Source of the DNA: an archaeon
GTDB lineage: Archaea; Nanobdellota; Nanobdellia; Pacearchaeales; GW2011-AR1
Length of the DNA stretch: 32,411 bases
Direction: 5' to 3'
NCBI GenBank assembly: GCA_018694115.1
Contig: JABHNB010000004.1
Span: forward strand, 1 to 32,411
The stretch's first letter is position 1. The number at the start of each line of letters is the position of its first letter. Below the pieces are notes generated by a model. That model was given only the letters and a program-made list of their open reading frames with translations, ran no database searches and had not been told where the DNA came from. The position numbers and the translations under genes were made by a program. Of this stretch, positions 1 to 32,411 are shown one piece after another.

Positions 1-1722
1 CAACAAGATCCCGATAAAACTGAAGAAGGATTTGAATGTCTTGAGGAAAAAGCAGACGATTGTTCAGATCTCACTACCCAAGAACTTGCACTTACTATTC
101 TAGCTACTCCAGATAATATCTTCGATGAATGTGTCGAGGAATTAAAAGACAGAGAATCCGCAGATCACTGGGGGAATGTTAGAGACACCGCACTTGCAAT
201 CATTGCACTTGATCACGCAGGAGAGGACACTGAAGACGCAGAGGCATGGTTAATTGATCAAGAAAAAACTTCTTCAGAATTAGTATGGTATGTTGAGCAA
301 GATTCAAATGAAGCAACCAAATGCCATTTGAAATATGGTTCCGAAGATTATACTATTGATGTTGGAGAAAATAAAAAGATAAACAAGAATGCCGGTTCGT
401 GTTTAACTCGGGCACAATCAAATTTTTGGTTAAGAGTTTCCTCAAATTGTTATGATCGAGAATTCACCGTCGAGTGTGATAAAGATTTCATCGCAACATT
501 ACTTTACAAAAATTCAAATTCCCCAACAATTTACGTTCTTTCTGGAACAGAGTCCGCACCAGCATTTGGTTCTATCAAACTTAATGTGGACTCAAAATGT
601 TTTGGATCTTCAAGTTCGTGCGATTATGAATCTACTGCTTGGGCAACTGTTGCTCTTCTTAGGACTGGTCACGATATAGAATCTTTTGTTCCCTATGTTA
701 TTGCAATGGCAGACTCCAACGAGAGATATCTCCCTAAAGCATTTATTTACATGGTTACAAGTTACGAAGATTACGCTAGTCAACTAATTAAGGACCAAAA
801 ACTTGGGAACTATTGGGAAGCAGATTCTTCAGCGTACAATAGATTCTATGATACTTCGCTCGCAATCCTTGCCTTGGGCGGATCATCCGAGCAAGTAACA
901 AAAGCTAAGGATTGGTTATTATTTTCACAAGGTACAAATGGTTGCTGGCAGAATTCCATAAGAGATACTGGAATCGTATTGTGGGCGCTAACCGGGCGTA
1001 GCGGACGGGGCGGAAGCGGAGGAAGCACAACATATTGCTCTGAATCAAACTACTTCTGTATTCCTGATGCAGAATGTCCAACAAATCAGAAACTAGATAA
1101 TTTCTTCTGTTCAGGTTTAAGCACAACTTGTTGTGAGAGTGAAAACCTACAAACTTGTTCGGAATATAGTGGAACTGTTTGTCTTGGCGACCTTGTCTGT
1201 ACTGGAAACGAAAGAAGATCTACTGACAGCGATGAGTGTTGTGTTGGTGAATGTGTCGAGCGATCTCAAGAAAATGAATGTGAGAGCATGTATTATACTT
1301 GCATGGATTCTTGTTCGGACTTCCAGGAATCTGTAGATTATTCATGTGATGGTGCAGAAGTTTGCTGTCGGACAAAGACCGATGAATCAGGAGGATCTAC
1401 TTGGTGGATTTGGGTGTTAATAATTCTAATTATAATCGTACTTGTGGTAATTGGATGGATCTACAGAGATAGACTGAAGTTATTCTGGTTCCAACTTAAG
1501 TCCAAGTTCAAGAAGGATAAGGGAACAGGTGCAGCGAGACCCGGACCAGGACCACGACCTGGAGTACCTCCAAGACCTGGATTCCCTCCAATCAGAAGAG
1601 CCCCAGTTCAAGCAGCGAGACCCGGACCAGGACCACGACCCCGGAAGGGAGCAAGATCCTACGACAGAAGAGACAAGGCAATGGGCGACGTCTTCAAGAA
1701 GTTAAGAGATATGTCTAGCTAA
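1..1722 (+). CDS. Membrane-anchored surface protein with terpenoid-cyclase-like (alpha-toroid) repeats and Cys-rich stalk, 5' end missing
   Basis: The frame is open from base 1, so the gene begins upstream of the window; 573 residues are visible. The N-terminal half carries helical repeats like those of prenyltransferase/squalene-cyclase toroids (VRDTALAIIAL, YDTSLAILAL, then QGTNGCWQ and IRDTGIVLWAL). A Ser/Gly linker follows, then three Cys-rich modules, each with a CC pair (about 1036-1374). A Trp/Ile/Val-rich membrane segment (WWIWVLIILIIIVLVVIGW) lies near 1402-1460. The cytoplasmic tail is rich in Pro, Gly and Arg (RPGPGPRP occurs twice). Topology should be outside-in with the toroid outside the cell. 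The next gene downstream shares the Cys module and the layout. No catalytic DxDD motif is seen, so cyclase activity is not claimed; a binding role is more likely. Confidence 0.8.
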   Translation, partial: QQDPDKTEEGFECLEEKADDCSDLTTQELALTILATPDNIFDECVEELKDRESADHWGNVRDTALAIIALDHAGEDTEDAEAWLIDQEKTSSELVWYVEQDSNEATKCHLKYGSEDYTIDVGENKKINKNAGSCLTRAQSNFWLRVSSNCYDREFTVECDKDFIATLLYKNSNSPTIYVLSGTESAPAFGSIKLNVDSKCFGSSSSCDYESTAWATVALLRTGHDIESFVPYVIAMADSNERYLPKAFIYMVTSYEDYASQLIKDQKLGNYWEADSSAYNRFYDTSLAILALGGSSEQVTKAKDWLLFSQGTNGCWQNSIRDTGIVLWALTGRSGRGGSGGSTTYCSESNYFCIPDAECPTNQKLDNFFCSGLSTTCCESENLQTCSEYSGTVCLGDLVCTGNERRSTDSDECCVGECVERSQENECESMYYTCMDSCSDFQESVDYSCDGAEVCCRTKTDESGGSTWWIWVLIILIIIVLVVIGWIYRDRLKLFWFQLKSKFKKDKGTGAARPGPGPRPGVPPRPGFPPIRRAPVQAARPGPGPRPRKGARSYDRRDKAMGDVFKKLRDMSS

Positions 1723-1765
1723 TCAAAAGACTAAACTTTATTAATTGCTATTCCTTAAACCTCAT

Positions 1766-3118
1766 ATGAAAAGAGGCGTGACAACAATACTATTATTCCT
1801 ATCTTTAATATTAACACTAACAATAGCTTCGGCTGCTCCTGAATTAATCCTCCAAAACGAGGCGGTTCAACCTGGAGAAACAATCCTCGGAAAAATAACT
1901 CTTTTCTCAAATGAAGAATTCACTGCAGAAATTTCCAAAGACGACATTAAATTTCTCGAGGGAAGAAGACAAGTTTCATTTGAATATGATGTTGCATTCG
2001 ACAATAATGCCAATTACCTATATGTCTATGCGAATCGGGAAGGAAATTTTACGATTAAGACTAATCCAATCCTTTATCGAGATAAAATATCTAAAGAACT
2101 TAAGGAACTAACAATTGAAAAACAAATAACAATAGTCGAATCGCCAATAATCTATCAAGAAGAAATTAATGAGTCTGGAAATCTAACCACCGTCAACAAA
2201 TCAAGAACCGAGATACTTTCCATAAGGCCGGGATTTATCTTTCAACCAACAACAACTAAACAGGAAAGTATTGTCTTGAAAAACCTCGGAGACTCACAAG
2301 TTAATCTAACTTATACTTATGGAGAAGAAGAAACCGAACTTTCCCTCGTACCTCAAGAAACCCAAGAGATATTTATTCTTCCCACTGGCGGATTATCTTT
2401 CTTTAACATTTCAACTTACAAGAATTTCGAGGTTCCAATTATTACTCCTTCATTGGGAGAAAACGGAACAGGAGTTGAATCAAAAACTTCACTAAGATCC
2501 AAAATTCCTTATCTTCATGTTAATCTTATAGTCAATCAGCTACAGGAAGAAATAATCGAACTTCTAAACTTTGGAGATATTAATATCACAGGTATTTCAA
2601 TAACTTCTATCCCAGAAACAGGACTTACCTACAATGAGGGGATGGATGCAAGATCCGAACAAAACCTCTCCATTGCCTTATTGAGCGAAAAGCCAGGATT
2701 TGAAGAAGGAAACATAACTGCTAGTTATTTCCTCGGCGAATTAGAAGAAAGCATAACTGTTCCGTTATTCATCTATACGTTTCCAGAGAATACAACTGAG
2801 GAGGAGATGGTGGTTTTGGAGGAAGAGTGTGCATTTACTGGAGGTATACTTTGTGCCGAAAAAGAAGTATGTGATGGAGAACCTACTTTTGCATCGGATG
2901 GTTATTGCTGTATTGGAACCTGTGTAGCCTTTGAAATAAAAGAAGAAACAAGTTATGGTTGGTTATGGGGGGTAGTTATCTTCCTAGTACTCGGAGCAGT
3001 AGGTTATTTCGCATATAAAAAATTCAAGAAAACTGTTCCAAAAAAACCTGAGGAAAAACTTCAGGAATCATCCAAGGCATATCAAAAAAGGATTAGTGGG
3101 GGAATAGTTAGATCTTAA
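1766..3118 (+). CDS. Secreted single-pass membrane protein with six-Cys juxtamembrane module
   Basis: The start at ATG 1766 is preferred over an upstream in-frame TTG (1745), because a TATA-like CTTTATTAA lies about 28 nt before it, as expected for a leaderless gene. Residues 1-24 form a signal peptide (KRG, then a Leu/Ile/Thr core ending ASA). The ectodomain is about 340 residues, beta-rich with many N-x-S/T sequons, and resembles archaeal cell-surface COG1470-type domains in style. Near 2827-2922 there is a six-Cys motif C-x7-C-x5-C-x11-C-C-x3-C, then a transmembrane helix (LWGVVIFLVLGAVGYFAY) and a short basic tail. The gene starts 43 nt after its upstream neighbour and shares that protein's Cys module, so the two probably work together at the envelope. 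Its stop abuts the stop of the convergent gene. Specific function unknown. Confidence 0.8.
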   Translation: MKRGVTTILLFLSLILTLTIASAAPELILQNEAVQPGETILGKITLFSNEEFTAEISKDDIKFLEGRRQVSFEYDVAFDNNANYLYVYANREGNFTIKTNPILYRDKISKELKELTIEKQITIVESPIIYQEEINESGNLTTVNKSRTEILSIRPGFIFQPTTTKQESIVLKNLGDSQVNLTYTYGEEETELSLVPQETQEIFILPTGGLSFFNISTYKNFEVPIITPSLGENGTGVESKTSLRSKIPYLHVNLIVNQLQEEIIELLNFGDINITGISITSIPETGLTYNEGMDARSEQNLSIALLSEKPGFEEGNITASYFLGELEESITVPLFIYTFPENTTEEEMVVLEEECAFTGGILCAEKEVCDGEPTFASDGYCCIGTCVAFEIKEETSYGWLWGVVIFLVLGAVGYFAYKKFKKTVPKKPEEKLQESSKAYQKRISGGIVRS

Positions 3119-3667
3119 TTATTTCTTCTTAGAACTTTTCTTAGCCGGTTTTTTCTTCACACTTTTCTTCTTGGTAGTCTTCTTTTTCTTCTTCGTCTCT
3201 TTTGTTTTCTTCTTCTCGGCTTCCTTTTCCAATACTTTTCCCATCTGAGTCATTTTTTCAAGCATCTGCTGGTTTCTCATTTGGGCAACCTTTGCAACCT
3301 CATCATATCTATGAAGTCTTCCAGATAAATTATTCAAAAGACTTGTTGCCTCTTCAATATTCATGCTAACATTTGCAGGTTCTATTACCTCAATAGAAGA
3401 AGGCATGAAATCGAACATAATCTCACTTAATCTAGAAAAATTCCCAACCTCAAAGTCGAGTTCTGCAAAACAAGTAAACATTGGTCCTCCTTCTGGAATT
3501 CCCTGTGCCTTTTGGTCCATTTCTAGTTCCTTAGGCTCACTAACCTTTATAGTATGCACTTCAACATCTTTAACATCATTCAATATGTTGGCATGACTCT
3601 CTAGGGCCATACGGACGTGCTCTGCAGGACGTCCTGCGATTTCCACAATCATTATTGCTCTAACCAT
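3119..3667 (-). CDS. Conserved hypothetical protein with lysine-rich C-terminal tail
   Basis: Protein of 182 residues. The N-terminal ~90 residues read as an alternating alpha/beta domain (MVRAIMIVEIAGRP, then FTCFAELDFEVGN). A helical/coiled-coil stretch follows at about 100-150 (LLNNLSGRLHRYDEVAKVAQ). The last ~35 residues are almost all Lys, Thr and Ser. There is no signal peptide or membrane helix, so it is cytosolic. Tails of this kind often bind nucleic acid; that is inference here. A TATA box (TTTTAAAA) sits about 26 nt before the ATG, so it is probably leaderless. The family is not recognised with certainty. Lys tails also occur on the surface-operon protein at 24163-25338. Confidence 0.75.
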   Translation of the reverse strand: MVRAIMIVEIAGRPAEHVRMALESHANILNDVKDVEVHTIKVSEPKELEMDQKAQGIPEGGPMFTCFAELDFEVGNFSRLSEIMFDFMPSSIEVIEPANVSMNIEEATSLLNNLSGRLHRYDEVAKVAQMRNQQMLEKMTQMGKVLEKEAEKKKTKETKKKKKTTKKKSVKKKPAKKSSKKK

Positions 3668-3697
3668 CCAAATTATTACCCAATCCCATTTTTAAAA

Positions 3698-4423
3698 CTA
3701 TCTCATGAAAATAACCACAATAAATAAAAGAATCATGAAAAAAGAAAATGCGTAGGGTGCATATTTCCTGATTTTCTCATTCTTAGACTCATAAACCACC
3801 CGGCCATAATCTTCGTTCTCAATCTCCAAACTGGGGGAATTAAGCACTATAACTGAAGGTTTTGGATCAATTTTCTCTATGATTGGTTTGGATTCAGGTC
3901 TTGGGGCGGGCTTGTCTTCATCTTTCTTATCCTCCTTCTTATCTTTATCTTCTTCATCGGCCTCATCCCCCTCTTCTTCAGGATCATCTTCTCCATCATT
4001 GCTCTCCTCGTCTCCCACACCTCCTTCAGAAATCTTTATATTAAAATCAATAAACTCTTTTTTATCTTTATCATCACTTTCCCGAAACTTCAAAACACTC
4101 GCAACATTCCCTTCGTAGTCCTCAACAACCTTCAGCAGAATAGTCTTCTCAACTCCAGCATCTCCAACTCCGACGTATCCATAAAGATAATAAAAGGCAG
4201 ACTTCCATTCGTCTTCAGCCGGACTATAAATTTTCGTAATTCTCTTGCCTCCCGGAGAAATATCTATCTTCACATCTTGAACAGCCTCGATGTTTTGGAC
4301 AACCAGTGTGCACTCAAATTCTTCATCAACAAAAACTTCTGAAGGGCAATCAAAATCAGCTTCAAGAGCATAAACAAAACTAGCACAGAAAACTAAAACA
4401 AAAAAGATCGCGATCACCTTCAT
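3698..4423 (-). CDS. Secreted, C-terminally membrane-anchored protein with acidic linker
   Basis: Protein of 241 residues. It has an N-terminal signal peptide (MKVIAIFFVLVFCASFVYA) and a compact beta-rich domain to about residue 130 with two Cys near the mature N-terminus (DCPSEVF, FECTLVV), like a NEW/Ig-type surface domain. A very acidic and lysine-rich low-complexity linker (Asp/Glu/Lys) spans about 135-175, followed by a Pro-rich stretch. A C-terminal transmembrane helix ends in a single Arg. The topology is an exported head on a flexible charged stalk. TATA (TTTATATT) lies 26-27 nt before the ATG. No enzymatic motif is seen; function unknown. Confidence 0.75.
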   Translation of the reverse strand: MKVIAIFFVLVFCASFVYALEADFDCPSEVFVDEEFECTLVVQNIEAVQDVKIDISPGGKRITKIYSPAEDEWKSAFYYLYGYVGVGDAGVEKTILLKVVEDYEGNVASVLKFRESDDKDKKEFIDFNIKISEGGVGDEESNDGEDDPEEEGDEADEEDKDKKEDKKDEDKPAPRPESKPIIEKIDPKPSVIVLNSPSLEIENEDYGRVVYESKNEKIRKYAPYAFSFFMILLFIVVIFMR

Positions 4424-4483
4424 AGAATGTACAAGAAACTAAAGAATATAAAATTATCGATAGAAAAACAAAATATTCAAAAC

Positions 4484-4858
4484 TCAGTCTAACAAATGTT
4501 TTAACCGTTCAACCATCTTCTCCAACTTTTCATTGTATAAGTTATCTGGAAGACTTGCCTCCTCTTGCAAACTCTGAATTCCAGCCATAGCTTGTTCAAG
4601 ACTTTCCCATCTCGCTTCTATCTTTATATCTCTAAAACCTGCCCAGTCAACAAACTCAGAACATGGAACAAACTTAGCTATAGCTTCCTCCTCTCCCCCG
4701 ACATCTGTCTGGAAGATATATGCATCTCCATGATTATATTCCTCATCCGATAGTTCATATCCTAAAGTTTTTCCAAAATCCTGTGCAAAGTCTTTCCTAG
4801 TCGGTTCTTTGAAGACAACTAAAATTTGCCCGGGAGCATGCTCTGGCTCGTATTCCAT
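4484..4858 (-). CDS. Small hypothetical protein, alpha/beta N-terminus
   Basis: Protein of 124 residues, acidic and cytosolic. The opening APGQILVVFKEPT resembles the PG-x-I/V-L-V-K-F strand that begins many subtilisin propeptide/inhibitor I9-like folds, and the next strand-helix pattern is compatible. No protease lies nearby, so this is only a fold suggestion. The last 45 residues look helical (EKLEKMVERLKHLL). A TATA element (TTATATAG) is centred about 25 nt before the ATG, which suggests a leaderless monocistronic gene. Function unknown. Confidence 0.6.
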   Translation of the reverse strand: MEYEPEHAPGQILVVFKEPTRKDFAQDFGKTLGYELSDEEYNHGDAYIFQTDVGGEEEAIAKFVPCSEFVDWAGFRDIKIEARWESLEQAMAGIQSLQEEASLPDNLYNEKLEKMVERLKHLLD

Positions 4859-4900
4859 ATTCCAGAAAATTCTACAAACTATATAAGTTCTAGTATTCCA

Positions 4901-5458
4901 TTAATCAAATAACTTCTTATACTTCTCCACAAAATCAATATAATCTATCACAACTCGCCTTCCTTCCTTCACCTTCTTAGCAACCCAAATCTCGCTAAAT
5001 ATTCCCTTATTCAAATACCATACACATTTCTCCTTCTCAATCTTAGAAAGCGTACCATTCATCTTAACCTCCACACCGATTATCTTATACTTTCCTTCTT
5101 CCATATGCTGAAATGCAATAAAATCTGGAAAACCGGTTCCAATAGTCATCACCTTAGCGAATGGATTAAACTTTCTCTTGGCAGGAATAATTTTCATTTC
5201 GTCAAGATCAACATTATTACTCCATTTATCGACGATCCATTCCTTTTCCTCGAGATCTTTCCTGACTTTCAACTCAAATCTACCTCCTGCACCCTTGGCC
5301 TTTTTCCCCTTCTTTACTTTACTCTTCTTTTTTGAAACTCCAATTTTTTCAGGATCTCCCCATTCAGTCACATACTCCAAACTATTCGCTTTCCTTATCT
5401 CTTCTAAGAAATTCTTACGTTTCAAAACCTTCTCTTTTTCAGGAGTTTTTAGTTCCAT
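4901..5458 (-). CDS. PD-(D/E)XK nuclease-like protein
   Basis: Protein of 185 residues with a basic N-terminal region (Lys-rich, about 40-60) followed by a restriction-endonuclease-like core. The core shows an early helix with Glu (RFELKVRKDLEEKEW), then GTGFPDFIAFQ (the PD strand), then IIGVEVKMNG (the E-x-K strand), then a helix (KIEKEKCVWYLN) and a strand (EIWVAKK). This order of E, PD and ExK is the Holliday-resolvase/VRR-NUC-like pattern. It is probably a DNA repair or recombination nuclease; the exact subfamily cannot be told. The gene shares a 71-bp intergenic region with the divergent CNNM gene and has its own TATA (TTTATAAT) about 25 nt before the ATG. Confidence 0.7.
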   Translation of the reverse strand: MELKTPEKEKVLKRKNFLEEIRKANSLEYVTEWGDPEKIGVSKKKSKVKKGKKAKGAGGRFELKVRKDLEEKEWIVDKWSNNVDLDEMKIIPAKRKFNPFAKVMTIGTGFPDFIAFQHMEEGKYKIIGVEVKMNGTLSKIEKEKCVWYLNKGIFSEIWVAKKVKEGRRVVIDYIDFVEKYKKLFD

Positions 5459-5480
5459 AAACTATCTAAGCCATCTATCA

Positions 5481-5529
5481 ATTATAAAACTTTATATATC
5501 TAAAATCACTAGACAAGTAAGGTGATAAA
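5481..5529. promoter_or_regulatory. Divergent promoter region with two TATA boxes and a ribosome binding site
   Basis: On the minus strand TTTATAAT (5481-5488) is placed for a leaderless start at 5458. On the plus strand TTTATATA (5491-5498) predicts a transcript start near 5520, leaving a ~10-nt leader that contains GGTGAT (5521-5526) just before ATG 5530. This is the clearest Shine-Dalgarno-like site in the window; most other genes here look leaderless. Confidence 0.55.
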
Positions 5530-6762
5530 ATGGTTGGAACGCAAATTGCAATTCTAGTAGTCTTGATTATACTTTCAGCTGTATTCTCGGGAATAGAGAC
5601 TGCTCTCGTTTCTATAAATATGATCAAGGTCCGTGCCCTAGTTAAACAGAAAAGGCGGGGATCAGAAACTCTTTTCAGATTGAAGCAGAACCCTCAAAAG
5701 CTAATTATTACACTCCTTATCGGAAATAACCTAGCTAATATCGGAGCAGCCTCACTAGCAACCGTCGTTTTCATGAACATATTTGGCTCATCAGGAGTTG
5801 GGATCGCAACAGGAATCATGACCTTTATTGTTTTAATATTCGGAGAGATTACGCCAAAGACGTTTGCAGCTCAAAATTCTGAGAAAATATCTCTAACAGT
5901 GGCAAGACCAATAGAACTACTTTCATTCCTTTTCTCTCCATTCGTATGGTTTTTTGGGATTATTTCAAGTGCGATACTAAAATTAGTTGGTTCGGGGGAA
6001 GAGAAAAAACTTTCAGAGGAAGAACTTGAAACAATTGTCACTATGGGAAGAAAGGAAGGAATTCTTAGTGGAGAGGCAGCGGAGATGATGCACAATGTTT
6101 TAAAATTTGAAGGAACACGAGTTACAGAGATTATGACTCCTAAATCTGGAGTTCATATGATCGAGGCCCAAGAAAAGTTGAAAGATGTTTTAGATTATAT
6201 TGTTAAAACTCCGTTCTCACTTTATCCAGTTTATTCGAGAAATAAGGATAATATCGTGGGAATCATTGATGTTGATGATGTATTGAAGTATGTGAAAAAT
6301 AAAAAGCTTGACACAAAAATTAGCACCATCGCAAAAAAAGTAACCTTCGTTCCAAAATCAAAGGAGATTGATGACTTACTTACTGAACTGGAAGGCAAGA
6401 AGATTCCGATGGTAATTGTGGTGGACGAATATGGGAAAGTTGCAGGGATTGTTACCGTTGAAGATATTCTCGAGGAAATTGTCGGAGATATCTTTGATAA
6501 AAGCAGAAGGCGGAGTGTTAATATAAAAAAGGTTAGCGAAAAATTAATTAGGGTTGATGCAAGGGCCACCATTGAAGAGATTAATAAGAATCTTCAGCTT
6601 GGTCTTAGGGGAGAACATTTTGAGACAATTGCAGGTTTTATTGAACACCGGCTCCAAAGAGTTCCAAAAAGGGGAGAAAAGATAAAATTAAAGGATGTAA
6701 CCCTCGAAATAGTTAAGGCAGATAAACAAGGAATTCAAAGTGTAAACATAATCCGAAATTAA
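5530..6762 (+). CDS. CNNM/CorC-family transporter-like protein (DUF21, CBS pair, CorC_HlyC)
   Basis: Protein of 410 residues with the full domain order of the hemolysin-C/CorC/CNNM family. DUF21 covers about 1-150 with hydrophobic segments and the family signature SAVFSGIETALVS plus NNLANIGAASLA and FGEITPKTFA. Two CBS repeats cover about 190-320 (VTEIMTPKSGV, YPVYSRNKDNIVGIIDVDDVL, then VDEYGKVAGIVTVEDILEEIVGDI). A CorC_HlyC domain covers about 330-410. Related proteins move or sense Mg2+ or other divalent cations, with CBS domains binding nucleotides. It is a plasma-membrane protein. It ends tail-to-tail with the histone-fold gene, overlapping it by 4 nt. Confidence 0.92.
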   Translation: MVGTQIAILVVLIILSAVFSGIETALVSINMIKVRALVKQKRRGSETLFRLKQNPQKLIITLLIGNNLANIGAASLATVVFMNIFGSSGVGIATGIMTFIVLIFGEITPKTFAAQNSEKISLTVARPIELLSFLFSPFVWFFGIISSAILKLVGSGEEKKLSEEELETIVTMGRKEGILSGEAAEMMHNVLKFEGTRVTEIMTPKSGVHMIEAQEKLKDVLDYIVKTPFSLYPVYSRNKDNIVGIIDVDDVLKYVKNKKLDTKISTIAKKVTFVPKSKEIDDLLTELEGKKIPMVIVVDEYGKVAGIVTVEDILEEIVGDIFDKSRRRSVNIKKVSEKLIRVDARATIEEINKNLQLGLRGEHFETIAGFIEHRLQRVPKRGEKIKLKDVTLEIVKADKQGIQSVNIIRN

Positions 6763-6920
6763 AGATCTCTCGCAAAAATAGTTCTTCGACCATTAGCCTT
6801 TGCTCGCTCTTCAGCACCCTTTAGAATATCCTCAATTTTCTTTTCAAGCTCTCGTCCAACTTCTTCAGAAACATTCAGCTCAACAAAATCCTTAATCCTA
6901 CTTTTCACTACTAATGCCAT
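6759..6920 (-). CDS. Short histone-fold (DUF1931-like) DNA-binding protein
   Basis: Reading the minus strand gives a 53-residue protein, MALVVKSRIKDF through RAKANGRRTIFARDL. The pattern of a short helix, a long central helix (EEVGRELEKKIEDILKGAEERA) and a terminal R-T-I-F-A-R-D-L strand-loop matches the DUF1931/archaeal histone-like fold, where the closing segment usually reads G-R-K/R-T-V-x-P-R-D-L. Its ATG follows the dedA stop with no gap (TAA directly followed by ATG), so translation is probably coupled in the lysS-dedA operon. It probably binds DNA as a dimer. It overlaps the convergent CNNM gene by 4 nt at their 3' ends. Confidence 0.8.
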   Translation of the reverse strand: MALVVKSRIKDFVELNVSEEVGRELEKKIEDILKGAEERAKANGRRTIFARDL

Positions 6921-7571
6921 TTAATCTCCTATCTTCCCCACTACCTTCCCTTTCTTGTCGGGGACATATGAATAATAAAGATAATATCCGTAGAATCCAA
7001 TCGCAAGAGCAATCGTCACACCTACAATCCATCGTTCTAAATTCTTAGCCAAAAGGAAGTGATCTCCAAAAATATATCCCAAAAATGCAAACATAGTTAC
7101 CCATAATGCACCCCCAATAATATTGAAAATCATAAATTTTGATATTTTAATTCCCTGAGTTCCTACAATAAATGGTGCAATTGCCCGAGTTACAGGATTC
7201 AACCTACCAAAGACCAGTGCCTTTCCGGTATGGCCCTGAACTATTCTCCCAATTCTTTCGATAGAGGTCTTTCTTACTAGTAGGTATTTTCTATGTCTAT
7301 GTAAAAATTCACTTCCAGAAAATCTTCCAAGAACATAGCCAAATGTATCAATAGAGATAGAGGCACAAAATGCAACTATCATCATTACCCAAAGATTCAT
7401 GAATCCCCACCGGGCAATAAATCCTCCTAAGAAAAGAACAACTATCCCTCCGGGGATGAATGCCCCAATAAAAGGAAGCGATTCAACAAATAATAAAACG
7501 AATACCAAAATATATCCGAAAGTTGTATAAAAACTTCGATTCAATGAGAGTAGTGTTTCTGCAATTACCAT
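6921..7571 (-). CDS. DedA family (SNARE-associated/VTT-type) membrane protein
   Basis: Protein of 216 residues starting MVIAETLL. An upstream in-frame start at 7634 lies inside lysS and is less likely. Family marks are FIPGGIVVLFLGGFIA near the N-terminus and GRLNPVTRAIAPFIVGTQ in the middle, the conserved G-R-x-x-P-x-x-R motif of DedA proteins, with several hydrophobic segments. DedA proteins support envelope homeostasis and are linked to lipid flipping; the substrate here is unknown. The ATG overlaps the lysS stop by one base (TAATG), and the stop touches the histone-fold ATG, so this is the middle gene of a three-gene operon. Confidence 0.9.
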   Translation of the reverse strand: MVIAETLLSLNRSFYTTFGYILVFVLLFVESLPFIGAFIPGGIVVLFLGGFIARWGFMNLWVMMIVAFCASISIDTFGYVLGRFSGSEFLHRHRKYLLVRKTSIERIGRIVQGHTGKALVFGRLNPVTRAIAPFIVGTQGIKISKFMIFNIIGGALWVTMFAFLGYIFGDHFLLAKNLERWIVGVTIALAIGFYGYYLYYSYVPDKKGKVVGKIGD

Positions 7572-9082
7572 TATTTTTTCTTCTTCTCCTTCTCGCCAGC
7601 TTCTTCTGGCTTCATTAGTGGAAAAGCAACACACTCTCTAATTGGTCGGTTCATCATAAACGAAAACAATCTTTCACTGAATCCGAACCCACACGCAGGA
7701 GGCATTCCGTATTTCAAGGCCTCAACAAATCCCTCATCATGATCCATCGCCTCACTATCTCCTTCTTCACCGAGAGCTTTCTGACTTTTGAATCTTTCTT
7801 CCTGATCAAGAGGATCATTCAATTCACTATAACCATTTCCATTCTCGCTTCCGCCCAAAATAACCTGAAATTGCTCAACCTTTCTGGGGTCCTTCACATT
7901 TCTTTTAGCCAAGGGTGTTAATTCAACTGGCTGTCCAATTAAGAATCCTGGTCCTGAAATATCTTTCCTACAATATTTCCAGAGCAAATCAACTAATCTC
8001 CATTTGCCAACAGAATCATCATATTCCATCTTTAATTCATTCAATTTCGCCATAATCTCTTCCTTGTCTGTCCCATAAATATCTACTCCGGTTTTCTCTT
8101 TGATTAAACTCTCAAAATCATACTTCTTCCACTTTTTACCTAAATCAATCTTATGGCCTCCTGCCTCAAACTTTAGGCTCCCTAAGGTTGCCATTGCAAT
8201 TTCTTTATACAACTCTTCTACCAATCTCATTCCGTCTTCAAAATCTGCATATGCCCAATAAAACTCCATCTGAGAATAGTCTTGTAGATGCTCCGCATCC
8301 ATCCCTTCATTTCTGAACTGTCGTCCGATTTCAAATGTCTTTTCATAGCCTGCCACCAACAATTTCTTTTGCCATAACTCTCCCATAGAGATTCTTAAAT
8401 AAACATCTAAGTCAAGAGCATTATGGTGTGTGTTGAATGGTGTAGCCGCAGCCCCCCCTGAAGAATTCTCAAGAATTGGGGTCTCAACTTCTAAAAACTC
8501 ACGTTCAATCAAAAAGTTTCTAATTGTGCTCCAAAACTTCTGTTTCTTAATGAAAATTTCCTTAACTTCCGGATTCATAATTATATCCAAATATCTTTTT
8601 CGAAGTTTTTCTTCATCATTCTTTAACCCGTGGAATTTTTCCGGGAGTGGCAAAATCGCCTTGGTTAGAATCTCGAGCTTGTCTGCCATAACTGAAATTT
8701 CACCTCGCTGTGTTCTAAACACTCGTCCTTCAACCCCAATTATATCTCCAGCATCCGCTTTCTTAAAAAATTCAAAAGTTTCTTCAGGAGTTTCGTCCTT
8801 CTGAAAGACTATCTGGATATTTCCCTTAAGATCCTGTACCTTTGCAAAAGCAATCTTCCCCATTTTTCGCTTAGTCATCATTCGCCCAGCAATCCGAACT
8901 GCGCCACCCTTAGCAAATTCCTCTTCCTTAAGCTTAGAATTTTTCTCCTTAATCTCTGCAGAATGAATCCTCTCTCCTTCAAACTTATGTGCATAAGGAT
9001 TAACCCCACTTTCCTTAAGCGCAGCTATCTTTTTGATTCTTTCATCAACTATCTGTTTCTCTCGGCCTCGAAGCTCTGCCAT
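7571..9082 (-). CDS. lysS: Lysyl-tRNA synthetase, class II
   Basis: Protein of 503 residues that charges tRNA-Lys with lysine in the cytosol. An OB-fold anticodon-binding domain covers about 50-150 (VRIAGRMMTKRKMGKIAFAKV, GNIQIVFQKDE). The class II core follows: motif 1 around FLEVETPILE, motif 2 FRNEGMDAEHLQDYSQ, and motif 3 in ACGFGFSERL. The motif 3 region differs from the bacterial G-x-G-I-D-R form (GFGFSERL), and the C-terminus is extended with EKEKKKK. TATA (TTTATAAA) sits 25-26 nt before the ATG. It leads the lysS-dedA-histone-fold operon. Confidence 0.93.
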   Translation of the reverse strand: MAELRGREKQIVDERIKKIAALKESGVNPYAHKFEGERIHSAEIKEKNSKLKEEEFAKGGAVRIAGRMMTKRKMGKIAFAKVQDLKGNIQIVFQKDETPEETFEFFKKADAGDIIGVEGRVFRTQRGEISVMADKLEILTKAILPLPEKFHGLKNDEEKLRKRYLDIIMNPEVKEIFIKKQKFWSTIRNFLIEREFLEVETPILENSSGGAAATPFNTHHNALDLDVYLRISMGELWQKKLLVAGYEKTFEIGRQFRNEGMDAEHLQDYSQMEFYWAYADFEDGMRLVEELYKEIAMATLGSLKFEAGGHKIDLGKKWKKYDFESLIKEKTGVDIYGTDKEEIMAKLNELKMEYDDSVGKWRLVDLLWKYCRKDISGPGFLIGQPVELTPLAKRNVKDPRKVEQFQVILGGSENGNGYSELNDPLDQEERFKSQKALGEEGDSEAMDHDEGFVEALKYGMPPACGFGFSERLFSFMMNRPIRECVAFPLMKPEEAGEKEKKKK

Positions 9083-9116
9083 ACAAATCCCACACAGAAA
9101 TACTTTATAAAACTAA

Positions 9117-9395
9117 TTAAATTCTTAAAACCTTGAAATCCTTAAATTCTCCAGACCACCGTCTTTCCTCAACAATCACATTCTTGATCATGGCATGTTC
9201 CGGACCTTTATTACAAATCTTGCTAAGCTCATCAATGCCGTCCCCAACACCCTCTGCAATAATTTCAACATCCCCATTCTCAAGATTCCTCACAAATCCG
9301 GTAACTCCAAGCTTATCTGCACTTTCCTTCACAAACTGCCTATAGAAAATTCCCTGAACCGTTCCCTGGATGATGATTCGCGCTGCCTTTTTCAT
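9117..9395 (-). CDS. acyP: Acylphosphatase
   Basis: Protein of 92 residues, the usual size of this family. The catalytic loop reads GTVQGIFYRQFV with the phosphate-binding Arg in YRQF, followed by GFVRNLENGDVEIIAEG, which supplies the catalytic Asn and the N-G-x-V-E strand. It hydrolyses carboxyl-phosphate bonds of acyl phosphates in the cytosol. Its TATA box (TTATAAAA) overlaps the 3' end of the upstream gene and lies 26 nt before the ATG, so it can be transcribed alone and without a leader. Confidence 0.92.
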   Translation of the reverse strand: MKKAARIIIQGTVQGIFYRQFVKESADKLGVTGFVRNLENGDVEIIAEGVGDGIDELSKICNKGPEHAMIKNVIVEERRWSGEFKDFKVLRI

Positions 9396-9412
9396 ACCCT
9401 ATAAAACTCCAG

Positions 9413-9859
9413 TTAGTTTTTATAACTTCCTGCCCAGGAGACCCTATCACCATAAAGCTCGCGCTTCCCCTCCGGAGTTTTTCTCCTCACCCACCATGGA
9501 TCAACCCGAATATCATCATATATTTTTTTCATTTTTCCCATAACTTCCGAACCTACTAGGCCTTCCCTTTCTTTCATTATGCCCAAAAAAACTCCCCAGT
9601 GTCTAATGCCGAAATCTAAAATATCTTTTAAAAACTTCGGAGATTTCCTCCATAAATGGGTATAATCCGCAACATCTTCAAAGAAGTATGAGTCCAGGAT
9701 CTTATTCCAACTTCCATCTTCTTCTAAATCCCATCCCCGCTCGCCATGCAGATATTCTATAAATTCCTCATGATGGCAATCCGCATATAGCTTCAAATTA
9801 TTAAGAAAACCATACATCGGAGTATAAGCATAATTTACTGAAAAGTCAGGATCTTCCAT
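9413..9859 (-). CDS. Hypothetical protein, 148 aa, aromatic-rich
   Basis: The sequence is not recognised. It is acidic, with many Trp, Tyr and His residues (YADCHHEEFIEYLHGERGW, DYTHLWRKSPKFLKDILDFG, DPWWVRRKTPEGKRELYG), and looks globular and mostly helical. There is no signal peptide or membrane helix. Its ATG lies inside the upstream gene (25-nt overlap, different frame), so the two are translationally coupled and their products probably interact. Clustered His residues could bind metal, but no known motif is complete. Confidence 0.6.
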   Translation of the reverse strand: MEDPDFSVNYAYTPMYGFLNNLKLYADCHHEEFIEYLHGERGWDLEEDGSWNKILDSYFFEDVADYTHLWRKSPKFLKDILDFGIRHWGVFLGIMKEREGLVGSEVMGKMKKIYDDIRVDPWWVRRKTPEGKRELYGDRVSWAGSYKN

Positions 9860-10170
9860 AGGTAATCAACAATCCTCCGGTTTAGGGATTTATCTTCCAC
9901 TACCTCTCCGGATTCAATAGCCGCCGCTTTCTCCAACTCATTAAGTTTATCAGAAATATCTCTCACTTGATCTCCAGAATAAAATACTCCATTAATAAAA
10001 ACACCAATATCTTCTATCCACTCCGGAGCATCTTTCCCAATATATCTTATCGCAGGAAGTCCATAAGATGGATAACTCCTTCGGATATTTCCCAACATTC
10101 GATTAGAATCATTGGCACGGGATTGGTCGAAAATAGTTATCGCCACTTCTGCACCAAACCCCTTATACAT
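9835..10170 (-). CDS. Hypothetical protein, 111 aa, possibly thioredoxin-like without active cysteines
   Basis: The order of elements suggests a small alpha/beta fold: strand (AEVAITIFD), helix, strand (LPAIRYIGKD), then a beta hairpin GVFINGVFYSG followed by a long helix (DKLNELEKAAAIE). This resembles the second half of thioredoxin-like proteins, but there is no CxxC and no Cys at all, so it would not be a redox enzyme. TATA (TTTTATAG) lies about 24 nt before the ATG. It is the first gene of a two-gene unit with the overlapping downstream gene. The fold guess is weak. Confidence 0.6.
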   Translation of the reverse strand: MYKGFGAEVAITIFDQSRANDSNRMLGNIRRSYPSYGLPAIRYIGKDAPEWIEDIGVFINGVFYSGDQVRDISDKLNELEKAAAIESGEVVEDKSLNRRIVDYLWKILTFQ

Positions 10171-10214
10171 AATCTTAATTCTAAAATAGACTATAAAAGT
10201 TTATCATTTTCTAA

Positions 10215-10790
10215 TCAAGATCTATCAATTTCATTATGGATCAGCGTTACAACTTGACTTGCAAATAGAACCTTCGGCCCAACAGAGATTTTTTCAATCT
10301 TCTTCAAAAACTTCTTCTTATCCGAGGGAAAACCTTCATGGTCTCCAATAATAAAAACTTCTTTGCCATTCAATTTCCTTTCACGAATATCTGTCCCTCG
10401 CCCATCAAGAAGTTGAACATCCTTCCCTTCAGCATCCAATTCCTTAACCACATGCTCAAAACTCTTTCGCTCAATTGAAGCTCCTGGAAAGATTTCCAAT
10501 AATCCCTCGCTATCGGGAGACTTATACAGCATTCGTTTAATCAATCCTGCAACATTCTTCTTAGAAATAGGCATCTCAGAGTTACTCTCCAAAACTAAAT
10601 GTCGAGGCGCGTGTGGTGGGCCATCAAAAATCAAATGCAGCTTAACGTCATCCCGCATAGCATTAGAAACGAAGAAAACAGAAATAATCACATTACAAAC
10701 AATGTCCATCCGTCCAGCTTTCATCAAATTATCTTTAATCATATTCCCTGCCGTAACCGCATTCTTCGAATAATACATAAATTCTGCCAT
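10215..10790 (-). CDS. trmY: tRNA (pseudouridine54-N1)-methyltransferase
   Basis: Protein of 191 residues, the normal TrmY length. The opening MAEFMYYSKNAVTAGN and the stretch LMKAGRMDIVCNVI match the SPOUT-family TrmY/DUF358 signature, as does HLIFDGPPHAPRHL. The cofactor-binding trefoil-knot region ends with FIIGDHEGFPSDKKKF. The enzyme uses S-adenosylmethionine to methylate N1 of pseudouridine 54 in the T-loop of archaeal tRNAs. A TATA box (CTTAAAAAC) lies 25-26 nt before the ATG, so it has its own leaderless promoter although it follows the RuBisCO gene by 49 nt. Confidence 0.93.
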   Translation of the reverse strand: MAEFMYYSKNAVTAGNMIKDNLMKAGRMDIVCNVIISVFFVSNAMRDDVKLHLIFDGPPHAPRHLVLESNSEMPISKKNVAGLIKRMLYKSPDSEGLLEIFPGASIERKSFEHVVKELDAEGKDVQLLDGRGTDIRERKLNGKEVFIIGDHEGFPSDKKKFLKKIEKISVGPKVLFASQVVTLIHNEIDRS

Positions 10791-10839
10791 AAAAGAACAT
10801 TAACAAATCAGGTTTTTAAGCCCTTGCGAAAATAAGATA

Positions 10840-12126
10840 TCAGAATCTAACCGTTCCCCAAGAGTCCATCGCTTCCATAAGTTCCTCATGAGTCTTTCCA
10901 TATTCATGTAATGTTTCTCCTTTCATCGTAGCATCTACTGCCTGCCTTAATGCCGTTGCTCCAGTCTTAGTTCCCTTAGGATGACCATGGATTCCTCCAC
11001 CTGCCTGGATGATAATATCCTTACCAAAGTTCTTCATCAAATACGGAACGTGCCCGGGATAAATCCCTCCAGAACAAACCGAGAAAACTGGTTTAATGGA
11101 GCTCCAATTCTGATCAAGCCGTGTTTTAGTCTTAGAAACAATTCTCTGCTCCATTTCTTCATCAATTTCCTTAACTTCTTCCTTGCCCCCCTTCATCTTC
11201 CCAATTCCCGTACCAATATGTAACGAGTCAACTCCGGCAACTCGAGAAAAATCTGCAACACACATCATCGATAGCCCGTGATTTGGATTTTCAGTAAATG
11301 CCCCATGCATTGCTCTATGTGCATGAATCCCCAGTGTAGTGTTCTCTCGAAGAGTTTGCAAACTAGAAAAACCAGCCGTGATAATGTCATGCATAACAAA
11401 CTTTCCCCCCAGCTCCTTCGCTAGGTCTGCCCTCCGCAGCATTTCCAGGGCCTCTGCAGTAACATTAATCAAATAACCTTTCTTGTCCCCTGTCTCTTCC
11501 TGGGCCTTGTCACACATCTCCAAGGTCTTGGCAGCCCTCTTATCAAATAAGTTAAACTTCTGCGAGGACAGATTCTCATCATCCTTAACAAGATCACAAC
11601 CACCTACCCAAGAATCATATGCAACTCGGGCATGATCTTTAGTCTTCAACCCAAGTTTAGGTTTAACAATTGTCCCAACAAAAGGCCGGTCTTTAATCTT
11701 CATCATCTTCCGATAACCTTCAATTCCATATCGCGGCCCTGGAAAACTCTTCAACAACTTCTGCGGAAACTTAATATCTTCCAACCGAAGACCCTTAATA
11801 GCTTTCATCCCAAAAACATTTCCTGCAATCGAAGATAATATATTCGGCACAGATCCAAATTCAAATAAATCTTGGGGATAAGCAATCTTCACCCAGCCAT
11901 ATCCCCTCTTTTCCGAAATCGCAAATGCCTTAGCGCCAAGCTTATTCACATACTTCTTATTTGATGAAACTGGAGTCCAAGTTCCAATAGAACTTTCAAG
12001 TGCAACATTATTAATTGCCTCCTTCAGCGACATGCCATTGGGAGTAACCTTGAACAGACAAATCAAATCATTCCGACTAGGCTTGTAAGATTGATCTATA
12101 AATGCAAATTCTTTTTCCCTCACCAT
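10840..12126 (-). CDS. rbcL: Form III (archaeal) ribulose-1,5-bisphosphate carboxylase/oxygenase large subunit
   Basis: Protein of 428 residues, within the usual range for archaeal form III. Active-site motifs are intact: KPKLGL (Lys155/157), GGCDLVKDDENL with the carbamylated Lys at 181 and metal-binding Asp183/Glu184, HAHRAMHGAF (His270-Arg271), H-I-G-T-G-I-G-K (His303, loop-6 Lys310), CSGGIYPGH and QAGGGIHGHPKG. The DENL-type sequence after the catalytic Lys fits form III rather than plant or bacterial form I. In archaea this enzyme usually joins CO2 and RuBP derived from AMP via AMP phosphorylase (DeoA) and ribose-1,5-bisphosphate isomerase, giving 3-phosphoglycerate; those partners are not in this window. 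No small subunit is seen. It starts 4 nt after the HAD gene and is probably co-transcribed with it. Confidence 0.95.
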   Translation of the reverse strand: MVREKEFAFIDQSYKPSRNDLICLFKVTPNGMSLKEAINNVALESSIGTWTPVSSNKKYVNKLGAKAFAISEKRGYGWVKIAYPQDLFEFGSVPNILSSIAGNVFGMKAIKGLRLEDIKFPQKLLKSFPGPRYGIEGYRKMMKIKDRPFVGTIVKPKLGLKTKDHARVAYDSWVGGCDLVKDDENLSSQKFNLFDKRAAKTLEMCDKAQEETGDKKGYLINVTAEALEMLRRADLAKELGGKFVMHDIITAGFSSLQTLRENTTLGIHAHRAMHGAFTENPNHGLSMMCVADFSRVAGVDSLHIGTGIGKMKGGKEEVKEIDEEMEQRIVSKTKTRLDQNWSSIKPVFSVCSGGIYPGHVPYLMKNFGKDIIIQAGGGIHGHPKGTKTGATALRQAVDATMKGETLHEYGKTHEELMEAMDSWGTVRF

Positions 12127-12130
12127 CTTA

Positions 12131-12847
12131 CTATTCTAACTCATCAAGGATACTTAAAACTTCCGAGATTTTTTTAATAGTGGCATTAGGTTTTTGATAA
12201 TCTTCTTTATGTTTTTTAGCAAGGGGACCTTTCTTAATCAAAACGCTAAATAAACCAACAGAGTTCGCACCTTCTATGTCTGCGACAGTGTTATCTCCCA
12301 CCATTATTGCACCATCGGGGGAAGTTTTCAATTTGTTTAATGCTAATAAAAACATGATGGAGTTAGGTTTTTCACTTCCACTCTCTTCAGACGTTATCAA
12401 AAAATCAACATATTTAGAAATGCCCAATTTTTTCAATTTCTTCAATTGTATGTGTGTAGTCATATCCGAAACAATTGCAATTCCTAACCCTTTCTTTTTT
12501 ATCTCCTTCAAGGTCCTCAAAGTTTCTCTAAATGGCTTTACATTTTTCAAGAAAGAATTCCAATAAGCATCATAAAGCTTCAAGATAATTGTGGGGTTTA
12601 CAGTGTTGTGAGTTTTTTCAATTAACCTCTGAAAATATAAAACCCTATTGTGTGCAGAGGCAGTCCCCGAAAGTTCTCTTTTAATCTCGGCCTTAGAAAT
12701 TTTAAATAAATAATTGAATTTAACTTTAGAAATTTTAATAGTCTTTTTCAATTCTGAAAATGCTGCGGCCAGTGCCTTTTTGTGCGGAGCCTCATAATCA
12801 TATAATGTATTATCTAGATCAAACAGCACAGCCTCTCTTTTCACCAT
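12131..12847 (-). CDS. HAD-superfamily hydrolase, phosphoglycolate-phosphatase/haloacid-dehalogenase type
   Basis: The chosen start gives 238 residues beginning MVKREAV. TATA (GTATAAAA) is centred about 29 nt before this ATG, but only 20 nt before the next ATG upstream (12856), which argues for the shorter form. HAD motif I is LFDLDNTLYDYE, motif II is in IVSDMT, motif III is the Lys near SGSEKPNS, and motif IV is MVGDNTVADIEGA. A helical C1 cap lies between motifs I and II. It is a Mg2+-dependent phosphatase for a small substrate. The 4-nt gap to RuBisCO suggests a linked role, such as removing 2-phosphoglycolate or another sugar phosphate; that is inference, as HAD substrates cannot be read from sequence. 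Confidence 0.85.
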   Translation of the reverse strand: MVKREAVLFDLDNTLYDYEAPHKKALAAAFSELKKTIKISKVKFNYLFKISKAEIKRELSGTASAHNRVLYFQRLIEKTHNTVNPTIILKLYDAYWNSFLKNVKPFRETLRTLKEIKKKGLGIAIVSDMTTHIQLKKLKKLGISKYVDFLITSEESGSEKPNSIMFLLALNKLKTSPDGAIMVGDNTVADIEGANSVGLFSVLIKKGPLAKKHKEDYQKPNATIKKISEVLSILDELE

Positions 12848-12927
12848 CTTCCCCATAACAATCAAATCTACTTTTTATACCTTACCAAATCAGTAACACT
12901 TATAACCTCTGGCAACCTAAATCAATA

Positions 12928-13467
12928 ATGGAAAAAAGAGGCGGCATAGCATTAATTATTATTACGATTCTAGTAGTTCTCCTAATCATCGCGGGAGGAA
13001 TCATATATTTCTCTTTTCTTTATGCTCCAAGCGAAATCGTAGAGATTCCATTGCCTAAACCTGAGAGTTTAACCGAAGCAGACACCTGCCAGGAGATAAT
13101 CGATAACTACGAACTACCGGATTTTGATAATCTTAAAGAAACTCTAGCGACTAATCAAATGGTTAAAGATACTCCCGAAAGTTCAAAGATAGTTCTAAAA
13201 TTATTCCATGTCCAGGATGACTGTAAAATCTGGGACAAGGCATATATGTTAAGGGATGGGGAAATAGTAGAGAAAAATATCGAGGCAGATATAGAAATAA
13301 CAATCACTTCCGCTTATGTAGGTCGTCTAGCTGAAGAGGATTTATGCGAGATAATCTCAGAGGCAAGAGACGCAGGGGACTTAAAAGAACAAGTTAACAT
13401 AGAAACTTCTCAACTTGCATGGAGATACAAAGGAATGCTTGACCATCGAGATTGCCTAGGATTATAA
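12928..13467 (+). CDS. N-terminally anchored membrane protein, function unknown
   Basis: Protein of 179 residues with a short basic N-terminus and one transmembrane helix (IALIIITILVVLLIIAGGIIYF), then a soluble acidic domain that is probably extracellular. Four Cys are present (DTCQEIID, DDCKIWDK, DLCEIISEA and DHRDCLGL) and could form two disulfides. The C-EII(D/S) pattern occurs twice, near the start and end of the domain, hinting at an internal repeat. TATA (CTTATAAC) lies 25-26 nt before the ATG. Its stop abuts the stop of the convergent ASCH gene. No family recognised. Confidence 0.7.
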   Translation: MEKRGGIALIIITILVVLLIIAGGIIYFSFLYAPSEIVEIPLPKPESLTEADTCQEIIDNYELPDFDNLKETLATNQMVKDTPESSKIVLKLFHVQDDCKIWDKAYMLRDGEIVEKNIEADIEITITSAYVGRLAEEDLCEIISEARDAGDLKEQVNIETSQLAWRYKGMLDHRDCLGL

Positions 13468-13764
13468 TTATTTTCTCGATCCATCAACTTCTTCAACCAA
13501 TCCATCCCCAAATCCAATAATCTGATAACCATGCTTTGCAACCTCTGCATCTGTCCAGAATGTCAGGTCTTTAGTCTTCAAAACATAACCCACTGCCTTC
13601 CGAATCTCTCGACCAGTATAATCTCCTGTAGCCGGATCCCACTCTCTCAAAACAAGAACATCTCCGGGATTAACTTCAAAGTCAGCCAAGCGAGCCTCAA
13701 ACTTCTTAGTCCCATCAAAAACTTTACTAAAATATTCCGGCCAGATTTTCTTTTCTAATTCCAT
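13468..13764 (-). CDS. ASCH-like (DUF3850) domain protein
   Basis: Protein of 98 residues. The pattern KKIWPEYFSKVFDGTKKFEARLADFEVNPGDVLVLREWDP followed by TGDYTGREI and a V-G-Y-V strand is the DUF3850 branch of the ASCH/PUA-like fold. Typical marks are the F-E-x-R element, the GD-x-L-x-L-x-E strand and the TG-x-Y-T-G turn. Members are thought to bind RNA or modified nucleotides; the ligand here is unknown. It begins 6 nt after the cysS stop, so it is the second gene of a cysS operon, which hints at an RNA-related role. Confidence 0.85.
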   Translation of the reverse strand: MELEKKIWPEYFSKVFDGTKKFEARLADFEVNPGDVLVLREWDPATGDYTGREIRKAVGYVLKTKDLTFWTDAEVAKHGYQIIGFGDGLVEEVDGSRK

Positions 13765-13770
13765 TTTTTC

Positions 13771-15132
13771 CTATAACTTCTCCAACTCAAAATCATCACC
13801 AGAATCCTTAATCTTCCAACCTTCTTTTTCCAATTTGTCCCGAAGCTTATCACTTTTCTTCCAATCTTTATCTGCTCGAGCCTTTGTTCTCTCTTCAGCG
13901 ATCTCGCGAATTTCCGCAGGAACTCTAAACACCGCTTTTTCAAATAATCTAAGGCCCAAAACTTCCTCCATCTTCTTGATTGCCCCTACCTTTCCTTCAG
14001 CCTTGTCATCCCTAAGAAGTCCCCAAAGAACCGCAATTGCTCCAGGCATATCCAAATCATCATTAATCGCCTTCTCAAAGTCCTTCAAATATTTCTTATT
14101 CTCTTTTCCATCATCTTCTAAACTAGCAACAACATTCTTCGCTTTCTTGTAAGCATTCTGTGCAGACTTTAAACCTTCAAGCGACCATGTCAAAGGTTTT
14201 CTGTAATGTGCAGAATAAATAAAATACCGATATGCCATTGGATCAAACCCTTTCTCCTCCAACTGAGCAATAGTAAGAATGTCTCCACTAGACTTAGACA
14301 TCTTTCCGCCCTTCAAAATTAAAAATGCACCATGCATCCAATAATTAACAAATGTCTTTCCCGTTGCACATTCACTTTGTGCGATCTCATTTTCATGATG
14401 AACTCCAATGTGATCTTCCCCACCGGTATGAATATCAAAAGTCTCTCCAAGATAATTCATTGACATTGCCGAACACTCAATATGCCATCCAGGAAAACCA
14501 ACACCCCATGGAGAATCCCATTCTTGTTGCCTCTTTCCAGGCTCTTCTGAAAATTTCCAAAGTGCAAAATCGGTAGCATTCTTCTTCTCCCGCATCTCAC
14601 TTCTCTTTCCTGCCTCAAGCCCCGCAATATCCTTTCGAGATAATTTTCCATAATCCTTATACTTAGAGGTATCAAAATAAATCCCATCACTCGTCTCATA
14701 GGTATACCCTTTCTCTTCTAGCTTTGTAATCAGTGTAATCTGTTCCCTGATATGTTCGGTTGCCTTGGACCAAATGCTCGGCTCAATAATATTCAATTTC
14801 TCAAAATCTTCCCTAAAAACCTTGAAATAATAATCTGCGATGTCCTTCGCACTCCTTCCTTCACTAGCAGCCGCTTTCTCAAGTTTATCCTCTCCAGAAT
14901 CCGCATCCGAAGTCAAATGCCCAACATCAGTCACATTAATCACATGATCCACCTTATAGCCCCCATATTTCAAAACTCTCTTCAAAACATCCGAAAAGAT
15001 ATAACTTCGCAAGTTCCCAATATGCTGATACCAGTAAACGGTAGGACCACAGGTATACATTCCTACCTTTCCGGCCTTTATCGACTTGAAGGGCTGTTTC
15101 TTTCGCGTCAATGTATTGTATAACTTTAACAT
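13771..15132 (-). CDS. cysS: Cysteinyl-tRNA synthetase
   Basis: Protein of 453 residues, class I. The zinc/ATP site opens with YTCGPTVYWYQHIGNLRSY (HIGH motif as HIGN), continues with VINVTDVGHLTSDADSGEDK, HIECSAMSMNYLG and HTGGEDHIGVHHENE, and ends with the KMSKS motif GGKMSKSSGD. The C-terminal helical anticodon region shows ARADKDWKKSDKLRDKLEKEGW. It attaches cysteine to tRNA-Cys in the cytosol. A TATA box (TTTATTAA) lies about 25 nt before the ATG. Full length and apparently active. Confidence 0.96.
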   Translation of the reverse strand: MLKLYNTLTRKKQPFKSIKAGKVGMYTCGPTVYWYQHIGNLRSYIFSDVLKRVLKYGGYKVDHVINVTDVGHLTSDADSGEDKLEKAAASEGRSAKDIADYYFKVFREDFEKLNIIEPSIWSKATEHIREQITLITKLEEKGYTYETSDGIYFDTSKYKDYGKLSRKDIAGLEAGKRSEMREKKNATDFALWKFSEEPGKRQQEWDSPWGVGFPGWHIECSAMSMNYLGETFDIHTGGEDHIGVHHENEIAQSECATGKTFVNYWMHGAFLILKGGKMSKSSGDILTIAQLEEKGFDPMAYRYFIYSAHYRKPLTWSLEGLKSAQNAYKKAKNVVASLEDDGKENKKYLKDFEKAINDDLDMPGAIAVLWGLLRDDKAEGKVGAIKKMEEVLGLRLFEKAVFRVPAEIREIAEERTKARADKDWKKSDKLRDKLEKEGWKIKDSGDDFELEKL

Positions 15133-15163
15133 AATTTAATGAGAAATAATGGGTTAATAAATC

Positions 15164-15856
15164 TTACACCTCGAGGATTTTATAACTCCCACTACATCCA
15201 AGATTAATAATTTGGGTCTTTCCAACTTTCTTCTCTCCCTTCGCTTCATGAATGTGCCCACACAAAACAAGCCGAGGATCATGTTTCTCAATCGCCTTCA
15301 ACAAAATCTCTGATCCAACATGCTCTCCCGAAGTAATCTTATCTAAAACTCCAAATGGTGGAGAATGAGAAATGATAATTGCATCCTTATTATTCTTCAA
15401 AATCTCATTCAGCCTTCTCTTCCTACTTTCAGCAGTTATCTGCCGACTTTTCTTCATCTTCCTCCCCCCAAGTCGAGTAGTACTCTTCTCCCAGATCATA
15501 TCAAGGAAGACAAAGTCCATGCCATCTAAACTAAATCGTCCAGTCCGCTTATGGTGGAGATTTTTATATCTCTTAAAAATTCTCTTAGTTAATCTATCTC
15601 CGGTATCATGTAAATACATATTTCCCCGTAAAATCAATACAGGCAATCCAAAAGAACATAATTTCTTCACAACATCTCCATAAGATTTATCCGCCTTTCT
15701 CCGAAATCCAACCCAGGACTTTTCTTCAGAAGGATTCTTAGGCGTTAGGGGAATATCTCCAACACAAACAATCACATCAATCTTCTCACGCTTAATAATT
15801 CCATTCAACCCCCTCGGCAACTTCCCATGCGGATCACCAATCGCTAGAATCTTCAT
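15164..15856 (-). CDS. Calcineurin-like metallophosphoesterase
   Basis: Protein of 230 residues with the metal-binding motif series of the superfamily: GDPHG (D-x-H), VGDIPL (G-D), LRGNMYLHD (G-N, with Met where many members have His), IISHSPPFG (H) and [10 protein letters not shown] (G-H-x-H). The replacement GNM for the usual GNH suggests a variant second-metal or acid residue, with His a few residues later. It probably cleaves a phosphoester; the substrate is unknown. TATA (TTTATTAA) lies about 26 nt before the ATG. Soluble, no signal peptide. Confidence 0.88.
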
Positions 15857-15898
15857 AACCCCACAAAATCAAAACCAATTAATAAATCTATCTCAAAA

Positions 15899-16450
15899 CT
15901 AAGCCATTACTTCAACATCAAAGAAGTCTGTCGCATATCTTTGATTATCCATCTTAACTTCCAAATGGAATCTTACAGTACAAAGCGGTGAAGTCTCTGG
16001 AACAAAGAACCTCGCGATTCCAAAGAATGTATCTCCCGGACTAATATCCATTGAATCTGATCGACCTGTAGTTATCCAATTCTCTACATCCCTCTCACCA
16101 ATACCACATTTTTTTCGAACATCCGGATCTGAAACCACAACTTCATAACTAAATCGTCCTGCTTCTGCCGAGCCCCTTGCCAGATTCTTAATACCAAAAG
16201 CAACTCCCCATTCATCATTTTGATCAATCTTTGCAATCTGATTTGGAAGGTAAACAACAGTCTTTTTATCCTCGACAAATAACTTATTAATCTGATCCTT
16301 AACCTTATCATTCATTTGAAGAACATTCTCCGAAGATCCGGTAAAGATATTTTTTACAAGTACAAGCCCTAAAATCAACATAGACATAGCCAAGACTATA
16401 ATTACAATAGTACCAATAGATAACTCAATCGCACCACTCTTATTCACCAT
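15899..16450 (-). CDS. Pilin/archaellin-like protein with class III signal peptide
   Basis: Protein of 183 residues. The start MVNKSGAIELSIGTIVIIVL shows a short basic leader with a Gly, then Ala-Ile-Glu and a long hydrophobic helix, the pattern cut by prepilin peptidase in archaeal type IV pilins and archaellins (probable cut after Gly6). The rest is a beta-rich exported domain with two Cys (KKCGIGE, SPLCTVRF). It is expected in the membrane or on a surface filament. No assembly ATPase or platform gene lies nearby, so filament type is undecided. TATA (TTTATAAA) lies about 28 nt before the ATG. Confidence 0.75.
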   Translation of the reverse strand: MVNKSGAIELSIGTIVIIVLAMSMLILGLVLVKNIFTGSSENVLQMNDKVKDQINKLFVEDKKTVVYLPNQIAKIDQNDEWGVAFGIKNLARGSAEAGRFSYEVVVSDPDVRKKCGIGERDVENWITTGRSDSMDISPGDTFFGIARFFVPETSPLCTVRFHLEVKMDNQRYATDFFDVEVMA

Positions 16451-16493
16451 CTTATCAATATATACATTTGATTGTTTATAAAAGTTATGGGAA

Positions 16494-17072
16494 TCAAAAA
16501 ATCTTAGATAAAAGCTGGGCAGTTAACCCAGAGAGAACTGGGACTCCCAGATTATCATCAATCTTTGTAAATGTAGTTTCTACAAAAGTTGCAACAAGGG
16601 ACATTATTATTGCGATTGGGAGATTTTTCAATATTATCATCGCGATCACAAAATCAACAAAAAACTCTGCAATAATTCCTTCCCATGCACAGTTCTTTAT
16701 GAATTTTAACCAGTGCTTTCCACAACTGATTCCCACCAATGCTGCAGCCATATCCCCCAGAGTTGCCATCAGGATTGCCGTACTTGCAATACGAAAATCA
16801 AAAAAAGCAAAAGCAATGATTGCCCCAAAAACAATGTAAACATTAGTTCCTATTTTTTCATTATTTCTATATAACGCTCCAAAAATTGGAAGTTTCCTTT
16901 TAGTAAATGCTCTGATAACTTCAATGAATAAAAATAAGACTAAAATCGCCCCAAAAACAAGAAGTGCGACAAACTTTCCAGAGTATAACGATACGAAGTA
17001 ATAAAGCGGGATCAAAAATATAGTAGTCAGATGGAACAACTTTCTCTTCAATTCAAATGTTATATCTTCCAT
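16494..17072 (-). CDS. Dolichol kinase / phosphatidate cytidylyltransferase-like membrane enzyme
   Basis: The start at ATG 17072 gives 192 residues. A longer in-frame start at 17144 would lie inside the tRNA and is rejected. The N-terminus FELKRKLFHLTTIFLIPLYYF carries the RK-x-F-H-L motif of the SEC59/CDP-diglyceride synthetase group. Later GTNVYIVFGA and LGDMAAALVGISCGKHWLKF form the nucleotide-binding signature (G-D-x-A-A-x-x-V-G-x-x-x-G-K). About six hydrophobic segments are seen. It probably phosphorylates a polyprenol or activates a lipid in the membrane. The ATG is only 14 nt downstream of tRNA-Phe with no room for its own TATA box, so it appears co-transcribed with the tRNA. Confidence 0.8.
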   Translation of the reverse strand: MEDITFELKRKLFHLTTIFLIPLYYFVSLYSGKFVALLVFGAILVLFLFIEVIRAFTKRKLPIFGALYRNNEKIGTNVYIVFGAIIAFAFFDFRIASTAILMATLGDMAAALVGISCGKHWLKFIKNCAWEGIIAEFFVDFVIAMIILKNLPIAIIMSLVATFVETTFTKIDDNLGVPVLSGLTAQLLSKIF

Positions 17073-17086
17073 CGTTAGATCTGTTA

Positions 17087-17158
17087 TGGGACGAGAGGGA
17101 ATCGAACCCTCGACACCACGGTCTTCAGCCGTGTGCTCTCCCACTGAGCTACCGTCCC
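17087..17158 (-). tRNA. tRNA-Phe (GAA)
   Basis: The minus strand folds as a full cloverleaf. The acceptor strand GGGACGG pairs with TCGTCCC and is followed by discriminator A. The D arm is GCTCAGTGGGAGAGC. The anticodon stem CACGG/CCGTG encloses the loop CTGAAGA with anticodon GAA. The T arm is CGAGGGTTCGATTCCCTCG-like. The CCA end is not encoded and no intron is seen. It decodes Phe UUC/UUU. Confidence 0.97.
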
Positions 17159-17179
17159 ATGTAAAATCTGGGGCTAAAT

Positions 17180-17194
17180 AGCTTTTTAAGTTTG
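17180..17194 (-). promoter_or_regulatory. TATA promoter of tRNA-Phe
   Basis: CAAACTTAAAAAGCT on the minus strand is centred about 28 nt before the mature tRNA 5' end. The same 15-mer precedes the RNase P RNA gene (25721-25735), which suggests a strong stable-RNA promoter type in this genome. Confidence 0.65.
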
Positions 17195-17208
17195 TTGATA
17201 GAATAAAA

Positions 17209-18369
17209 TCAGGTCAACTCAAAACCCTTTCCTTTCTTCTTAGCGAGAATCTTATTGGGGTCAATATGAACTCCACCCTTAGAATCTATTCTCAAATCTA
17301 CAATTCTCCTCTTGAAACTGATTCCCCTCATTTTAAGGATCTCAATTGCACTAGCCCTTTCCCCAGAATCATAAATCACATTATAGATCACGATAATCCC
17401 ATCAGATAAGAAGGAGACCGCCTCTCCCTGTTCCTTAAACGTCGTTCCAATATGTGAAGGACTAGAAACTTCCCTAATCAAAAAGTTTGTGATCTTGTTC
17501 TTTTCAAGATATCTAAATAACTGCTCCATATAAATTCTAAAACGAGATTCCTGTCCGGAAAAGGCAGAAGAAATACTTGTCAAGGAATCTACTGCAACAA
17601 AATCTGGATCATAGTCCTTTGGAAAAAATACTGGATCAACTTCAATTAACAACTCTTTCTTAGCCGCACTTAATAGGGCCTCAATACTCCTCGAAACATC
17701 AATCGCATCAAATCTCTTTACTCTTAATACTCCCTTCTTGACCCATTCCCGAGCAGGCCACCCAAACCCTTCCATATGATTAAGAAGGTTCTCCTCTGAT
17801 TCTTCAAAACTCATATATAGGCATTTTTTACCTCGAGAACACATACTCGCCAGAGTAGTCAAACAAAATAAGGTCTTTCCACTCCCCGGACCACCCTCAA
17901 CAAGAATTGAGGAACCAAAGGGAATCCCCATATTTTCGTTAAATAACTCATCAAAACCCGCGACCCCCGTATGGACATATTTATCCGGATCGTGTTTTAT
18001 GGCCTTACCTTTCTTCTCACCCTTAACTTTCTCTTTCTTTTCCTTAGTAGAAACCTTACCCCTCTTAGCCTCGATCTTCTTACCCTTCTTCATCTCGCTC
18101 TCCTTAAACTTTTCTTTCAAATCAATTTCCTTCTTCAATCTTTTTTGAACTTCGAGAACGGTCTTCTTAGGGATTTTCTTTGCCTTGCCGTTTAATTCCT
18201 TAGCTAACTTTTTTTGAACCTTTTCAATCTTTTTCCTTTGGTGCTCCGGAGCTTCAAGCGGGTGACTTGCTAGGTCTATATTTTTCTTAATCTTACTCTT
18301 TTCAGCATTGTCTTCTTTCCCCCCGAATAGCCTGCCAAAAAATCCTCTTTTCTTCTCAACCTTCTTCAT
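17209..18369 (-). CDS. KaiC/RadA-type RecA-superfamily ATPase with long basic N-terminus
   Basis: Protein of 386 residues. Residues 1-130 are very Lys/Glu-rich and helical, probably a coiled-coil or nucleic-acid-binding arm, opening with an amphipathic KKRGFFGRLFGG. The ATPase core follows: TGVAGFDELFNENMGIPFGS, Walker A GGPGSGKT (159-166), paired catalytic Glu in SFEESEE (189-190) and Walker B DFVAVDS (Asp261). The end of the core reads EILKMRGISFKRRI, the KMR element common in archaeal KaiC-like proteins. Such single-domain KaiC homologues are thought to act in signalling or in membrane/motility regulation. A TATA box (TTTAAATA) lies about 26 nt before the ATG. Confidence 0.85.
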   Translation of the reverse strand: MKKVEKKRGFFGRLFGGKEDNAEKSKIKKNIDLASHPLEAPEHQRKKIEKVQKKLAKELNGKAKKIPKKTVLEVQKRLKKEIDLKEKFKESEMKKGKKIEAKRGKVSTKEKKEKVKGEKKGKAIKHDPDKYVHTGVAGFDELFNENMGIPFGSSILVEGGPGSGKTLFCLTTLASMCSRGKKCLYMSFEESEENLLNHMEGFGWPAREWVKKGVLRVKRFDAIDVSRSIEALLSAAKKELLIEVDPVFFPKDYDPDFVAVDSLTSISSAFSGQESRFRIYMEQLFRYLEKNKITNFLIREVSSPSHIGTTFKEQGEAVSFLSDGIIVIYNVIYDSGERASAIEILKMRGISFKRRIVDLRIDSKGGVHIDPNKILAKKKGKGFELT

Positions 18370-18445
18370 AAGGATATTTAGAATGCAGATTATTTAAATC
18401 TTATCCCCGCAGAAAGATAAAAGACAAAACTTTAAATACTAAATA

Positions 18446-18463
18446 ACTCACCAATTAGTGAGT
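18446..18463. promoter_or_regulatory. Palindromic candidate operator at the start of the surface-protein operon
   Basis: ACTCAC-CAATTA-GTGAGT is a perfect 6-bp inverted repeat with a 6-bp spacer. A TATA box (TTTAAATA, 18431-18438) predicts transcription starting near 18460, inside this palindrome, and the RHH gene starts 15 nt downstream. This is where an autoregulatory repressor would bind. The role is inferred from position only. Confidence 0.45.
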
Positions 18464-18477
18464 AATAAGTGATAAAT

Positions 18478-18630
18478 ATGGTGGAAATAAAAATATCTGT
18501 TTCAGATAAGATGGAAAAGGTGATCCAAAAGATAGTTGATGACCTGGGAATCAAGAAAACAGAGTTCGTGAAATCCCTAATTATCGAAAATTTAAAGAAA
18601 CTAAATTCAAAAGATAAACATGAAAAATAA
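18478..18630 (+). CDS. Ribbon-helix-helix (CopG/Arc-like) regulator, 50 aa
   Basis: Direct translation gives 50 residues opening MVEIKISVSDKMEKVIQKI and continuing LGIKKTEFVKSLIIENLKKL. This is the RHH layout: a short polar strand (VEIKISVS), helix A (DKMEKVIQKIVDDLG), then helix B after a K-K-T-E-F turn. RHH proteins dimerise and put the strand in the DNA major groove. It overlaps the giant surface-protein gene by 11 nt in another frame, so it leads that operon. AAGTGAT a few bases before the ATG may be a weak ribosome binding site. It probably represses its own operon via the palindrome at 18446-18463. Confidence 0.8.
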   Translation: MVEIKISVSDKMEKVIQKIVDDLGIKKTEFVKSLIIENLKKLNSKDKHEK

Positions 18631-21600
18631 ACATCTTCTAATATTTTTCACGTTGCTCCTCCTTAGCGCCTCAACAGTTTCGGCAGTATTCTCAACATCT
18701 ATTAACTCTTATGATGACGGTTCAGATAATCAAACTTATGTCAGGACAGATATGATTTTCTATACAAACTATTCCAGCGATGACGATTATAATTTGGGGC
18801 AAGTTATGTATCGGAATCCAACAGATTTAAGCACAGGTTATTATGTCCGAGCTTTCGATCCGGACGGAGTTGGAAATAAAACAGCATTAGTCTATTCAGA
18901 ATCTGATAATATTCGGGCACATTATGCCAACGGAACAGAAATTTGGGATTCTTATAATAGTGCTTTCGATTACGCATATGGTATGGAATCCGGAGATTAT
19001 AATGGAGATGGGCAAGAAGAAATTGCATTCATTTCAAGTGGAGGAAGTCTCTTTATTTTAAACGGAACTAATGGAAGTATTATTTATGAATCAACCGATT
19101 ATTATACAGGTTATACAATGGCAGATGGTGATTTAGATGACGACGGTTTAAAAAATGATTTTGCAATAGGGGTCAGAGACATTAATGGTGCAACAGGAAA
19201 TAATTATGGTATTGTTGCATTGGTATATAATGGTACCACATGGAATGAAAATTGGACATCTAACGACGCAACCGCCGCACCAATTGATATAGATATCTCT
19301 GAAGTGACTGGAGAAAATCTAGTAGCATTCACAGATAATGCCGGGGGAAAGGCAATTGTTTATTATGGTAATGGGACTCAGAAATGGATTACTGCAGATA
19401 GGGGTACTGCCTATAGTATAACTTTTTTTGACCAAGATTCTGACGGCGAGGAGGACGAAGTAGCAATGGGAGAATACAGTGAGTTAAGAATTTATACTGA
19501 TACTGGAACAGAATCAACTGCAACTGCTCCAACGGGCAATGAATATGAGATAGAAAAGATTGATTTAGATGAAGATGGAATTTATGATGATATTTTGATT
19601 TCAAGTAATTACCATACTGTTCGTGCTTATAATTCCGATTTAACTTTGGCTTGGACATTTGTCGCGCCGTTTAAGGGATTTGAATCTACTTATTATGCTT
19701 CTTATCTCACCAATATTAAAGTTGGTAATGTAAATAACGATTCTTCTGACGAAATTATCGTAGGAGGATATAGTCGTAGATATTATATTTTAAATCTTTC
19801 AGGAGATATTATTGGAAAACATTATCATGGCGACGAGGAAAACTTAAATAATATTGGTTATATTGGATTAATTTATGGGAAGTCTCCTGGAATTGATATA
19901 ATGAATGATACCAATGGGGATGGAATAAACGAAATTCTTTCAGACAGAATCAGCGGTTATTTTTATGTTGGGCAACAAGTAATGTGTAAGATAAACATTA
20001 ATGGAACTGAAGATTATATGTATTATAATTATAGTTCTAGTTTATGGGAATATTATTATAGCTTTAAGGATACCGGGTTTGACAGGACAGTCTTTAGTAA
20101 TAGTAGTGTTATTTGGAATGTTACCTGTGAAAAATCAGGCTACGAAACACAAACAAGTCAAGATACCAACATAACAGTCATATTAAAAAACTCCACTTTA
20201 GATGTTTTTGACCAAGAAGACGACGACGAAAACAACGCTGGATGGTTATCTGAAGACATTGTAACCGCAAACGAATCAACTTACTTTTTTGCAAACTACA
20301 CAGACGCCTCAACAAGCACAAGTCCCAGAGATTTAACAATAACTACAGATTGGTTTACGGATTTTGGAAATGGTTACGGTTTTTATGATGTGGCTGCTCT
20401 TGACTCTGATGGAGATGGTATTAAAGATGGGTTTGCTTATTCTCAATTAGATGGAGTGAGCGCCTATACTTTTTCAGGAAGTTTGATTTGGACAAGAACA
20501 GATACGCAGTATGATTATTGTTATAATTTAAAGACTGGAGATTTTAACAATGATGGATTTGAAGAAGTTGCATGTTCTGGGAGTTATGGTGTTTTGGCTA
20601 TTTTAAATGGAACAGATGGAACCGAAATTTTTCAATCAAGTGATTATTATACTGCTTATACATTAGGTGTTGGAGATATAAATAATGATAGTATTGATGA
20701 AGTAATTTTAGGTGTTAGAGACATTAATGCAGGAACTGCGACTAATTATGGGCTTGTTGCATTCACTTGGGATGGCAGCACTTTTGTTGAAAATTGGACA
20801 GCAAGTGATTTAACAGTATATCCCGTTGAAATACAAGTATCAAAACTTTCTAGCGGAGAATCTTTAGTTGGTGTTGTTGATTATTCTGGAATAGATGATT
20901 TTGTTATTTATTATGGTAACGGAACCAAAAAATGCCAATCCATAGATTTAGTAAGTTATTTGTCTACACTAGATTTTATCGATTTCGATGGGGATGGAGA
21001 CAGGGACGAAATCATAGTTGGAGAATACGGGGAAACCTACGTCTATAATGAAGATTGTACAAGAAATAGAACAGATACAGCTTCTGAATCATTGGTTTAT
21101 GAAATAAGTGAGATTGATTACGATGGGAACTCTTCAACAGTTGAATATGTATTTTTTGAAAGATACGATATACGTCTAATTAATAGTAGTGGGGATGTGG
21201 TTTGGTATTATCCGGTTCAAGATGATCTTTATGGTATGATGGATGTAATTGATTTAGATGATGACGGTGAGGAGGAAATTATCTTTGGAGGTTATAGTGG
21301 CGGGTTGCATATTTTGAATCTTTCTGGAGCGGTTAAGTATATGTATGATTTAACTAGCCCAAGTGACATAGATAGTTCTGCTATTGATGACGAGTTTACA
21401 AGAATGAATTTCGGATTTTATGGAAAGGGCGCGGGATTTGAATTTGCGAATGTTTCTAATGGTGTTTCTTATTTTGGCTATGCGGTAGATGAGGCTTATG
21501 TCGGTGCCGGAGAAATTTATCCAAGATGCATAATAAGATTCAATGATTCAATAACGGCCAAAATGAGTTATAACATTTCTGCAGGCCTGTATTATTATGA

Positions 21601-24166
21601 AAGGAATTTTACTGCCCAAGGTTCTTATGATTGGAATGTAACCTGTGAAAGCTACGGTCACGTCACCCAAACCTTGTCAGACACAATAAATGCAAACACT
21701 CCTCCAAGCGAGGTTACCATCACAAACACTCCAAGTTCCCTAGACAATCTGGACCCAAATATCACAATCGTCATCGAGGCAAATATTTCTGATGTAAACA
21801 GTAACCTTGATACGGCTATTTTACAATGGATGAATGTTAGTGATGGAACATGGAACAATGTTACCATGGAAAATACGACCACAAAAGGAGCTTACACTAT
21901 CTTAACAGCGAATTTTACTCCCGCATATAGTGTGGAATCTAACTACACTTATAAGATTTGGGCAAATGATACAGAATCTGCTTCGAGTACAAGTAGCAAT
22001 ACAACCATCGTAGTATACTGGGACTGCACATGGAATGCTACTTCTAGTCTGGACGCTGTTGCTGGATGGGATGAAAATAAGTTTATAGGAAATATCTCAA
22101 TAAATAACACTGGGGATTCAGAATATAGCGGAGGTTGCAGTTTAGATTTTAGATTAACTTACAATTTAGCAGAAGGAAGAGTTTATTTCGATACCAGCTA
22201 TTACAAACCTTCTTCAACATACACTATCGCAGAAAAGGTAAATCAAACAATAGTCATAAACGCAACTTTCGGAACAGATGTTTTACAAGAAGATGTTATA
22301 ATTACAACCACAGAACTACTAGGTATTACAAACACTCCTTCAAGAAACACAACAGCCACACTCATTTCAAATCAGGCAGGACCCTACCTTTACCAGGTAA
22401 TTACTTCTAATCCTGCCTCTGCATATCTAACTCCCGGAAATCTGACCTTAAATGGTTATCTTAGGAATTTAATGGGGGCAGACAGCTTCAATGAGAGTAA
22501 TACTGCATATAACGTTTCATTTAACTGGACATTACCTTCCGGGTTAACAAATAACTCTGGAAATGAGAGCATAAATCTACCGAATCTTACTGATTCTGAC
22601 CTTCACTATAATAATGTAAATATCAGTTTTTCAGATTTAGCCTCTTTCTCTCCAGGAATACAAACAATTACTCTCTTTTCAGAAGGATATAATATTTCGG
22701 GTAATTTAATCGAAGACGCTTCAGGAAATCAGAACCTCACCGATTCGTTTAACATAACTTTTCTTTGCTATAATGAATCCGACGGAATTTATGTAACTGC
22801 CTGCGGGACTTTGGATGCAGATTACGTTGCGCCTTCAGAGGGGGGGACTTCGGGTGGTGGCGGAGGGGGAGGAAGCGGAGGAGATAGAAAATTTGAAAGC
22901 ATAGTAAGCCGGATAGGTTTTCAATTAGTCAGGGGAGAACAAAATGAGGTCGAGATAGAGTTTGAAAACACAGATGATAATAGGTCCATATCCAATGCAA
23001 TCTTCACAGTTTCTGGAAAGATTTCAAAATATATTGAGATCTATCCTACCATAATATCTGAAATAGCTCCTGGACAAAAGGTGAATATCACTCTAAAAAT
23101 AAATTCTCCAACATACATTGAACTAGGGAAACAAGAATTAAAGATAACTATGAAAGGAAGAAGAGGCATTAGGGATTTGACCGAGACAAAAACAATCACC
23201 TTAGAAATTCACGAGTTAACTGGGGAAGAGGCGGCGAAACTTCTAGAGGAATCGGAAGAGTTCATAAAACAACTGGAGGAAGCAAACCTTTCTTATGATT
23301 ATCTTATCGAACTTTATAACGAGTCAAAAGAAGAAATAGCGAATTTCGATTACGAGTTAGTAAGGGATAATCACAAGATTATCAAATCTCAAGCAACTGC
23401 GGCACTAAAGTCCAAAAAAATAATTGATGAGCTTACTGGGTTGTTGGATGAGGCCCAGAAAAAAGGAGTTAATACTTTCAATTCAAGAAAACTATTGAAG
23501 CTAGCACAAATATCTCTGGGGAGAAAAGAATTTGAAGAGGCCTATGAAAAGGCGAAGAATGCACAGTTAACTTATTCTCTTGAGGTAAAGGGGGAGTTTG
23601 GAGAACTTTCATATTATTTAGAAGAATATCCTATGGAAATTTCTCTTTCAGCAATTTTCCTTGTTCTCTTTTCATTTGGTAGTTTCAAGTTAGGAAGATT
23701 GCAGATGATAAAAAAGAAAATAAAAAGATTAAAACGAGAAGAAAAATTAATTGAGGAATTAATCGGGGCAATTCAAATTGAAACATTTAAGGAAAACAAG
23801 ATGTCCATGGAAGAATACCAAACTGCACTAGAGCAATACCAAAAAAGGCAGTCCCACATAATTGAGGAATTAATCGAGCAAGAAACAAAGAGGATCCACG
23901 CTCTTAAGTTCACGAGAGAAGAAAAAAGATTAAACGAAGAGAAAGAAAGAGTTATCGAACTAGTAAAGGAACTCCAAAAAGATTATCTTGGAGAGAGAAC
24001 TGTAGAAACCAGATCCTATGAATTAAGGGTAGAGAGTTACAACAAAAGATTAACCGATATAGACGAGAAACTTGCATTATTGGAGGCAAAGAGAGCATTC
24101 AAACGGGGAGCAAAAAAAATTCTTAGTGGGGGAAGGAAAGTTCCTAAAAAGGAGAGAATAAAATGA
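18620..24166 (+). CDS. Giant cell-surface protein with two duplicated FG-GAP-like domains, C-terminal TM helix and coiled-coil cytoplasmic tail
   Basis: Protein of 1848 residues with a signal peptide at 1-22. Two homologous ~430-residue copies (about 75-510 and 590-1015) each hold repeats with Ca-binding-type D-x-D-x-D-G loops (DYNGDGQEE, DLDDDGLKND, DTNGDGINE; DSDGDGIKD, DFDGDGDRDE) and share VRDIN, ILNGT and YYGNGT blocks, as in FG-GAP/VCBS beta-propellers. Each copy ends in an N-V-T-C-E element. Ig/FN3-like domains (about 1030-1400), a Gly-rich hinge near 1415 and a COG1470-like domain follow. Then come a helical region, a TM helix (about 1670-1690) and a coiled-coil tail with two ~47-aa modules. 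N-glycosylation sequons are abundant. It is likely a large adhesin or S-layer-type protein; its ligand is unknown. It overlaps the next gene by ATGA. Confidence 0.88.
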   Translation: MKNKHLLIFFTLLLLSASTVSAVFSTSINSYDDGSDNQTYVRTDMIFYTNYSSDDDYNLGQVMYRNPTDLSTGYYVRAFDPDGVGNKTALVYSESDNIRAHYANGTEIWDSYNSAFDYAYGMESGDYNGDGQEEIAFISSGGSLFILNGTNGSIIYESTDYYTGYTMADGDLDDDGLKNDFAIGVRDINGATGNNYGIVALVYNGTTWNENWTSNDATAAPIDIDISEVTGENLVAFTDNAGGKAIVYYGNGTQKWITADRGTAYSITFFDQDSDGEEDEVAMGEYSELRIYTDTGTESTATAPTGNEYEIEKIDLDEDGIYDDILISSNYHTVRAYNSDLTLAWTFVAPFKGFESTYYASYLTNIKVGNVNNDSSDEIIVGGYSRRYYILNLSGDIIGKHYHGDEENLNNIGYIGLIYGKSPGIDIMNDTNGDGINEILSDRISGYFYVGQQVMCKININGTEDYMYYNYSSSLWEYYYSFKDTGFDRTVFSNSSVIWNVTCEKSGYETQTSQDTNITVILKNSTLDVFDQEDDDENNAGWLSEDIVTANESTYFFANYTDASTSTSPRDLTITTDWFTDFGNGYGFYDVAALDSDGDGIKDGFAYSQLDGVSAYTFSGSLIWTRTDTQYDYCYNLKTGDFNNDGFEEVACSGSYGVLAILNGTDGTEIFQSSDYYTAYTLGVGDINNDSIDEVILGVRDINAGTATNYGLVAFTWDGSTFVENWTASDLTVYPVEIQVSKLSSGESLVGVVDYSGIDDFVIYYGNGTKKCQSIDLVSYLSTLDFIDFDGDGDRDEIIVGEYGETYVYNEDCTRNRTDTASESLVYEISEIDYDGNSSTVEYVFFERYDIRLINSSGDVVWYYPVQDDLYGMMDVIDLDDDGEEEIIFGGYSGGLHILNLSGAVKYMYDLTSPSDIDSSAIDDEFTRMNFGFYGKGAGFEFANVSNGVSYFGYAVDEAYVGAGEIYPRCIIRFNDSITAKMSYNISAGLYYYERNFTAQGSYDWNVTCESYGHVTQTLSDTINANTPPSEVTITNTPSSLDNLDPNITIVIEANISDVNSNLDTAILQWMNVSDGTWNNVTMENTTTKGAYTILTANFTPAYSVESNYTYKIWANDTESASSTSSNTTIVVYWDCTWNATSSLDAVAGWDENKFIGNISINNTGDSEYSGGCSLDFRLTYNLAEGRVYFDTSYYKPSSTYTIAEKVNQTIVINATFGTDVLQEDVIITTTELLGITNTPSRNTTATLISNQAGPYLYQVITSNPASAYLTPGNLTLNGYLRNLMGADSFNESNTAYNVSFNWTLPSGLTNNSGNESINLPNLTDSDLHYNNVNISFSDLASFSPGIQTITLFSEGYNISGNLIEDASGNQNLTDSFNITFLCYNESDGIYVTACGTLDADYVAPSEGGTSGGGGGGGSGGDRKFESIVSRIGFQLVRGEQNEVEIEFENTDDNRSISNAIFTVSGKISKYIEIYPTIISEIAPGQKVNITLKINSPTYIELGKQELKITMKGRRGIRDLTETKTITLEIHELTGEEAAKLLEESEEFIKQLEEANLSYDYLIELYNESKEEIANFDYELVRDNHKIIKSQATAALKSKKIIDELTGLLDEAQKKGVNTFNSRKLLKLAQISLGRKEFEEAYEKAKNAQLTYSLEVKGEFGELSYYLEEYPMEISLSAIFLVLFSFGSFKLGRLQMIKKKIKRLKREEKLIEELIGAIQIETFKENKMSMEEYQTALEQYQKRQSHIIEELIEQETKRIHALKFTREEKRLNEEKERVIELVKELQKDYLGERTVETRSYELRVESYNKRLTDIDEKLALLEAKRAFKRGAKKILSGGRKVPKKERIK

Positions 24167-25338
24167 AAACAAGTAAAAACTTATTTTTAGCATTGGTCTT
24201 GGTGACGCTAGTCATTTCTCTAACAAATTTTTCCTATGCCTTAAGTAACCAATCCATGCAAGCAAAAGAAAAGCTTGCACAGGCGGGGAGTGCAATTGAA
24301 GAGCTGATAGTATTGGATATCCCCATTAAACGGGTTAATGAGACCCATCAGAGTGCCAAACAAATCTACGAAGCACAACTTAATTATGAAAGAATCTATC
24401 GGAATGCAGATTACAAATTAGTTATTGAATATGTGGATGAAATACTATCTATAAAGGAAATGGCCATTAAGGCTTCAGACGAACTAAAAATCTTCCTAGA
24501 ATTCTATAATGAATCTGCAGAAAAAACTGACTTATCTGAAATGGATGAGGAATATACCGAAATTATCTCTTCATTTGAAGAAGAACGATTTGAAGAAACG
24601 ATAAATTTAGTAGATCTTGGTTATGATACCATCTCTGATGTCGAGACTAGCCAGACAACAATTAACGCCTTTAGAGATGCAACCACAAGAACCTTAAAAA
24701 ATTTCTTTAAAGAGAATTGGATAAAACTCCTAATCGGTCTAGGCGCAGCAATAATCCTATTCATGATATTTAAAACTAGTCTAAAAATATACTTGGTAAA
24801 GAGAAAAAAGAAACATCTTAAATTAAGAAAGGCCACAATTGAAGATTTAATAAAAGAACTTCAAAGAGGATATTTCAAGGATAACACCGTTTCACAACTT
24901 CAATACCAAACAAGACTAAATAAATTTGAAGAAATGGTCCGAGATATAAACCGTCAGCTCCCTTTACTAGACGAACAGATGTCTCTTATTGACGATAAAA
25001 AAGACTTCAAGAATTTTAAGAGATCAAAAAAGACTCTAGAAAAAGAACCAACGAAAGAGGAACCCGTGAAAGAAGAACCTGTTCCAAAAGAACCTATCGA
25101 AGAAAAATCCCCAAAAGAAAAAATAATCGTAAAAAAGAAACCAACTAAGAAGACACCAACTAAGAAGACACCAACTAAGAAGACACCAACTAAGAAGACA
25201 CCAACTAAGAAGACACCAACTAAGAAAAAAACTCCGGTCAAGAAACCAACAAAAAAATCAACCACAAAAAAGAAATTGGTTAAGAAAACAGCAAAGAAAA
25301 TTCCATCTAAGAAGAAAATAAAAGCCAGTAGGAAATAG
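24163..25338 (+). CDS. Membrane-anchored companion protein with helical ectodomain and Lys-rich repeat tail
   Basis: Protein of 391 residues. It has a signal peptide (1-26), a mostly helical ectodomain (about 27-180) and a TM helix (IKLLIGLGAAIILFMIF). The cytoplasmic module IEDLIKELQRGYFKDNTVSQ with QYQTRLNKFEEM and INRQLPLLDEQ resembles VIELVKELQKDYLGERTV with YELRVESYNKRL and IDEKLALLEAK at the end of the giant protein upstream. The last ~110 residues are Lys/Thr/Pro-rich with six T-K-K-T-P-type repeats, like histone H1 tails, and face the cytosol. The ATGA overlap with the previous gene implies coupled translation and partnership. The last codons overlap the RNase P RNA gene on the other strand. 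Confidence 0.85.
   Translation: MKTSKNLFLALVLVTLVISLTNFSYALSNQSMQAKEKLAQAGSAIEELIVLDIPIKRVNETHQSAKQIYEAQLNYERIYRNADYKLVIEYVDEILSIKEMAIKASDELKIFLEFYNESAEKTDLSEMDEEYTEIISSFEEERFEETINLVDLGYDTISDVETSQTTINAFRDATTRTLKNFFKENWIKLLIGLGAAIILFMIFKTSLKIYLVKRKKKHLKLRKATIEDLIKELQRGYFKDNTVSQLQYQTRLNKFEEMVRDINRQLPLLDEQMSLIDDKKDFKNFKRSKKTLEKEPTKEEPVKEEPVPKEPIEEKSPKEKIIVKKKPTKKTPTKKTPTKKTPTKKTPTKKTPTKKKTPVKKPTKKSTTKKKLVKKTAKKIPSKKKIKASRK
25141..25230 (+). repeat. 15-bp tandem repeat, five perfect copies plus one degenerate
   Basis: The unit CCAACTAAGAAGACA is repeated in frame inside the companion gene and encodes P-T-K-K-T. The unit length is a multiple of three, so copy-number changes would keep the frame and only alter tail length. 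This is a coding minisatellite, not a CRISPR array: there are no spacers. Confidence 0.95.
25313..25323 (-). terminator. U-rich 3' end of RNase P RNA
   Basis: On the minus strand the P1 helix is followed at once by TTTTATTTTCT, the oligo-U type of archaeal terminator. The tract is the complement of Lys/Ile codons (AAA ATA AAA) at the end of the convergent companion gene. Confidence 0.5.
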
Positions 25339-25684
25339 GCCGCGTTCTGTCAAACCTTGCAACTAAATGCAAACGATTTGTGCTAACATCCGACTAAGCC
25401 CACGAAGCTGTGGTTGCATCAATCAGGGTGCTCGTTCCAGCCTAATTTAATAGGATCGTTTCTATACCAGAGCCATGCCTCACGACACTCCCTTCTCAGG
25501 GATAATTCTCCAAGGAGCCCCAATAAACTAAATTAAAGGGGGATGCGCGGACCTTCCTCAGTCAATTAACGAATTAATTGGCTATCATAAGACCTCAAAG
25601 AGATCTCACTCCAGCAACCAGAAATCATTTAACATTTCTTCAGCCTTTTAGACTAGGTTACCGATAGTTAGCTATCCTACTGGC
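25324..25684 (-). ncRNA. rnpB: RNase P RNA (archaeal type A-like)
   Basis: This is the catalytic RNA that trims tRNA 5' leaders. Conserved regions appear in order on the minus strand: GAGGAAGGTCC (CR-I, 25549-25559), GGTATAGAAACGATCC (CR-II, near 25453-25468), GGCTTAGTCGGATGTTAGCA (CR-IV, 25381-25400) and ACAGAACGCGGCC (CR-V, ending near 25338). A hairpin with arms CAATTAA/TTAATTG just before CR-I fits P3. The ends are set by a perfect 10-bp helix: GCCAGTAGGA (25675-25684) with TCCTACTGGC (25324-25333), which fits P1. The mature length would be about 361 nt. It overlaps the last 15 nt of the companion CDS on the opposite strand. The exact ends are inferred from pairing. Confidence 0.88.
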
Positions 25685-25702
25685 ATAACAGCAAGCTGTT
25701 AC
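25685..25702 (-). other. Hairpin in the predicted 5' leader of RNase P RNA
   Basis: TAACAGC-TT-GCTGTTA on the minus strand lies between the predicted transcript start (about 25698-25700, from the TATA box) and the P1 helix. It is a near-perfect inverted repeat. It could be an extra 5' stem or a processing signal, or could overlap the promoter as an operator. Confidence 0.45.
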
Positions 25703-25720
25703 AATATATTCAAGAATTAG

Positions 25721-25735
25721 AGCTTTTTAAGTTTG
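25721..25735 (-). promoter_or_regulatory. TATA promoter of RNase P RNA
   Basis: CAAACTTAAAAAGCT is identical to the tRNA-Phe promoter 15-mer at 17180-17194. Its centre is about 42 nt before P1, so a short leader is expected. Confidence 0.65.
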
Positions 25736-25749
25736 GTTGTTCTACAAGA

Positions 25750-26043
25750 TTAATCACCCAAATATGTAAGCGACCTTCCACGATCAAAAAACTCTTCCCA
25801 AGTCAGAGTCCGAACCAAATTCCCTTTAGATTCGGGATACCCATAAACAATACTCTCGACATGTGCTGGTTGCGCTCCAACATCACTATCCAAAAGAAAA
25901 TTCCCCCCATCATCACACCCCCCCAAAATTCCCAAGATGTTATCACGAAGCACTCGCCTAGAAGGCTCTGTCCAATGAGCTTCCACAACAATATGTTTCA
26001 TAGGCAAGATAGGATATCTCTTGCCAGGATTAAGTTCGGCCAT
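25750..26043 (-). CDS. Hypothetical protein, 97 aa
   Basis: The sequence is not recognised. It opens MAELNPGKRYPILPMKHIVVEAHW, has a Gly/Asp-rich middle (GGCDDGGNFLLDSD) and ends with an aromatic WEEFFDRGRSLTYLGD. It is probably a compact alpha/beta protein. It follows the 140-aa gene by 9 nt, so both form one transcript driven by the shared-motif promoter at 26498-26518. Its stop lies 15 nt before the RNase P RNA promoter. Confidence 0.6.
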   Translation of the reverse strand: MAELNPGKRYPILPMKHIVVEAHWTEPSRRVLRDNILGILGGCDDGGNFLLDSDVGAQPAHVESIVYGYPESKGNLVRTLTWEEFFDRGRSLTYLGD

Positions 26044-26052
26044 TTTATTCCC

Positions 26053-26475
26053 TCACAAACCCCATTTATTCTGCAAATCATCGTCTACACTTATTCTAAG
26101 CCTGCCCCGGGTATCTTCCGCGATCTCTCCAGTATCTGCCTGAGCTTGTAAATATAATTTCTCTAAATCGCTTTCCCATCTTTCTCCGGGAACATAGGCT
26201 TCAACATCCCCCTTCCCATGACTCTCAAAAACTCTACGTTCACAAAATTCTATTCTAATATTTTCATCATCCTCGAATTCTTCATCCCCCTCATTTATCT
26301 TTACGCTAAGACTAAGGCCTCCCTGCTCATAAGTATAGTCCTCCATTTCAGAATCAGGAACCCTGTCTCCCAACTGACGCAAGATATAATTAGCCTTTCC
26401 GACAAGATCTTTCCGCCTAGCTTCACCCTTCCTTGCCCGGATCATGTCAGAGACTTCCTTACTAAAGATTTCCAT
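26053..26475 (-). CDS. Hypothetical acidic protein, 140 aa
   Basis: The sequence is not recognised. The N-terminal ~40 residues are basic and helical (MIRARKGEARRKDLVGKANYIL). The remainder is acidic with a strand pattern (GLSLSVKINEGDEEFEDDENIRIEFCERRV). It ends RGRLRISVDDDLQNKWGL. Cytosolic. It is the first gene of a two-gene transcript with the 97-aa gene and starts 26 nt downstream of the centre of a TATA in a 20-bp element shared with three neighbours. Confidence 0.65.
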   Translation of the reverse strand: MEIFSKEVSDMIRARKGEARRKDLVGKANYILRQLGDRVPDSEMEDYTYEQGGLSLSVKINEGDEEFEDDENIRIEFCERRVFESHGKGDVEAYVPGERWESDLEKLYLQAQADTGEIAEDTRGRLRISVDDDLQNKWGL

Positions 26476-26497
26476 TGAATTATTGAGGTTTACATAC

Positions 26498-26518
26498 TAT
26501 TTAAGAATAATTATACTA
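26498..26518 (-). promoter_or_regulatory. Shared orphan-cluster promoter element, copy A
   Basis: The minus strand reads AGTATAATTAT then TCTTAAATA. The TATA part is centred 26 nt before ATG 26475, giving a leaderless transcript. It belongs to a set of four nearly identical elements in the cluster. Confidence 0.65.
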
Positions 26519-26536
26519 GAATCGTATAATCTAAAC

Positions 26537-26824
26537 TCAATTCATCCAACTTCGCCATAACGATCCATCCCCCTTCCCTGAACGTTTCTTTCCCTTGACA
26601 TCCTCCAAAAATCCCCTTAGATCTAACTCTGCATTTTCAGCTGCAGCTTTATATTTGAGATATCTTTCAGTATAGCCTTCTTTGGCACATATATTGCCAG
26701 TATGGACATATCCCATATATATCTCAAGAGAAAATCTTAGTCCTGGAAGATTAGCATCTATCGCCAAAGCATTTGCCTCTCTAATCAGTCCCTTATCCTC
26801 CTCCAACAATTCCAACTTATCCAT
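26537..26824 (-). CDS. Hypothetical helical protein, 95 aa
   Basis: The sequence is not recognised. It is mostly helical (LLEEDKGLIREANALAID, YLKYKAAAENAELDLRGFLE) with a basic Gly/Lys-rich end (GKKRSGKGDGSLWRSWMN). There is no signal peptide and a single Cys. It is monocistronic behind its own copy of the shared promoter element (26847-26867), with a leaderless start. Confidence 0.6.
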   Translation of the reverse strand: MDKLELLEEDKGLIREANALAIDANLPGLRFSLEIYMGYVHTGNICAKEGYTERYLKYKAAAENAELDLRGFLEDVKGKKRSGKGDGSLWRSWMN

Positions 26825-26846
26825 GTAAAATTGTAGAATTAACCAT

Positions 26847-26867
26847 TATTTAAGAATAATTATACTC
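26847..26867 (-). promoter_or_regulatory. Shared orphan-cluster promoter element, copy B
   Basis: The minus strand reads AGTATAATTAT then TCTTAAATA, identical to copy A over 20 bp. TATA is centred 26 nt before ATG 26824. Confidence 0.65.
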
Positions 26868-26883
26868 AAGCACATACCCCAAA

Positions 26884-27147
26884 TCATTCTAGTGAAGCAA
26901 GCTTAATCCGAAATCTCTGAATCTTTCTTTCTAAATTAGGTTGTGTCAATAAAGGCCGCTCACTAGCTGGAATAAAGTCTCTAATTTCCCCGGGAACATT
27001 ATCAATATATTCTGAGAGAAATTTCACCGCCTTTTCAGCAAATCCCTTATCCGTTACGTTATCAACACTTGCCTGCATATAACTTTGCGCAGTCAGAGCT
27101 AACTGAATATAGTCTGCAACTTGTCTATCCGAATGTTCATTATCCAT
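26884..27147 (-). CDS. Hypothetical helical protein, 87 aa
   Basis: The sequence is not recognised. Predicted helices include RQVADYIQLALTAQSYMQ, FAEKAVKFLSEYID and a basic C-terminal LERKIQRFRIKLASLE. It has no Cys, no signal peptide and no known motif. It may be a small helical-bundle protein. It is driven by its own shared-type promoter (27169-27189) and looks leaderless. Confidence 0.6.
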   Translation of the reverse strand: MDNEHSDRQVADYIQLALTAQSYMQASVDNVTDKGFAEKAVKFLSEYIDNVPGEIRDFIPASERPLLTQPNLERKIQRFRIKLASLE

Positions 27148-27168
27148 ATAAATTACTAGGGCCCAGCC

Positions 27169-27189
27169 TATTTAAAAATAATTATACTA
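27169..27189 (-). promoter_or_regulatory. Shared orphan-cluster promoter element, copy C
   Basis: The minus strand reads AGTATAATTAT then TTTTAAATA, one base different from copies A and B. TATA is centred 25 nt before ATG 27147. Confidence 0.65.
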
Positions 27190-27195
27190 AAGTAT

Positions 27196-27306
27196 CTAAT
27201 ATCTCAAAACCAATCTAGAACCGCACTTCGGACACTTAGCAAAAAAGGAGATAAACTCTCTCCACAAAGTTCTCTTCCAAACATGCCCGCATTTCATGCA
27301 TTTCAT
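27196..27306 (-). CDS. 36-aa zinc-ribbon microprotein
   Basis: The minus-strand reading from ATG 27306 gives MKCMKCGHVWKRT, an aromatic/basic linker, then AKCPKCGSRLVLRY and a stop. The two knuckles C-x2-C-G-H and C-P-x-C-G-S are classic zinc-ribbon halves about 22 residues apart. A TATA box (TATTTAAT) is centred 27-28 nt before the ATG, so it can be a leaderless gene of its own. A longer open frame at 27236-27427 covers the same bases but has no family signal. Zinc ribbons this small often bind RNA, RNA polymerase or partner proteins. Confidence 0.72.
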   Translation of the reverse strand: MKCMKCGHVWKRTLWREFISFFAKCPKCGSRLVLRY

Positions 27307-27383
27307 CTAACCTACCAAAGCTCCCAACAATTAAATAATTATTCACCACAATAATTCTCTGTGTCCAATCTGTTATTAAATAT

Positions 27384-28019
27384 TTAAGAAGCCCGATAAC
27401 TATCAAAAGAAGACTTAACTTTCCCAATAATCTCTTCGTAAATATCTTCTGGAACTCCGATATTTCTTTGAAACCCTAGAGAGATCTCTCCCAGATTTAC
27501 TGGGCCGATTTCTGCTACATGTTCCAATGCCATTGTCATCCATGGTTGTTTATGCTCTGGATTTTTCGTTATCACTTCCTTGATTCCATCTAACGAATGT
27601 GTGCCTCCCTGATACGCCCTTCCATCAGATTCCAAGAGAGAACAAACCGCGTCAAGCCCACATAAGAATTTATCATATTCTGATTTGTGCGCTGCCATAC
27701 TATCCGGATCATTAAAGATTCGATGATGAAGTTGATTTCTATGAAGTTCTACCGCGGCCATAATCAGGTCCTTATATTTCCCAAATCCTCCCTCTTCAAA
27801 TTGCATTGCAAGACCCCTTACAATTTCTGGCTCAAGTTTATTATAATCCCCGGCAACGTCGTGCGGCCTTTCTTTGTTCATTTCATTAAATATATTGTAA
27901 GGATAGTGTATCACGCTACTTTTCTTACAAGTATAAAATTCCACGTTCATTGAATGTTTTAGAACTGCTTCATGCCACTTTCTTATCGATCCGAGTGATG
28001 GTTTTGGTTGATTTTCCAT
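27384..28019 (-). CDS. Hypothetical protein with His-rich motif, 211 aa
   Basis: A soluble helical protein. Near the middle it carries AAVELHRNQLHHRIFND, and HYPYNIFNEMNKERPHDVAGDY precedes it. This spacing of H, D and HH resembles metal-binding helical proteins such as DUF5662 (HD-like), but I cannot confirm the family. The C-terminal half has a G-G-T-H-S segment and ends in a helical DIYEEIIGKVKSSF. A TATA-like TTTTAAAC lies about 24 nt before the ATG. It is divergent from the lipoprotein gene. Confidence 0.6.
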   Translation of the reverse strand: MENQPKPSLGSIRKWHEAVLKHSMNVEFYTCKKSSVIHYPYNIFNEMNKERPHDVAGDYNKLEPEIVRGLAMQFEEGGFGKYKDLIMAAVELHRNQLHHRIFNDPDSMAAHKSEYDKFLCGLDAVCSLLESDGRAYQGGTHSLDGIKEVITKNPEHKQPWMTMALEHVAEIGPVNLGEISLGFQRNIGVPEDIYEEIIGKVKSSFDSYRAS

Positions 28020-28105
28020 GATTAATCCTTTATTTATTAGTTTAAAATGTTTTTCTTTTTAACTCCACTCCAAAAACTTAAAACTCCTCTTATTTTATTT
28101 GATTC

Positions 28106-28324
28106 ATGAAAAAATTATTAATTGCACCAATACTAGTTGCATCGACGTTAGTTGCAGGATGCGGGGAACGTTGGGATAGATTTACTAGACTTTTGGAGAT
28201 CGCTGGAGAGTTTGAGCAAGGTTATACTTCTAGTAAATATGATAAGAAAAGAGAGATGGCCGAGACTCGGAAGGAATTAGATAATGCTTTGAAGATTGCG
28301 GATAAAAATAGGCCACCACAATAA
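28106..28324 (+). CDS. Small lipoprotein, 72 aa
   Basis: The N-terminus MKKLLIAPILVASTLVAGC is a signal peptide ending in a lipobox (L-V-A-G-C), so Cys19 would carry a lipid and hold the mature protein on the outer face of the membrane. The mature part (about 54 residues) is charged and helical (EMAETRKELDNALKIAD). TATA (CTTAAAAC) lies about 26 nt before the ATG. Function unknown. The next gene, 31 nt downstream, has its own TATA. Confidence 0.65.
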   Translation: MKKLLIAPILVASTLVAGCGERWDRFTRLLEIAGEFEQGYTSSKYDKKREMAETRKELDNALKIADKNRPPQ

Positions 28325-28355
28325 TTCTTAAAAACATCCCCCGCCCCCAGATAAT

Positions 28356-28841
28356 ATGGAAAGCGATCATAGAATCTACACTCCGAGCAATGAACTAGTT
28401 AAATTAGCAATAAAAGACTCAGCCTTTTCAGAAGAAAAGAAATTGGAGGTAACCGCGGAGGATGAAGAAGGAATCAAAATCTGCCTTAGGGACATGATCC
28501 ATGGAGCCCTATCATCATTTGTTCATCGAAAACTTGTAACACATCCTGACGCAAGCTCAAGAGAATTTCTTTTTTGTCATTATAGCGGAGAGCTCAAACC
28601 AGAAATAAGAGAATTTCTACTTGACGGAATGCCTCCATTGAAACACCCCAAAGAGTTCTCAAAAGCACTTGGAGGAGATTTAGTTAGGTACATGGAACAA
28701 CAGGGAGATATAGATCACCCAATTTATACACTTTCATTGAATGTTTTAGGAGTTTTTTACCAGCCAGGAATCAGGGCAAAAACACCTGTAAGAGCAACGG
28801 GGAGTGGAGCTAAGTTAACTAGGAATATTACAACTTCTTAA
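28356..28841 (+). CDS. Hypothetical protein, 161 aa
   Basis: The sequence is not recognised. It is soluble and opens MESDHRIYTPSNELVKLAIKD. It contains ICLRDMIHGALSSFVHRKLV and IREFLLDGMPPLKHPKEF, then a strand-like segment DHPIYTLSLNVLGVFYQPG and a basic Gly/Thr-rich tail. TATA (CTTAAAAAC) lies 26 nt before the ATG, so it looks leaderless and independent of the lipoprotein gene. It is convergent with the 106-aa gene that follows. Confidence 0.6.
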   Translation: MESDHRIYTPSNELVKLAIKDSAFSEEKKLEVTAEDEEGIKICLRDMIHGALSSFVHRKLVTHPDASSREFLFCHYSGELKPEIREFLLDGMPPLKHPKEFSKALGGDLVRYMEQQGDIDHPIYTLSLNVLGVFYQPGIRAKTPVRATGSGAKLTRNITTS

Positions 28842-28863
28842 TAGAAAACTCGCCCCCAAAACC

Positions 28864-29184
28864 CTAAACTCGCCGCTCAAAGTGCCTCGCAACGGCCTCA
28901 TTATAAACTCTGACTACTTCATTAACTTGTTCCTCGCTTGTGGCATTTTCCAATTTATTCATTGTCCACGCGGTTATTTTTTCATAATCTTCATACAAAA
29001 CTTGATTATAAGCCGCCATGGAGAATGGGTTATCATCGCCACCCAATATTTCCGTAACAATATTATTAACATCCTCAATAACATTTATCATCCCACAACA
29101 CTCATCACCCAATAGTTCAACCGCATCGACCAGCTTATCCCTTCTAATCTTCCATTCCGGCCTATCTTCTTCTGCTTCAACCAT
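28864..29184 (-). CDS. Hypothetical helical protein, 106 aa
   Basis: The sequence is not recognised. It is acidic and helical (RRDKLVDAVELLGDECCGMINVIEDVNNIVTE, then YNQVLYEDYEKITAWTMNKLENA), with a CC pair. It has no signal peptide. The promoter shows CAATAATCTTTAAA with its centre about 26 nt before the ATG, a partial match to the shared cluster element (AATTAT-yy-TTAAA), so it may be a weaker member of the same set. Confidence 0.6.
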   Translation of the reverse strand: MVEAEEDRPEWKIRRDKLVDAVELLGDECCGMINVIEDVNNIVTEILGGDDNPFSMAAYNQVLYEDYEKITAWTMNKLENATSEEQVNEVVRVYNEAVARHFERRV

Positions 29185-29244
29185 ATCATTCGGATTGGAT
29201 AGATATTTTTAAAGATTATTGCGATTGAGTTCAGTCCTTTATGC

Positions 29245-29769
29245 TCAAATATCAATTCTCCAATTACTCAACATCCGGATCTTCCCACGATTAATCTCTA
29301 GAGAACCTATAATTGCCCCTTGAAAATTCCGCGAACATTCCAAGAAACTTGGATGTTCAATCTGATTAGAATACGCTCTGTCCTCTTCCAAACACCGATT
29401 TAGATCAAACTTTCTACTGTTTTTTAGATGAAATGTTTTGGTAAAAAAATTACTCACCCTGTCAATCAGATTATGGGGGCTACCAAGGTAAAAAGATTTA
29501 GCATGGAATCCTTCATGGTGAAGTAGCGTATTGTAAAATGATTCCCAGTCCCAAGCCTCATCAAATGCTCTATTACAAATTATTATGGGAGATTTGACTT
29601 TTCTCGGCCGAAATATATGCCACTCAAGATACATTGTATGCTCACTTTCCACACCCCTATATCCCAGTTCCCCTACAAACGGGGCATATTCTTCCATATC
29701 AATACTATCTAAAAACTCTTGTCTAATCTCGGGATTTGCCCTCGCTGTTTCGTAATAGTCTTTGTTCAT
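29245..29769 (-). CDS. Putative HExxH zinc metalloprotease, 174 aa
   Basis: The start MNKDYYET at 29769 is chosen because it lies 1 nt after the stop of the upstream gene; a longer frame would run deep into that gene. TLLHHEGFHAKSF contains the zincin motif H85-E86-G-F-H89, and LEEDRAYSNQIE about 40 residues later supplies a plausible third zinc ligand Glu (128 or 129), a gluzincin-type spacing. There is no signal peptide, so any peptidase activity would be in the cytosol. It is the third gene of a transcript with the 101- and 110-aa genes. Family not recognised. Confidence 0.7.
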   Translation of the reverse strand: MNKDYYETARANPEIRQEFLDSIDMEEYAPFVGELGYRGVESEHTMYLEWHIFRPRKVKSPIIICNRAFDEAWDWESFYNTLLHHEGFHAKSFYLGSPHNLIDRVSNFFTKTFHLKNSRKFDLNRCLEEDRAYSNQIEHPSFLECSRNFQGAIIGSLEINRGKIRMLSNWRIDI

Positions 29770-29770
29770 C

Positions 29771-30103
29771 TTATCCTCTACCAACACTCGCAAGAGCCTC
29801 AACCAAAACTTCTCCGTACATTTCTTTGAAGTCAGAATATTCCGCATTTACTCCCCCCAATACTTCCCGAGTATCCTTTTCTATTTCAGGATCATCTTCA
29901 GCGGATTCGAGATATAGTGCCGTCAATCTTCTAATGTGGGTGATTTCCACATATTGCGCTAACAAACATTCCGCTTGTCCAATAGAAAATCTTCTTTCTC
30001 CAACACACTCCGAAAGATCAACAATTTCACGAATACTTCTCAAATTTTCAGTAGAATCAGCAATTTTCTCTAACAATTTTTCTCTATCCATGTTGTTTCC
30101 CAT
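29771..30103 (-). CDS. Hypothetical acidic helical protein, about 110 aa
   Basis: Starts at ATG 30103 (MGNNMDREKL) or ATG 30091 are both possible; a TTG at 30136 overlapping the upstream stop would add 11 residues. The protein is helical and acidic (LLEKIADSTENLRSIREIVDLSE, ECLLAQYVEITHIRRLTALYLES, YSDFKEMYGEVLVEALAS). No motif is recognised. It sits between the 101-aa gene and the HExxH gene in a tightly packed unit, so it may partner the putative protease. Confidence 0.55.
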   Translation of the reverse strand: MGNNMDREKLLEKIADSTENLRSIREIVDLSECVGERRFSIGQAECLLAQYVEITHIRRLTALYLESAEDDPEIEKDTREVLGGVNAEYSDFKEMYGEVLVEALASVGRG

Positions 30104-30132
30104 CTTAATAATACCAGAACTCTTTTCCCCGA

Positions 30133-30438
30133 TCAATCTCTGAGAATTCTATCCTCATGAGACATAGTATTCAAGCAATCCCTAAGGGCCAAAGCACCAT
30201 TCTTGGAAAGAGGAACAAAAGATAAAACCGATCTTTTATTCTTACTTAATGAGAAATTAGTTCCAAGATCTCTATTAAGATCTGCAATCGATCTATATTC
30301 TTCCATAAATTCCGGAGTTAACCGTCTTGAAAAACCAATTAGTACCCTTTCCTTATCTGCAAGATACATAGTTTTAACCTCTCGCCCTCCCGGAATCACA
30401 AGGCTATACATCATCGGAGATTCATTATCTTTTCCCAT
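30133..30438 (-). CDS. Hypothetical protein, 101 aa
   Basis: The sequence is not recognised. It has strands (MMYSLVIPGGREVKTMYL, RVLIGFSRRL, SVLSFVPLSKNGALAL) and a helix (PEFMEEYRSIADLNRDL), so a small alpha/beta domain is likely. Cytosolic. It is the first gene of the three-gene unit ending in the HExxH protein and starts 26 nt below the centre of the shared promoter element (30461-30481). Confidence 0.6.
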   Translation of the reverse strand: MGKDNESPMMYSLVIPGGREVKTMYLADKERVLIGFSRRLTPEFMEEYRSIADLNRDLGTNFSLSKNKRSVLSFVPLSKNGALALRDCLNTMSHEDRILRD

Positions 30439-30460
30439 AACTAATCAATTCTTCAGGAGT

Positions 30461-30481
30461 TATTTAAAGATAATTGTACTA
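30461..30481 (-). promoter_or_regulatory. Shared orphan-cluster promoter element, copy D
   Basis: The minus strand reads AGTACAATTAT then CTTTAAATA. TATA is centred 26 nt before ATG 30438. It lies more than 3 kb from copies A-C yet matches 18 of 20 positions of copy A. Confidence 0.65.
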
Positions 30482-30591
30482 CAGGATATACTAGTTAATC
30501 CGCCACAAGGCCTGAGTAGAAAACCCTAAAAACCCAATCTTCATACTATAATTAGCCTTAGGGGAAGAAGAGTTCTTGATAAAATACCAAA

Positions 30592-31170
30592 ATGGAAATT
30601 TCAAATGAAATCACAACTCCCTCACTAAGAAGAAAGATTGGATCTGCAATCCCAAGAATTGCCTCTCTTTTCGAACTTTCTCCAGAGGAAACAGATGCGG
30701 CAATGAACATCACAGTTAGACGTAATCTTGACGATTTACCTGAGGATGAGTATGGTGGGTATGATTTGCAAGTTCCCGGGTATTGTTTTAAGCGCAATTT
30801 CTTTTATTTCCCGCCATTTGATTCCAAGGTATTCAGTGATTGCATAGATAGTGATCCCGTGATATATCATGAAACCACACATTACCTGCATGCAACCAAC
30901 AATCCCCAAGTAAAAAAAGAATTCCTATCCTCTATCAGAAAAGATATATCTGCAGAACATGAGGCATTGAAGGCAAGCCTAGGTTTAATTGAGTTAGTGG
31001 CAGATTATCCTAATCTTATTCTTGGTCTAAGGAAGGACGAGGATCTAACCGCACCATATTTCAAGGATCTCAAGAGAGTATTCCGACAATATGGGCCAAA
31101 GTTTCTTCCAACTCTTGCAAGAATGAATTGCGATGACGCGATAAGGGAAGGAATTGTAAGTCTGAGCTAA
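30592..31170 (+). CDS. Putative HExxH zinc metalloprotease, 192 aa
   Basis: VIYHETTHYLHATNN contains H93-E94-T-T-H97, the zincin motif, and GLIELVADY about 40 residues later offers Glu134 as third ligand (gluzincin-like). The N-terminal part includes a strand-rich GYDLQVPGYCFKRNFFYFPP before the active site. No signal peptide. The nearest TATA (ACTATAATTAG) predicts a short leader of about 18 nt rather than a leaderless start. It is divergent from the unit containing the other HExxH protein; the two share only the motif and spacing. Confidence 0.7.
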   Translation: MEISNEITTPSLRRKIGSAIPRIASLFELSPEETDAAMNITVRRNLDDLPEDEYGGYDLQVPGYCFKRNFFYFPPFDSKVFSDCIDSDPVIYHETTHYLHATNNPQVKKEFLSSIRKDISAEHEALKASLGLIELVADYPNLILGLRKDEDLTAPYFKDLKRVFRQYGPKFLPTLARMNCDDAIREGIVSLS

Positions 31171-31242
31171 AGTCTCAACAATTCTTACACTTTAACCGAA
31201 AGAAAAACTAACCTATAAAAACCATTAACCCTTAAGAATAAA

Positions 31243-31743
31243 ATGAAGGGGTTATATTGGGGCAGATTCAATCCGCCACATAAGGGACACATAAAGTTAG
31301 TTAAGAAAATTCTAAGTGAAATTAATAGTCTGATCATTGCTGTTGGGAGTGCACGACATAAAAATACGAAAAGAGATCCATTTGATGGAAAAGAAAGAGC
31401 AAAAATGCTAAAGGCTTATCTAAAAGAAGAAGGATTTGATATGAAAAAAATAAAGATTGTTCCAGTTCCGAATGGAAAATCAATGTATTCCTCGGTAAAA
31501 AATGTTTTCAGATTATGTCCCAAGTTTGATGTTATGTATGCAGATAAAGAAACAATAATTAAGCTAGTAAATAAAAAAGTTGAGATAAGAAAAATCAAAA
31601 GAACGGGGAAGATCTCCTCAACAAAAATCCGAGATGCCATAGCCAAAGATAATAAGTGGGAGAATTTAACTGGCAAGTCCACAGCAAAGATAATCCGAAA
31701 GCTTAATGGGATAGAACGGATTAAAGAAAGCTATGGGAAGTAG
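31243..31743 (+). CDS. nadM: Nicotinamide-nucleotide adenylyltransferase, archaeal type
   Basis: Protein of 166 residues. The nucleotidyltransferase start reads GLYWGRFNPPHKGHIKLV (G-R-F-x-P-x-H-x-G-H), followed by IIAVGSARHKNTKRDPFDGKERAKML, the archaeal NadM loop (G-S-A-x-x-x-x-T-x-x-x-P-F), and the closing ISSTKIRDAI motif (I-S-S-T-x-I-R). It joins NMN and ATP to make NAD in the cytosol. TATA (CTATAAAAA) is centred 25-26 nt before the ATG, so it is leaderless. Full length. Confidence 0.92.
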   Translation: MKGLYWGRFNPPHKGHIKLVKKILSEINSLIIAVGSARHKNTKRDPFDGKERAKMLKAYLKEEGFDMKKIKIVPVPNGKSMYSSVKNVFRLCPKFDVMYADKETIIKLVNKKVEIRKIKRTGKISSTKIRDAIAKDNKWENLTGKSTAKIIRKLNGIERIKESYGK

Positions 31744-31785
31744 AGAACAATAATTCTAAAAAATCCTACTGCAAAATATATCAAA

Positions 31786-31799
31786 AACAGTATAAGAAA
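31786..31799. repeat. 14-bp direct repeat, copy 1
   Basis: AACAGTATAAGAAA occurs here and again at 31919-31932, 133 bp apart. On the rRNA strand it reads TTTCTTATACTGTT. It could be a processing or termination signal in the trailer, or a duplicated protein-binding site. Confidence 0.6.
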
Positions 31800-31918
31800 C
31801 CAAAATTCCACGAGACTCCCGTCCCATCATCAATCATCCTAAAAAAATCTTCTCAAAACCTTTCAGCCCCGCCAAAAAATCCTAAGTCGATTTAAAGATA
31901 ACTCAAATTCATAATAAG

Positions 31919-31932
31919 AACAGTATAAGAAA
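31919..31932. repeat. 14-bp direct repeat, copy 2
   Basis: This is a perfect copy of AACAGTATAAGAAA at 31786-31799. It lies about 85 nt beyond the 23S 3' end on the rRNA strand, just past the hairpin at 31938-31972. Confidence 0.6.
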
Positions 31933-31937
31933 TTCCA

Positions 31938-31972
31938 TACCTGAACGGCGATCTCTTAATCTCTTTCAGGTA
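31938..31972 (-). other. Stem-loop in the 23S rRNA 3' trailer
   Basis: TACCTGAA (31938-31945) and TTCAGGTA (31965-31972) form an 8-bp perfect stem around a 19-nt loop. On the rRNA strand the loop holds AGAGAT-TA-AGAGAT. It may be a processing or termination structure; it is not a standard rRNA helix. Confidence 0.5.
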
Positions 31973-32015
31973 AACCTTCAATCAATTAATCAATCTCCAT
32001 AAGTAAAGTAAGATA

Positions 32016-32411
32016 TTTATGTGATGCTTTTAGTAGACGCGAACTGAACAAATCGCGAAAGCTCAATGCTTACATTCCGTCTCTATCAACGCGGTCTTTT
32101 ACCGCGGCATTTGTTGTCTCGTTTTGCGGACCGCTTCGTGCTTAGATGCTTTCAGCACTTATCGGTGTGGAGCGTAGCTGCCCAGCCTGCTCATAACAAC
32201 TGGTAGACCAGAGGCTCCGAACCCACGTTCCTCTCGTACTGGAGGGTCCTTCCACTCAAACAACCACACATCTAGTAGATATCATACAAACTGTCTCACG
32301 ACGTTCTTAACCCAGCTAACGATCCCTTTTAATGCGTGAACTCCGACACCCTTGGATGCTTGTGCACATCCAGGATAGGAAGAGCCGACAGCGATGTACC
32401 AAACCGCCCCG
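32016..32411 (-). rRNA. 23S rRNA, 3' portion (continues beyond the right edge)
   Basis: The minus strand carries unmistakable domain V/VI sequence. Examples are GTTCACGCATTAAAAGGGAT-like and GCTGGGTTAAGAACGTCGTGA segments, the sarcin-ricin loop CAGTACGAGAGGAAC, and GATAAGTGCTGAAAGCATCT followed by AAGCACGAAGCG. The 3' end is near 32016-32022, after a terminal TACTAAAAGCATC. The 5' part lies outside the window. No 5S gene and no tRNA follows in the trailer. Confidence 0.95.

Follow-up and report, generated by a model that had tools for sequence, protein, structure and literature searches.

A candidate surface apparatus of DPANN archaea, composed of a giant protein, its headless paralogue and a neighbouring KaiC-like ATPase

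The DNA analysed here, a stretch of 32,411 nucleotides referred to as the window, carries neighbouring genes for a giant surface protein, for a short membrane partner (the stub) and for a KaiC-like ATPase, which probably make up a conserved DPANN surface apparatus for signal-controlled recognition or adhesion. Giant and stub share a module of 47 residues, present twice in the former and once in the latter. The original prediction had recognized the three modules and proposed a possible new envelope apparatus. This proposal is largely supported and can be extended, in that the 2+1 pair is recurrent, matches no curated family convincingly in its stalk or module and usually has a KaiC neighbour; the ATPase, the homology between giant and partner and the conservation of the 2+1 count had been missed. 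To our knowledge, the mechanism by which DPANN archaea hold and recognize their hosts is largely unknown, and their giant surface proteins have mostly been annotated singly.

The KaiC-like gene (17209 to 18369, minus strand) encodes a RecA-fold ATPase of 386 amino acids with a Lys-rich N-terminal extension (PF06745, E 5.4e-39), and is divergent from the gene of the giant (18620 to 24166), a protein of 1848 amino acids defined by a FG-GAP_3 match (E 2.5e-9), AlphaFold (AF2) models and hydropathy. The giant, and all the features of giant and stub given below, lie on the plus strand. From its N- to its C-terminus, the giant is composed of a signal peptide (18620 to 18691; hydrophobic segment at residues 6-24, read directly), FG-GAP blocks, an Ig-like region, a Gly-rich linker, a beta domain, an extracytoplasmic stalk of five helices (23222 to 23590; AF2 and hhalign) homologous to that of the partner, a transmembrane (TM) helix (23630 to 23686; AF2 and hydropathy) and the modules M1 (23750 to 23890) and M2 (23951 to 24091). 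The stub, of 391 amino acids (24163 to 25338), has a start overlapping the stop of the giant by 4 nt, and contains a signal peptide, an extracytoplasmic helical stalk (24247 to 24714; AF2), a TM helix (24727 to 24783; AF2 and hydropathy), the module M3 (24838 to 24978) and a low-complexity, basic, Lys-rich tail (25027 to 25335), where about six TPTKK repeats can be read directly. The length of this tail varies among homologues, and most of them differ from the window protein in this region. Two genes away from the ATPase, a pilin-like protein with one N-terminal hydrophobic helix is also encoded (15899 to 16450, minus strand), homologues of which are found near pairs in loci L108 and L113.

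The three copies align without gaps over 47 residues, with pairwise identities of 30-32% and invariant Leu, Gln, Tyr, Ile and Leu residues, at the positions originally assigned to them. BLOSUM62 scores between copies are 58, 61 and 84, corresponding to z values of 4.6-4.9 over shuffles retaining the hydrophobic/polar pattern of each copy, and exceed those of all 4144 control 47-mers, Pro/Gly-poor and of similar charge and hydrophobicity. When HMMs were built leaving one copy out, the omitted copy scored 23.8, 34.0 and 37.5 bits, against 10.8 for the best of the 4144 controls; a profile of the module thus detects its own copies well above the coiled-coil background. A six-frame search of the parental genome with the three-copy profile returned, besides these copies, only a second pair located on contig C9 (E 1.3e-10 and 4e-4).

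When modules from different loci were compared, the nearest relative in another locus occupied the same position for 48/48 M1, 45/48 M2 and 47/49 M3 sequences; on sequence grounds, M1, M2 and M3 are three distinct orthologous positions. M1, described in the original prediction as a more diverged copy, is indeed present and is the first in the giant, but represents a conserved position class of its own rather than a decayed copy.

The similarity between the two proteins goes beyond the module. Profile-profile alignment of giant and partner by hhalign covers 229 columns (probability 99.6, E 2.8e-24) and runs through stalk, TM helix and first module. The alignment identifies the partner as a paralogue of this part of the giant, without the head. 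Both proteins look N-outside, single-TM and C-inside because of their hydrophobic segments and of the Lys/Arg clusters which follow the TM helix in both window proteins; exactly two hydrophobic segments, i.e. signal peptide and TM, are found in 47 of 49 partners. Hydropathy and charge therefore agree with the outside-in anchoring and the cytoplasmic location of the modules originally proposed.

AlphaFold models, computed from 49 and 48 natural homologues, reached a mean pLDDT of 96.3 for the partner and 92.7 for the giant tail, the stalk of the giant being mostly above 90. Each of M1, M2 and M3 is predicted as a closed antiparallel helical hairpin. In M1 and M3 the TM helix runs on for about 25-30 residues into the cytoplasm to form the first helix, which is followed by a six-residue turn and by the returning helix; the giant tail features a second hairpin in addition. 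Since the modules are modelled as closed hairpins, coiled-coil pairing among the copies is not required; the pairing suggested earlier is unsupported as stated, and what the models predict is a set of hairpins.

No Pfam or NCBIfam model matched stalk or module over its curated cut-off, and PDB sequence searches and Foldseek searches with stalk and module gave chance-level matches only. A CdvA-like coiled coil (PF18822) was hit in 2/48 giants (best 6e-5; shown score 20 bits, below the cut-off of 30) and was taken as helix background. The heads are variable: FG-GAP, LamG, DUF2341, right-handed beta helix, Ig-like and DUF11 domains were found among 13 giants scanned over their entire length.

The pair on contig C9 (L007) is paralogous to that of the window, with the same build and the same 4-nt overlap: its giant has Ig-like repeats, a Gly-rich linker, stalk, TM helix and two modules, its partner a single module. 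The C9 giant gene (L007:7094-14356, minus strand) is interrupted in frame by a TAG near 12790 and a TAA near 8704, with no frameshift, due to either decay or sequencing error. Beyond this genome, searches with profiles built from six, and later from 34, module copies detected modules in 11 of 56 relatives, in 38 of the 200 genomes sampled from the order, in 47 of 378 of the class and in 48 of 371 of a phylum sample, all of the latter within the class of the window. A few matches are weak or of another kind, and 34 genomes of the order and 46 of the class were accepted as pair genomes. Overall, the two-gene unit is found in about 12-19% of the sampled genomes of this archaeal class, which includes Ca. 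Pacearchaeota and others.

Almost every locus yields three module matches. Two of them, spaced by about 66-69 residues, close the frame of the giant, which can reach about 4,900 residues; the third belongs to a frame of roughly 280-520 residues that lies downstream. Locus L124, which contains an additional two-module protein, is an exception. In L051 (10662-11693) a partner is found with no adjoining giant and a response regulator just upstream. Two module fragments of equal score, in 41-aa frames, were detected in one genome (G091:C5:317123-317230 and G091:C3:242132-242239), the former near the end of its contig (317,233 bases); they are likely repeated giant tails which broke the assembly. 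Named records were scanned with four close giant tails (A6), so that only close relatives were found; depositors assigned them mainly to Candidatus Pacearchaeota, but also to Nanoarchaeota, Nanohaloarchaea, Micrarchaeota and Babeliales. The record titled Candidatus Babeliales bacterium (L138), which includes a close giant relative, is a probable mis-binned archaeal contig.

Several lines of evidence indicate that giant and partner very probably work as one complex, as originally proposed. A same-strand partner lies downstream of 44 of 48 giants, and 22 of these 44 pairs overlap by exactly 4 nt between start and stop. In a mirror-tree comparison of 42 pairs, giant-tail and partner distances correlate with r 0.884, whereas permutations reached 0.18 at most. 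Within the parental genome, the correlation is specific for the cognate protein: the window giant gives r 0.90 for its own partner but -0.39 for that of C9, the C9 giant r 0.91 for its own and -0.34 for that of the window. Two closely related pairs, of the three in genome G009, are inseparable by co-evolution, and the two pairs of G272 show no clear signal. Giant and partner are fused on contig C22 of genome G560, in one continuous frame of 1608 codons containing M1, M2 and M3; here the signal segment of the partner has turned into an internal TM and a KaiC gene is close downstream, but this single example could be an assembly indel. The overlap, the matched co-evolution and this one fusion largely support the joining of the two proteins. 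Physical contact between hairpins would be a further step; adjacency or co-occurrence can also reflect co-regulation.

Clustering of the ORFs neighbouring the pairs revealed a KaiC-like ATPase family in 31 loci, nearly always adjoining the pair. Only two KaiC-domain genes over the Pfam cut-off exist in the genome of the window. Order-wide matches to the window KaiC are bimodal in identity (at least 43% or at most 32%), and the close subfamily is found in 27 of 34 pair genomes versus 4 of 166 others (Fisher 7e-23, phylogeny ignored). At class level (378 genomes), setting pair against KaiC gives the table 39/7/8/324 (Fisher 6.7e-38, phylogeny ignored), and presence and absence of the two agree inside several genera. 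Among the 36 loci in which the pair is flanked on both sides by 1.5 kb or more, 30 have KaiC at a distance of 1 kb or less, with about 2% expected; in a set of loci fetched later, it is found in 11/13. KaiC was undetected in 7 of the 46 pair genomes of the class; in one 'pair-only' genome, diverged KaiC genes adjoin the module proteins. To test the association as a prediction, seven genomes outside the order with the KaiC subfamily but no detected module were also opened, and in four of them a diverged module, giant or partner was found directly beside it. Within genus g41, the genomes carrying KaiC are not those carrying the pair, though the bins are incomplete, and the C9 pair has no adjoining KaiC. 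Co-evolution of KaiC and giant (r 0.67, with no in-genome control) is weaker than that of giant and partner. Taken as genomic evidence, adjacency and co-distribution suggest that the ATPase belongs to the system.

Among 30 pair-adjacent homologues, the Walker A residues G159, G162, K165 and T166, the catalytic Glu pair E189-E190 and the Walker B residues D261-S262 are invariant, which makes ATPase activity plausible. In L047 (2-1405) the ATPase is fused to a hemerythrin domain, and a small ORF preceding KaiC in L184 (7346-7747) looks hemerythrin-like by eye; a possible O2 or redox input may be envisaged.

Other genes are found near the pairs. An inactive KaiC-like protein of about 175 aa (cluster C1; weak DUF7504/KaiC match) is present in 13 loci, CheY-like response regulators in 8, and sensor kinases are also encoded. 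Either a multi-TM protein of about 190 aa (8 loci) or a two-TM protein of about 160 aa (6 loci) is found, mostly directly after the partner. In L194 (10026-16572) a CheA-CheY-CheY-CheC-MCP-CheW operon directly follows the giant. A ParA/MinD-type ATPase separates giant and partner in L124, L197 (4995-5807) and L200 (7270-8073), a location which suggests positional control.

The model which we favour starts from computed elements, namely the 2+1 anatomy, the homology of stub and giant, the gene overlap, the co-evolution, the single fusion and the adjacency and co-distribution of KaiC. Giant and stub would be made by coupled translation and would stand next to each other in the membrane, their matching stalks on the outer side; the correspondence of stalk, TM helix and hairpin in the two proteins suggests such a complex, in which three hairpins would point into the cytoplasm. 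The 2+1 hairpins may contact one another and form a platform, on or below which the KaiC-like ATPase, probably a hexamer, would dock. Docking is the most economical role that we infer for KaiC, by analogy with ArlH (PMC8978795) and with KaiC-like proteins as archaeal signalling hubs (PMC5847659). KaiC would in turn link the platform to chemosensory, two-component and sometimes ParA/MinD proteins. Signals might travel in either direction: the cell would sense what the heads bind, or would switch, place or strengthen the attachment, plausibly to a host cell or to a polymer. Recognition or adhesion as the putative function is suggested by the lectin-like and beta-propeller heads together with the DPANN lifestyle. 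A more daring version, held only tentatively, describes an archaeal envelope machine not reported so far, in which a giant adhesin and its headless paralogue seat a KaiC ring on three hairpins, and episymbiotic DPANN archaea control host attachment, by sensing, by switching or mechanically, with Che and two-component input and ParA-type positioning.

The strongest alternative, which we regard as possible though doubtful, is that the pair is only a receptor: the hairpins of giant and stub would pass a binding signal to a KaiC hub, attachment being incidental, with no force or ATP-driven change at the surface. The response regulators, inactive KaiC-like proteins, sensor kinases and the one complete Che operon near the pairs fit this idea, as does the naming of KaiC-like ATPases as archaeal signal hubs (PMC5847659); but a protein serving as a receptor and nothing else would rarely have LamG, beta-helix and FG-GAP heads that bring it to about 1,100-4,900 residues, and it is the head that varies. 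An unlikely alternative makes the stub a stoichiometric filler or an assembly factor in a coat of giants, with hairpins serving only for oligomerization and KaiC regulating expression or assembly from afar. The stub does have the stalk, TM helix and hairpin of the giant, the genes overlap and the giants are S-layer-like in composition; the patchy occurrence (34 of 200 genomes of the order), however, is unlike that of an essential coat, and neither a conserved adjoining KaiC subfamily nor three separately conserved module classes would be predicted. That the modules are generic charged coiled coils, alike by composition, in otherwise unrelated neighbours would fit copies which are Glu/Lys-rich and only about 30% identical, but this highly improbable explanation is refuted by the pattern-preserving null, the leave-one-out controls, the orthology of positions and the homology of the whole membrane halves.

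Under the favoured reading, a surface apparatus combining giant, stub and KaiC, adhesins so far grouped only vaguely would become a defined apparatus whose parts can be expressed and whose cytoplasmic platform can be tested. The back-to-back genes, the 2+1 hairpins and the KaiC neighbour suggest an undescribed surface apparatus which may be controlled from inside the cell. It would also supply an example, other than the archaellum, of a KaiC-like ATPase that has a definite partner in the membrane, which is of interest for the question of how surface machines came under the control of KaiC-type switches.

Among giant surface proteins described from DPANN archaea, the nearest are the SPEARE proteins of Nanohaloarchaeota, which carry domains resembling type III restriction enzymes in the tail and LamG/adhesion domains in the ectodomain (PMC6642349). 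They share with the window giant the topology, i.e. a mostly external protein with a C-terminal TM and a conserved cytoplasmic tail, and a variable ectodomain. Their tail is restriction-like, whereas here two helical hairpins, a stub partner and a neighbouring KaiC-like ATPase are found. No Pfam match to a type III restriction-like domain was detected in 48 giant tails or in the 13 giants scanned whole; in the latter set, the SPEARE serine protease had no match and LamG was present in 3/13 only. As to the hairpins, their antiparallel geometry is like that of ESCRT-III (CHMP4B) and prefoldin (TM-score 0.82 by target length for 4abm), a likeness of generic shape only (Foldseek E 2-3, about 17% identity).

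The archaellum motor includes a KaiC-like ATPase, ArlH (PMC8978795), and the likeness extends to a KaiC-like ATPase placed by a membrane apparatus, to the Che links and to the Walker motifs. Identity of the window KaiC with ArlH is not supported (NF052589, 35.9 bits, below the cut-off of 215), the archaellum membrane proteins are unrelated to the single-pass proteins of the window, and ArlI, ArlJ or archaellins were not noticed among the recurrent neighbour clusters of the pairs. In open-access full-text literature, no link of Pacearchaeota with KaiC was found. KaiC-like ATPases have been called archaeal signal transduction hubs in PMC5847659, which cites Makarova et al. 2017. The loci described here resemble such hubs in that a KaiC ATPase, an inactive KaiC-like protein, response regulators and Che proteins lie close together, and differ from them in that one KaiC subfamily is linked to a specific giant-stub pair of surface proteins.
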